Assembly: GCA_017501545.1 (NCBI GenBank)
Contig: JAFVWS010000025.1
Coordinates: 1 to 47,548, forward strand
From: Clostridia bacterium
Lineage (GTDB): Bacteria; Bacillota; Clostridia; Oscillospirales; CAG-272
Length of the DNA: 47,548 bases
Reading direction: 5' to 3'
Positions within the stretch are counted from its first letter, which is position 1. Every line of letters starts with the position of its first letter. Under the pieces are notes generated by a model. That model was not told where the DNA came from. It ran no database searches and saw nothing but the letters and a program-made list of their open reading frames with translations. This document shows, piece after piece, positions 1-47,548 of the stretch. A program made the position numbers and the translations under genes.

Positions 1-16
1 AAAGGGGTGAAAATAA

Positions 17-50
17 AAAAAGACGAAGTTTTTTTACTTCGTCCTTTTAT
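17..50 (-). terminator. Rho-independent terminator after the LuxR-type gene
   Basis: An 8-bp stem (GACGAAGT / ACTTCGTC) is followed, read on the minus strand, by a run of T. It lies about 20 bases past the stop codon of the minus-strand regulator gene. Confidence 0.8.
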
Positions 51-70
51 TAAAATCGTACACAGGGTGA

Positions 71-1024
71 CTAATTTTTCAAAAGTAGCCCATAAAGCTC
101 ATCACGTGAAGAAACACCAAGCTTATTATATAAATTTCTTGTGTAGGTCTTTATGGTGTTTTCAGAAAGGTGCATGCTTTCGGCAATGTCCTTTCTTTTT
201 TTGTTTTCCAAAATCAGTTTTAAAATTTCGTATTCTCTTTCAGAAAGCGATTCTCCCTCTTTTAAATTAGCAAGTGATTTTTCTACCTTTTCCTCCATTG
301 GCATTGTTGCCACCTGTAGTGTAAGTCCCCTTGACTCTGGTTTGTGCTTTGGCACGTCCTTTATAGGAATATAGTCCTGCATCATCCAAAAGACAAGAAG
401 CAAAAGTAGCTCCGAAATTATATAGGTAACTGACAAAAACTCAAAATCCCAGCTTATAAATTTTTCAAAAATCCAAACTATTAGGTTGCCACAAACTATT
501 CCTGCAATTAAGCCAGCAAACTTTGGCTTGCCTATCTTCTTTTTTGCAACTGACAATATAATAGTCACTATCATTAAAATAAAATAGCTAAGCAAGTAAA
601 CAAGATATACTGGGTGAAGTGGGCCATACTCCTTAATTAGCTTTGTTGCCCCGTCAACCACCTCAAGGCTAACGCTTTCATAGTACCAAGGCAAAATGCC
701 AGAGGTGGCGACTATGCCAAACATTATTATGCCAACGGCTAAGCAAATAATTATATATAGCTTTTTGATTTTGAAGCCACAAAGCTTGGCAATGGTAAAT
801 AGCATAAACATTGAAAGAAACACGCTACCAAAATATGCAACGTCGTTTCCAAAAATGGCAAACTGAACATTTTTTGCAAGTGAAAGAAGCAAATAGCCAA
901 GGTTGACTATTGACACCGAAATATAAAGCATGGTTAGCCAAAATTGCTTGCTTTTCACCATTATTAAGTAGGCAATTAGCAAGCCTACTGCGAGAAAAAG
1001 TGTAACTCCATATGCAACTGTCAT
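71..1024 (-). CDS. Membrane-bound LuxR-type one-component regulator
   Basis: Predicted 317-residue transcription regulator. Residues 1-216 contain about seven hydrophobic segments (near 6-22, 30-50, 62-82, 88-108, 140-160, 168-188, 197-216), resembling the N-terminal 7TM sensor region of some histidine kinases. Residues 258-315 form a LuxR/FixJ helix-turn-helix (LSEREYEILKL... NTIKTYTRNLYNKLGV). There is no kinase or receiver domain, so it probably couples a membrane signal directly to DNA binding. The ATG at 1024 is preceded by TAGGAGG with good spacing. It is transcribed alone and ends at a hairpin terminator. The ligand and targets cannot be told from sequence. The LuxR domain is certain; the 7TM assignment is by hydrophobicity only. 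Confidence 0.88.
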   Translation of the reverse strand: MTVAYGVTLFLAVGLLIAYLIMVKSKQFWLTMLYISVSIVNLGYLLLSLAKNVQFAIFGNDVAYFGSVFLSMFMLFTIAKLCGFKIKKLYIIICLAVGIIMFGIVATSGILPWYYESVSLEVVDGATKLIKEYGPLHPVYLVYLLSYFILMIVTIILSVAKKKIGKPKFAGLIAGIVCGNLIVWIFEKFISWDFEFLSVTYIISELLLLLVFWMMQDYIPIKDVPKHKPESRGLTLQVATMPMEEKVEKSLANLKEGESLSEREYEILKLILENKKRKDIAESMHLSENTIKTYTRNLYNKLGVSSRDELYGLLLKN

Positions 1025-1099
1025 AGGCTTACCTCCTATCTTAATATTATATAATATTTTATCATAAATGGTTCCTTATTTCAATACCCTATATATTTA

Positions 1100-1236
1100 A
1101 ATATATTTTTTAGGGCGCGCGTGGGCGAGAAAGCCAAAAGCGACAGGAGAAAACACCTCATCCGCCACCTATGGGGCACCTTCGCACAAGGCATACCCAC
1201 AAGGGTCACCTTTTCAAAGGAGGCAGAGCTTTCAAG
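1100..1236. repeat. Intergenic repeat-like sequence
   Basis: Non-coding sequence between the LuxR gene and the hydrolase gene. It contains CTCATCCGCCACCTATGGGG, which resembles a dispersed intergenic repeat I recall from gut Firmicutes. There is no second copy in this window, so repeat status rests on recollection. An 82-codon open frame crosses it but has no ribosome site and looks spurious. Confidence 0.35.
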
Positions 1237-1316
1237 TGTCATTCTGGAACGAAACGCAGTGGAGCGATAGAATCTCAATACATAAATAGACTCTATCGCG
1301 AAGCTCCAGAGTGACA
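1237..1316. repeat. 80-bp gene-less copy of the TGTCATTCTGGAACG inverted-repeat element
   Basis: The left arm begins TGTCATTCTGGAACG and ends GATAGAATCTC. The right arm begins GACTCTATCGC and ends CTCCAGAGTGACA. The arms are imperfect reverse complements separated by about 10 bases, so the whole unit can fold into one hairpin. The left arm is nearly identical to those at 9336, 9712, 9824 and 9981. Here nothing lies between the arms, whereas at 9336-9695 a GIY-YIG gene does. Confidence 0.8.
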
Positions 1317-1344
1317 AATAGAATAACACTACCTGTTACTAATC

Positions 1345-1374
1345 AAAAAAGAGCCACGTCTGTGGCTCTTTTTA
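1345..1374 (-). terminator. Terminator after the alpha/beta hydrolase gene
   Basis: Stem AAAGAGCCAC / GTGGCTCTTT with A- and T-rich flanks, directly beyond the minus-strand stop codon at 1375. It could work in both directions. Confidence 0.8.
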
Positions 1375-2754
1375 TCATTCGGTTAGCATAAGAGGCTTGC
1401 TTGTTTCTCTGGTAAGAGCTTTTTCGTAAAGCTCAAGCGCTGATTTAATTAGCTTAGGGTCTGGCTTAAATGCCCGTAGCTTATCAAAGTGAAATTTGGT
1501 GTACTCTGACTTGGTTTTTTCGTTGTTTTTTCTGCCGGTGCGCTTAAGGTAAGCTTTATAATCTTTTTCAAACTCTTCCTCGTATTTTTTTGCCTCGGGG
1601 GCGTATAAAATTCCCGTGTGGCCTCTTTTTTCGTGGGAGATAAAGGTAAATCTTTCGTTTTCCTTAAATTCCTTATAGAATTTAGCATAGCCAAAGCGAT
1701 ATGGCACGACCTTGTCATCCTTGCTGTGTGTAATCATAATCAAGGCGTTTGTGCTTTTCATACCATTAATAGCGCTGAACTTCGCAACCTGCTTGCCAAA
1801 CTTTAATTTTTCGTAGAGATCAACGTAGGTCATAAGTCCGTCAGCAAGAGGTCCAAAAACCTTACCGCTGAAGTTTAGCATAACGTCCTCGCTCTCGTTA
1901 AAGCCAGCAACAATCACCGCCGCACTTACCTCTGGGTGGACGTTTAAGACGTTACCAACTGAAAACGCGCCCCAGCTATGGCCAAAGAGCATAATTGGGA
2001 GGTTTTTGTACTCCTCAATATCAGCAAGATGCTCAATTGCGTAGCTAAGGGAGATTATACCCTGTGGCAAGCCCTTTAGCGTGATGCCTTGGCTATTGTC
2101 GTTTCCACGCGTGTCGTAGGTGAAAACGTAGTAACCGTTTGAGGCAAACTCGTTTACAAACGGCATATAGCTATTGTGTCCGCCATGTCCAAGACCGTGA
2201 GAAACTATAACCACGCCCTTTTTTTCCTTGCCGTCGTCCTTCCAGTATTTATAGCCAGCAATGCGCGCCCCGTCCTTTTCAAAAAAGTCACTTCTTTCGG
2301 TTTTTAGTCCCTCAAACTCGCTTGCCTTAAACTCAAGGCTCTTTTTTGTTTTGTGGCGTCTGCCGTATATGCCCTCATAAATAAGAAGCGTGGAAAGAGG
2401 CATAGCGATAAGTGGCATGCCAAAAAGCGTACCAACGCCTGAAAGCACTGCCGCCTTGGCAACCCTGCCCTTTGTCCTTTTTTTCTCTGCAATTACCTCG
2501 GGCTTGCTATTATACTCATCCTTTTTAGCTCTTTCAAGCGACTTTTCCTCGTCCTTTTTAGCCTTTTTTATGGATTTTTCGTCCTTCTTTTCTAATTTTT
2601 CAGCTTCCTTTGCTTCCTTTTTAACTGTCTTTTTCTCAGTCTTAAGCTCCTTTTTTTCTTCCTTTTCGGTAGCCTTAAGCTCCTTTTTAACCGCCCTTTC
2701 AGCGTCCTTTTCAGTAATAATAATGTCCTTTTTGGTTTTCTTCTCGTTACTCAT
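1375..2754 (-). CDS. Alpha/beta hydrolase with long Lys/Glu-rich N-terminal segment
   Basis: Predicted 459-residue serine hydrolase of the alpha/beta fold (S33 / monoacylglycerol-lipase-like). Residues 1-95 are almost entirely Lys, Glu, Asp and Ala and should form a charged coiled coil. Residues 99-127 are hydrophobic and may anchor or cross the membrane. The hydrolase follows: oxyanion region near SHGLGHGGH (185-193), nucleophile Ser260 in GHSWG, likely acid Asp346/347 in SKDDKVVP, and His379 in KRGHTG. The open frame extends five codons upstream, but GGCGAGG sits just before the ATG at 2754, so that start is chosen. It is transcribed alone and divergently from the aldo/keto reductase. The substrate is unknown. 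Confidence 0.85.
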   Translation of the reverse strand: MSNEKKTKKDIIITEKDAERAVKKELKATEKEEKKELKTEKKTVKKEAKEAEKLEKKDEKSIKKAKKDEEKSLERAKKDEYNSKPEVIAEKKRTKGRVAKAAVLSGVGTLFGMPLIAMPLSTLLIYEGIYGRRHKTKKSLEFKASEFEGLKTERSDFFEKDGARIAGYKYWKDDGKEKKGVVIVSHGLGHGGHNSYMPFVNEFASNGYYVFTYDTRGNDNSQGITLKGLPQGIISLSYAIEHLADIEEYKNLPIMLFGHSWGAFSVGNVLNVHPEVSAAVIVAGFNESEDVMLNFSGKVFGPLADGLMTYVDLYEKLKFGKQVAKFSAINGMKSTNALIMITHSKDDKVVPYRFGYAKFYKEFKENERFTFISHEKRGHTGILYAPEAKKYEEEFEKDYKAYLKRTGRKNNEKTKSEYTKFHFDKLRAFKPDPKLIKSALELYEKALTRETSKPLMLTE

Positions 2755-2788
2755 ATAAAACCTCGCCATAAGATGCTTTTATATTGTT

Positions 2789-2817
2789 ATTTTACCACAT
2801 TTTTCTGAAAAAAACAA
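2789..2817 (-). promoter_or_regulatory. Sigma-A-like promoter for the hydrolase gene
   Basis: On the minus strand TTGTTT, a 17-base gap and TAAAAT lie 35 bases upstream of the chosen start. Confidence 0.55.
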
Positions 2818-2855
2818 TCATTTTAAGTCCCTTGCCCTCTTTATTTTTATAATTA

Positions 2856-2884
2856 TTGCAAAAGCGCACGTTTAATGATAAAAT
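2856..2884 (+). promoter_or_regulatory. Sigma-A-like promoter for the aldo/keto reductase gene
   Basis: TTGCAA, 17 bases, TAAAAT, ending 25 bases before the ATG at 2910. Confidence 0.55.
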
Positions 2885-2909
2885 GTAATTAGAAACGGAG
2901 GGGCTTTAT

Positions 2910-4034
2910 ATGATTTACAAAAATTTTAAGGAGCTTAAATTGTCAGCCCTTGGCTTTGGCACAATGCGCTTGCCAACCATAGACGGCGACAACGCAAAAA
3001 TTGACCAAGAGAGGGTAAATGCGCTTTTTGACTATGCAATTTCCAAGGGCGTAAACTATTTTGACACTGCCTGGGGCTACCATATGGGGCAAAGTGAAAT
3101 TGCCGTTGGCAAGGCGCTTAGTCGCCACCCAAGAAAGAGCTACTTCCTTGCCACAAAATTCCCTGGTTACGATGTGAATAATATGGGCAAGGCACCAGAG
3201 ATTTTTGAGCGTCAGCTTGAAAAATGTGGGGTGACGTGGTTCGATTTCTACCTTGTGCACAACGTTTGCGAGGCAAATATAGAATATTATCTTGACCCAA
3301 AATATAAAACCGTTGAATACCTTTTAGAGGAGAAAAAGAGGGGCAGAATTAAGCACCTTGGCTTTTCCACCCACGCTGATTTTGACAACTTCAAGCGCTT
3401 TACTGATAAGTATGGTGAGCATATGGAGTTTTGCCAAATTCAGCTAAACTACCTCGACTATGAGTTTCAAGATGCTAAGCGTAAAATTGAATATCTAAGA
3501 AAGCTTAATATCCCTGTTTGGGTTATGGAGCCGGTGAGAGGTGGACGTCTTGCTAAGCTAAGCGAAAGCGAAGCGTGCGAGCTTAAGAAAATAAGAGAAA
3601 ACGAAAGCGCCCCGGCACTTGCCTTTAGGTTTGTGCAGTCAATTCCCGAGGTGGTCGTGACTCTTTCTGGTATGTCCGACGAGGCGCAGGTTAAGGAAAA
3701 CATAAAAACCTTTGAAAAGGAAGCGCCACTAAATAGCGACGAGATGCAAAAAATCCTCGCTCTTGGCAAAAAAATGACCGAGTGCGTCCCTTGCACGTCG
3801 TGTCGTTACTGCACGGAATACTGCCCACAGGGGCTTGATATACCAAAGCTAATCTCGCTTTATAACGAGCAGGTTTTCTCGGGTGGTGGCTTTATTGTGT
3901 CGATGAATTTAAATTCCTTGCCCGAGGACAAGCGCCCAAGCGCGTGCATAGGCTGTGGCGCGTGCCAAGCCGTGTGCCCACAAGGAATAAAAATCCCAGA
4001 AATAATGAGCGATTTTGTTGCGAGGAGAAAATAA
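2910..4034 (+). CDS. Aldo/keto reductase with C-terminal 4Fe-4S ferredoxin domain
   Basis: Predicted 374-residue cytoplasmic oxidoreductase. The TIM-barrel part (1-285) has the aldo/keto reductase tetrad: Asp52 and Tyr57 in FDTAWGY, Lys83 in ATKFP and His117 in LVHN. The C-terminal part carries two cysteine groups: C295-x2-C298-x2-C301-x3-C305-P, with an extra Cys292, and C346-x2-C349-x2-C352-x3-C356-P. This is the layout of clostridial ferredoxin-type aldo/keto reductases, in which the clusters presumably feed electrons to the barrel. The substrate is unknown. GGAGGGGCTTTAT precedes the ATG. The lipoprotein gene follows 25 bases downstream and may share the transcript. Confidence 0.93.
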   Translation: MIYKNFKELKLSALGFGTMRLPTIDGDNAKIDQERVNALFDYAISKGVNYFDTAWGYHMGQSEIAVGKALSRHPRKSYFLATKFPGYDVNNMGKAPEIFERQLEKCGVTWFDFYLVHNVCEANIEYYLDPKYKTVEYLLEEKKRGRIKHLGFSTHADFDNFKRFTDKYGEHMEFCQIQLNYLDYEFQDAKRKIEYLRKLNIPVWVMEPVRGGRLAKLSESEACELKKIRENESAPALAFRFVQSIPEVVVTLSGMSDEAQVKENIKTFEKEAPLNSDEMQKILALGKKMTECVPCTSCRYCTEYCPQGLDIPKLISLYNEQVFSGGGFIVSMNLNSLPEDKRPSACIGCGACQAVCPQGIKIPEIMSDFVARRK

Positions 4035-4059
4035 ACCAATATATGATTGAGGGGTAAAG

Positions 4060-5055
4060 ATGAAAAAAATCATATCGTTAATTTTAGTTTTTGTAACAAT
4101 GCTGTGTCTTGCTTCTTGCAAAGGCAACATAGATACATCCAGCAAAAACAGCACGTCGACAAACACTGACACATCATTAGAAAATTCAAATGACAAGCTT
4201 GATACAACAGATGAGCCTTCGGTAAAGAATATCGAACTAAATACTACAAGTACGAATGAAAAATATTATTCTACACTTCAAGCAGGAAGCTATTTAGGAA
4301 CAGATTTGCCAAATGATATTGGATGCTATTACAAAGAAATAACGTCATTTGACGATTTTAGTGCACTTGTTGAGCACCCGAATGTAATTGATGAGGCAAT
4401 ATTTCAAGATAACTTCATTTTAGTTATAAAGCGTGTCACTGGAGGGTATTTTTCCGACATCGGATTTAAAAATTATGATTTCCATCTAAAGGAAATAGAG
4501 TTAGACAGCTTTCCTATTTCAGAAGGAACAGATGATGTAAAAACCAAGTTTGACTACATAATTCTTTCAAAATACAAGGCTCAAATGGACGAGGACAACT
4601 GCAAGTTAGGAGATTTAACCATTAAAGAGAGTATTAAAAATTATTATGGGATTTCTTCCATGCAGAAAGCTATAAACAATGAAGCCAAATTAGGACTATT
4701 CTTTAAGGATTTAGAGTCGGCAAACGTCTATCTGGCGAGCAAAGGATATAATGAAATAATCAATTACGGCTTAAATGATACAAGTATTTTGTTGCTATGC
4801 GTTAATTTTCAGCTTGAAGGCTACGAATCGTCCGAAAAAAGCTGTTATTTAGGATTTAAAGATTTCAACACAAATGGTAACGATATATATATCACTCTTG
4901 AAAGAAGCATTGTAAATACTGATTATGGCAACAAAAATGAAAATGAAATTTTATGCATTTCAATACCTAACAGCTTAATATGCAACACAATAGTTGAAAA
5001 TCCAAGCATACATATATTAGTGCAAGACAATATAATTGAGCTGATTGACAATTAA
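4060..5055 (+). CDS. Lipoprotein of unknown function (paralog of the 17.5-19.3 kb lipoprotein)
   Basis: Predicted 331-residue lipoprotein with a hydrophobic signal segment and lipobox LASC (Cys20), then a Ser/Thr/Asn/Asp-rich linker to about residue 70. I do not recognise the folded part. Its first half aligns by eye with the minus-strand lipoprotein at 17549-19255: DLPNDIGCYYK / DLPTDFGDYYK, TSFDDFSALV / KTYDDFSELV, and FILVIKRVTGGYFSDIGF / YILVIHRNYGGRYITDMGF. The two therefore define a family present twice here. A GAGGGG site precedes the ATG and a strong terminator follows. It is probably anchored to the outer face of the membrane. Confidence 0.85.
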   Translation: MKKIISLILVFVTMLCLASCKGNIDTSSKNSTSTNTDTSLENSNDKLDTTDEPSVKNIELNTTSTNEKYYSTLQAGSYLGTDLPNDIGCYYKEITSFDDFSALVEHPNVIDEAIFQDNFILVIKRVTGGYFSDIGFKNYDFHLKEIELDSFPISEGTDDVKTKFDYIILSKYKAQMDEDNCKLGDLTIKESIKNYYGISSMQKAINNEAKLGLFFKDLESANVYLASKGYNEIINYGLNDTSILLLCVNFQLEGYESSEKSCYLGFKDFNTNGNDIYITLERSIVNTDYGNKNENEILCISIPNSLICNTIVENPSIHILVQDNIIELIDN

Positions 5056-5059
5056 ATTA

Positions 5060-5090
5060 AAAGCCCCTTGGCTGACCAAGGGGCTTTTTT
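5060..5090. terminator. Bidirectional terminator
   Basis: Perfect 12-bp stem AAAGCCCCTTGG / CCAAGGGGCTTT with loop CTGA and T/A runs on both sides. It separates the converging lipoprotein gene (plus) and small-peptide gene (minus). Confidence 0.9.
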
Positions 5091-5091
5091 A

Positions 5092-5244
5092 TTAACCTAA
5101 TAGCTCATCAAAGAATGCAGAAAACTCATTTTCCTTACCGGTAATGGTTGTGCCATTTGCGGTAATTGAGCCCTCGGAGGAGCCAGTCATAATGTCGTTT
5201 GTTTCAAGCTTGACAATTTCAATTGTCGGTGTTACGTATTTCAT
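5092..5244 (-). CDS. 50-residue peptide coupled to the secreted SGNH protein
   Basis: A short frame starting MKYVTPTIEIVKLETNDIMT and ending FSAFFDELLG. Its ATG lies 14 bases past the upstream gene's stop and is preceded by a near-perfect site (AAGGAGGAGGG), so the peptide should be well translated from the same message. It has no signal peptide, membrane segment or cysteine. The N-terminal Tyr-x-x-Pro-x-Ile-Glu ... Asp-Ile pattern followed by a Gly/Ser-rich stretch resembles small unnamed peptides I recall from gut Clostridia. That resemblance is recollection, not a search. It could be a partner of the surface protein or a modified-peptide precursor. It is too short for most gene-calling cut-offs. 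Confidence 0.7.
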   Translation of the reverse strand: MKYVTPTIEIVKLETNDIMTGSSEGSITANGTTITGKENEFSAFFDELLG

Positions 5245-5257
5245 TTTACCCTCCTCC

Positions 5258-8200
5258 TTATTCAGCGATATTCTCTACTGGAATGTAGATTTTAAAGTTT
5301 TCGTGTATTGTTTCGGCTGTGTAATCAGCACTTGTTAGTGCAGAGCCATTAGTTTTTGAGATATTAAAGCCCTTTTGCGTATGTGTGCCCCACCAGCTTT
5401 CGTCAGCTGTTACGTAGGTTGTAGTTACGTTGCCAGGTCTTGTGCCTGTGTAGGCCCAGCCCTCAGGACGATATTGCCAGCCACTGTTTACCCAAATTAC
5501 TGCGCCTATTGGCAGGTCACTCTTTGTAAATATCTTTGTTGCAAAGAACTTTGCAGGGGTGCCTGATGTGCCACTCTCGTAAATTTCAGCGCCCTTGTTT
5601 GAGGAATAGTAGTATGCGTTCTTTTGATAGCCCATAGCGCTAGCGCTTAAGGCTCTATACTCCTTACCGTTGATTACTACAACCTCGCTATCGCAATCAC
5701 TTGACTTTACGTAAACGGTTGTGTCATCAACCTCTGGGGTGTCTGGGTCAACGCTTGGCGTATCCGGGTCAATTTCTGGCTCGTCAACGTCTGGTGCTAC
5801 CTCGGCAGGCACTATAATTTTAAAGATAGTGCTTGCAACCTCGTCGGTTGAAAGTGTAATTGCAACGTTATTACTTGTTGTGTGTGCAACCTGTGAAATA
5901 TTAAACGCCCTTTCAGTGTATGAGCCCCACCAGTCCTCGTCAATTACAATACGTAGTGTGGTTACGTTACCTGGTCTTGTGCCTGTGTAGGTCCAGCCCT
6001 CAGGACGGTATTGCCAGCCACTTGCAATTTCAATAATTGAGCCAGCCGGTAATTCCTCACGTGTGAACTTCTTTGTTGCCATAAAGCCTCTTGCAAAGGA
6101 ATTGTCTGTTGCCTCCCAAGAGCCCGTGCCCGATGTGTTATAGAAGCTTGCAAAGGTAAGTCCCATTTGAGTTGCTGTTAACTGTACGTAGCCCTCTGGA
6201 ATTACACCAACGTTTTCTGAGTCGTCGCCACCTGTGCCACCCTGTGTTGTTGGGTAGGATGAGTTGGTTACTGCGTATGGTGTATTAATTGCGTTATTTA
6301 CGCTTTCAATAATTGCCTTTAATTCATAGCTGTCAACGTCGTCTGGACGAGTTACAGAGTTATCAATTGAAAGTCCTGTAAGTGCCTTAACAAACGTCAT
6401 TGATGCAATATATCTACCAATTCCATATGAAAGGTGGTAGCCATCACGAGTCGTGTCACCGATAAATGACGTTCTTACGTTTTGAACTGCAGTTCCTGAT
6501 GGAATTACAATTTCAATTTTGTCATTTGTTAAAATCTTTGTATTAACCGCATTAACTATTGCATTGTACATAGTCATTTGGTCATTGTTGTATTTAGGGA
6601 AGTCAGCGTGTCCGGAGCCTACCTTGTAAGCCCAAGTCATATGCCAAGCAAGACGTGCGCTTGGATTTAATGGCTCAACTATATTAATTAGGTCAACCAA
6701 ATCATCGTACGTATCAGCAATTCCACTATATCCGCTTGCCTGCTGGAATGTGATAAAGTCCCAGTCGTCGCTTTCAACAGCGAATTGAATAGACTTGTTG
6801 CCCTGTGCCACCCATGAGCCGGCTGTATTTATCTTGTAATCATATGCGCTATTACCACTTTTTGCATTTGCAAGGTGAGTTGCAAGAGTACATCCACCGA
6901 TATATAGCTTACCAACGGTTATCTTTTCAATACCTGCGTCAGTTGCAACCTGATATACGTATTCTAATGCATCATCTGAGAAGCTGTTGCCAATAGCAAG
7001 AATCTTTAATTCACCATCGTCATCCCAGTTTTGCTTAACTGCTGAGTAGTCAGGTGATGGTGGAATAACGATGTCGTCCTCCTCATCTTCACCTGTGTCA
7101 CCACCAGTTGTACCTCCGCCAGTTTCACCACCGGTTGTGCCTCCGCCAGTTTCACCACCAGTTGTGCCTCCGCCAGTCTCACCACCAGTTGTATCGTCCT
7201 CGGTTGTGTCCTCTGTTAAATCAACTGGTACAAAAACCTTAAATATTTCTAAAATATCATCGGCAGTGTATTGACCATTAATTTTTGAAATTTTACCTAC
7301 GTCATTAGTTGCGCTTGTGCTTTCATAATAGCTGATATTAAAGCCAACGGTTGTATATGTTCCGTTCTCGTCAAGGTCAGCCCACCAGCTATCATCTATC
7401 GTCACATACTCAGTCTTAATTGTATCTGGTCTTTTGAAAGTGCCTGAGTGGAACTTATGTGGACGATATTGCCACTCATTTTTTTCAAGATAGATTATTG
7501 TTCCGTTTGGCAAATCCTCACTTGTAAGTCCTTTAGTTGCCCAGAACTTTTTAGCCGTATCATCACCAGAGTAGCTTTGTCTATTGTTCCAGTATGCGCC
7601 CTCAACCAAGCCAAGCTCAGTGGCGGTCATTTCGTGATATCTTTGACCCTTGATTACCTTATATTTACTTAGGCTTGTTGTGTCCTTTTCGGGTACGCTT
7701 TTAACCTCGTTATAGGTCTTTTTGCCACAATTTACCTTTTCAGCGCAGTTGTCAATATATGTGTTTCTGCCACCTGCGTTTATGTATAGCGCGCAAATAA
7801 CGCCAGAGCTATCCTTATTCGAATCTGGAATAGCTTTTACGCTAACCTTTATAATGCTATATTCGCTATTTGTGTAGTCTTGGCTTTTTACCTTGTCACT
7901 AATAGGGTTAGCCTCACTATCAAGTGGGTTTTTGTCACCAATTGTGTCACTTAGCGCAACAACTGCACCAAATTTCACCGTCTCACCCGATAATTCCTCG
8001 TATCTTTTGAGGGCATCTCTATTTACGCCGTAGCTTTGCATCACGCCACTATCCGAGTATGAATAGCCAAGAGTAATAAAGATTTTAGGTATTACCTCTG
8101 TGTTGGTCGCACCACAGGCTTCGCATTTTGCGCTTGCTGTAACGTCACCAAGGAAGCCGTCTGTGCCGAGGTCAACAGTCCACTTATAGCTATGGTCACA

Positions 8201-8287
8201 TTCGCTATCCTGTGCGCTTACAACAGCTGTAAATGCAAATAGCAAAAGAACACATACTAAAAGTGAAATTATAAGCTTTCTTTTCAT
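5258..8287 (-). CDS. Large secreted SGNH-hydrolase (DUF4886-like) protein with three repeated modules
   Basis: Predicted 1009-residue exported protein. Residues 1-25 are a signal peptide ending VVSAQ. Residues 30-200 hold a CxxC-containing domain (CEACGATNTEV, then LGYSYSDSGVMQ) also found in the leucine-rich-repeat protein at 10-12 kb. Three related modules lie at about 217-355, 700-828 and 878-1003, sharing (E/G)WQYRP, a TxRP stretch, D(E/D)SWW-type residues and GFNIS. Between the first two are a Gly/Thr/Glu linker of repeated nine-residue units (366-400) and an SGNH domain (425-672) with the GNSFSDD block (Ser435) and DGYH block (Asp615, His618). It likely removes acyl groups from glycans. 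No sortase signal is visible. A start with AAGGAGAG and a matching promoter support 8287. Confidence 0.88.
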   Translation of the reverse strand: MKRKLIISLLVCVLLLFAFTAVVSAQDSECDHSYKWTVDLGTDGFLGDVTASAKCEACGATNTEVIPKIFITLGYSYSDSGVMQSYGVNRDALKRYEELSGETVKFGAVVALSDTIGDKNPLDSEANPISDKVKSQDYTNSEYSIIKVSVKAIPDSNKDSSGVICALYINAGGRNTYIDNCAEKVNCGKKTYNEVKSVPEKDTTSLSKYKVIKGQRYHEMTATELGLVEGAYWNNRQSYSGDDTAKKFWATKGLTSEDLPNGTIIYLEKNEWQYRPHKFHSGTFKRPDTIKTEYVTIDDSWWADLDENGTYTTVGFNISYYESTSATNDVGKISKINGQYTADDILEIFKVFVPVDLTEDTTEDDTTGGETGGGTTGGETGGGTTGGETGGGTTGGDTGEDEEDDIVIPPSPDYSAVKQNWDDDGELKILAIGNSFSDDALEYVYQVATDAGIEKITVGKLYIGGCTLATHLANAKSGNSAYDYKINTAGSWVAQGNKSIQFAVESDDWDFITFQQASGYSGIADTYDDLVDLINIVEPLNPSARLAWHMTWAYKVGSGHADFPKYNNDQMTMYNAIVNAVNTKILTNDKIEIVIPSGTAVQNVRTSFIGDTTRDGYHLSYGIGRYIASMTFVKALTGLSIDNSVTRPDDVDSYELKAIIESVNNAINTPYAVTNSSYPTTQGGTGGDDSENVGVIPEGYVQLTATQMGLTFASFYNTSGTGSWEATDNSFARGFMATKKFTREELPAGSIIEIASGWQYRPEGWTYTGTRPGNVTTLRIVIDEDWWGSYTERAFNISQVAHTTSNNVAITLSTDEVASTIFKIIVPAEVAPDVDEPEIDPDTPSVDPDTPEVDDTTVYVKSSDCDSEVVVINGKEYRALSASAMGYQKNAYYYSSNKGAEIYESGTSGTPAKFFATKIFTKSDLPIGAVIWVNSGWQYRPEGWAYTGTRPGNVTTTYVTADESWWGTHTQKGFNISKTNGSALTSADYTAETIHENFKIYIPVENIAE
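7098..7195 (-). repeat. In-frame 27-bp tandem repeats encoding a Gly/Thr linker
   Basis: About three and a half near-identical 27-base units encode the repeating residues TGGGTTGGE inside the SGNH protein. Such simple repeats can change copy number by slippage and so change linker length. Confidence 0.8.
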
Positions 8288-8331
8288 TGCTTCTCTCCTT
8301 ATTTATTGCGCTAAAATGCGCGTATATAATC

Positions 8332-8360
8332 AGTATATCACTAAGATTTGGTATATTCAA
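8332..8360 (-). promoter_or_regulatory. Sigma-A-like promoter for the secreted SGNH gene
   Basis: On the minus strand TTGAAT, 17 bases, TATACT, about 45 bases upstream of the ATG at 8287. Confidence 0.6.
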
Positions 8361-8470
8361 TTCGCACATTATACAATTTTTGACTATTATATTTTACCAT
8401 TTTAACCAAAAACAAGTCCATTTCTTGAAAATCGCTTATCCATATGGTAGAATTTATACGAGGTGATATT

Positions 8471-9358
8471 ATGAAATTAAATGAGATAAACATACGCGAC
8501 CCCTTTATTTTAGTTGAGGGTGGAAAATACTATATGTATGGCACACGCGCGAGGTACACGTGGGGTGATACTGGCACAAAATACAACTACGGCTTTGACG
8601 TTTACGTAAGCTGTGACCTTGAAAACTGGAGTGAGCCAAAAAGCATTTTTGAATACTATGATGGCTTTTTAGGCACACGTGATTTTTGGGCGCCCGAGGT
8701 ACATAAATACAACGGAAAATTTTATATGTTTGCCACCTTTAAGCGTGAAAATGCGACACGTGGTACGGCAATTTTGGAGTCAAGCACCCCAGACGGCACC
8801 TTCAAATTGCACTCAGACGGGCTTATCACCCCTGATGACTGGTCGTCACTTGACGGCACGTTTTACCTTGAGGGCGATACCCCTTATATGGTATTTTGCC
8901 ACGAGTGGACACAAGTAAATAATGGCACAGTTTGCGCAGTAGAATTATCAAAGGATTTGAAGCGTGCAGTAGGCGCACCAAGGCTTTTATGGTCAGCGGG
9001 TGATGCCAGTTGGCGACACGATATAAGAGGCTATGGTGCTTATGTAACCGACGGGCCATTTTTGCTAAAGCGTGGGGGTAAGCTGATTTCCATTTGGTCA
9101 AGCTTTTATAAGGGTGAATACTGTGAGGCAATTGCAAGAAGCGACAATGGAAAAATAGACGGCAACTGGTCAATTGATAATAAGCTTGTTTTCGAGAAAA
9201 ATGGTGGGCACGGTATGGTCTTTAAGGACCTACAAGGCAACGATTGCTTTATTTACCACACGCCTAATGAAACACCAAACGAGCGCCCAGCAATTATGAA
9301 AATCGACCTTGATTCTTGGTTTGGGAATAACACCCTGTCATTCTGGAACGAAACGTAG
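8471..9358 (+). CDS. GH43-like five-bladed beta-propeller glycosidase, 3' end altered by a repeat insertion
   Basis: Predicted 295-residue glycosidase without a signal peptide, so intracellular. The N-terminal NIRDPFI (Asp10) fits the GH43 catalytic base, and DFWAPEVHK, SLDGTF (Asp128) and FCHEW (Glu145) fit propeller blades. The usual Glu-Gly-Pro is Asp-Gly-Pro here (DGPFLLK), so the acid residue is uncertain. Arabinofuranosides or xylosides are typical family substrates. The frame opens 27 bases earlier, but CGAGGTG precedes the ATG at 8471. The last residues (LSFWNET) and the stop codon come from the inverted-repeat element starting at 9336. The likely original end, KIDLDSWFANK and stop, is still visible at 10119-10154. 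Confidence 0.85.
   Translation: MKLNEINIRDPFILVEGGKYYMYGTRARYTWGDTGTKYNYGFDVYVSCDLENWSEPKSIFEYYDGFLGTRDFWAPEVHKYNGKFYMFATFKRENATRGTAILESSTPDGTFKLHSDGLITPDDWSSLDGTFYLEGDTPYMVFCHEWTQVNNGTVCAVELSKDLKRAVGAPRLLWSAGDASWRHDIRGYGAYVTDGPFLLKRGGKLISIWSSFYKGEYCEAIARSDNGKIDGNWSIDNKLVFEKNGGHGMVFKDLQGNDCFIYHTPNETPNERPAIMKIDLDSWFGNNTLSFWNET
9299..9323 (+). repeat. Left copy of a 25-bp direct repeat flanking the repeat cluster
   Basis: AAAATCGACCTTGATTCTTG and the next five bases recur at 10119-10143 with one mismatch. Both encode KIDLDSWF of the glycosidase. The copies bracket the whole GIY-YIG/repeat cluster, as a duplicated target or a recombination footprint would. Confidence 0.85.
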
Positions 9359-9695
9359 TGGAGTGATAGAATCTCAAGGAGAAAACACATATAATGTATT
9401 ACGTTTATATACTTACAAACAAGACAAAAACCGTTTTATATACAGGTGTGACTAACAATTTACAGCGCCGAATATATGAGCATAAAAACAAGCTGATTGA
9501 TGGATTTACCAAAAGGTATAACGTTGATTGCTTGGTATATTATGAAGCTACGCCAGATGTAAAAAGTGCAATTATGCGAGAAAAACAAATTAAGAATTTG
9601 TTGCGCTCAAAAAAAGAGGATTTAATCAACAAGGTCAATCCCAACTGGGATGATTTAATGATATGAGATCCTATCGCTGGCGCTCCAGGATGACA
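9336..9695 (+). mobile_element. 360-bp GIY-YIG unit with terminal inverted repeats
   Basis: Left end TGTCATTCTGGAACG...GATAGAATCTC (9336-9375). Right end GAGATCCTATCGC...CTCCAGGATGACA (9665-9695). The right end reads, in reverse complement, TGTCATCCTGGAGCG...GCGATAGGATCTC, so the ends match apart from about nine bases in the middle of the left arm. The only gene inside is a GIY-YIG nuclease whose stop codon overlaps the right arm. The left arm also occurs at 1237, 9712, 9824 and 9981 without the gene. This is the layout of an autonomous element with shorter derivatives. That the nuclease moves the repeats is inference. Confidence 0.7.
9394..9666 (+). CDS. GIY-YIG nuclease carried between inverted repeats
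   Basis: Predicted 90-residue single-domain GIY-YIG endonuclease. Residues VYIL (4-7) and YTGVT (16-20) are the two motif strands, Arg26 in NNLQRR and Glu63 in MREKQIK are the expected catalytic residues, and the tail NPNWDDL is typical of this small family. There is no separate DNA-binding domain. AAGGAG precedes the ATG by about 12 bases and comes just after the left repeat arm. The TGA overlaps the right arm, so the gene fills the unit. Family members cut or nick DNA, and many stand-alone ones have no known role. The position suggests a role in spreading the flanking repeat, but nothing in the sequence proves it. Confidence 0.9.
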   Translation: MYYVYILTNKTKTVLYTGVTNNLQRRIYEHKNKLIDGFTKRYNVDCLVYYEATPDVKSAIMREKQIKNLLRSKKEDLINKVNPNWDDLMI

Positions 9696-9711
9696 GGCTG
9701 AAAATTTTTAC

Positions 9712-10112
9712 TGTCATTCTGGAACGGAGCATGGCGAAGTGATAGAATCTTTAATTAGTAGATTCTATACGACTCGCTTTCCCTCGCTTGCATAAATTCT
9801 ACTAACGAAATTAAAATTTCGAGTGTCATTCTGGAACGAAACGTAGTGGAGTGATAGAATCTCTAATTCCTAGATCCTATACGACTCGCTTCACTCGCTT
9901 GCATAATTCCCACTAACGAAAACAAGTTTTCGAGTGTCATTATCGCTGGCGCTCCAGGATGACAGGCTGAAAATTTCGAGTGTCATTCTGGAACGAAGCA
10001 TGGCGAAGTGATAGAATCTTTAATTAGTAGATCCTATACGACTCGCTTGCATAATTCCCACTAACGAAAACAAGTTTTCGAGTGTCATTATCGCTGGCGC
10101 TCCAGGATGACA
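9712..10112 (+). repeat. Tandem cluster of gene-less inverted-repeat copies
   Basis: Three left arms start TGTCATTCTGGAACG at 9712, 9824 and 9981. Each is followed by a conserved tail with CGACTCGCTT, TTGCATAA, CTAACGAAA and TTTCGAG. Two right arms (about 9935-9964 and 10083-10112) read TGTCATTATCGC...CTCCAGGATGACA. The segments after the second and third left arms are nearly identical over about 100 bases, so the cluster grew by duplication. No coding frame is convincing. This explains the gene-free stretch between the GIY-YIG gene and the leucine-rich-repeat gene. Confidence 0.8.
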
Positions 10113-10118
10113 AAAAGA

Positions 10119-10154
10119 AAAATAGACCTTGATTCTTGGTTTGCAAACAAATAA
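10119..10154 (+). pseudogene. Detached 3' end of the GH43-like gene
   Basis: Encodes KIDLDSWFANK and a TAA in frame, repeating the codons at 9299-9323, and is followed directly by a terminator. It looks like the original end of the glycosidase gene, now cut off by the roughly 0.8-kb repeat cluster. Confidence 0.7.
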
Positions 10155-10187
10155 AAAAGAGCCACATATATGGCTCTTTTTTTAATT
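10155..10187. terminator. Bidirectional terminator
   Basis: Stem AAAGAGCCA / TGGCTCTTT with a CATATA loop and A/T runs on both sides. It would serve the original GH43 gene (plus) and the leucine-rich-repeat gene (minus), whose stop is at 10188. Confidence 0.85.
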
Positions 10188-12188
10188 TTAGCTATTTACA
10201 ACTGGAAGCTTGTCATAGGTTATCGGCACTGCCACATCGGTTGTGGTGTTACCTATATAGTAAATCGAGCTGTCCTCAATTATGTAAGCACTACAGTAGA
10301 ATTGCATTTCAACGTCATCATCACCAATTCCGTGCATTATCAAATCATATCTATTTAGATTTTGGTAATTTGTATCTGTAAAATCAGTGATTATGTAGTT
10401 TGAAAGCTTTGATGTGCCGTTGGCATTTAGAATTTGGTTGTCATCGCTCTCTACGCTTCCAATAATAAATCCAAATTGAATGTTTGCATCTGGATTGTGT
10501 GCAATATAGTCGCTGTATGATTGCTCATTTAGTGAAATTCCAAACGTAAAGCTCTTACCTGTACCATAGTTTGCGTATGAATAGCCCTTGTTTGTGAAGA
10601 TTGCTGTTGCAATTGTTTCTTTGATTACGTTTTCATTGCATCTTTGGCATGTTGTTGCAATAACGTAGTCTGTTAGGTATTCAGCGCCAAGAAACTTCTC
10701 TTGCTCTGCGCCATGTCTATGCTCGTCATTATAGAATGCCTTGCACGCGCTATAACCGTAAACAAGGTGGTAGCCACTTGGCGCTGTTGTATCTGCGTCA
10801 TACTCCTTTGCGGAAACTAACTCAGCATTATAGAATTTCGAGCTGTTTGGTATGTGACCGGGTGCATTTTCCTCAGTATATGTTTTGAGTGCCAATTGAA
10901 GTGCGGCTGCCTGTTCCATTGTGCCTGTAAAAATTAATGTAACGTTATCAGCGGAGTCAGCTGAATTTGAATATCCAAGAATATGGTCGCCTATGCTTTC
11001 TACTGAAGCAGGAATATATACTCTTTCAAGTGCATGAAGATATGCAAGGGTTCCGTCACTTAATTTTGTAAGGCTGTTACCAAATCTAATCTCTTTAAGC
11101 GCTGTGCAACTGGAAAAGTTGCCTGCTGCAAGGGTTGTCATACTATTAGGGAATACTATTTTTTCTAACGAAGAGCATGCAGCAAAGTTGTTGCCGCCTG
11201 AAATACTTTCAAGTCCCTCTGAGAAGGTTATTTGCTTCAAAGAGTTGCAATCCCAGAAATTGTCGTATCCAATTTCCGTAACAAGTGGTGGAATAAAAAT
11301 GCTTTCAAGATTAGTACAGCCTCTAAAAATGCTTATCCATTTGTTGCTAATTTGAGAATTTGCAGAAATGTTTACATTTTTAAGTGCCGAACAACCTTGG
11401 AAAGAGAAGTTACCAAGAGTGGTAATATTGTCAGGAATTGTAAACTCTGACAAAGATGTACAGCCGTTAAACGTTGAACTTGGAATTGTGGTCATATTTG
11501 TTGGCCAGTTAATTGATTTTAATGACGTGCAATTTTGGAAAACGCTACTTCCCATTGATGTGATTGTGTTTGGTAGGGTAATGGTTTCAAGACCTGTGCA
11601 GCCTATAAATGCTTGCTGACCAAAGGTAGTGAAATTGGTGCAAGCTGAAAAGTCTACAGTTTTTAATTTGTAGTTATTTTGGCAGCCGTTCCACTGAATT
11701 TCCACCAATTTTTCACTGCAAACAATTTCTTCAAGTGCAGGAAAGCCAGCAATTGTAGCTCCTCTAATAATGTTTACGTTACCTGTAATTATCTTTTTTA
11801 GGCTTGTTGCGTTAGCCGGTGTAAAGTTAGTTTTAGATAAGTGCATTGAGCCGTTTGTACCATAGGTTTCAACATACTCACCGGTATTTGCATCAAGCTG
11901 CATTCTGTGACCATTAGTAAAATCAACAACAGCTACCTGTGACCAGTCAAGAAACGGATAAGTTGATTCTGTATCAAGAGGTGGCTCTGTATATGTTGCG
12001 TCAGTAAAATTAAGACGTCCTTGCCATTGGTCCCAGTCGGCTGATTCATATACTGTAATTTTTGAGCCATCAACAAGCTCAACCTCAAACTGCTGATAAC
12101 CGGCAATTTGTGCAGCGCTAACTGCTACTGCAAACAAGCAAACAAATATTGCAAGAAGAGTAAGCGTTAGTAAAATTTTCTTTTTCAT
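10188..12188 (-). CDS. Secreted BspA-like leucine-rich-repeat surface protein
   Basis: Predicted 666-residue exported protein. The signal peptide ends near AVSAA (residue 26). From about 130 to 430 there are BspA/LRR_5-type repeats (for example FQNCTSLKSI, FNGCTSLSEF, FQGCSALKNV). The C-terminal 150 residues contain a CxxC pair (CQRCNENV) and FTNKGYSYANYG, which match the N-terminal domain of the secreted SGNH protein. Such proteins usually bind host or substrate surfaces. A longer frame starts at 12248, but AAAAAGGAG precedes the ATG at 12188, where the signal peptide begins. It is divergent from an AraC regulator, which may control it. No LPxTG anchor is seen. Confidence 0.9.
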   Translation of the reverse strand: MKKKILLTLTLLAIFVCLFAVAVSAAQIAGYQQFEVELVDGSKITVYESADWDQWQGRLNFTDATYTEPPLDTESTYPFLDWSQVAVVDFTNGHRMQLDANTGEYVETYGTNGSMHLSKTNFTPANATSLKKIITGNVNIIRGATIAGFPALEEIVCSEKLVEIQWNGCQNNYKLKTVDFSACTNFTTFGQQAFIGCTGLETITLPNTITSMGSSVFQNCTSLKSINWPTNMTTIPSSTFNGCTSLSEFTIPDNITTLGNFSFQGCSALKNVNISANSQISNKWISIFRGCTNLESIFIPPLVTEIGYDNFWDCNSLKQITFSEGLESISGGNNFAACSSLEKIVFPNSMTTLAAGNFSSCTALKEIRFGNSLTKLSDGTLAYLHALERVYIPASVESIGDHILGYSNSADSADNVTLIFTGTMEQAAALQLALKTYTEENAPGHIPNSSKFYNAELVSAKEYDADTTAPSGYHLVYGYSACKAFYNDEHRHGAEQEKFLGAEYLTDYVIATTCQRCNENVIKETIATAIFTNKGYSYANYGTGKSFTFGISLNEQSYSDYIAHNPDANIQFGFIIGSVESDDNQILNANGTSKLSNYIITDFTDTNYQNLNRYDLIMHGIGDDDVEMQFYCSAYIIEDSSIYYIGNTTTDVAVPITYDKLPVVNS

Positions 12189-12309
12189 AGTTTTTCTCCT
12201 TTTTGATAAGTATTTGACATTTATACAATTATATGATACAATAATCATATAGTGATTTATAGATTAATTTAACGCAAAATTAGTATTATTTGACGCATTG
12301 GAGAAAAAG

Positions 12310-13179
12310 ATGAAAACTGTTTCATACTATTTAAATCCTAAAAATGAGATATATGACTATTTAGACTTAAATTTCGGCAGTAGGCAGGACACCTCATCCC
12401 CACTTATTCTTAACTGCGCTGGCTACGTAAATGCAAACTATGACCACACAAACGTAAATGTAAGTGGCAGGCTTGATTATTACCTTATTTACTTGGTTTC
12501 TGGTAAAATAAGATTTCTTATTGATGGGGGTGAGGTGTCCCTTTCCCCTGGCTCTCTTTTGGTGTATCCACCAAAGAAGCCATATAAGTATTCCTGTGAT
12601 GCAGGTGGCGAAAATGTGCAGTTTTTCTGGGCGCATTTTACGGGCAGTGAGGTAGCTAAGCATCTTGAAAAATACGGCATTTCACTTTTCCCAACAGTGC
12701 ATAAAATCACCGTTAACAACCACATTGATGCGCGCTTTAAATCAATTTTTGACGCGTTTGCTATAAATGACAAGTTTAGAAACGATGAGCTTAGTGCACA
12801 TTTATCTCGCCTGCTTATAGAAATTGGCAGGGTTTTATCCGTCAAGGGAAATGGAAGTGGAAGACTACATAAATCGGTGCGTTATATCAATGAGCATTTT
12901 AGTGAACAAATAAAAATCACCACCCTTGCCAAAATGGAAAATATGTGTATGACAACCTACAATCTACACTTTAAAAGGTATATGGCCACGACTCCTACAA
13001 AATACATAATAAGGTTACGTATGCAGCTTGCAGTTGAATTACTTTTAAACAGTGAGCTTTCAATTGGGGAAATTGCATCACGCTGTGGCTACAACGACTA
13101 TAACCTGTTTACAAAGCTGTTTAGAGGTGAGCTTGGCGTGGCGCCAACGAAATACAGAAAGGGCCTAAAGCAAAAATAA
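12310..13179 (+). CDS. AraC-family regulator with cupin sensor domain
   Basis: Predicted 289-residue regulator. Residues 30-110 form an AraC-type cupin (LDYYLIYLVSGKIRFLIDGG and SLSPGSLLVYPP), the usual sugar-binding sensor. Residues 185-285 hold two helix-turn-helix units (ITTLAKMENMCMTTYNLHFKR and SIGEIASRCGYNDYNLFTKLFR). A TTG start at 12298 is possible, but GGAG six bases before the ATG at 12310 makes that the better choice. It is divergent from the leucine-rich-repeat gene and near three glycosidase genes, so control of glycan-use genes is likely, though its targets are inferred from position only. Confidence 0.92.
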   Translation: MKTVSYYLNPKNEIYDYLDLNFGSRQDTSSPLILNCAGYVNANYDHTNVNVSGRLDYYLIYLVSGKIRFLIDGGEVSLSPGSLLVYPPKKPYKYSCDAGGENVQFFWAHFTGSEVAKHLEKYGISLFPTVHKITVNNHIDARFKSIFDAFAINDKFRNDELSAHLSRLLIEIGRVLSVKGNGSGRLHKSVRYINEHFSEQIKITTLAKMENMCMTTYNLHFKRYMATTPTKYIIRLRMQLAVELLLNSELSIGEIASRCGYNDYNLFTKLFRGELGVAPTKYRKGLKQK

Positions 13180-13180
13180 A

Positions 13181-13206
13181 AAGCACCCATTTGGGTGCCT
13201 TTTTTT
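13181..13206. terminator. Bidirectional terminator
   Basis: GCACCCA / TGGGTGC stem with A and T runs, between the converging AraC gene and the MBL-fold gene. Confidence 0.8.
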
Positions 13207-13801
13207 ATATTATGGCGCTACCACCGTGGCCAGGGTAGATTTTAACCCCTTCGTAGGTGTATAGCTTGCGAAGTGAAGTCGCCATATCGCTTGGGCTTGC
13301 GTACTTTAAATCAACGCGTCCATAGCCGTTTGCAAACAAAACATCACCTGTGAACATTATCTTTTCGTCCTCGTTATATAGGCACATACAGCCTCTTGTG
13401 TGTCCAGGTGCTAAAATCACCGTAAAATCGACACGTCCCCCACTGTTTTCTAAAGAAATAGTGTCGCCATCCTTTAATAGCTGATAGCCTATGTCGTAGG
13501 AATTACGAAGCCCAAAAAACAAAGAAAGGTTGCCCTCGGGGTCACGTATTAGCTCTATTTCATTTTCGTGGCAAAGCACCCTTGCACTCGGAAAAGCCTT
13601 TTGATAGTCGCCTATATAATTTATGTGGTCGTAGTGACCGTGGGTAAGGACTAAATACTCAACTGCTAAGCCACTCATTTCTACGTATTTTTTTACCTCG
13701 TCAGCTGTCACACCAAAATCAATTATCATAGCATGACCTGTGTCAGTTGAATATACGTATGTGTTGGAGTCAAGAAGCCCCCCGTCAAATATCTTTATCA
13801 T
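13205..13801 (-). CDS. MBL-fold metallo-hydrolase (glyoxalase II-like)
   Basis: Predicted 198-residue cytoplasmic metallo-beta-lactamase-fold hydrolase. The zinc motif is T-H54-G-H56-Y-D58-H59. Further ligands fit APGHTRG, FTGDVLF and YPGHGG. The size and motif set suit glyoxalase II-like thioester hydrolases, but the substrate cannot be named. GAGG lies just before the ATG, inside the end of the upstream transposase gene, so the two are transcribed together. It may originally have followed the GH29-like gene directly, before the transposase gene entered. Confidence 0.9.
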   Translation of the reverse strand: MIKIFDGGLLDSNTYVYSTDTGHAMIIDFGVTADEVKKYVEMSGLAVEYLVLTHGHYDHINYIGDYQKAFPSARVLCHENEIELIRDPEGNLSLFFGLRNSYDIGYQLLKDGDTISLENSGGRVDFTVILAPGHTRGCMCLYNEDEKIMFTGDVLFANGYGRVDLKYASPSDMATSLRKLYTYEGVKIYPGHGGSAII

Positions 13802-13803
13802 AT

Positions 13804-14331
13804 CTAATCCTCTTTATAAAGCTCGTCGTTTTCCCAATTTATAGGATTTTCCCAAATGTATTTTGATACTTGGTCATAGTCACTTCTGTTCCTTATTACG
13901 TGGTCGTAATAGGAGCGCTGAAACAGCTTTGTGCCCTTTTTGTCTATCAAATCATTAATTTGCTTTGTTGCTTGGTATTTAAACCACCCGACAAAGGACG
14001 ACACCGTAGGGGAGGGGTTTTCCCTCCCGTCGTTATGCACGGTTATCAATAAATGAATATGATTAGGCATAATCACGTAATAATCAACTGAAAAATTTGA
14101 ATATTTCGTAGGGACATTTTCAATTAAGCTTTTAATAATTTCGCCTGACCTTGTTAATTGCGGGAGGGATGACCCCTCCCCTACAATGCTTGATAAAATT
14201 TTTTCTCTATTATTTGTGCATATGGTTATAAAATACGAGTAGCCAGCACCATAGTCAAAATTTTCAAGCCTGTTTTTCTTTCTTTTGGGCAGATTGCTTT
14301 CCATTTTTAGCCTAAATGCTCGCCTATCCAT
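13804..14331 (-). CDS. REP-associated (Y1/HUH, RAYT) transposase
   Basis: Predicted protein of up to 175 residues in the IS200/REP-associated tyrosine transposase family. It has the HUH motif in VIMPNHIHLLI (His91, His93), an early strand YSYFITICT, and likely catalytic Tyr141/142 in RSYYDHVIRN, followed by KYIWENPINW. In the first frame it overlaps the GH29-like gene by 25 bases. An ATG at 14304, just after that gene's stop, is an alternative start. Two 24-base G-rich palindromic sequences lie inside the coding region in opposite orientation (14006-14029 and 14161-14184), encoding ENPSPT and VGEGSSLPQ. RAYTs are known to act on such palindromes elsewhere. It looks intact. Confidence 0.88.
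   Translation of the reverse strand: MDRRAFRLKMESNLPKRKKNRLENFDYGAGYSYFITICTNNREKILSSIVGEGSSLPQLTRSGEIIKSLIENVPTKYSNFSVDYYVIMPNHIHLLITVHNDGRENPSPTVSSFVGWFKYQATKQINDLIDKKGTKLFQRSYYDHVIRNRSDYDQVSKYIWENPINWENDELYKED
14006..14029 (+). repeat. REP-like palindrome inside the transposase gene (copy 1)
   Basis: GTAGGGGAGGGG, a short loop, then CCCTCCCG, forming a 7-bp stem GGGAGGG / CCCTCCC. Identical at 22 of 24 positions to the reverse complement of copy 2. Confidence 0.75.
14161..14184 (-). repeat. REP-like palindrome inside the transposase gene (copy 2, inverted)
   Basis: On the minus strand GTAGGGGAGGGG, TCAT, CCCTCCCG. It is inverted relative to copy 1, with about 130 bases between them, as in paired REP elements. 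Confidence 0.75.
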
Positions 14332-15215
14332 TTAAGCTGGTCGGCAGTTTTTGGTGCGATGTGTCCCTCTTGGTAGGGGGCTACGTTATATGCAAAGACA
14401 CCACCGTTTTTTCTAACCTTATTTATATAGTCAAGCACCTCTTCGTTTGTATATCGAGGGGAAGGCTCACCCTCCTTTTCGTGCACCCAAAAGTCGTCCA
14501 TCCAGCAAAGAGAGAACCATTGTAGCCCACCCTCGCCCGAGAAGCGTCCATTTGGATATCTTGTGATATAGTTTTCCTCACCTGCTTGGTAGTCGGAAAT
14601 GCCCTTGCCCCAGTCACAGTCCCATTCCTCAATTCCCTTGAAGTTAAAGGCAACTATTGAGTCGGGGTTACCAGCACGAAGCGCCTCCGCATAGCGCTTA
14701 AAATCATAGCTTGTGCCATAGCCTGAGCAAAGCCCCTCAACATAACAGCAGTCAATCCACCAGCCGTGAATTTTCTTTCCATATCTTTTAGAAATTGCCT
14801 CTGCAATTTGGTAGCAATACTCTGCGTGCTTTTCTCTATTTGTATAGGTGTATGTCGCCTCTTGCCAAGGAATGTCCGTACAGCCATCACCGTTGAAATA
14901 AAGCATAAGCTTTATGCCGTGAGGCTCAAGTGCATCGGCAAGCTCCATAATAAGGTCACGTCTTGATGTATGATTTAGCAAAATTTCATCAAGCTCAGGT
15001 AGTGGAAATGGCAAATGCATTTGGGAGTGTGATGCTGTGAAAAACAAGAATTTTGCGCCACTTGCTACAACCTGACTAACAAAGGTGTCAAGGTCAAAAT
15101 CCTCTACTGCCCTATGGTAGTCCTTTTTTTCTCCGTTTTGGGGTAAGGTGGTAGTTGTCCAGTGGCAAAACATACCAAACCCTGCCTCATAAAACCAGTC
15201 TGTCCTGTTGTTCAT
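14307..15215 (-). CDS. GH29-like (alpha-L-fucosidase family) glycosidase
   Basis: Predicted 302-residue TIM-barrel glycosidase without a signal peptide. The start WFYEAGFGMFCHWTT and the segments FLFFTASHS and LMLYFNGDG follow the GH29 fold. The expected nucleophile is Asp155 in HGWWIDCCY. It is shorter than most family members and lacks the C-terminal beta domain. Alpha-fucosides are the typical substrate, but this variant may differ. It follows the GH30-like gene by about 40 bases with a GGAG-type site, so both are one transcript and probably act in sequence on oligosaccharides brought into the cell. Confidence 0.8.
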   Translation of the reverse strand: MNNRTDWFYEAGFGMFCHWTTTTLPQNGEKKDYHRAVEDFDLDTFVSQVVASGAKFLFFTASHSQMHLPFPLPELDEILLNHTSRRDLIMELADALEPHGIKLMLYFNGDGCTDIPWQEATYTYTNREKHAEYCYQIAEAISKRYGKKIHGWWIDCCYVEGLCSGYGTSYDFKRYAEALRAGNPDSIVAFNFKGIEEWDCDWGKGISDYQAGEENYITRYPNGRFSGEGGLQWFSLCWMDDFWVHEKEGEPSPRYTNEEVLDYINKVRKNGGVFAYNVAPYQEGHIAPKTADQLKWIGEHLG

Positions 15216-15258
15216 ATTTTCTCCTTAAATCCCTGTTTTTAGCCACAGGGTGCGCAAT

Positions 15259-16530
15259 TTAGTCTATTACAATTGTGTTTATAGAGTTAGCTGGCAAGGT
15301 GTAGCTCTTGCCCTCAAGCTCAATTATCTTTTCCGTCTTGTATGGGTTGGCTACCACTACAATTTTTTCGCCATTTGGGTTTTCAAAGCCTACGCACATA
15401 CTGCTAAACTCACCATTTATGCGTACGTAGCGCGCACCACGCTTTACAAAGTGTGAAAAATGCTTCATTAGGTAAAACTCTGGCGTGTAGTTTGGCTTTC
15501 CATCTACCACGTGCATAAGTGAGTTTTGACACCAGCCCCATGTGCTTGAGGAATCCCCCTCAAGTGCAATATTCCAATACACGTAGGCACTTGCTCCGTG
15601 TCTGAAGTATTGACGCATAAGCTCGAAAATGTACATCATATGCTCCCAAGAGTTCTCGCCACCACCGCACTCGCTTTCAGTTTGGATAATTTCAAGCTCT
15701 GGATAGTCGTCACGCGTTTGGTCAAGCGCATACTTTCCTGCCCATTGATAGCCAACGCCCTTAATATATTTTCTTGCTTTTTCGTCTTGCATTGCATAGC
15801 CAAGATAGTTGTGGTATCTTGTATAAAACCTGCGGTGGTCACCCTCGGGGCCGTTTATTGTGCCAAAGAAAATATCAACGCCACATCCCTCAAGCATAGG
15901 ACCTAAATATTCACCGATAAAGTCTGCCATTTTCTCTCCAGTCCATATGCAGGATGGGAAAACTTGATTTGAGCAAGGCTCATTTTGTGGGTGAATATGG
16001 ACAAGGGGTACACCGTTTTCGTGATAAGCCTCTACGTATTTTTTAAAGTAAAGCGCATATGCACGATAATTTTCTGGTGTTGGATTAAATACTCCGTTTG
16101 AATATGTGTGCTTTGTCTTAAGCCATAGTGGTGGGCACCAAGGAGATGCAAACATTTGCATATCACTCTGGCGCTTTACGCCCTCTAAAATGAGTGGTAA
16201 AAGTAGCTTTTTGTCGCGCTCTATTGAGAAATTTTTCATCTCATAGTCGCCATCAGTTTCATTGTATGAATAAAAGTCAAGTGAAAAGTCACTTGCACCT
16301 ATAGGAGTGCGACAGTAGTTAAAGTTACACTTATCGCTATCAAAAAGCTCGTCTAAAAACCTTTCCTTTTCCTTCGGGTCAAGCTTGTTTAGTGCCACAG
16401 CGCCAAGCTCGCTAAAGCAAGTGCCAAAGCCACGGATCGTTTGCACCTTGTCGCCGAAGCTAAGCTTTATTCCGCCCTTTGCTTCCTTGCCGTTTTGCCA
16501 CCTATTTTCTTTTGTTGTTGAAATTATCAT
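15259..16530 (-). CDS. GH30-family glycosidase
   Basis: Predicted 423-residue retaining beta-glycosidase of the GH30 (glucosylceramidase-like) family. IRGFGTCFSELGA is the typical N-terminal motif. Glu184 in HPQNEP fits the acid/base and Glu285 in IIQTESE the nucleophile. The C-terminal beta-sandwich ends with VVVANPYKTEKIIELEG. No signal peptide is present, so it acts in the cytoplasm. TTG at 16542 is only the ribosome-site region (TTGGAGG), so the ATG at 16530 is the start. It is first in the run GH30, GH29, transposase, MBL hydrolase. Beta-glucosides, xylosides or fucosides are known GH30 substrates. Confidence 0.9.
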   Translation of the reverse strand: MIISTTKENRWQNGKEAKGGIKLSFGDKVQTIRGFGTCFSELGAVALNKLDPKEKERFLDELFDSDKCNFNYCRTPIGASDFSLDFYSYNETDGDYEMKNFSIERDKKLLLPLILEGVKRQSDMQMFASPWCPPLWLKTKHTYSNGVFNPTPENYRAYALYFKKYVEAYHENGVPLVHIHPQNEPCSNQVFPSCIWTGEKMADFIGEYLGPMLEGCGVDIFFGTINGPEGDHRRFYTRYHNYLGYAMQDEKARKYIKGVGYQWAGKYALDQTRDDYPELEIIQTESECGGGENSWEHMMYIFELMRQYFRHGASAYVYWNIALEGDSSSTWGWCQNSLMHVVDGKPNYTPEFYLMKHFSHFVKRGARYVRINGEFSSMCVGFENPNGEKIVVVANPYKTEKIIELEGKSYTLPANSINTIVID

Positions 16531-16599
16531 AATTGCCTCCAAAAAGCTATATTTATTTCATTGTAGCATAAAAGCATAGCTTTTAAAAGGGGGTAAATA

Positions 16600-16631
16600 A
16601 AAATAGCAGACTGTTTTGTCTGCTATTTTTA
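16600..16631 (-). terminator. Terminator after the 270-residue lipoprotein gene
   Basis: AAAATAGCAGAC / GTCTGCTATTTT stem with T-rich flanks, beyond the stop at 16638. Confidence 0.8.
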
Positions 16632-16637
16632 TGCAAA

Positions 16638-17450
16638 TTACATTATAAGATCCATTTCCATATATTCGTCTGCATTATCTGGTGTTACAATTTCTGGTAT
16701 TTCCAATGGAGAAATTTCTTCAAATGTAAGCTCATTCAATATTGTATAAACTATTTCGGAATCCTCATAGATTAATGCTATTTCATATTCATAGATTAGG
16801 GTCTTAAATAGCATATTTTCATCAAAGGTAACAACAACATCAACGTCCTTGCCCTCATAGCCTTCAGGCAAATATGCAACATCGCTTGATATGCTTTGAT
16901 AGTATTGTTCATACATTTCCTCCATATATTTAGCACTTACAGTAAAGGTAAGTATTTGTCCACCATCGTCGTTATTTTCTATTTTTGCATTATTAATTTG
17001 ATTTTCTTTTATGTCGACAAAAAGGCCAAGTGAACCATTCAATGCTTCCTCATAGGTAAGCTCATCCTTCATATAAATTTCAACGCCATAGGGACCTGAG
17101 ACGGTTCCATTTACATAAAGCCATCCATCAACATAGAACGCATTCATTTCTATGCCTTGCCAATTTGTGCGACCACAAAATGTATCTTTACCGATGTAAT
17201 TGTCGATATCAAACTCGGCTGCAAACATTTCCTTTCCATTTTCAACAGTCTTAGCAACTAGATGCTGATTTATCTTACACGCATCAACCTGCTTGTAGCA
17301 TTCTTGTGCAGATTGATATAGCTCATATCCTGTTTTTTCCTCTGCATTTTCCTTGTCACCAAGCACGCTAGAAAAATCACAGGATGAAAAAGTAAGCACC
17401 ATTGCAAAAGTCATAGCAAGCGATAAAATTACTGATATAATTCTTTTCAT
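16638..17450 (-). CDS. Lipoprotein of unknown function (270 residues)
   Basis: Predicted exported lipoprotein. Residues 1-23 are a signal segment, followed by FSSC with the modified Cys24. The -3 residue is Phe, which is less usual for a lipobox. The body has features of LolA/LppX-like or DUF6612-like beta-rich lipoproteins: TGYELYQSAQECYKQVDAC, then alternating strands such as FYVDGWLYVNGTV and VVVTFDENMLFKTLIYEYE. I cannot assign a function. AGGAG precedes the ATG. It is transcribed on its own, between two terminators. Confidence 0.82.
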   Translation of the reverse strand: MKRIISVILSLAMTFAMVLTFSSCDFSSVLGDKENAEEKTGYELYQSAQECYKQVDACKINQHLVAKTVENGKEMFAAEFDIDNYIGKDTFCGRTNWQGIEMNAFYVDGWLYVNGTVSGPYGVEIYMKDELTYEEALNGSLGLFVDIKENQINNAKIENNDDGGQILTFTVSAKYMEEMYEQYYQSISSDVAYLPEGYEGKDVDVVVTFDENMLFKTLIYEYEIALIYEDSEIVYTILNELTFEEISPLEIPEIVTPDNADEYMEMDLIM

Positions 17451-17521
17451 ATTATTTCTCCTTTAAATATTGTTAGTTTAATTATAACTAACTTTTTATG
17501 TCTTGTCAATGCCTATTAACA

Positions 17522-17551
17522 AAAGAAAAAGGGGATAAAATCATCCCCTTA
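17522..17551 (-). terminator. Terminator after the 568-residue lipoprotein gene
   Basis: AAGGGGAT / ATCCCCTT stem with A-rich and T-rich flanks, overlapping the stop codon at 17549. Confidence 0.75.
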
Positions 17552-19255
17552 TTTTAGATAATTCTCAAGCTCGGCTAATATTTCATCGTTTGGCTCTATT
17601 GTGGTAAGCTCAGCTTCCTCGCCAACAGACGGCTCTTCTACCACCGTTGTACCAACATCGTAGGTTGTTATAATAACAAGCTCCTCCGAGACACCCTCCC
17701 AGCTGCCGCCTTGACGGAAGGTAACATATGAAACATACCCATTTTCGATTTTCAGCCTTAAATCATAAATTGTAGTATAGGAAGCTATAATGTCGGCAGA
17801 GTAAATTCCCGTTTCCTCGTCATAGCTAAGCTCTTTAAAATGGTTTTGCAGGTTAGGCACGTTAAAATGAGAATATATGCTTTCTGTCTTTAACACTCCG
17901 TCATACTTAACCCAAATGCCGTTTTCTATTTGCAAGCTATATTCGTTATATCTATCTTGATAGTTAGTGAAATATGCGTTGCTCCAATTGGATATTTCGC
18001 CGTTTGGATATAGATACGTGATTGTGCTTTCTGTTGAGCCAATTTTATCACTTTCCTTGTTTATTTCGCTACCGTAGCCAATCGTGCCGTCTTCTTTTAT
18101 GATAACCTTGTCTATTCTTGATGTTAAATTGTCGCTGTTGTGGTTAAAAAGTAACGCTTCAAGAAACTTATCATATGGTGTTTCGGGGCGGTTTTTCTGT
18201 GCGTAATCTATTTCGTCATAGCTTGGCTGATTGTTTTCGTTTAAAATTATTTCAAGCGTGCAGTCACTTGGAATTTCGCCCTTGAAATAATCAATTCCAA
18301 TGCCATATTCCTTTGCAGGCACCTCAATTACCAAATATTTATTTTGTTCTCTGTCGTAAAGCGCACTATCATCTATTGTAAGCGTGAGCTTGCTTCCCTC
18401 AATGGTGAGAGGTCCAACAGAGGCAATATCGAAAAATGGTGCTTCTAAAATGATTATATATGAGTCCTTACCATAATAGCTATAAAGCCCTTTAATGTCC
18501 AAAAGATTTTTAAAATCCTTGAAATTACTATATTCGTCAAATATAATTGCGCGCCCACCAAGGTCTATATCTTCTATTTCTACAAGATCTATATCATAGC
18601 TATAAACACTTGTCTTATTGACAGTCAAGGGCTTAAAGGATGTTGATTCGCACTCAATAGTATTAGGGATTAAATAATACTCTGTTTGATTGAATTCAAA
18701 ATCGGGATAATCTATATTTCCCGTATATTCGTATAGGTCAATTGATGCCTCACCATTTTCAATCTTAAAATTAGAAAAGCCCATATCAGTTATATATCTG
18801 CCACCGTAATTTCTATGTATAACAAGAATATAGCTATTGTCAAATACGCTTTTGTCTAGATAATTGGACTTTACAAGCTCAGAAAAATCATCATAGGTTT
18901 TAACTACCTTGTAATAATCGCCAAAATCAGTTGGTAAATCTTTTGCAACATATTCGTATTGTCCATAATACTCAAGAACCTTTTTATAATATCTCTTTTC
19001 CTCGGTTTTATATGTGATTACAGGCTGTATTGCATTGTCTAATTTAGTATATGACGGGTTCGTGTTTGTTTCTGTATTTGTCGTGTTTGAATCATCTGTA
19101 GTTGTTTCCGATTTGGTGTCTGTGCTTGTTGTCGTGCTTGAATCGTCAGTGGTTGTTTCTGATTGGGGGTCTGTGCTTTCAAAAGTATTGCCACAGGCAC
19201 TTAATATTAATGAAAGCGATATAATTAGTACAAGTAATATTGATTTCACCTTCAT
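17549..19255 (-). CDS. Large lipoprotein, paralog of the lipoprotein at 4060
   Basis: Predicted 568-residue lipoprotein with lipobox LSAC (Cys21). A Thr/Ser/Asp linker of near-duplicate units (SETTTDDSSTTT, SETTTDDSNTT) reaches about residue 70. The next 160 residues align with the plus-strand lipoprotein at 4060-5055 (DLPTDFGDYYKVVKTYDDF, SYILVIHRNYGG). The C-terminal 200 residues have no counterpart there and look beta-rich (YDEETGIYSADIIASYTTI). I do not recognise a named family. The open frame extends to 19294, but AAAAAGGAGGTC precedes the ATG at 19255. It probably sits on the outer membrane face. Confidence 0.85.
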   Translation of the reverse strand: MKVKSILLVLIISLSLILSACGNTFESTDPQSETTTDDSSTTTSTDTKSETTTDDSNTTNTETNTNPSYTKLDNAIQPVITYKTEEKRYYKKVLEYYGQYEYVAKDLPTDFGDYYKVVKTYDDFSELVKSNYLDKSVFDNSYILVIHRNYGGRYITDMGFSNFKIENGEASIDLYEYTGNIDYPDFEFNQTEYYLIPNTIECESTSFKPLTVNKTSVYSYDIDLVEIEDIDLGGRAIIFDEYSNFKDFKNLLDIKGLYSYYGKDSYIIILEAPFFDIASVGPLTIEGSKLTLTIDDSALYDREQNKYLVIEVPAKEYGIGIDYFKGEIPSDCTLEIILNENNQPSYDEIDYAQKNRPETPYDKFLEALLFNHNSDNLTSRIDKVIIKEDGTIGYGSEINKESDKIGSTESTITYLYPNGEISNWSNAYFTNYQDRYNEYSLQIENGIWVKYDGVLKTESIYSHFNVPNLQNHFKELSYDEETGIYSADIIASYTTIYDLRLKIENGYVSYVTFRQGGSWEGVSEELVIITTYDVGTTVVEEPSVGEEAELTTIEPNDEILAELENYLK

Positions 19256-19323
19256 AGTGACCTCCTTTTTAAAAACAAGAATTGCTTCCGTCACTAATAA
19301 TGACGAAATTTGGCACGAAAAGG

Positions 19324-20184
19324 TTACGCTTCCTTTATTAATTTTTCAAATCTTCTTGCACTTCTTGCAAGCTCACAAACGCCTTCGAAAACGTTTTCCT
19401 TACTGAAGGAATTTAAGTGTCTGTCTGCCTCAAGGGTTAATTCTCCCTTGTAGTCTATGTCCTTTAATGCTTTTGCGATTGCGCCGAAGTCTATATTCAT
19501 TGAAAATGGAATTTGATGGCTGTCGTGTAGGCAGTCGTTATCGTGAATGTGTAGTGCTTGAAGCCTTGAGCCGAGGGCGCGTATCATATTTGGTGCGCCA
19601 TCGCCTGAGCCACGCATTTCGGCATGGCCAAGGTCAAGACACGCAACGAGATATGGGTCGTTTACTACGTCAATGTGTCTTACAAAGTCCTCAGAAAGTG
19701 AGCAAGCGGCAGGGGAGCTTGTAGCTGCATCCTTTTCCCAGTTCCACATATTTTCAGTTGCAATTTTCACGCCATGCTCCTTAGCAAATGGAAGCAGCTC
19801 ACCGTACATTTTTGCATTTCCCTCGGCACTGTCGTTATTATCAGGGTGGATAACGCATATTTTGCCCCCTGCAATAGCTGTACATTCAATCGCGCGCTTT
19901 AGGTAGTCCATGCCTACTATACGAGATGGAAATGGAGCGTGGGATTGGTTGCACTCAATGCCACATTCGTCAGCTATATGACGTAGCTTTTTGGCAAAAT
20001 CGCGCCACTGGTTGCCATTTAACGGGTGATCGTTTTCAATGATTTTCATAGTGCTCCAGTTAAGTCTTACCATTTCGAACATTGAAAAGTCCCAGCAGTC
20101 AAAGCCTGCCTTGGCAAGAAGCTCAATCGCCTTTTCCTCGCCCACGTGCCTTGACGTTGATTGAATTTCAGTAGATATTTTCAT
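19324..20184 (-). CDS. Sugar phosphate isomerase/epimerase-like protein (xylose isomerase-like TIM barrel)
   Basis: Predicted 286-residue TIM-barrel protein of the AP-endonuclease-2 / xylose isomerase-like superfamily. Segments include FDCWDFSMFEM, CVIHPDNND, IATENMWNWE, ACLDLGHAEM and LQALHIHDND; the Glu, Asp and His residues in these fit the metal-binding set. It probably isomerises or epimerises a sugar, or acts on an inositol-type compound. The ATG at 20184 follows GCGAGG and is preferred to the longer frame at 20211. An 18-base perfect dyad between promoter and gene suggests repressor control. Its place beside the glycosidases supports sugar catabolism. Confidence 0.85.
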   Translation of the reverse strand: MKISTEIQSTSRHVGEEKAIELLAKAGFDCWDFSMFEMVRLNWSTMKIIENDHPLNGNQWRDFAKKLRHIADECGIECNQSHAPFPSRIVGMDYLKRAIECTAIAGGKICVIHPDNNDSAEGNAKMYGELLPFAKEHGVKIATENMWNWEKDAATSSPAACSLSEDFVRHIDVVNDPYLVACLDLGHAEMRGSGDGAPNMIRALGSRLQALHIHDNDCLHDSHQIPFSMNIDFGAIAKALKDIDYKGELTLEADRHLNSFSKENVFEGVCELARSARRFEKLIKEA

Positions 20185-20218
20185 AATTATCCTCGCTTTA
20201 GTGCCACACACGGCAAAA

Positions 20219-20236
20219 TATGTAACTTGTTACATA
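20219..20236. promoter_or_regulatory. 18-bp palindromic operator candidate
   Basis: TATGTAACTTGTTACATA is a perfect inverted repeat lying just downstream of the -10 box of the isomerase promoter, where a LacI- or GntR-type repressor could block transcription. No such regulator gene is adjacent. Confidence 0.55.
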
Positions 20237-20239
20237 TAA

Positions 20240-20268
20240 ATTCTATCATACATGATTAAATTTATCAA
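20240..20268 (-). promoter_or_regulatory. Sigma-A-like promoter for the isomerase gene
   Basis: On the minus strand TTGATA, 17 bases, TAGAAT. Confidence 0.6.
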
Positions 20269-20286
20269 TATGAATTTAGTAAAAAA

Positions 20287-20314
20287 CAAAAACCACCCAA
20301 ATGGGTGGTTTTGT
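20287..20314. terminator. Terminator-like hairpin
   Basis: AAAACCACCCA / TGGGTGGTTTT stem. It lies upstream of the isomerase promoter and could end transcription coming from the tRNA side. Confidence 0.6.
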
Positions 20315-20385
20315 CTTTATGTGAAGGGGCGATAAAAAAGATATTTTTAAGTGTTTTTGTACGGACTTGAACTCACGTACCAAAT

Positions 20386-20552
20386 CACGCCGTAGGCGTG
20401 TATATCATCAAAACGAAGTTTTGTATATCACCAAGGCGAAAGCCTTGTATATCATCATTGCGAAAGAGGATGCAGCCTGCGGCTAATGATATACACCTTC
20501 GGTGATGAGATACACGCTAAAGCGTGATGATATGCCATTGCTTTCGCAATGG
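20386..20552. repeat. Array of seven hairpins with an orientation-switching spacer
   Basis: Successive palindromes at 20386-20400, 20409-20423, 20432-20447, 20456-20488 (imperfect), 20494-20504, 20513-20526 and 20535-20552 have different stems (for example CACGCC/GGCGTG, CAAAAC/GTTTTG, CAAGGC/GCCTTG, CACGCT/AGCGTG) and loops of two to four bases. Most stems begin CA and end TG. The 8-base spacer is TATATCAT or TATATCAC three times on the left, then its reverse complement (ATGATATA, ATGAGATA, ATGATATG) three times on the right, so the array mirrors about its fourth hairpin. There is no open frame of note. It fills the gap between the isomerase promoter and tRNA-Ser. Confidence 0.85.
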
Positions 20553-20555
20553 ATA

Positions 20556-20590
20556 AAAAAATTCGACAAGCCGAAACTTGTCGAATTTTT
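20556..20590 (-). terminator. Terminator after tRNA-Ser
   Basis: AAAAATTCGACAAG / CTTGTCGAATTTTT, a 14-bp stem with loop CCGAAA, directly beyond the tRNA 3' end on the minus strand. Confidence 0.85.
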
Positions 20591-20682
20591 TGGCGGAGAA
20601 GGTGGGATTTGAACCCACGCGACGGGATTACCGGCCTACGAGATTTCGAGTCACGCCTCTTCAACCACTTGAGTACTTCTCC
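20591..20682 (-). tRNA. tRNA-Ser(CGA)
   Basis: On the minus strand the acceptor arm is GGAGAAG / CTTCTCC, followed by G and an encoded CCA. The anticodon loop CTCGAAA gives anticodon CGA for codon UCG. The long variable arm (GTAGGCCGGTAATCCCGTCGC) is typical of serine tRNA, and the T arm reads GTGGGTTCAAATCCCAC. One T-T mismatch is seen in the anticodon stem. A partial duplicate of its 5' half lies about 200 bases upstream. Confidence 0.93.
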
Positions 20683-20737
20683 ATGCAAATATTTAATTTA
20701 AAGGTTGTTTTATCAAATGAGAACAAACAGCTACGGC

Positions 20738-20897
20738 GTCACGCCTCTTCGTCCTGTTGTCGTTAGCCAATCAAGCGTCGCAAAGGAAATTGCTTGCTTT
20801 CTTGGGCGACTGCCACTCCTTATTGCTCGCTCAATCTGTCGCCGACAGCGCTCGCAAACGTCCCCACTTGAGTACTTCTCCATACAAATATTTAATT
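20738..20897 (-). pseudogene. Broken duplicate of the tRNA-Ser 5' half, split by about 113 bases
   Basis: Bases 20864-20897 repeat 20665-20698 with one mismatch; this covers the first 18 bases of the tRNA and its upstream flank. Bases 20738-20750 (GTCACGCCTCTTC) repeat the tRNA's D-arm to anticodon-stem part at 20650-20662. In the intact gene two bases separate these pieces, while here about 113 bases do (20751-20863). The 3' half is absent. This accounts for the gene-free stretch between the tRNA and the response-regulator remnant. Confidence 0.75.
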
Positions 20898-20943
20898 AGC
20901 CTAAACAGTATAACACAAAAAAATTAGCATTGCAATAGTTTTT

Positions 20944-21233
20944 CTTGACAAATAATAAACCATATGCTATCCTCTCCACCAGCTTGCTTGATTTTTTCAC
21001 GAAGCGAGGCGATGTGCATATCAATGGTTCTGCTTTCGCCAACAAAGCTTTCGCCCCAAACCTCACGGAAAAGCTCCTCACGCTCGATTGTCATTCCAGC
21101 ACGGGTAATAAGAAGCTTCAAAAAAAGAGGCTCCGTTTTCAAAAAACTCAGTTTTATAATCAGCCTCGAAGGCGCCCTCGTAAACCTCGGAAATACCCTC
21201 GTCATCCTCAACTATATAAATAAGTGGTTCCAT
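20944..21233 (-). pseudogene. Response regulator (OmpR/PhoB type), internally deleted and frameshifted
   Basis: The start is intact: AAGGAG, then ATG at 21233 encoding MEPLIYIVEDDEGISEVYEG, a receiver-domain N-terminus with the acidic EDD. After about 36 codons the frame continues only to a stop at ASYYPCWNDNRA. A shifted frame then encodes a winged-helix C-terminus (LLITRAGMTIEREELFREVW, RTIDMHIASLREKIKQAG). Most of the receiver, including the phosphorylated Asp, is missing, and the usual C-terminal RGVGY is replaced by unrelated residues. No histidine kinase gene lies nearby. It is a decayed gene with no expected function. Confidence 0.8.
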
Positions 21234-21375
21234 ATGTTCTCCTTATAATTATATATTATAATTTTACCACGCAAGGGGAGTAAAATCAATATTTTATGTG
21301 TCAAGTCTTTGTAAAAAAACACTATAAATAAATATATGAACATATTACCATATAATAATATAATGAGGAAACAAA

Positions 21376-21402
21376 GAAAAAAGCCCTCAAAAATGAGAGC
21401 TT
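21376..21402 (-). terminator. Terminator of the structured RNA
   Basis: GCTCTCA / TGAGGGC-type stem followed on the minus strand by a run of T, about 20 bases beyond the last conserved-looking helix of the RNA. Confidence 0.75.
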
Positions 21403-21637
21403 ATTCTTTTAATATAATGCCCACCATGCCGTGTAAAGCAACCATTTGAACCTTGGTATCCAAGGTGGTGTCCGCATAATGCCTTTATTGCTTCCAACGT
21501 CCAAGTAGTAATCGTCCGGCAAAAGCCTCATTAAGAGGATTACCTTGGGAGGCCTGCAAACAGACATAGGATATAAGACTCCGTTTTGTAAGTGTAGCTC
21601 GAATACATCGCCATATCACGCACACAGCAGGTAAATA
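21403..21637 (-). ncRNA. ssrS: Structured non-coding RNA, possibly 6S RNA
   Basis: There is no open frame in about 235 bases ending at a terminator. On the minus strand ACCTGCTGTG (21623-21632) pairs with CACGGCA-T-GGT (21423-21433), closing the molecule end to end as in 6S RNA. Inside are a long helix CCAAGGTAATC / GATTAC-TA-CTTGG and a short hairpin CCTTGG-ATA-CCAAGG. Length (about 210 bases between closing strands) and the closing-stem design fit 6S RNA, which binds RNA polymerase. I lack a covariance-model match, so the family name is tentative. It lies just beyond the DUF1292 gene on the same strand. Confidence 0.5.
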
Positions 21638-21889
21638 TCAATTATCGTGGTCAATGACCTTGTTAATTCTTGAGTCGATTATGGGTAGAACCTTATCAAG
21701 CTCTGTGCCCTCGACAGGGATATATAAATCCTCTTTTTTGTCAGATTTAATCTTCTTAAGAACATAAAATTCAGTTGGTGCAACAGCCACGTAGCTGTCA
21801 CCATTAATTACGCACTCATCAATTAGCTCATAAACGCTTTCTGAGCCGTCGTCATTTGTGAAGGTTAAAAACCTTTTGTCCTTGTTCAT
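21638..21889 (-). CDS. DUF1292 family protein
   Basis: Predicted 83-residue acidic cytoplasmic protein with the DUF1292 pattern: FTNDDGSESVYELIDECVING, SYVAVAP and EFYVLKKI. This family is widespread in Firmicutes and often lies near ruvX (yrrK) and mreB-type genes, but no function is established. GGAG precedes the ATG. A structured RNA follows directly on the same strand and could be processed from or transcribed within its 3' region. Confidence 0.85.
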   Translation of the reverse strand: MNKDKRFLTFTNDDGSESVYELIDECVINGDSYVAVAPTEFYVLKKIKSDKKEDLYIPVEGTELDKVLPIIDSRINKVIDHDN

Positions 21890-21948
21890 TATATGCTCCT
21901 TTTCTAAGATTATTCTAACATATTATCGTTTTTATGTCAAATACTAAA

Positions 21949-23151
21949 TTATTCCTCGGTCTTGTTGTCGCCAAACTGCTTTACAACAATAGTTTCTCTT
22001 GTTTTATATGCTTCCTCAACAAGCTCATCAAATGGTAAGCGATTTTGTTGTTCAATTACCTTTTCAAGCTCAGGACGGGTGCGTGGATGTCTTGGGGTAA
22101 AGACAGTACAGCAGTCCTCATAAGGAAGGGTAGAGGTTTCAAAGGTGCCAATTTGGCGTGCAACTCTAATTATTTCCTCCTTATCCATACCAATAAGAGG
22201 ACGGAAAATAGGAATATCAGTCATTGAGTTGGTCACGTTAATTGCCTTCATAGTCTGGCTTGCAACCTGACCAAGGCTTTCACCCGTGATAATTGCCTCA
22301 CAGTCGTAGTCGTGCGCAAGCTTAAGCGAAATTGCCATCATATAGCGCCTTAGCATAAGAGTAAAATACTCCTCCTCGCAGTTGTCGCGTAGCAATTCTT
22401 GAATTTTAGTAAGTGAGAATACGTGCACACGTAGGCGCATTGTGTATCTTGTTAGGTGCTTTGCAAGCTCCAAAACCTTTTCCTTTGCTCTTTCAGAGGT
22501 GTAAGGAAAGGACTCAAAGTGAATTGCCTCAAGCTGAACACCACGCTTAGCCATCATAAAGCCGGCAACAGGGGAGTCAATACCACCAGAGAGAAGCAAA
22601 AGTCCACGTCCACTTGAGCCATAAGGAATACCGCCAGCGCCCTTTTCTTGTCCTGCATGCACGTATGCATCAGTGTCACGAATTTCAATTCTGACTACAA
22701 TCTCAGGGCTTTTCACATCAACCTTAATGCCTGGAATGGCTGAAAGGATAACGCCACCGATTTCGGCTGAAATATCAGGAGAGGTCATAGGAAACTTCTT
22801 ATCAGAGCGCTTTGACTCAACCTTGAAGGTTTTATAGCCCTTAAGCCTTGGCACTAAATTTTCTCTTACCACCTTGGCAATTGTGTCCATATTCTTCTCG
22901 CAAGCAAATGCGCGAGAAACGCCAACAAAGCCAAAAACGTGCTTTGCTTGATATGTCATTTCATCAATTGCATCAAGGCTTTGTTCGTCAAGAGGCTCAA
23001 TGTAAACTGTGCTTTGTGAATAGAAAATTTTGTAGTTGCCAATGCGACGCGCCCTTTGACGTAGTCCCTTTAGCATCTTCATTTCAAAATCAGAACGGTT
23101 TGCGCCCTTTAAAATAAGCTCACCGTACTTGCAAAGAATTACTTCCTTCAT
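21949..23151 (-). CDS. thiI: tRNA 4-thiouridine synthase ThiI
   Basis: Predicted 400-residue enzyme that transfers sulfur to uridine 8 of tRNA and, in many bacteria, to the thiamine carrier protein ThiS. It has an N-terminal ferredoxin-like region, a THUMP domain (about 60-165) and a PP-loop ATPase with SGGIDSP at 188-194. It lacks the C-terminal rhodanese domain, the usual short form in Firmicutes. Its ATG overlaps the proA stop by four bases (ATGA), so translation is coupled. Joining tRNA thiolation with proline synthesis has no obvious functional reason. Confidence 0.95.
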   Translation of the reverse strand: MKEVILCKYGELILKGANRSDFEMKMLKGLRQRARRIGNYKIFYSQSTVYIEPLDEQSLDAIDEMTYQAKHVFGFVGVSRAFACEKNMDTIAKVVRENLVPRLKGYKTFKVESKRSDKKFPMTSPDISAEIGGVILSAIPGIKVDVKSPEIVVRIEIRDTDAYVHAGQEKGAGGIPYGSSGRGLLLLSGGIDSPVAGFMMAKRGVQLEAIHFESFPYTSERAKEKVLELAKHLTRYTMRLRVHVFSLTKIQELLRDNCEEEYFTLMLRRYMMAISLKLAHDYDCEAIITGESLGQVASQTMKAINVTNSMTDIPIFRPLIGMDKEEIIRVARQIGTFETSTLPYEDCCTVFTPRHPRTRPELEKVIEQQNRLPFDELVEEAYKTRETIVVKQFGDNKTEE

Positions 23152-24398
23152 CTAATTTGCCCCTCGCCCTTTATAATATACTTGTGGGTTGTAAGCGCCT
23201 CAAGACCCATAGGTCCTCTTGCGTGTAGCTTTTGTGTTGAAATGCCTATTTCTGCACCAAGACCAAACTCACCACCGTCAGTAAAGCGTGTAGATGCGTT
23301 TACATAAAGCGCGCATGAGTCAATCGCCCTTGTAAAATAGGTTGCATTTTCTTCGTCGCGCGTGATTATAGACTCACTGTGACCTGTTGAATATTTTCTT
23401 ATATGGGAAACCGCCTCGTAAACGTCATTTACCACCTTAACGCTAACAATATAGTCGTCATATTCAGTGTTAAAATCATCGTCTGTGGCAGGTGTAATAC
23501 CCCCTAAAATCAGACACGTGTCGGCACATCCTCTAAATTCAAGGCTGAATTTGCGTGTCATTTCATAGAATTTTGGTAAAAATTCATTTGCAACGTCCTT
23601 GTGAACCAAAATTGTCTCAATCGCGTTACAAACTGAAGGGCGTTGACACTTTGCATTGAGTGCAACCTTAAGTGCCATTTGAATATCAGCACTCTTGTCA
23701 ACGTAAAGGTGACAGTTACCAGCACCAGTTTCAATAACCGGCACAGTTGAATTCTCAACAACGTTTTTAATAAGACCCTTGCCACCACGTGGAATAAGCA
23801 CGTCAATATAGCCACGCATGCCCATAAGGATATTGGCGCTTTCTCTTGTTGTGTCCTCAATTAAGGAAACTGTGCGTCTGTCGTAGCCACATTCTGTAAG
23901 TGCATCGCCGATAATTTTAACAATACACTTATTTGAGTTAATTGCCTCCTTGCCACCACGCAAAACGGACGCATTACCACTCTTTAAGGAAAGGGTGGCA
24001 GCATCAGGGGTTACGTTAGGGCGCGCCTCATAAATCATTGCGACAACACCAAGTGGAACAGCGTGCTTTTCAATCACTAATCCGTTAGGACGTGTCGATA
24101 TTTCGCACTTTTTGAGTGGGTCGGGAAGCTTGGAAACCTCAACTATTGCATCGGCAATTGCATAGATTCTGTCCTTGTTTAGCATAAGTCTATCAAGCAT
24201 AGCATCAGCTATACCGTTTTCCTTAGCCTTTTGTAGGTCAAGCTTGTTTGATTCAATAATTTCTTCGTAATTTGCCTTGATTTTTTCGGCAATTATTATA
24301 AGTAAGCTATTGCGCTCCTCCTCGGTGGCAAGACCGATTTTAAGAGAAGCCTCCTTTGCGCCTTGGCAAAGGGCTTTAATATCGTCGTAAAGAGCCAT
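23148..24398 (-). CDS. proA: Gamma-glutamyl phosphate reductase ProA
   Basis: Predicted 416-residue enzyme for the second step of proline synthesis, reducing gamma-glutamyl phosphate to the semialdehyde with NADPH. It has full family length. The catalytic Cys257 lies in QRPSVCNAIET, and IPRGGKGLI and MIYEARPNVTPD are typical motifs. The open frame extends to 24419, but AAGGAG before the ATG at 24398 fixes the start. One base separates it from the proB stop, and it overlaps thiI by four bases. Confidence 0.96.
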   Translation of the reverse strand: MALYDDIKALCQGAKEASLKIGLATEEERNSLLIIIAEKIKANYEEIIESNKLDLQKAKENGIADAMLDRLMLNKDRIYAIADAIVEVSKLPDPLKKCEISTRPNGLVIEKHAVPLGVVAMIYEARPNVTPDAATLSLKSGNASVLRGGKEAINSNKCIVKIIGDALTECGYDRRTVSLIEDTTRESANILMGMRGYIDVLIPRGGKGLIKNVVENSTVPVIETGAGNCHLYVDKSADIQMALKVALNAKCQRPSVCNAIETILVHKDVANEFLPKFYEMTRKFSLEFRGCADTCLILGGITPATDDDFNTEYDDYIVSVKVVNDVYEAVSHIRKYSTGHSESIITRDEENATYFTRAIDSCALYVNASTRFTDGGEFGLGAEIGISTQKLHARGPMGLEALTTHKYIIKGEGQIR

Positions 24399-24399
24399 T

Positions 24400-25185
24400 T
24401 TATCTCCTTTTTGCGGCAAAATATGTGCCTGTATGCTTGCCGTCTAAAATATCATAAAGAATACGTGGATTTTCGCCGTTTAGAATAATCATAGGAATAC
24501 CATTTTCGGTGGCAATCTTTGCTGCGTTAATCTTAGTTAGCATACCACCCGTGCCACGCTCAGTACCGGCGCCACCAGCATAGGATACAACCTCGTCTGT
24601 AATTTTTTCAACACGGCTAATTAGCTTAGCATCGTTATTTTTTCTTGGGTCCTTATCGTAAAGGCCGTCAATGTCAGATAGGTTGATTATAATGTCTGCA
24701 TCGCACGCAATTGCAACGTAAGCAGATAGGGTGTCGTTTCCACCAAAGCGAATACCGTCACAGGAAACGGAGTCGTTTTCGTTTACGATAGGAATACAGT
24801 TCATTTTAAGCAGAGTATTAAAGGTATTTTTAACAAGGGACAGCCTGTGCTCGTCATCGACTACGTCCTTTGTCATCAAAATTTGCGCCACTGTGTGTGT
24901 GTAATTAGCAAAAAAGTTTTCGTAAATCTTCATAAGCTGGCTTTGGCCAACAGCTGCACACGCTTGCTTTTCCTCAAGCGTTTTTGGGTATTCGGAAAGT
25001 GCCAGCTTAGCGTATCCTGCACCAACCGCGCCAGAGCTTACCACAACAACCTCGTGTCCTGCGTTTTTAAAATCGGCGATGGTTTGCACCAAAATTTCAA
25101 TTCTGCGTAAATTGAGAGCCCCATTAGGATATGTCAAGGTAGATGTACCAATCTTTATAACAATTCTTTTGCAGTTTTTAATCAT
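24400..25185 (-). CDS. proB: Glutamate 5-kinase ProB (short form without PUA domain)
   Basis: Predicted 261-residue kinase for the first step of proline synthesis. The amino-acid kinase fold shows VIKIGTSTL, VVVSSGAVGAGYAKL, IPIVNENDSV, FGGNDTLSAYVA and GTGGMLTKI. It stops where the C-terminal PUA domain of the E. coli enzyme (367 residues) would begin, as in several Clostridia. TTGGAGGAAAGG precedes the ATG at 25185, so the longer frame to 25209 is not used. It is the first gene of proB-proA-thiI. No attenuator or T-box was seen upstream. Confidence 0.95.
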   Translation of the reverse strand: MIKNCKRIVIKIGTSTLTYPNGALNLRRIEILVQTIADFKNAGHEVVVVSSGAVGAGYAKLALSEYPKTLEEKQACAAVGQSQLMKIYENFFANYTHTVAQILMTKDVVDDEHRLSLVKNTFNTLLKMNCIPIVNENDSVSCDGIRFGGNDTLSAYVAIACDADIIINLSDIDGLYDKDPRKNNDAKLISRVEKITDEVVSYAGGAGTERGTGGMLTKINAAKIATENGIPMIILNGENPRILYDILDGKHTGTYFAAKRR

Positions 25186-25212
25186 AGCCCTTTCCTCCAA
25201 AAAAATCAAAAT

Positions 25213-25241
25213 TTGACTTGATAAAACAAAGTAAGTATTAT
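25213..25241 (+). promoter_or_regulatory. Sigma-A-like promoter for zapA
   Basis: TTGACT, 17 bases, TATTAT, about 75 bases before the zapA ATG. Confidence 0.55.
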
Positions 25242-25317
25242 ATAATAAAATAGTAAGTTATTTATTATTATAGCCTCTTAGTCATAAAATTGCAAGAGGT
25301 TTAGGAAGGAAAAGGGT

Positions 25318-25629
25318 ATGAAAGAAAAGATTTATGTAGAAATAGCAGGAGTAAAGCTTGGAATTGTTACGGAAGATGGCGCAGAATACGTAAATCAAAT
25401 TGCCTCTCGTGTAAATGACGACATTAAGTCACTTATGAAGGCACAAAGAAGCTGCTCACTAATTGAGGCAGCACTCTTTTGCGCAATGAACTACTGCAGT
25501 CAGGGCGGAGAGGACTCAATGAAGGTTAAGAACCTTGAAACTCAGGTTGCATTGTACCAAGCAAATTTAAACAGAACAAGAAAAGAAATAGAGGAGCTTC
25601 GCGCTAAGCTAAACAATGAAGAACAGTAA
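25318..25629 (+). CDS. zapA: Cell division protein ZapA
   Basis: Predicted 103-residue ZapA, which bundles FtsZ filaments at the division site. KIYVEIAGVKLGIVTEDGAEYVNQIA is the usual beta-hairpin and helix start, and the C-terminal half is a coiled coil (KVKNLETQVALYQANLNRTR). GGAAGGAAAAGG precedes the ATG. It overlaps the U32 gene by 14 bases and starts the zapA-U32-maf-nth run, a grouping that recurs in Clostridia. Confidence 0.9.
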   Translation: MKEKIYVEIAGVKLGIVTEDGAEYVNQIASRVNDDIKSLMKAQRSCSLIEAALFCAMNYCSQGGEDSMKVKNLETQVALYQANLNRTRKEIEELRAKLNNEEQ

Positions 25630-27592
25630 GCTTGAAATCCTTGCACCTGCGGGCGATTATAGTGCGCTTGTGGGTGCAATTTACGGTGGGTGTGACGCGA
25701 TATATTTTGGCACAGATATTTTTAATGCCAGAATAAGGGCAACAAACTTTTCTCTAAACGAGGCGCAAAAGGCAATAGCTCTTGCACACGCGCATTCAAA
25801 AAAGGTCTATATCACACTTAATACTCAGCTTTTTGACAAGGAGCTGGGCACTATGCTTGAATACGTAAGTAAGCTACATAATATGGGTGCTGATGCCTTT
25901 ATAGTGGCTGATTTTGGCGTTGCCTCACTTATTAAAAAGCACTACCCACAAATTGAGCTTCATATTTCAACGCAAGCAAGCGTGCATAACCTTGACGGCG
26001 CTAATTTTTTGGCAAAAGCCTTAGGGGCTACCCGTGTGGTTTTAGCGCGTGAGCTCGATAAAAATAATATAGAATTTATCTCAAAAAATTGTGACTGCGA
26101 GACGGAAATTTTTATCCACGGCGCACACTGTATGTCAGTGTCAGGTCAATGCTTAATGAGCTATGCAATGGGTGGCAGAAGTGGTAATCGTGGTGAGTGC
26201 GCACAGCCATGCCGCTTGCCGTATGCGATTAACTCAAGCAGTGCATTTTTTCTCAGCCTTAAGGATATGTCACTTGCAAGCCATATAAGCGAAATTTTAA
26301 ATTCTGGCGTTACCTCGCTGAAAATTGAGGGCAGAATGAAAAATGAGGAATACGTAAGTGGCGTAACTAAGATATATAGACGTCTTATTGATGAAAAAAG
26401 AAACGCAAAAGCAGAGGAAATTAAGACACTGGGTGGACTTTTTTCTCGTCAAGGCTTTACAGACGGCTACTTTCAAGCAAGCATAAATAAGAGTATGCTT
26501 GGCATACGCACCGATAAGGATAAGGAGCGCTCTCGTGAGCTTGAAAGCAAACCAATAGAGCTTGAGCGTCCGATGGTAGATATGCAAGCTGAGCTTATTC
26601 TTGGCAAAAAAGCAAGGCTGACGGTCAGCTTGGGCGAAAAAAAGGTGTGTGTCGAGGGTGACACCATAGAAGAAGCAATCAACGCACCGATAAGCAAGGC
26701 TGACGTAGTAAGGTGCTTATCAAAGCTTGGCTCAACCCCGTTTAAGCTTGGCAAAATTGACGTATCAATGTCAGAGAATATAATCTTAAGAATTTCAAGC
26801 CTGAACGCATTAAGACGCAGTGCAATCGAAAAGCTTTTTGAGGTGGAAGAAAAGGCAGAGGTGGCAGAGTATGACCCACCAAGCCTGCCTATTCCCGAGA
26901 AGATTAAAACAGCCGTCTTCTTAGATGCAGGTCAAATTCCTAAAAATAGCGATTATTTTGACGTTGTATTTTTACCACTTGATAATTACGACAGCTTGGC
27001 AAATGGTGTTATGATGCCACCTGTTATCTTTGATAGCGAGTGGGATGAGGTAGAGAAAAAATTAAAGGATGCAAGGGGGCGTGGCGCTGAGTGGGCGCTT
27101 GTTTCAAACATCGGTCAAATTGAGCGTGTGAAAAGCCTTGGCTTTAAGATGCTTTTTGACTACCGATTTAACGCATTTAATAGACCCTGTGTCGAGTTTT
27201 TGATGAAGCAGGGGGCTCAAAACGTTATTCTCTCGCCCGAGCTTATGCTTGCACAGGCAAGGGATTTTAGTGCCTACTCACTTGTCGCATATGGTAAGCT
27301 TCCACTTATGACAACCCATAAGTGCGTTTTAAAGGACACGGTTGGCTGTGATAAATGCAAGGGCTACATAACCGACAGGCAAGGGGCAAGGCTTTTTGTT
27401 ATAGGTATAAGCCACCACAGAAACGTTATTTTTAATAGCGTGCCTACCTATATGGCAGACAAGCTAAGTGATTTGAAAAACCATTCGCTACATTTTATTT
27501 TCAGCGATGAAACACAAAATGAAGCATACGAGACTATAAAAGCATACAAGGAAGGAAAAGCGCCAAATGGTAGCTTTAGAAGGATAAAATGA
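25616..27592 (+). CDS. U32 family peptidase-like (tRNA/rRNA hydroxylation type)
   Basis: Predicted 658-residue protein with the U32 signature EIFIHGAHCMSVSGQC and cysteines 172, 179, 195 and 199 (GECAQPCR), which bind an iron-sulfur cluster in the related TrhP/RlhA proteins. These take part in prephenate-dependent hydroxylation of tRNA or 23S rRNA, although the family was first named for collagenase-like peptidases. The central and C-terminal parts fit a DUF3656-type extension. It lies between zapA and maf, overlapping both (14 and 4 bases), so it is translated with them. Which RNA it acts on is unknown. Confidence 0.9.
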   Translation: MKNSKLEILAPAGDYSALVGAIYGGCDAIYFGTDIFNARIRATNFSLNEAQKAIALAHAHSKKVYITLNTQLFDKELGTMLEYVSKLHNMGADAFIVADFGVASLIKKHYPQIELHISTQASVHNLDGANFLAKALGATRVVLARELDKNNIEFISKNCDCETEIFIHGAHCMSVSGQCLMSYAMGGRSGNRGECAQPCRLPYAINSSSAFFLSLKDMSLASHISEILNSGVTSLKIEGRMKNEEYVSGVTKIYRRLIDEKRNAKAEEIKTLGGLFSRQGFTDGYFQASINKSMLGIRTDKDKERSRELESKPIELERPMVDMQAELILGKKARLTVSLGEKKVCVEGDTIEEAINAPISKADVVRCLSKLGSTPFKLGKIDVSMSENIILRISSLNALRRSAIEKLFEVEEKAEVAEYDPPSLPIPEKIKTAVFLDAGQIPKNSDYFDVVFLPLDNYDSLANGVMMPPVIFDSEWDEVEKKLKDARGRGAEWALVSNIGQIERVKSLGFKMLFDYRFNAFNRPCVEFLMKQGAQNVILSPELMLAQARDFSAYSLVAYGKLPLMTTHKCVLKDTVGCDKCKGYITDRQGARLFVIGISHHRNVIFNSVPTYMADKLSDLKNHSLHFIFSDETQNEAYETIKAYKEGKAPNGSFRRIK

Positions 27593-28155
27593 AATTAGTT
27601 TTGGCATCAAAGTCGCCACGCAGAAAAGAAATTCTCTCTATGGTCACAAGTGACTTTTTGGTTAGAGTCAGTGGTGCTGATGAAAATGTTTCAAGCGATA
27701 TAGACCTATTTGAGGTTCCAGTCCAGCTTGCTAAAATCAAGGCAGAGGCTGTTGCGCTTTATGAGGACGAGGTAATTATCGGCTGTGATACAGTTGTAAT
27801 TTATGAAAACGAGATTCTTGGTAAGCCAAGGGATAAAGACGACGCTATAAGAATGTTAAGCGCCCTTTCAGGCAAGGCGCATTACGTTGTTAGTGGCGTT
27901 GCCATAAGGACTAAGGAAAAAACCTATTCCTTTGGAGTGACTACCTTAGTTAAGATGAGAGAAATTGCAAAGAAGGAAATTTTAACCTACGTAACTAAAT
28001 TCCCACCACTTGACAAGGCTGGTGCTTATGGAATTCAAGAAATGGCAGGGGCGTTTGTTGAGAAAATCGATGGTGATTTTTATAACGTTGTAGGCTTGCC
28101 ACTTTGTGAGCTTGTAAGCGCGCTTAAAAGAGAATTCAACGTAGAATTAATCTAA
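27589..28155 (+). CDS. maf: Maf-type nucleotide pyrophosphatase
   Basis: Predicted 188-residue house-cleaning enzyme that hydrolyses non-standard or excess nucleoside triphosphates (dTTP/UTP-type). Motifs are LASKSPRRKEIL at the N-terminus, IIGCDTVV, GKPRDKDDA and DKAGAYGIQ. The ATGA overlap with the U32 gene shows translational coupling. The next gene starts 23 bases downstream. Confidence 0.93.
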   Translation: MKLVLASKSPRRKEILSMVTSDFLVRVSGADENVSSDIDLFEVPVQLAKIKAEAVALYEDEVIIGCDTVVIYENEILGKPRDKDDAIRMLSALSGKAHYVVSGVAIRTKEKTYSFGVTTLVKMREIAKKEILTYVTKFPPLDKAGAYGIQEMAGAFVEKIDGDFYNVVGLPLCELVSALKREFNVELI

Positions 28156-28178
28156 AAAATCGAGGGGAGTGTACGATT

Positions 28179-29246
28179 TTGACTAAAAATGAAAAGAAAA
28201 ATAAAATAGCCAAGGTTGTAAGGCTCCTTAAAAAGCAATACCCCGAGGCTATATGCTCGCTTGAATATGAGGGCAGTGGCTACAAGCTACTTGTTATGGG
28301 ACGTTTAAGCGCACAATGCACTGACGAAAGAGTTAATATCGTGTGTCGTGAGCTGTTTAAAAAATTCCCAAGCGCAAAAAGCTTAGCTGATGCTGAGATA
28401 GAGAAAATAGAAGAGATAATTAAGCCCTGTGGCTTATATAAAATGAAGGCGCAAAATATAAAGGATTCAGCATATCTTCTTCACTATAAATATAATGACG
28501 TAGTGCCGTGCGATATGGATACGTTGCTTACATTCCCGGGGGTTGGCAGAAAAATTGCTAATTTGCTTTTAGGCGACTTATACAAAATGCCTGCAATTGT
28601 TGCTGACACGCATTGTATGCGCATTTGTGGCAGGCTTGGTATGTATAAAAATGGTGAGAAAAATCCACTTAAAACCGAGAAAATTATGTCAGAATTAGTT
28701 GCGCCAAGTGAGCAAAGTGACCTTTGTCACCGTCTTGTGCTTTTTGGCAGAGAATTTTGCACAGCAAAAAGCCCAAAATGTAGTGAATGCCCACTCAAAA
28801 TAATATGTAAGGACGAGATTGAAATTAAGAAGCTCGGTATTGAGCGCCTTGATGAATGTCTTGACACGGTTTGGCGCGTTTTCTCAGCGTTTGAGGTGCC
28901 TATTTTTCCACCTGAGGGCGCTGTAACATATAAAGAAAGAATAGAAAAAACAAGAATAGATAAAGATATTACCTTTTATGGCGCATTACATAATGATAAG
29001 GTGATTGGAGTGCTTGGCATCTACGAAAATAATCATATCGGATACTTTTATATAGATAAGGAGTATCATGGTCTTGGTATAGCAAGGGATTTATTTACCC
29101 TTCTTAAAAAGGAGCATAAGGGCAGTATCACAGTAAACGCAATGCCGTATGGAGTGCCGGTGTATACCCACCTTGGCTTTTTACCAACTGAGGGCGAAAA
29201 AAATGTAGATGGTATAATATTTACTCCTATGCGCTATGAAAAATAA
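28179..29246 (+). CDS. nth: Endonuclease III fused to a GNAT acetyltransferase domain
   Basis: Predicted 355-residue fusion. Residues 1-215 are endonuclease III, a DNA glycosylase/AP lyase for oxidised pyrimidines: hairpin-helix-hairpin LLTFPGVGRKIANLLLG with Lys125, catalytic Asp143 in VADTH, and the 4Fe-4S loop C194-x6-C201-x2-C204-x5-C210. Residues 240-355 are a GNAT N-acetyltransferase: KVIGVLGIYENNHIGYFYID, the acetyl-CoA loop YHGLGIARDLF, and YGVPVYTHLGF. Typical endonuclease III is 210-220 residues, so the tail is a true extension in one open frame. The start is TTG, preceded by GAGGGGAG; no in-frame ATG is close. It is the last gene of the zapA run and is followed by a terminator. Confidence 0.92.
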   Translation: MTKNEKKNKIAKVVRLLKKQYPEAICSLEYEGSGYKLLVMGRLSAQCTDERVNIVCRELFKKFPSAKSLADAEIEKIEEIIKPCGLYKMKAQNIKDSAYLLHYKYNDVVPCDMDTLLTFPGVGRKIANLLLGDLYKMPAIVADTHCMRICGRLGMYKNGEKNPLKTEKIMSELVAPSEQSDLCHRLVLFGREFCTAKSPKCSECPLKIICKDEIEIKKLGIERLDECLDTVWRVFSAFEVPIFPPEGAVTYKERIEKTRIDKDITFYGALHNDKVIGVLGIYENNHIGYFYIDKEYHGLGIARDLFTLLKKEHKGSITVNAMPYGVPVYTHLGFLPTEGEKNVDGIIFTPMRYEK

Positions 29247-29279
29247 AAATGAAGAAAAGGGGCTTTTCCCACTTTATTA

Positions 29280-29310
29280 AAAAAGAGCGACTATTTGTCG
29301 CTCTTTTTGT
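29280..29310. terminator. Bidirectional terminator
   Basis: AAAAGAGCGAC / GTCGCTCTTTT stem between the converging nth and phosphoribosyltransferase genes. Confidence 0.85.
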
Positions 29311-29321
29311 TTTATAAATTT

Positions 29322-29879
29322 CTATGCCTTAATTGTTCCGTCTGCGTTAAAGAGAGGAAGCTCCTCGATATAGTATAGGTCATCGCGAGTGATAGCATCG
29401 CCCTCGGCAAGAATACACATTTTGCCAACAACGTTGCCACCTGCACGCTCAACAAGCGCCTCAAGCGCCTTTAGTGACTCGCCAGTTGAGATAACGTCGT
29501 CGATGATGAGAATTCTTTTGCCCTTCATAAGCTCGGCATCAGCACCGTCAAGATAAAGCGTTTGCTCCTTAGCGGTGGTGATTGACTTAACTGTTGATGA
29601 AATGACGTTTGTCATATAAAGCTTAGCGCCCTTTCTTGCAAGCATATATTTTTGGTTGCCATTAAGCCTTGCCATTTCGTGGATAAGTGGAATACCCTTA
29701 GCCTCGGCAGTAATCATATAATCGTATTCAGGTGCGTTTTCAAGAAGCTTTTTTGCGCAAGCAGTAGTCAATTCTGGATCGCCAAAAATAACAAATCCCG
29801 CAATATATAAGTCCTCTGTAACAGGGCAGATAGGAAGGTATCTTTCAAGCCCTGCAATATTCATTTTATAATATTTCAT
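29322..29879 (-). CDS. Purine-type phosphoribosyltransferase
   Basis: Predicted 185-residue enzyme with the PRPP-binding loop LIIDDVISTGESLKAL. The N-terminal half (PEYDYMITAEAKGIPLIHEMA, then KYMLARKGAKLYM) resembles adenine/xanthine phosphoribosyltransferases, so it likely salvages a purine base. The exact base cannot be told. It follows serS by 11 bases on the same transcript. Confidence 0.85.
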   Translation of the reverse strand: MKYYKMNIAGLERYLPICPVTEDLYIAGFVIFGDPELTTACAKKLLENAPEYDYMITAEAKGIPLIHEMARLNGNQKYMLARKGAKLYMTNVISSTVKSITTAKEQTLYLDGADAELMKGKRILIIDDVISTGESLKALEALVERAGGNVVGKMCILAEGDAITRDDLYYIEELPLFNADGTIKA

Positions 29880-29890
29880 AATAAAAGCCC

Positions 29891-31174
29891 TTATTTCTTT
29901 TCGATTTTTTCTTTTCCACCCATATATGGACGAAGTGCAACTGGAATATTAACACTACCATCCTCGTTTAGGTTGTTTTCAAGGAATGCAATAAGCATAC
30001 GTGGTGGAGCAACAACTGTGTTATTAAGGGTATGCGCAAAGTATTTGCCGTCCTTGCCGTTAACTCTGATTCTAAGTCTTCTTGCTTGTGCATCACCAAG
30101 GTTAGAGCATGAGCCAACCTCAAAGTATTTCTTTTGTCTTGGTGACCACGCCTCAACGTCAATTGACTTAACCTTAAGGTCTGCAAGGTCGCCAGAGCAA
30201 CACTCAAGAGTTCTTACAGGAATATCAAGAGTTCTAAAGAGGTCAACTGTGTTTTGCCATAGCTTGTCAAACCAAACTGGGCTTTCCTCAGGCTTACAAA
30301 CAACAATCATTTCCTGCTTTTCAAACTGGTGAATTCTATAAACGCCACGCTCCTCAATACCATGTGCGCCCTTTTCCTTACGGAAGCATGGGGAGTATGA
30401 GGTTAAGGTGTAAGGAAGCTCATTTTCTGGGATAATGGTATCAATAAACTTACCAATCATAGAGTGCTCACTTGTACCAATTAGGAAAAGGTCCTCACCC
30501 TCTATTTTGTACATCATTGCGTCCATTTCAGCAAAGGACATAACGCCAGTTACAACCTCGCTTCTGATCATAAAAGGAGGAATGCAGTAGGTAAAGCCAC
30601 GGTCAATCATAAAATCGCGTGCGTAGGAAATAATAGCAGAATGTAGCCTTGCTATATCGCCCATTAGATAGTAAAAGCCGTTGCCTGCAACCTTTCTTGC
30701 ACTTTCAAGGTCAAGGCCACTAAGTCCCTCCATAATTTCTGTGTGATATGGAATGTCAAAATTAGGAACTGCTGGCTCACCATATCTTTGAACCTCAACG
30801 TTTTCTGAGTCGTCCTTACCAATAGGCACGGATGGGTCAATGATATTTGGTATAACCATCATAATATTTTTAATTTTTTCTTGATATTCGCCCTCTAAAA
30901 CCTCAAGCTCAGCTAAACGGCGCGCATTTTCAGTAACTTGCTTTTTTACTGCCTCTACCTCCTCACGCTTGCCTTGAGCCATAAGCATACCAATTTCCTT
31001 AGAAAGCTTATTTCTTCCACCACGAAGAGAGTCAGCCTCGTTTTTAAAGGCACGATATTCAGAGTCAAGCTTGATTACCTCGTCAACAAGTGGTAGCTTT
31101 GAATCCTGAAATTTGTTTTTGATATTTTGCTTTACAACGTCAGGATTTTCTCTTAGAAATTTAATGTCTAACAT
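29891..31174 (-). CDS. serS: Seryl-tRNA synthetase
   Basis: Predicted 427-residue class II synthetase charging tRNA-Ser. The N-terminal 110 residues form the coiled-coil arm that recognises the long variable arm (DSEYRAFKNEADSLRGGRNKL). Class II motif 2 is in YSPCFRKEKGAHGIEERGVYRIHQF, and motif 3 is near NTVVAPPRMLIAFLENN. GAGG precedes the ATG. A consensus promoter lies 60-90 bases upstream and no T-box leader is present. It is transcribed with the phosphoribosyltransferase. Confidence 0.97.
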   Translation of the reverse strand: MLDIKFLRENPDVVKQNIKNKFQDSKLPLVDEVIKLDSEYRAFKNEADSLRGGRNKLSKEIGMLMAQGKREEVEAVKKQVTENARRLAELEVLEGEYQEKIKNIMMVIPNIIDPSVPIGKDDSENVEVQRYGEPAVPNFDIPYHTEIMEGLSGLDLESARKVAGNGFYYLMGDIARLHSAIISYARDFMIDRGFTYCIPPFMIRSEVVTGVMSFAEMDAMMYKIEGEDLFLIGTSEHSMIGKFIDTIIPENELPYTLTSYSPCFRKEKGAHGIEERGVYRIHQFEKQEMIVVCKPEESPVWFDKLWQNTVDLFRTLDIPVRTLECCSGDLADLKVKSIDVEAWSPRQKKYFEVGSCSNLGDAQARRLRIRVNGKDGKYFAHTLNNTVVAPPRMLIAFLENNLNEDGSVNIPVALRPYMGGKEKIEKK

Positions 31175-31231
31175 AAGTGTGTTTCCTCACCAATATCTCG
31201 CGCAAAAAAACGCGTGTAATTTAATATATAA

Positions 31232-31260
31232 ATTATAGCACTAAAAAATCATAGTGTCAA
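31232..31260 (-). promoter_or_regulatory. Consensus sigma-A promoter for serS
   Basis: On the minus strand TTGACA, exactly 17 bases, TATAAT: a perfect match to the housekeeping consensus. Confidence 0.85.
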
Positions 31261-31319
31261 GTAATAATTATGCCCAAGCTTGAATATGCTTTACTAAAAA
31301 CAAAAAATGGAGATATGAT

Positions 31320-32873
31320 ATGGAACAGCTTGAAAATAACGAAATAGAAAAGGTAAATGAGGAGGACAGAGCCCTTTCCCTTATTTTGGATACTGACGTG
31401 TCGCATGAGGTAAGCGAGGAGTTTTCCTTACCAGACTACGTGCCAGAGGTAAGAAAAATTATTAAGGTCACCTCAGAGGCACTTCCCGAGGGGAAATATT
31501 TAAACGACACAGGTAGTGAGCCAAGGCTTGAGCTAACAGGAACCGTGACCTATTCAGTAATCTATACAGATGATGAGGGTAAGCTTTGCGCCGTGCCACT
31601 AACGACAGGCTATGAATTTGGTGTAAATCTTGCACGCGCGCCACACATTTCAAATATCAAAACAAGCGTTGAGGGTGTAACCTATCGTGTAATTGCACCA
31701 AGAAAGCTGACAATGAAATCAAAGCTGAAAAGCAGAGTAATTGCATTTGAAAACAAGGAGATAAAGGAGAATATAACCCCACGCTCAGGTGCTGAGGAGA
31801 TTTATCTTGAAAGATGTCAAAAGGAAATAAGTGCTTTGGAAATTAAGGAGGCGTCACTTCAAAATATAAGAATCAGCGAAAGGCTTGAGAGCATAAAGGA
31901 GCAACAGATGCATCCTATATGGTGCGACGCACATATAATTTTAACTGACGTGAAAACACAAAAGGATTTAGTTTGCGTGCGTGGTGAGGTTAGCATAAGA
32001 TGCCTTTTAAGCGGAGATGGCTGTGAGGATGTAATATATAAAACAGTGCCTCTTTCTGAGGAGATTGAGTCTGAGGGTACATTAGCAGGCGATATGGCAA
32101 GGGCGCACGCAAGATGCGTATCCCTTTCTATTTCAAGCGAGGAAAAGGACGGCGAAAATGCGTTGTTTTTCGACCTTACCTGCGAAATTGAGGCAACCAC
32201 AATAAGAAATGGTGAAATATCAGTTACAACCGACGCATATTCAACTAAAAACGAAACGGAAGCAACCTATAAATCAATGGAATATTTCAAGGGGCTAAAG
32301 GCTCAAAACGGCTCGTTTACTCTTAGTGAGTCAAAAAAGCGTGAAAACAAGGAGATAAGTGAGATAATTGCAGTTTTAGCCGACCCTGTGTACGAAAAGA
32401 GCGAGACTAAGGGCGCAAAAATCTACCACCACGGCAAGCTTTTAGTTGATGTGATAGGCAAAAAAATAAGTGATACGGATGGAGAAGTGCAGTATATGCA
32501 CGATTACTACGAGCTACCTATAAAATACGAGGCTGATATGGGTAAGGCGACAAAGAGCATAATGGCGCAGTGCGACTTTTCTATAGGCAAGCAAAGTGCA
32601 AGATATGATGATGAAAGCTTTTATTTAACTGCTGAAATTTTCGTTTCTCACAGTGTTTATGAAAAATGTGAGGCTCTTGTGCTTGACCAAGCGATAATAA
32701 AAACCGACAAGGAGGTAATAAAGGATTCATCCTGTGTTAGAGTTTGCTTCCCTCGCGAGGGCGAAACGCTTTGGGATATAGCGAAAAGATACCACACAAC
32801 AAAATCAAAAATCAAGGAGCAAAATGACATCGAAAACGAGGATTTGAGAAGTGTGCAAAGCTTGATAATATAA
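31320..32873 (+). CDS. sipL: SipL-type spore-coat morphogenesis protein (SPOCS domains + LysM)
   Basis: Predicted 517-residue protein. It has SPOCS (DUF3794) domains in the N-terminal, middle and C-terminal parts (DVSHEVSEEFSLPDYVPEVRK is the typical start) and a C-terminal LysM domain (PREGETLWDIAKRYHTT). In Clostridioides difficile, SipL of this design binds SpoIVA through its LysM domain and is needed to attach the coat to the forespore. Its presence argues that this organism forms spores. GGAG precedes the ATG. It is transcribed alone, with a terminator beyond its stop. Confidence 0.88.
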   Translation: MEQLENNEIEKVNEEDRALSLILDTDVSHEVSEEFSLPDYVPEVRKIIKVTSEALPEGKYLNDTGSEPRLELTGTVTYSVIYTDDEGKLCAVPLTTGYEFGVNLARAPHISNIKTSVEGVTYRVIAPRKLTMKSKLKSRVIAFENKEIKENITPRSGAEEIYLERCQKEISALEIKEASLQNIRISERLESIKEQQMHPIWCDAHIILTDVKTQKDLVCVRGEVSIRCLLSGDGCEDVIYKTVPLSEEIESEGTLAGDMARAHARCVSLSISSEEKDGENALFFDLTCEIEATTIRNGEISVTTDAYSTKNETEATYKSMEYFKGLKAQNGSFTLSESKKRENKEISEIIAVLADPVYEKSETKGAKIYHHGKLLVDVIGKKISDTDGEVQYMHDYYELPIKYEADMGKATKSIMAQCDFSIGKQSARYDDESFYLTAEIFVSHSVYEKCEALVLDQAIIKTDKEVIKDSSCVRVCFPREGETLWDIAKRYHTTKSKIKEQNDIENEDLRSVQSLII

Positions 32874-32875
32874 GA

Positions 32876-32901
32876 AAAAGGCAACCATTTTGTTGCCTTT
32901 T
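32876..32901. terminator. Bidirectional terminator
   Basis: AAAAGGCAAC / GTTGCCTTTT stem between sipL and the converging zinc-ribbon gene. Confidence 0.85.
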
Positions 32902-32915
32902 AACTATTTTGCTTT

Positions 32916-33782
32916 CTATCCAAGTGAGGCCTCTGATTTTTTAGTAATAATTGTTCTGGTTACTATATTAAATATACCAAATGAAATTAAAATGAATACA
33001 AAGGCGAAGAAATCAACCGAAAGAACTGTTTCCTTAAGAACCTCAAGGTCTGGACGGTTTAAAACCTCCATCCCGTAATAGAAGTCATAACACATCTTTG
33101 AGAAGAAGTTGCCCATTGATAAAAATAATAAGCAAAGGAATAAAAAGTTTACTCCAGTGTGTACGAACATTAAAACCTTACCCGAGGTTTCTTTGCCGAC
33201 CCAGTTAGCAACTGTCAAATAAACGTCGTTGTTTCTATCTCTTTTTATGGCTCTTGTTATAATTGCCTTGGTGTTGTATTTTTTCTTATTTAGCCACTTG
33301 CCAAGGTTCAGCTTTGCAAAATTATCAAGCAAGGTCCAACCGCAAAGAATTGCAAAAACAACAAAAAGGAACCACATAATTCCAGGAATCAACGTACCAC
33401 TAAGGTATTCATAAAATGCAGGATCAGAGCCGGAATAAAAGCCTAAAATTTGCGGTAGTTTTGACATAAACCCACGAAACAATTGGCCAAAAGTAATAAT
33501 AAATAAAGGTAGGAAAATTGCTACAAGCATTTGCACAGTTACAATGATTCCAATTACGTGCGATGCTGTTCCTATGCCACTTTGCTTGCGCCATTTCTTA
33601 ACAGCATCAGTTGAGGAAACGAACGGAGCTCTTGATTCATCATTTGACTTGCTACTATTCTTTTTGTCATTGGCACCCTTTGGCGCATTAGTGGTGATGT
33701 TTTCCTTTGCGTACTCCTCAAAATCGCAAAACGGACACTTTTCAAGCTCACCAATGTCCTTGCCACATTTTCTACAAAACAT
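32916..33782 (-). CDS. Zinc-ribbon membrane protein of unknown function
   Basis: Predicted 288-residue protein. The N-terminus is a zinc ribbon (Cys3, Cys6, Cys16, Cys19: FCRKCG ... KCPFC). A polar linker to about 70 and four likely membrane segments (near 76-98, 130-152, 203-225 and 256-276) follow. I know no named family beyond the zinc-ribbon class. The zinc ribbon should face the cytoplasm. It is transcribed alone, and the start follows a GAGG-type site. Confidence 0.8.
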   Translation of the reverse strand: MFCRKCGKDIGELEKCPFCDFEEYAKENITTNAPKGANDKKNSSKSNDESRAPFVSSTDAVKKWRKQSGIGTASHVIGIIVTVQMLVAIFLPLFIITFGQLFRGFMSKLPQILGFYSGSDPAFYEYLSGTLIPGIMWFLFVVFAILCGWTLLDNFAKLNLGKWLNKKKYNTKAIITRAIKRDRNNDVYLTVANWVGKETSGKVLMFVHTGVNFLFLCLLFLSMGNFFSKMCYDFYYGMEVLNRPDLEVLKETVLSVDFFAFVFILISFGIFNIVTRTIITKKSEASLG

Positions 33783-33844
33783 AGTTTACCTCACAGTTAA
33801 ATAATATATTAGTAGTTTACCATAATATGGTACCCCGTGTCAAG

Positions 33845-34232
33845 AAAAAAGGAACGGCTTTAGCGTGTTATCCTTAACGGAGAACACGCTAAAACTATGA
33901 TTGCCCCTGCGGGCAAGTTATGAGTGATGATATGCTTCGCATAGTTATGATTGGCTTCGCCAAGTTTAAGGTTTGATGGGCGATCATATCATAACATTTG
34001 CGTAGCAAATTCATAACGGTGAGCGAAAGCGAGCCTCATAACTCTAAACTAAAACAAACAGAAAAGAGCAGACATACAAGATTTTATCGGTCTTGTGTGT
34101 TTGCTCTTTCTAATTGTATAAGGGTTTGGGCTTAGCCCATAGTGCGTTTGACTGGTCAACCGCGATGCTCGCACTTAGCAGTGTTTTTCAAATTCTCCGC
34201 TAAGAACATCGCCCTTTCCCGTTCCTTTTTTT
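33845..34232. mobile_element. 388-bp non-coding element of hairpins with imperfect terminal inverted repeats
   Basis: The left end is AAAAAAGGAACGG ... TTAACGGAGAA (33845-33884). The right end, in reverse complement, is AAAAAAGGAACGG ... TTAGCGGAGAA (34194-34232). Between them are consecutive hairpins: TTTAGCGTGTT/AACACGCTAAA, TTGCCC/GGGCAA, TATGC/GCATA, TTGGC/GCCAA, ATTTGC/GCAAAT, a 19-bp stem at 34063-34109, GGGC/GCCC and TTGAC/GTCAA. Spacers between several are GTTATGA on the left and TCATAAC on the right. No gene is present. The right end stops two bases short of the uvrA stop codon, so the element abuts that gene. Confidence 0.65.
34063..34109. repeat. 19-bp-stem hairpin within the element
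   Basis: Left strand AAAGAGCAGACATACAAGA and right strand TCTTGTGTGTTTGCTCTTT pair along the whole length with two G-T wobbles, around a nine-base loop. No long T run follows, so it is not a typical terminator. Confidence 0.8.
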
Positions 34233-34234
34233 AA

Positions 34235-37069
34235 TTAATCCTTATAGTTGTTAAGTGCTTTTTTGACGTATTTGCCAGTATAGGAGTTAGGATTTTTTGC
34301 AACCTCCTCGGGTGTGCCAGTTGCAACAATCAAGCCACCACCGTCACCGCCCTCAGGGCCAAGGTCGATAATATAGTCGGCTGACTTGATTACGTCAAGG
34401 TTATGCTCAATAACGATAATGCTATTGCCCGCCTCGACAAGCCTTTGCAGTACGTAAAGTAGCTTCTTAACGTCGTCCGTGTGAAGACCCGTTGTTGGCT
34501 CATCAAGAATATAAATTGTCCTGCCGGTTGAGCGCTTTGAAAGCTCGGTTGCAAGCTTAACCCTTTGCGCCTCACCACCGGACAGGGTGGTTGAGGATTG
34601 ACCAATTTTTATATAGCCAAGACCAACGTCGCAAATGGTTTGAAGCTTCTTTGCAATCGAAGGAATTTCGCTGAAAAATTGAGCACCCTCCTCGGCGGTC
34701 ATATCAAGCACGTCGGAAATATTTTTGCCCTTGAATTTAACCTCTAAGGTGTCCTTGTTGTAGCGCTTGCCCTTGCAAACGTCACACTTAACGTAAACGT
34801 CGGGCAAAAAGTGCATTTCTATCTTCTTTACGCCGTCTCCCTCACAGGATTCGCATCTGCCACCCTTAACGTTGAACGAGAAGCGACCAGGACCAAATGA
34901 ACGCATTTTTGCGTCTGGGGTTTTAGCAAATAAATCACGAATTTCTGAAAAAAGACCCGTATACGTGGCTGGATTTGACCTTGGAGTGCGACCTATTGGG
35001 GACTGGTCAATGGCAATTACCTTGTCAAGATTTTCATAGCCCTCAATTCTATCGCACTTGCCAGGATAGGTAATAGCGCGGTTTAATTTTCTTGCAAGGT
35101 TTTGAAGTAGAATTCTGTTTATAAGAGAGGACTTGCCAGAGCCAGAAACACCAGTTACTGCCACAAAGCAACCAAGTGGAATTTCAACGTCAATTCCCTT
35201 AAGGTTGTTTTCACGCGCACCGATAATCTTAAGCGATGTGCCGTTGCCCTTGCGCCTCTTAGCTGGAATTTCAATCCTCTTTCGTCCGCTTAAGTAAGCG
35301 CCGGTAATTGAATTTTCATTTTCCATAATTTCCTTTGGTGTGCCACAAGCGACAACCTCGCCACCATGCACGCCGGCATAAGGTCCTATATCTATAATAT
35401 AGTCTGACTCAAGCATTGTTTCCTCGTCATGCTCAACAACTATAACGCTGTTGCCCACGTCACGAAGCTTTTTAAGCGTGCTTATGAGCTTTGAATTGTC
35501 CCTTTGATGAAGACCAATTGATGGCTCATCAAGAATATACAAAACTCCAACAAGCGAGGAGCCAATTTGTGTCGCAAGACGAATTCTTTGCGCCTCACCA
35601 CCAGAAAGAGTAGCGCTTTTTCTTGCAAGGGTAAGGTATTCAAGACCCACGCTTTTCATAAAGCCAAGGCGTGCCTTGATTTCCTTTAAAATTTCCTTTG
35701 CAATCTCAGCTTGACCACCCTCGAAATTAAGCGCATTTATAAAGTCAAGCGCTGTGGTTACTGACATACGGCAAAATTCGTCAATGTTTTTGCCACCAAT
35801 AGTTACTGAAAGAGCCTGCTTATTTAACCTCTGACCATTACAAACTGGACAAGGGGTCTCCTCAATAAACTGCTCGTAGTATTCGTTGCCCATCATTGCC
35901 ATTCTTTGCTCGATGGTTTTTATTACGCCCTCAAACTTTACAGTTTGGCGTCTGTGTTGCTTTGCAAAATATCTGTCAACTGTGTAGTATTCGTCGCCTG
36001 TGCCGTACAAAATCGCATCAAGCTGTTCCTTGGTAAAGTCTTTAATAGGGGTGTCAAGAGAGGCGCCGATTCTTTCGCAAACTGCTGCAAAAAGTGGTCC
36101 AGTCCAGCTTTCTTTATCAATAGTTTTAAATCCGTTTACCTGAACAGCCCCCTCGCTAAGTGAAAGGGATTTGTCTGGGATGATTTTCTCTGGTGAAATG
36201 TTTCTCATCTCGCCAATTCCAAGACAGTGTGGACATGCACCAAAGGGATTGTTGAATGAGAATGAGCGTGGCTCAAGCTCGCCAAAGCTGATTCCATGCT
36301 CCTCGCAGGCGTAGTTGGTGGAAAACTCATAAAGAGTACCCTCACCCTCACGTGGCATAGTGTAAATATTAACCTTGCCCTCACTTGCACGTAAGGCGCT
36401 CTCAACAGAGTCAGCAAGACGTGGACGAAGCCCGTCCTTCATAACAAGACGGTCAATTACTATATCAATATCGTGCTTTTTAGTAAGCTCAAGCTCAATA
36501 TCCTCGCTAAGGTCGTAAACAACGCCGTCAATTCTCATTCTTGCATAGCCGTTTTTACGTGCGTCAGCAATAATCTTTTCGTGGCGTCCCTTTTTGCCAC
36601 GTACAGCAGGGGAAAGCACCAAAAACCTCTCGCCCTCTGGCAGGGTGAGAATTTTATCAATAATTTGGTCAACGCTCTGTTGCTTAATCTCCTTGCCACA
36701 AATTGGGCAGTGTACAGCTCCAAGGCGCGCGTAGAGAAGCCTTAGATAGTCGTAAATTTCAGTGACCGTGCCAACAGTTGAGCGTGGGTTTTTCGAGGTT
36801 GTCTTTTGGTCAATTGAAATCGCAGGAGAAAGCCCCTCAATTGAGTCAACGTCAGGCTTGTCAAGCTGACCTAAAAACTGCCTTGCATATGAGGAAAGTG
36901 ACTCAACAAAGCGCCTGTGACCCTCTGCATATATTGTATCAAACGCAAGAGAAGACTTGCCCGAGCCAGAAAGACCTGTCAAAATGACAAGCTTGTCACG
37001 TGGCACGCAAACGTCAATATTTTTTAAATTGTGTACTCTTGCACCCTTTATTTCAATTTTATCCTTCAT
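34235..37069 (-). CDS. uvrA: Excinuclease ABC subunit A (UvrA)
   Basis: Predicted 944-residue damage-recognition ATPase of nucleotide excision repair. Both ABC modules are complete: Walker [10 protein letters not shown] and GVSGSGKSS, signature [12 protein letters not shown] and [12 protein letters not shown], and Walker [11 protein letters not shown] and [10 protein letters not shown]. Zinc-binding cysteines are present (CPHCLG, CPVCNG, CESCEG ... CDVCKG). It has normal family length. It follows uvrB by seven bases on one transcript. Confidence 0.98.
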
Positions 37070-37076
37070 TTTTTAC

Positions 37077-39029
37077 CTATTTCTTTGCTTTTAATTCTTT
37101 GATTTGGTCTCTTAGATAAGCTGCTTTTTCAAATTCCAGCTTCGCCGAGGCTGAGCGCATTTCCTTGGTAAGCTCAGCTATTAGCTTTTCCTTATCCTGT
37201 GCACTAAGCTTTCTCTTAGTCTTTTCAGTCTTCTTGCCAAGGTCAATAATATCGTGCACGCCCTTGATAATTGTCTTTGGCACAATTCCGTTTTGTTCGT
37301 TATATTCAGTTTGAATTTTACGGCGACGATTTGTTTCGTCAATTGCGCTTTTCATTGACCTTGTTATAGTGTCAGCGTACATAATTACCTTGCCGTTTGC
37401 GTTTCTTGCCGCACGGCCAATTGTCTGAATTAACGAGGTTTCTGAACGGAAAAGACCTTCCTTATCAGCATCTAAAATTGCAACAAGCGACACCTCGGGA
37501 ATGTCAAGTCCCTCACGAAGTAGGTTAATTCCAACCAAAACGTCAAATTCACCTAAGCGAAGTGAGCGGATTATCTCCATACGCTCAATTGTGTCAACGT
37601 TGTGGTGAATATATTTCGCCTTGAGCTCATTTGCAGATAAATAGTCGGTTAGGTCCTCTGCCATTTTTGTGGTGAGAGTGGTAATAAGCACCCTTTCACC
37701 CTTTTCAGCACGTAGCTTAACCTCGCCCATTACGTCGTCAACCTGCGTAATGATAGGGCGAATTTCAATTTCCGGGTCAACAAGACCAGTCGGCCTTATC
37801 AGCTGTTCAGCAAATGCTGTTGAGTTCTTTTTCTCAAACTCGGCAGGCGTTGCAGAAACGAAAATTGTTTGATTTAGCTTAGAAATAAATTCCTCAAAGT
37901 ATAGTGGACGGTTGTCGTAGGCAGATGGCAAGCGAAAACCATATTCAACAAGGTTTTTCTTTCTTGCAAGGTCACCACCACTCATACCCCTTACCTGTGG
38001 GATTGATACATGGCTTTCGTCAATAAACATAATGTAGTCGTTTGGGAAGTAGTCAAGCAGAGTATAGGGCGTTGAGCCAGGTGCCCTGCCCGATAAAATA
38101 CGAGAATAGTTTTCAACGCCAGAGCAAAAGCCAATTTCACGAAGCATTTCAATATCGTACTTTGTTCGTTCCTCAATTCTTTGCGCCTCAAGAAGCTTGT
38201 TTTGTGACTTGAAGAATTCAACCCTTTCAACCATTTCGTCGTAAATTTCCTTAAGCGCACGCTCACGCTTTTCGTCGGAAACAACATAGTGGTTGGCTGG
38301 GAAAATTGCAGTGTAGCTAAGATGCCTTAGTATCTCACCAGTTAGCGTGTTTATCTCGCAAAGCTTGTCAACCTCGTCACCAAAAAACTCAACTCTAATT
38401 GCCTTGTCGCCAGAGGATGAAGGGAAGATTTCAACCACGTCCCCGCGTATTCTGAACTTGTTACGCACAAAATTTATGTCGTTTCTTTCGTAACTAAGGG
38501 AGATAAGCTTGCGCACGAGGGTGTCACGGCTAAGCGCCATTCCCTCGCGCAAATCTATTAGCATATTGTGATATTCATTTGGGTCACCAAGAGAGTAAAT
38601 GCAAGAAACCGAAGCTACAATAATAACGTCGCGCCTTTCAAAAAGTGCACTTGTCGCGCTGTGGCGTAGCTTATCAATTTCGTCGTTTACCATTGCGTCC
38701 TTTTCAATGTACATATCCTTTCCAGGAATATATGCCTCAGGCTGATAGTAGTCATAGTAGGACACAAAATACTCAACTGCAGCATCAGGAAAAAGCTCTC
38801 TCATCTCGGAGCAAACCTGTGCAGCCAAGGTCTTGTTTGGCTCTAAAATAATAGTCGGACGATTAACGTTTTTAATTACGTTTGCCATTGTAAAGGTCTT
38901 ACCAGAGCCAGTAACACCGAGTAGAGTTTGCATTCTTTCTCCACGCAAAATGCCGTCGGTTAAGGAATCAATTGCGCTTGGCTGGTCGCCAGTTGGCTTG
39001 TATGCGCTTTTCAAAACAAACTTGTCCAT
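37077..39029 (-). CDS. uvrB: Excinuclease ABC subunit B (UvrB)
   Basis: Predicted 650-residue helicase-like subunit that verifies damage and recruits UvrC. Walker A is [11 protein letters not shown], the beta-hairpin region is [20 protein letters not shown], the helicase motif VI region is [10 protein letters not shown], and the C-terminal UVR domain is [26 protein letters not shown] precedes the ATG. It is the first gene of uvrB-uvrA. No obvious clostridial LexA box was picked out, so SOS control is not shown. Confidence 0.98.
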
Positions 39030-39118
39030 TTTTCGTCCTCCTATTTAAATAACTTGCTATATTATTTTAACATATATATTTTTAAATGTAAACAAGAAAT
39101 ATCTACAATTTTTCAGTA

Positions 39119-39148
39119 AAAAATGAGCGAAATTTTTCGCTCATTTAT
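39119..39148. terminator. Terminator upstream of uvrB
   Basis: AAATGAGCGAAA / TTTCGCTCATTT stem. It can end the acyltransferase transcript on neither side cleanly, since it lies just 3' of that minus-strand gene's stop region and 5' of nothing on the plus strand; it probably separates uvrB from the acyltransferase gene. Confidence 0.6.
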
Positions 39149-39153
39149 ATTTA

Positions 39154-39918
39154 TTAAATATTAGATATCTGTGATTCCTTGCTATCGGCTTCGTCGGTGA
39201 CGTTCAAAAGCTTTTTTTCAGGAGTATTGCCAATTATGTTGCATCGCTCAACAAGCACCCTTGCAATTTCCTCTGGTGTTTCGCCGTTTTTAATAAGCTC
39301 TGAATAGTAAATTGGCGCATCTATCATATATTTATGCTCGCTCTTTTTTAGATAGGTTACGTAAATAGGCACGTCAATTCCACGCTTGGTGTATAAAACG
39401 TCAGCAAGCTTCGCAAATCCAGGAAAGAAGCCCTTTAGCTCTTTTTGATATCCTTCACTTGAATCCTCCGGGAAAATTACAATGCTTTCACCATTTTCAA
39501 TCGCCTTTATGCTTTGCTTTATGGTAACAGCAAAACGCGCGTCAGGATATGTAGAAATTAAGTTTAGCCCCTTGTAAAAAATGTAGGTAAGAGGGGATGC
39601 AAGAAGACAAAAAACTCTTGCAATAAAAAGTGGCCAGTGCTTTTTTTGGTGATAATAGATTTTGGTTTGATACCTATATAAATCTATTAGTCTTGAGTTC
39701 ATTTCATAAGCGCCCCAAAAGCGAACGGGGATTTGTGAATAAAGCTCAAGGGAGAGAGGGGCATCTGTACCCTCGTGGTTGCTTAGTATAATGCTACCAC
39801 CCTTTAATTCCTCGCCAAGGTTAATAAATTTAACACGCTTATAGCGCACACGCATAATCCATTTAATAAATCTAAACCATGGCTTTCTGTCTTGTCTAAA
39901 TTTCTTTTCCTTTTTCAT
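39154..39918 (-). CDS. PlsC-like acyltransferase (lysophospholipid acyltransferase family)
   Basis: Predicted 254-residue membrane-associated protein. ILSNHEGTDAPLSLEL matches the acyltransferase block I and IVIFPEDSSEGYQKELKGF the block with the substrate-binding Glu-Gly. Block I usually reads H-x4-D, while here the Asp is four residues after His (H-x3-D), so activity on the standard substrate is not assured. A hydrophobic stretch near 105-122 should dip into the membrane. It likely acylates a lysophosphatidate or related lipid. It follows hslO by about 50 bases on the same strand. Confidence 0.78.
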   Translation of the reverse strand: MKKEKKFRQDRKPWFRFIKWIMRVRYKRVKFINLGEELKGGSIILSNHEGTDAPLSLELYSQIPVRFWGAYEMNSRLIDLYRYQTKIYYHQKKHWPLFIARVFCLLASPLTYIFYKGLNLISTYPDARFAVTIKQSIKAIENGESIVIFPEDSSEGYQKELKGFFPGFAKLADVLYTKRGIDVPIYVTYLKKSEHKYMIDAPIYYSELIKNGETPEEIARVLVERCNIIGNTPEKKLLNVTDEADSKESQISNI

Positions 39919-39967
39919 AGTATTTGCCTCGTGATAAATCTGTCGTTCTCAAACTGTTGCTTTTTAA

Positions 39968-40849
39968 TCAATTAAAAAGCTTATCAATGTCATTTTTGTA
40001 AAATTTGTATGTTTTGTCGCAGAAGTGACAGGAAAGCTCAATGTAATCAAGCCCCTCACCCCTTTGCTCGTCCAAAATCTTATAAGCCTCGCTCTTGCCA
40101 AGGGAAATAAGCGCCTTTTCGGTGCGCTCCCTTGAGCAGTTGCATAGGTAGTCAGCATCAAGCTCATCAAAAACATCGTATTCAATGCCAGTTAAGGCAA
40201 CCTTTAAAATGTCCTCGTTTGACATACCCTTTTCAAACATTCTTGATACGCTATTAAGAAGTGGTGCGTTTTTCTCAAGCTGAGAAATAACCTCCTCGTC
40301 GGCAAACGGGAGAAGCTGAATCATAACTCCACCAGCAGATAGGCAGGTGTAGTCAGTGTCAACCAAAACACCAAGGGCGCAAAGAGTAGGCGTTTGCTCA
40401 CTCGTTGCGTAGTAGCTTGTGATGTCCTCGGCAACCTCGCCAGAAACAAGCTCAATATTACCATTGAATGGTACCTCGTCGCCAACGTCCTTGGAAACGG
40501 AAAGAATACCACCACCGACAATCCCACTTACGTCAAGCTTGCCGTTTGGCTTAAGTGGTAAATCAGCCATAGGATTTTGAATATAGCCCTTTACGTTGCC
40601 CCAGTAGTCGGCGGTCGCAAGGGTAGTGCCTGCAATGCCGTTTCCACGGATTGCAACGGTTAAGGTGCAGCCGTCCTCGGGAAGCATAGTTCCCATTACG
40701 CTTGATGCAGTAAGAAGTCTGCCAAGAAGCGCAGTTGCAGTAGGCGCTGTTTTATGATAGCTAATTGCTTTGTTTACAATGTCAGTTGAATTTATTACGT
40801 ATGCGCGGGCACTTCCGTCCCTTGTCATTGCGCGTAATATTTTTGCCAT
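39968..40849 (-). CDS. hslO: Redox-regulated chaperone Hsp33
   Basis: Predicted 293-residue holdase chaperone activated by oxidative stress. The zinc-binding redox switch is complete: C236-N-C238 and C274-H-F-C277. The N-terminal domain shows GDGSARAYVIN-type and GGGILSVSKDVG stretches. It has normal length. The ATG at 40849 follows AACGAGG. It lies 20 bases after the methyltransferase gene on the same strand. Confidence 0.95.
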   Translation of the reverse strand: MAKILRAMTRDGSARAYVINSTDIVNKAISYHKTAPTATALLGRLLTASSVMGTMLPEDGCTLTVAIRGNGIAGTTLATADYWGNVKGYIQNPMADLPLKPNGKLDVSGIVGGGILSVSKDVGDEVPFNGNIELVSGEVAEDITSYYATSEQTPTLCALGVLVDTDYTCLSAGGVMIQLLPFADEEVISQLEKNAPLLNSVSRMFEKGMSNEDILKVALTGIEYDVFDELDADYLCNCSRERTEKALISLGKSEAYKILDEQRGEGLDYIELSCHFCDKTYKFYKNDIDKLFN

Positions 40850-40869
40850 TTTATTTTCCTCGTTTTAAA

Positions 40870-41628
40870 TTATTTTTTGCATCTTGATACAAAGTACCAC
40901 TTTTCGTCAGTATCCTCGGGCGCCTTCATATTGGTGTCGCCATACACGCAAAGAAGCTCAAAGCCACATTTTTTAAGTAGCGCCTCAATTTGCTTTCTCT
41001 CGTAGCATTTTTCCGTTTGCACCTCGTCAAAGCGAGAGTAGGTGCCGTTTTTGTTTTCCTCAAAAATGCTTAAATAGAATTTGCAAAGCTTTGTTTTTTT
41101 GTTATAGTCGTTTTGCCAAGCAAGCAGTGCGCTCTCGTTTTCTAAAACGTAGTCACGCGTGCCATAAACCTCGTTAAACCTGTATGGCGTATTTACGTCA
41201 AAAATAAACACTCCATCGGGGATAAGGTAGTTGTGAACAAGCTTAAAGCAAGATTCAACGTCCTTTAGCTTAGTTAAATAATTTATGCTGTCAAGGGTAG
41301 AAACGCAGGCATCAACCGTGCCGTAAAGCTCAAAGCTTCTCATATCCTGACAGAGAAACAAAACGTCACTTATATCGTGATTTTCGGCGTAGTCCCTTGC
41401 TAAAGACAGCATAGCCTCACTCGAGTCAACGCCCGTCATATCATAGCCAAGCAGACGAAGAAGGAACGTAAGCTTGCCAGTGCCACACGCAAGGTCTAAA
41501 ACCAAGGAGGTTTTGGTTTTTTCATATTTTTTGATTGTCGCGTCGATAAGCATAGCAAGCTTATCATAGTCACAGCCAACGTTTAAGGCATCGTAAACTG
41601 ACGCAAGGTTAGAATATTGTTCGCCCAT
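40870..41628 (-). CDS. Class I SAM-dependent methyltransferase
   Basis: Predicted 252-residue methyltransferase. The SAM-binding motif is LVLDLACGTGKLTFLLRLLG, with the acidic end of strand 2 in MTGVDSSEAML and motif IV near DACVSTLDSINYL. The N-terminus YSNLASVYDALN is typical of the UbiE/YbaJ-like Firmicute group. The substrate is unknown. AAGGAGG precedes the ATG, and a promoter with TATAAT lies 30 bases further upstream. It is cotranscribed with hslO. Confidence 0.87.
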   Translation of the reverse strand: MGEQYSNLASVYDALNVGCDYDKLAMLIDATIKKYEKTKTSLVLDLACGTGKLTFLLRLLGYDMTGVDSSEAMLSLARDYAENHDISDVLFLCQDMRSFELYGTVDACVSTLDSINYLTKLKDVESCFKLVHNYLIPDGVFIFDVNTPYRFNEVYGTRDYVLENESALLAWQNDYNKKTKLCKFYLSIFEENKNGTYSRFDEVQTEKCYERKQIEALLKKCGFELLCVYGDTNMKAPEDTDEKWYFVSRCKK

Positions 41629-41656
41629 AAAAGCCTCCTTAATTGAAGTTTTCTAT

Positions 41657-41685
41657 ATTATAGCACAAACAAAAATAAAAGTAAA
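41657..41685 (-). promoter_or_regulatory. Sigma-A-like promoter for the methyltransferase-hslO genes
   Basis: On the minus strand TTTACT, 17 bases, TATAAT. Confidence 0.6.
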
Positions 41686-41691
41686 GGAAGC

Positions 41692-43050
41692 TTATAAATA
41701 TTTTTTAAACTCGGTAATATCACCAGCACCCATTATGACACCACAGTCACATTTTGACTCCTTAACAAGCGATACCATTTTTTCAAGAGTATCAACAAAA
41801 GTGCCACCCAAGGCACGTGCAAGCTCACTTTCGCTAACGCCAAATTCATTATTTTCTCTGGCGCAAAAGGTGGGCAAAATGATTAGCTCATCAAATTTTG
41901 AAAGTGAGCTTAAAAAATCATCGTATAGGTAGTGCGTGCGTGAAAACGTGTGCGCTTGAAAGGCACAAAGAATTTTTTTAAAGCCCATTTCCTTAAGTGA
42001 GGAGTACGCTGCTAAGATTTCTGTCGGATGATGGGCATAATCCTCAAAAACACTCAGCCCTGTGTCTAATTTCTTTATAAATTCCAAGCGCCTTTTCACC
42101 CCGGTTGCTTCTGAAAGAGCATATGAAATTGCAATAGGTGATGCGCCAAGCTCAAGGGCTATTACTGAGGCACATATGGCATCAAGTGCAAAATGCTCAC
42201 CACGCAGGTTGAGTGGCGCCTCAAGCACCCTCTTTTTATCGTGATAGCACACAAAGCCGTCATTTTTCAAGCTTGCATAGTAGTCAGCACCCTTGTCCCT
42301 TAGTGAAAAGGTCACTATTCTATTTTTGCCTATCAAGCCAAGAATAGAATTTACGCCCTTGTCATCAATATTTACAACTGCTTTTTTTGATTGACTGATA
42401 AATTTAGTAAACGATGAAAGCACGTCTTCATAGCTTTCAAAATAGTCTGGGTGGTCATATTCAATATTCAAAATTCCACAAATGCTCGGCTCAAATGATA
42501 AAAACGAGTCCATATATTCGCACCCCTCGAAAACACCACACTCTCCGCTTCCTTTTAAATATGCGCTGTCATAATCCTTCATTTTCGCACCACAAAAAAC
42601 GCTTGGGGAATACCCTGCGTAATCTAAAATTCTTGCAAGAAATGAGGTTGTGGTGCTTTTGCCATGCGTGCCAGAAATAACGATGCTGTTTTTGCACCTC
42701 GAAGCAACGTATCCAAGGAAATTTGCGCGACTAAGTGTCGGAATTTGTAGCTTTTTTGCACCTTGATACTCAAAATTATCCTCGCTAATTGCATTTGAGT
42801 AAATTACCAAATCCATACCATAAACGCTGTCGGGGGTGGAGTAGTATTTAATTTTCGCATGCGCTTCAAGCTTGGCGCTTTCCTTGCTTCTTTTTTGGTC
42901 GTAGCCGTAAATCTCCTTGCCACATTGTAAGCAAAACGTCGCAATTGTTGAAAGACTAATTCCTCCTATTCCCACAAAGAATATTTTTTTCGAATTTTTG
43001 AACAAATCATCAATTTTTTCGAAGGAAAAATTCGTGTTTTTGATAGCCAT
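41692..43050 (-). CDS. murC: UDP-N-acetylmuramate-L-alanine ligase MurC
   Basis: Predicted 452-residue cytoplasmic ligase adding L-Ala to UDP-MurNAc in peptidoglycan synthesis. The N-terminal nucleotide-binding fold has KIFFVGIGGISLS, the ATP loop is GTHGKSTTT (127-135), and VFEDYAHHPTEI is the typical C-terminal motif. It has normal length. It is transcribed alone and divergently from spoVG. Its stop lies close to the promoter of the downstream methyltransferase gene. Confidence 0.96.
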   Translation of the reverse strand: MAIKNTNFSFEKIDDLFKNSKKIFFVGIGGISLSTIATFCLQCGKEIYGYDQKRSKESAKLEAHAKIKYYSTPDSVYGMDLVIYSNAISEDNFEYQGAKKLQIPTLSRANFLGYVASRCKNSIVISGTHGKSTTTSFLARILDYAGYSPSVFCGAKMKDYDSAYLKGSGECGVFEGCEYMDSFLSFEPSICGILNIEYDHPDYFESYEDVLSSFTKFISQSKKAVVNIDDKGVNSILGLIGKNRIVTFSLRDKGADYYASLKNDGFVCYHDKKRVLEAPLNLRGEHFALDAICASVIALELGASPIAISYALSEATGVKRRLEFIKKLDTGLSVFEDYAHHPTEILAAYSSLKEMGFKKILCAFQAHTFSRTHYLYDDFLSSLSKFDELIILPTFCARENNEFGVSESELARALGGTFVDTLEKMVSLVKESKCDCGVIMGAGDITEFKKYL

Positions 43051-43218
43051 AAGACAAAACCCCTTTATATTTTACATAAAATAACATAATTTCATAAAAT
43101 TAACCATTTTAATTCACATAATTATTTCAAATTGTACTAAATTTGTTCACATTTGCTTGTTATACTTTTATTGTCAAACGCAAAGTAAGATTTTACCAAA
43201 TTAACGGAGGACTAAAAA

Positions 43219-43515
43219 ATGATTATTTCAGACATCAAAATTAGAAAGTTTTTTAACGAAGGACCAATGAAGGCAGTGGTATCTGTTACATTCGACGGCG
43301 CGCTTGCTGTTCATGATATCAAGGTTATCAATGCAAAGGATAAGTATTTTATCGTAATGCCAAGCCGTAAAAATCCAGATGGTACCTACAGGGACATTGT
43401 TCACCCAATCAATGCAGAGTTCAGGGCTGAGCTTGAGGGCGCAGTAATCAAGGCTTATTTTGACGGACTTGAAACTGCTGAATTTTCTGATGCAAAGGAT
43501 GCTATCGAGGCATAA
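43219..43515 (+). CDS. spoVG: SpoVG RNA/DNA-binding regulator
   Basis: Predicted 98-residue SpoVG. ISDIKIRKFFNEGPMKAVVSVTFDG is the conserved N-terminus and FIVMPSRKNPDGTYRDIVHPI the conserved core. In Firmicutes it affects septation during sporulation and binds nucleic acids. AACGGAGGAC precedes the ATG. It is a single gene with its own terminator. Together with sipL it supports a spore-former, though SpoVG also occurs in non-spore-formers. Confidence 0.96.
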   Translation: MIISDIKIRKFFNEGPMKAVVSVTFDGALAVHDIKVINAKDKYFIVMPSRKNPDGTYRDIVHPINAEFRAELEGAVIKAYFDGLETAEFSDAKDAIEA

Positions 43516-43561
43516 TTATAAAAAGACATAATCGACCACTTCGTTAATACAGAACAAATTC

Positions 43562-43590
43562 AAATGTCGGCGCAAAAGCCGACATTTTTT
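43562..43590 (+). terminator. Terminator downstream of spoVG
   Basis: AAATGTCGGC / GCCGACATTT stem followed by TTTTTTATT, about 50 bases past the spoVG stop. Confidence 0.9.
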
Positions 43591-43600
43591 TATTAAAATA

Positions 43601-43629
43601 TTGACACGTCGCTAAAACATTGCTATAAT
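43601..43629 (+). promoter_or_regulatory. Consensus sigma-A promoter for hisS-aspS
   Basis: TTGACA, exactly 17 bases, TATAAT, a full consensus match. The leader is only about 50 bases, too short for a T-box. Confidence 0.9.
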
Positions 43630-43685
43630 ATACTAATAAATCTTTATTATATACTATGCACATACGTGTGGATTGTGAGGACTAA

Positions 43686-44948
43686 ATGGCATCTAAAATT
43701 CAAAAGCCAAGGGGCACAATGGATATATTTTCAAAGGAAGCTCTTCTTTGGCAGAAAATAGAGAAAAAGGCAAGTGAAACGTCTGAGCTTTACGGCTTTG
43801 GTGAAATTCGCACCCCTACCTTTGAGGAGCTTGCGCTTTTTAAAAGAGGCGTTGGTGAGGTGACAGACGTTGTTCAAAAGGAAATGTACACCTTTGAGGA
43901 TAGAGAAGGTCGTGTGTTTGCACTCCGTCCAGAGGGGACTGCATCTGTTGTTCGCGCAATTATTGAAAACGGCAAAGCAGGTGATGCAATGCCACTTCGC
44001 TACTACTATTTAATAAACTGCTTCCGCTACGAAAAGCCACAAGCAGGTCGTAGCCGTGAGTTCTTCCAGTTCGGCACTGAAATGTTTGGCACTCAGGATG
44101 CAAGCGCAGATGCAACCGTAATCTCACTTGCAAATACACTAATTAATTCCTTAGGAATTAAGGGCGTTTCCTTGCACATAAACTCAATCGGCTGTCCTAA
44201 CTGCCGTCCTATGTATAGAGAGGCGCTTGTTGAATACTTTAAATCACACGAGAGTGAGCTTTGTCCTACCTGTCAGGAAAGACTAAAGACCAACCCTCTT
44301 CGTGTCCTTGACTGCAAAAGCCCAATTTGCTCCGAGCTTGCAAAGGGCGCACCAAAGACAATTGAGCATCTTTGCCCTGAATGTAGTGAGCATTTTGAGG
44401 ACTTGAAATCATATCTTGAGGCTCAAGGCATTGACTACACTGTTGACCCTAAGATTGTAAGAGGTCTTGACTACTACACAAAGACGGTATTTGAGTTTAT
44501 TTGCGATAATATAGGCGCGCAAAGTACCATTTGTGGTGGTGGACGCTACGACGGACTTATGGAGCAGTTAGGTGGCCCAAGCCTTCCTGGTATCGGCTTT
44601 GGCATGGGAATTACACGCCTTATCCTCGCAATGGAAGCATCAGGCGCAGCAGACGTTTGCGAAAAGGTGCCTGTGCTCTATATCGCTCCTATGGGTAAGG
44701 ACGCAAGAAAGAAGGCACTTGAAATCGTTTCAAGCCTTAGAAACAACGGCGTTTATGCTGAGTGTGATATCAGCGCAAGAAGCCTAAAGGCACAGATGAA
44801 GTACGCTGACAAAATCGGCGCAAAATATACACTAATCCTCGGCGATAGTGAGCTTGAGGTTGGCAAGGCACAGCTAAAGAATATGGCAGAGAGCTCCCAA
44901 GAGGAAATTGACCTTAGCCAAATTTGCGAAATTATTCTAAGTAAATAA
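43686..44948 (+). CDS. hisS: Histidyl-tRNA synthetase
   Basis: Predicted 420-residue class II synthetase. Motif 2 is in CFRYEKPQAGRSREFFQFG, the HisA motif RGLDYYTKTVFEF is present, and motif 3 is near LPGIGFGMGITRLIL. The C-terminal anticodon-binding domain follows (VLYIAPMGKDARKKALEI). GTGAGG precedes the ATG. aspS starts 31 bases downstream, the usual hisS-aspS order of Firmicutes. Confidence 0.98.
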   Translation: MASKIQKPRGTMDIFSKEALLWQKIEKKASETSELYGFGEIRTPTFEELALFKRGVGEVTDVVQKEMYTFEDREGRVFALRPEGTASVVRAIIENGKAGDAMPLRYYYLINCFRYEKPQAGRSREFFQFGTEMFGTQDASADATVISLANTLINSLGIKGVSLHINSIGCPNCRPMYREALVEYFKSHESELCPTCQERLKTNPLRVLDCKSPICSELAKGAPKTIEHLCPECSEHFEDLKSYLEAQGIDYTVDPKIVRGLDYYTKTVFEFICDNIGAQSTICGGGRYDGLMEQLGGPSLPGIGFGMGITRLILAMEASGAADVCEKVPVLYIAPMGKDARKKALEIVSSLRNNGVYAECDISARSLKAQMKYADKIGAKYTLILGDSELEVGKAQLKNMAESSQEEIDLSQICEIILSK

Positions 44949-44979
44949 GATGCTAAATTAGCATTTGAAAGGATATAAA

Positions 44980-46758
44980 ATGGACATTTTTGAAAAGAAT
45001 GATAAGCGCACACATTATTGTGGCACGCTTACAAAGGAAAATATAGGAAACAGAGTTACAGTTCTTGGCTGGGCACAAAAGCAAAGAGACCTTGGCTCAC
45101 TTATCTTTATCGATTTACGTGACCGTACAGGCATTGTTCAGCTTGCCTTTGACGAAAACACAGAAAAATCAATCTTTGACAAGGCATTTACAGTGCGTGC
45201 TGAATTTGTTCTTATGGCAAAGGGCGTGGTTCGTGAAAGAGCGACAAAGAACAAAAATATTCCAACTGGTGATATTGAAATCGTTGTTGACGAGTTTAAG
45301 ATTTTAAATAAGGCACAAACCCCACCATTTGAAATCACTGACGGTGGAGACGTTAAGGCTGAGCTTCGTATGAAGCACAGATATCTTGACCTTCGTCGCC
45401 CTGAGATGCAAAAAAATATTATCGCGCGTTCAAAAATTACAAATCTTACAAGAAACTACTTTAGTGAAAACGGCTTTATTGACGTAGAAACACCAAATCT
45501 CATTCGCCCAACTCCAGAGGGCGCACGTGACTACTTAGTTCCAAGCCGTGTTCACAAGGGCAATTTCTACGCGCTTCCACAATCCCCACAAATTTACAAG
45601 CAATTACTTATGTACTCAGGCTTTGACCGCTACATTCAAATTGCACGTTGCTTCCGTGACGAGGACCTTCGTGCCGACCGTCAGCCAGAGTTTACACAAA
45701 TAGATATGGAAATTTCCTTCACTGATGAAGAGGAAATTATGACAATTAACGAGGGATTTCTTGCCTATATCTTTAAAAACTTTATGGGTAAGGAATTAAA
45801 GACGCCATTTCCACGTATGACATGGCATGAGGCTATGGAAAGATACGGCTCAGATAAGCCAGACGTTCGCTTTGGCTTTGAGCTTAATAATATCTCTGAC
45901 ATTGTTGAAAACAGCGAATTTAAGGTGTTTAGTGGCGCAGTTGCAAACGGTGGCTCAGTAAGGGCAATCAACGTTAAGGGTGGCGCTAAATTCTCAAGAA
46001 AAGAAATTGATTCGCTAACAGAAAAGGCAAAGCACTACCACGCAAAGGGTCTTGCTTGGCTCAAAAATTCCAATGGTGAAATTTCCTCATCATATGCAAA
46101 ATTCCTAACTGAGGCTGAAAACAATGCAATTGTCGAGCGACTTGGTGTTGAATCAGGCGACCTTGTATTAGTAGTTGCCGACAAGAATAAAGTTGTATTT
46201 GATACCCTTGGTGCACTTCGTTGTGAGTGCGCAAAGCGCCTTGGCCTATGCGACCCATTTGACTTTAAGTTCTTATGGGTTACTGAGTTCCCACTATTTG
46301 AGTACATTGAGGAGGATGGGCGCTTCTATGCTATGCACCATCCATTTACACAGCCTATGGTTGAGGACTACCAGTATATCGACACTGACCCAGGCAGAGT
46401 AAGGGCAAGAGCATACGATATCGTGCTTAATGGTACTGAGCTTGGTGGTGGCTCAATTAGAATTAACACCACAGAAATGCAAGAGCATATGTTCTCAGTT
46501 CTTGGAATTTCCAAGGATGATGCAAATGAAAAGTTTGGCTTCCTACTTGAGGCATTTAAGTATGGTGTACCACCACACGGTGGACTTGCATTCGGTCTTG
46601 ACCGTCTTGTAACACTTTTGCTCGGTCTTGAGGATATCCGTGACGTTATTGCGTTCCCTAAGGCACAAAACGCATCAGAAATTATGTCTAAGTGCCCATC
46701 GTTTGCTAACCCAGACGACCTAAAGGAGCTTGGTATTGCATTAATTTCCGAGGAATAA
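44980..46758 (+). CDS. aspS: Aspartyl-tRNA synthetase
   Basis: Predicted 592-residue bacterial-type class IIb synthetase. An OB-fold anticodon domain is at 15-105 (VTVLGWAQKQRDLGSLIFID). The catalytic core has motif 2 in ARCFRDEDLRADRQPEFTQ, a GAD insertion (about 290-420), and motif 3 in GLAFGLDRLVTLLLG. A TTG at 44965 extends the frame, but AAGGA before the ATG at 44980 sets the start. It is second in the hisS-aspS transcript. Confidence 0.98.
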   Translation: MDIFEKNDKRTHYCGTLTKENIGNRVTVLGWAQKQRDLGSLIFIDLRDRTGIVQLAFDENTEKSIFDKAFTVRAEFVLMAKGVVRERATKNKNIPTGDIEIVVDEFKILNKAQTPPFEITDGGDVKAELRMKHRYLDLRRPEMQKNIIARSKITNLTRNYFSENGFIDVETPNLIRPTPEGARDYLVPSRVHKGNFYALPQSPQIYKQLLMYSGFDRYIQIARCFRDEDLRADRQPEFTQIDMEISFTDEEEIMTINEGFLAYIFKNFMGKELKTPFPRMTWHEAMERYGSDKPDVRFGFELNNISDIVENSEFKVFSGAVANGGSVRAINVKGGAKFSRKEIDSLTEKAKHYHAKGLAWLKNSNGEISSSYAKFLTEAENNAIVERLGVESGDLVLVVADKNKVVFDTLGALRCECAKRLGLCDPFDFKFLWVTEFPLFEYIEEDGRFYAMHHPFTQPMVEDYQYIDTDPGRVRARAYDIVLNGTELGGGSIRINTTEMQEHMFSVLGISKDDANEKFGFLLEAFKYGVPPHGGLAFGLDRLVTLLLGLEDIRDVIAFPKAQNASEIMSKCPSFANPDDLKELGIALISEE

Positions 46759-46835
46759 TAAAGGGGTTGGGCTGCTGCAACAACGCAGAACAAAAACAGA
46801 CAAATATTAAATTGATGGTTTTTTGAAATAAGGTT

Positions 46836-46863
46836 GAGAACTTGCAAATATTTGCAAGTTCTC
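46836..46863. terminator. 28-bp perfect palindrome after aspS
   Basis: GAGAACTTGCAAAT and its exact reverse complement meet with no loop. The T-rich tail is weak, so it may be a terminator for hisS-aspS or a binding site. Confidence 0.55.
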
Positions 46864-46974
46864 TTCGTTATAATATCTGTTTTTTAGGTGCGACCACTCG
46901 TACTACCGTACAAAGTACGCTGACGACTTTGTGTTCACACCTTCTGCATTTGTTTCGCTATCCCAAAATGGAGT

Positions 46975-47217
46975 ATGAATTATACATATATATTAAAATG
47001 CGCAGACGGCACGCTTTACTGCGGTTGGACAAACGACCTTGAAAAAAGGCTGAAATCGCACAACGATGGCAAGGGCGCAAAATACACACGCTCTCGCTTG
47101 CCAGTCACCCTTGTATATTACGAGGAATTTGATAGCCCTGTTGAAGCACAAAAAAGAGAATACAGAATTAAAAAATTAACAAGACAAGAAAAGCTAAAGC
47201 TAATAGAAAAACAATAA
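46975..47217 (+). CDS. GIY-YIG nuclease (second, YhbQ-like)
   Basis: Predicted 80-residue single-domain GIY-YIG protein: [16 protein letters not shown] holds the two motif strands, Arg25 in NDLEKR and Glu62 in QKREYRIKK are the expected catalytic residues. It belongs to a different subgroup from the nuclease at 9394 and has no inverted repeats of that kind around it. GGAG lies only two bases before the ATG, so translation may be weak. The role is unknown; stand-alone members are thought to act in DNA repair or recombination. Confidence 0.88.
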
Positions 47218-47243
47218 AAAAACGGACACCCTGTGTCCGTTTT
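47216..47243. terminator. Bidirectional terminator
   Basis: AAAAACGGACAC / GTGTCCGTTTTT stem between the GIY-YIG gene and the converging ABC transporter gene. Confidence 0.88.
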
Positions 47244-47250
47244 TTCTTAT

Positions 47251-47548
47251 TTAGTCTGCTGAATAGAGCTTATATAAATCAGCGTAAATGCCACCCTTGT
47301 TAAGTAGCTCTGCGTGGGTGCCTTGCTCCTCAATTCCGTTTTCGGTAAGGACTAAAATTCTGTCGGCGCCCTTAATGGTGGTTAGACGGTGTGCAATTGT
47401 AAACGTAGTGCGTCCCTTTGCAAGCTTTTCAAGCGAGGCTTGCACTATACGCTCGCTTTCATTGTCAAGTGCGCTTGTTGCCTCGTCAAGAATCAAAATA
47501 GGTGGGTTTTTAAGGAATGCACGTGCAATTGAAATTCTTTGCTTTTGT
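47251..47548 (-). CDS. ABC exporter, C-terminal end of the ATP-binding domain (partial)
   Basis: The gene runs off the window edge. The visible 98 residues start just after the signature motif ([11 protein letters not shown]), with Walker [13 protein letters not shown]-loop and H-loop IAHRLTTI, and end [15 protein letters not shown]-like ([15 protein letters not shown]) and [11 protein letters not shown]. This is the type found in fused permease-ATPase exporters of lipids, peptides or drugs. The transported substrate cannot be told from this part. Confidence 0.92.

Follow-up and report, generated by a model that had tools for sequence, protein, structure and literature searches.

Free-standing GIY-YIG homing endonucleases are nucleases whose genes may spread through host repair. 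GIY-YIG site-specific single-stranded nucleases (Ssn) were reportedly described by the Veyrier group in Nature Communications in 2025, and in Neisseria their target is said to be a genomic repeat called NTS. Recognition of genomic repeats by a GIY-YIG family is probably known already. The catalogue of Di Nocera, De Gregorio and Rocco (2013; PMC3733652), in the part of its text available to us, describes CGTC repeats as one of two large REP classes, with a CGTC, TGTC or CCTC tag, an AT-starting stem of 8–9 bp, a loop of 4–5, a tail that is often CCA, and many dispersed copies that are mostly dimers; Neisseria dRS3 is its CGTC-1. According to the same part of the text, CGTC REPs apparently have no dedicated transposase and no tyrosine transposase gene is flanked by CGTC repeats, and the string 'giy' occurs nowhere in it. 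Terms for Ssn or for a link between GIY-YIG and repeats were likewise not found in PMC12306157, and the literature searched yielded neither a GIY-YIG link to CGTC-type repeats nor mobility of such units.

The window, as we call the whole 47,548-nt stretch of DNA analysed, belongs to genome G000. The sequence-only reading had described a 360-bp unit in it, in which inverted arms frame a gene for a 90-aa GIY-YIG protein whose stop codon overlaps the right arm. The arms and gene are as described: a left arm of 40 nt (9336-9375, +), reading TGTCATTCTGGAACG...GATAGAATCTC, and a right arm of 31 nt (9665-9695, −), reading GAGATCCTATCGC...CTCCAGGATGACA, enclose a single gene, a member of the Ssn-like subgroup (9394-9666, +; ORF and Pfam). 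The left arm owes its greater length to 9 extra nucleotides mid-arm, and the TGA stop shares the first two bases of the right arm. Each arm is a tagged palindrome rather than a plain inverted repeat, consisting of TGTC, an AT-starting stem (ATTCT/AGAAT in the left arm), a loop, the closing stem and a CT tail (CT or CC); the right arm is of the same class, inverted, and both tags point outward. The unit is not an isolated element, since more arms follow it downstream: + arms at 9712-9751 and 9981-10020 (sequence comparison and degenerate arm pattern), another at 9824-9863 identical to 9336-9375 at 40/40 positions, and variant right arms at 9935-9964 (−) and 10083-10112 (−) read directly from the sequence, so that the gene unit opens a cluster spanning 9336-10112. 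Arms had also been claimed elsewhere in the window without the gene, and this is borne out by the + arms starting at 9712, 9824, 9981 and 1237, the last opening an 80-nt dimer of two inverted arms with a short loop (1237-1316, +; arm search, reading and folding). The dimer folds at z -3.4, with 1 of 200 shuffles folding as well; two single arms folded no better than shuffles, and the perfect stem of the window arms is 5 bp only. Rfam, run on 9200-10300 at E 0.1, returned two matches, both far under their gathering scores. Stems vary in matched ways within G000, as ATTCT/AGAAT, ATCCT/AGGAT and, in gene-less units, ACTCT/AGAGT.

The 90-aa protein matches PF01541 (GIY-YIG; Pfam, E 6.2e-19), the sole domain found, and in an alignment with 11 relatives (12 members) the GIY-YIG core residues are among the invariant columns. 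It belongs to a close subgroup with 54-91% identity that is present in 13 of 96 related genomes, G000 counted. Other GIY-YIG matches in these relatives, small or long, are commoner and share 29-41% identity with it, and on this difference the small URI/UPF0213 group was rejected as its home; the solved structures that match it are two UPF0213 proteins (E 1.6e-8 and 1.5e-4). NCBIfam has no family for the window protein or for three relatives, and PADLOC found no match at the locus. Ten phage records hold homologues at 38.5-39.7% identity, and the one such locus examined (L251) has no tagged palindrome in 3.2 kb. Presumably, the window enzyme belongs to the recently described Ssn family of single-strand nucleases. 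The exact arm type of the window occurs in only 3 of the 96 genomes, G000 (10), G004 (2) and G012 (2), whose proteins are at least 78% identical, and most other subgroup members among the relatives carry their own palindrome versions. G004 has a second subgroup gene (L122; G004:C7, 7489-7752) with nearby palindromes of another stem type, ATTTC, and two enzyme-repeat pairs may therefore coexist in one genome. A second small GIY-YIG gene in the window (46969-47217, +) is of the URI type and has no tagged palindrome within 300 nt.

A scan of contigs found at least 563 relatives among at least 580 matched stretches, of which the best 80, ranked by protein similarity, were retained; judged from record titles, these 80 come from at least 15 phylum-level groups. 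Palindromes were defined as GTC followed by a stem ATNNN and a loop of 3-32, the AT start thus being demanded by the search. Such a palindrome lies within 300 nt of the gene at 72 of these best 80 of at least 563 loci (upstream at 61, downstream at 64, on both sides at 53), and seven of the eight loci counted as misses hold degenerate forms by eye. Across the best 80, palindromes number 4.93 per kb close to the gene against 0.224 per kb beyond 800 nt, about 22 times background. When all 64 trinucleotide tags were tried, GTC gave 234 near matches, the next tag 56 and the median tag 6; of the 234, 223 read TGTC or CGTC and 225 have tails starting CT, CC or CG. The nearest palindrome points its tag outward at 44 of 61 loci upstream and 44 of 59 downstream, and does so on both sides at 31 of the 48 loci having both (binomial 8e-9 against 0.25). 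Loci with the same stem type encode more similar proteins (72 loci; 0/2000 permutations), a relation to which shared ancestry of the hosts may contribute and which persists among pairs below 60% identity (0/2000 permutations). Stems reach about 8 bp at several loci, for example L139, L143 and L246. The association is specific to the subgroup, palindromes lying near 12 of 13 subgroup genes among the relatives against 2 of 17 URI-type genes, the latter at background density; among ten small genes of a sample of the whole phylum, they lie within 300 nt of three of the four subgroup genes and of none of the six URI-type genes. Against the strong form of the link, in at least 5 of the 13 relatives (L025, L027, L028, L030 and L032) the gene comes directly after another one, and the 180 nt upstream of it are free of palindromes by eye. 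We are confident, with little reservation, that the subgroup enzyme and the repeat class are partners.

The pairing extends to published carriers of CGTC repeats. Six named records were examined, picked from 33 matching records of a plasmid collection, and three of them, Azospirillum lipoferum 4B, Sinorhizobium meliloti and Neisseria gonorrhoeae, are carriers named in the available part of PMC3733652. In A. lipoferum CGTC palindromes flank the subgroup gene, which sits between sufB and sufC, and in S. meliloti the gene has CCTC palindromes on either side, which a GTC search misses and a CTC search finds. Planktothrix, Aeromonas caviae and Rhizobium sp. CIAT894 have TGTC or CGTC palindromes on either side of the gene, that of Rhizobium sp. 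CIAT894 sitting among CGTC palindromes. Neisseria gonorrhoeae has a subgroup homologue with 50.6% identity over 94% of the query and 16 CGTC palindromes in 3.2 kb; this homologue may be Ssn itself. As to surroundings, the A. lipoferum gene (L248, AZO_p3) is within the suf operon, and in a Planktothrix agardhii plasmid (L249) the subgroup gene and its palindromes lie between an MmeI-like restriction gene and the DISARM gene drmA. Several plasmid-labelled records, including NZ_CP119140.1, NZ_CP119142.1, NZ_AP026896.1 and NZ_CP104127.1, are chromosome-sized (2.2-4.9 Mb) and probably mislabelled.

Gene and repeats were also compared across whole genomes, those with at least three repeats of either of two patterns being called repeat-rich. 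Among the 96 relatives, 8 of 13 genomes with the gene are repeat-rich against 2 of 83 without it (Fisher 4e-7), and in the phylum sample, comprising 249 genomes with a completeness of 90% or more, the figures are 3 of 5 against 6 of 244 (Fisher 3e-4), the 5 of 249 resulting from a cut at a gap in score between at least 149 and at most 62 bits. These counts are underestimates, since the patterns miss other repeat types, such as that near the gene in G032; 5 of the 13 gene-bearing relatives have fewer than three repeats by the patterns used. The reversed-pattern control gave single matches in 6 of the 249 genomes and none in the 96. The sequence-only reading had suggested testing whether arm-rich genomes always hold a subgroup gene: 8 of 10 repeat-rich relatives do, against 3 of 9 in the phylum sample, a result that partly contradicts the link in its strong form. 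In the other six of those nine, a family search yields UvrC-like or URI-type genes only, one of them with an internal stop; G163, G249 and G278 each show just one GIY-YIG ORF, long and UvrC-like. Conversely, G183 (L214) has a subgroup gene with no palindrome within 300 nt in a genome of 23 repeats. Repeats strongly favour gene-bearing genomes, yet these six genomes speak against an obligate dependence on the gene; repeats without a gene would fit relics left after gene loss, by analogy with REPs and RAYTs.

Within G000, gene-bearing and gene-less units co-occur as had been proposed, in both pattern and BLAST searches. The degenerate arm pattern has 10 matches in the genome, 5 of them inside the window (reversed-pattern control, 0), and BLAST of the arms finds 12 places, 5 inside and 7 outside. 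At least 8 of these 12 are in inverted pairs by eye, and the copies are dispersed and modest in number. Homology between dispersed gene-less copies can start and end near the tags, as between L016 2508-2591 and window 1237-1318, and the inverted pair therefore looks like the dispersed unit. A larger composite of about 400 nt, made of several REP pairs plus spacers and bigger than the 80-nt pair, is common to L014 (2456-2854) and L015 (2175-2567) at 88% identity, and L018 and L019, which both stem from a single duplicated region, are not independent.

The genomic positions of the unit differ between relatives. GH30, FUC, MBL, AraC and GH43 genes form one neighbourhood in G000, G004 and G011, and in G012 FUC, MBL and AraC are on one contig and GH43 and GH30 on another. 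The GIY-YIG unit occupies the FUC-MBL gap in G004 and G012 and the GH43 3' end in G000; the FUC-MBL gap has no gene in G011 and a RAYT-like gene in G000. After GH43 in G004, G011 and G012 there is no palindrome within the at most 140 nt compared. At the gene-less unit in L015, G011 and G012 have the matching gene end and terminator with the repeat absent in 330 nt, and the G004 counterpart has other tagged palindromes. The unit-free sites in close relatives that had been called for therefore exist, at the GH43 end in G004, G011 and G012, in the FUC-MBL gap of G011 and at counterparts of L015; the trpS and infB neighbourhoods were set aside as too divergent, leaving L015 as the only usable gene-less comparison. 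The FUC-MBL and GH43-end positions could represent two independent arrivals of the unit.

In the window, the cluster 9336-10112 lies between two copies of the GH43 3' end that are identical at 28 of 32 nt, the left at 9299-9330 (+) and the right at 10119-10150 (+), recognised by direct-repeat comparison. The GH43 frame (8444-9358, +; ORF, Pfam and comparison with relatives) now runs into the left arm and ends within it, and the right copy is followed by a stop and a terminator-like hairpin, as comparison with G012 leads one to expect. As the copies differ at 4 of 32 positions, the duplication event is not recent. Two further loci show the same arrangement: L200 (Lacinutrix) has a 49-nt duplication, 46 nt identical, of the 3' end of a Helicase_C gene, with 7 and 6 nt between it and the palindromes. 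In L156, from an alphaproteobacterium, the duplication is of 24 nt, 23 nt identical, copies the 3' end of a DUF72 gene and lies 27 nt from each palindrome. Each of the three, of 32, 49 and 24 nt, is thus the 3' end of a coding sequence. In the outer-flank test, 59 of 96 units were usable (37 were dropped, lacking palindromes or flank on one side) and 4 of the 59 reached at least 24 bits against 0.03 expected; of these, L129 and L160 are repeat-derived, so that L200 and L156 are the only non-repeat-derived duplications found by the script. The window duplication is a third, found outside the script, which missed it because the rule used for chaining closes the cluster too soon. We rely on this test rather than on an initial direct-repeat test, in which 20 of 81 loci scored at least 40 bits compared with 1 of 6480 mismatched pairs, because the 15 loci of the latter examined closely are mostly tandem arrays and spacers. 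Direct repeats at L148 and L146 fall in no assigned class.

Taken together, these observations incline us, by a modest degree, to read the locus as a gene-bearing unit of the CGTC/TGTC REP superfamily spread in a homing-like manner by nuclease nicking and host repair. The GIY-YIG gene would sit in the loop formed by a REP pair with outward-pointing tags, and the gene-less 80-nt pairs would be non-autonomous kin of this unit. By analogy with Ssn, the enzyme may bind the tagged hairpin as single-stranded DNA and nick it. GIY-YIG enzymes are not known to have strand-transfer chemistry, so the repeats would spread by a homing-like route: staggered nicks would be made at 3' gene ends, and host repair would copy a REP-ended fragment in and fill the nicks, producing a long target duplication. 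The gene-bearing form probably is, or was, a mobile unit. From the analogy and the long duplications, nicking by the enzyme followed by host repair may be what drives this mobility; it is the most likely of the routes named, and we hold it as a possibility that falls somewhat short of probable. The suggestion of a mobile family driven by a GIY-YIG enzyme therefore stands in its first part, the pairing being general (72 of 80 loci, the best 80 of at least 563), and in its second becomes conditional: from the association, the tag-outward orientation, the unit-free sites and the three duplications of 24–49 nt, we infer that the enzyme would move the repeats. More broadly, TGTC/CGTC repeats across phyla could be passengers of GIY-YIG-run units that insert at 3' gene ends with 24-49 nt duplications through nicking and repair copying, forming a second REP-enzyme lineage parallel to RAYT/GTAG with unrelated chemistry, a generalisation that we find nearly as easy to accept as to doubt.

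An alternative that we consider unlikely, yet the best of those weighed, is that the gene encodes an Ssn-type nuclease with the repeats as its recognition sites and single-stranded DNA, incoming or replicating, as its substrate, for instance in tuning natural transformation; the repeats would then spread by recombination or slippage, and the gene would stay among them through local amplification of the clusters or through regulation by its targets. The six of nine repeat-rich phylum genomes that have repeats without the gene fit a resident nuclease of this kind, as does the emphasis that the Ssn work reportedly places on transformation rather than mobility, and local amplification would explain the tandem arrays of dimers plus spacers at several gene loci (L127, L130, L154 and L158). 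Such a nuclease does not predict the tag-outward framing of the gene, the placement of the unit in gaps that differ between genomes and have empty counterparts, or the target duplications of 24-49 nt. A very improbable reading is that a RAYT, an HUH tyrosine transposase, moves the repeats with the GIY-YIG gene as its cargo. The window does contain a RAYT-like gene (13804-14331, −; Y1_Tnp PF01797, E 1e-9; NF047646 at 71.3 bits, under its cut-off of 80) between the FUC and MBL genes, the very gap occupied in G004 and G012 by the GIY-YIG unit, but within 300 nt of it there are two GTAG-tagged palindromes and no TGTC palindrome; GTAG-type palindromes also occur inside its reading frame, and the finding reported in PMC3733652 that CGTC repeats flank no tyrosine transposase gene speaks against the cargo role too. 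Equally improbable is that intergenic hot spots gather REPs and small nuclease genes with no functional link, for although some units and repeats do sit at the 3' ends of genes, palindromes around the small GIY-YIG genes of the other group are no denser than background (2 of 17), the type of repeat follows protein similarity, and gene and repeats co-occur across genomes.

For the favoured reading of a nuclease-spread REP unit, the locus and its relatives provide a named candidate enzyme for CGTC repeats, which the 2013 catalogue left without one. The enzyme-repeat pairing predicts which repeat each enzyme should recognise, and a single oligonucleotide and a protein of 90 residues suffice to test it. 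Should the enzyme also move the repeats, a nuclease that lacks joining chemistry would be driving a transposition-like process, and this would account for a frequent origin of variation between genes.

How the unit stands towards known systems can be summarised by its enzyme, its ends and its duplications. A classical IS or MITE was rejected, as the protein has GIY-YIG only and no strand-joining transposase domain, and the duplications of 24, 32 and 49 nt are not of a short fixed length, with none found by script at other units. Free-standing GIY-YIG homing endonucleases have a single homing site, whereas this unit has none and instead has palindromic ends and many gene-less copies. With Ssn, the window protein shares its small, single-domain GIY-YIG form and the company of a genomic repeat, which would here too be the enzyme's target; mobility of a gene-bearing unit and the link to CGTC REPs are proposed here and are not known to figure in the Ssn work, and an Ssn-like activity is predicted from sequence. 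The window arms resemble CGTC REPs in tag (TGTC), complementary AT at the stem start, short unpaired tail and dimers, and by this match the repeats belong to the published superfamily and are not wholly new, although, compared with those in the available part of PMC3733652, many of the stems and loops seen here are of greater length or broken up. The closest likeness in architecture is to REPtrons (RAYT plus GTAG REPs), which the sequence-only reading had rightly chosen as its analogy: they too consist of a small nuclease gene framed by REPs, with gene-less REP pairs elsewhere. Identity with a REPtron was rejected, Pfam finding GIY-YIG only and no HUH tyrosine transposase; REPtrons combine an HUH enzyme with a GTAG tag, whereas the unit described here combines a GIY-YIG enzyme with a TGTC tag and, at three loci, duplications of 24-49 nt.
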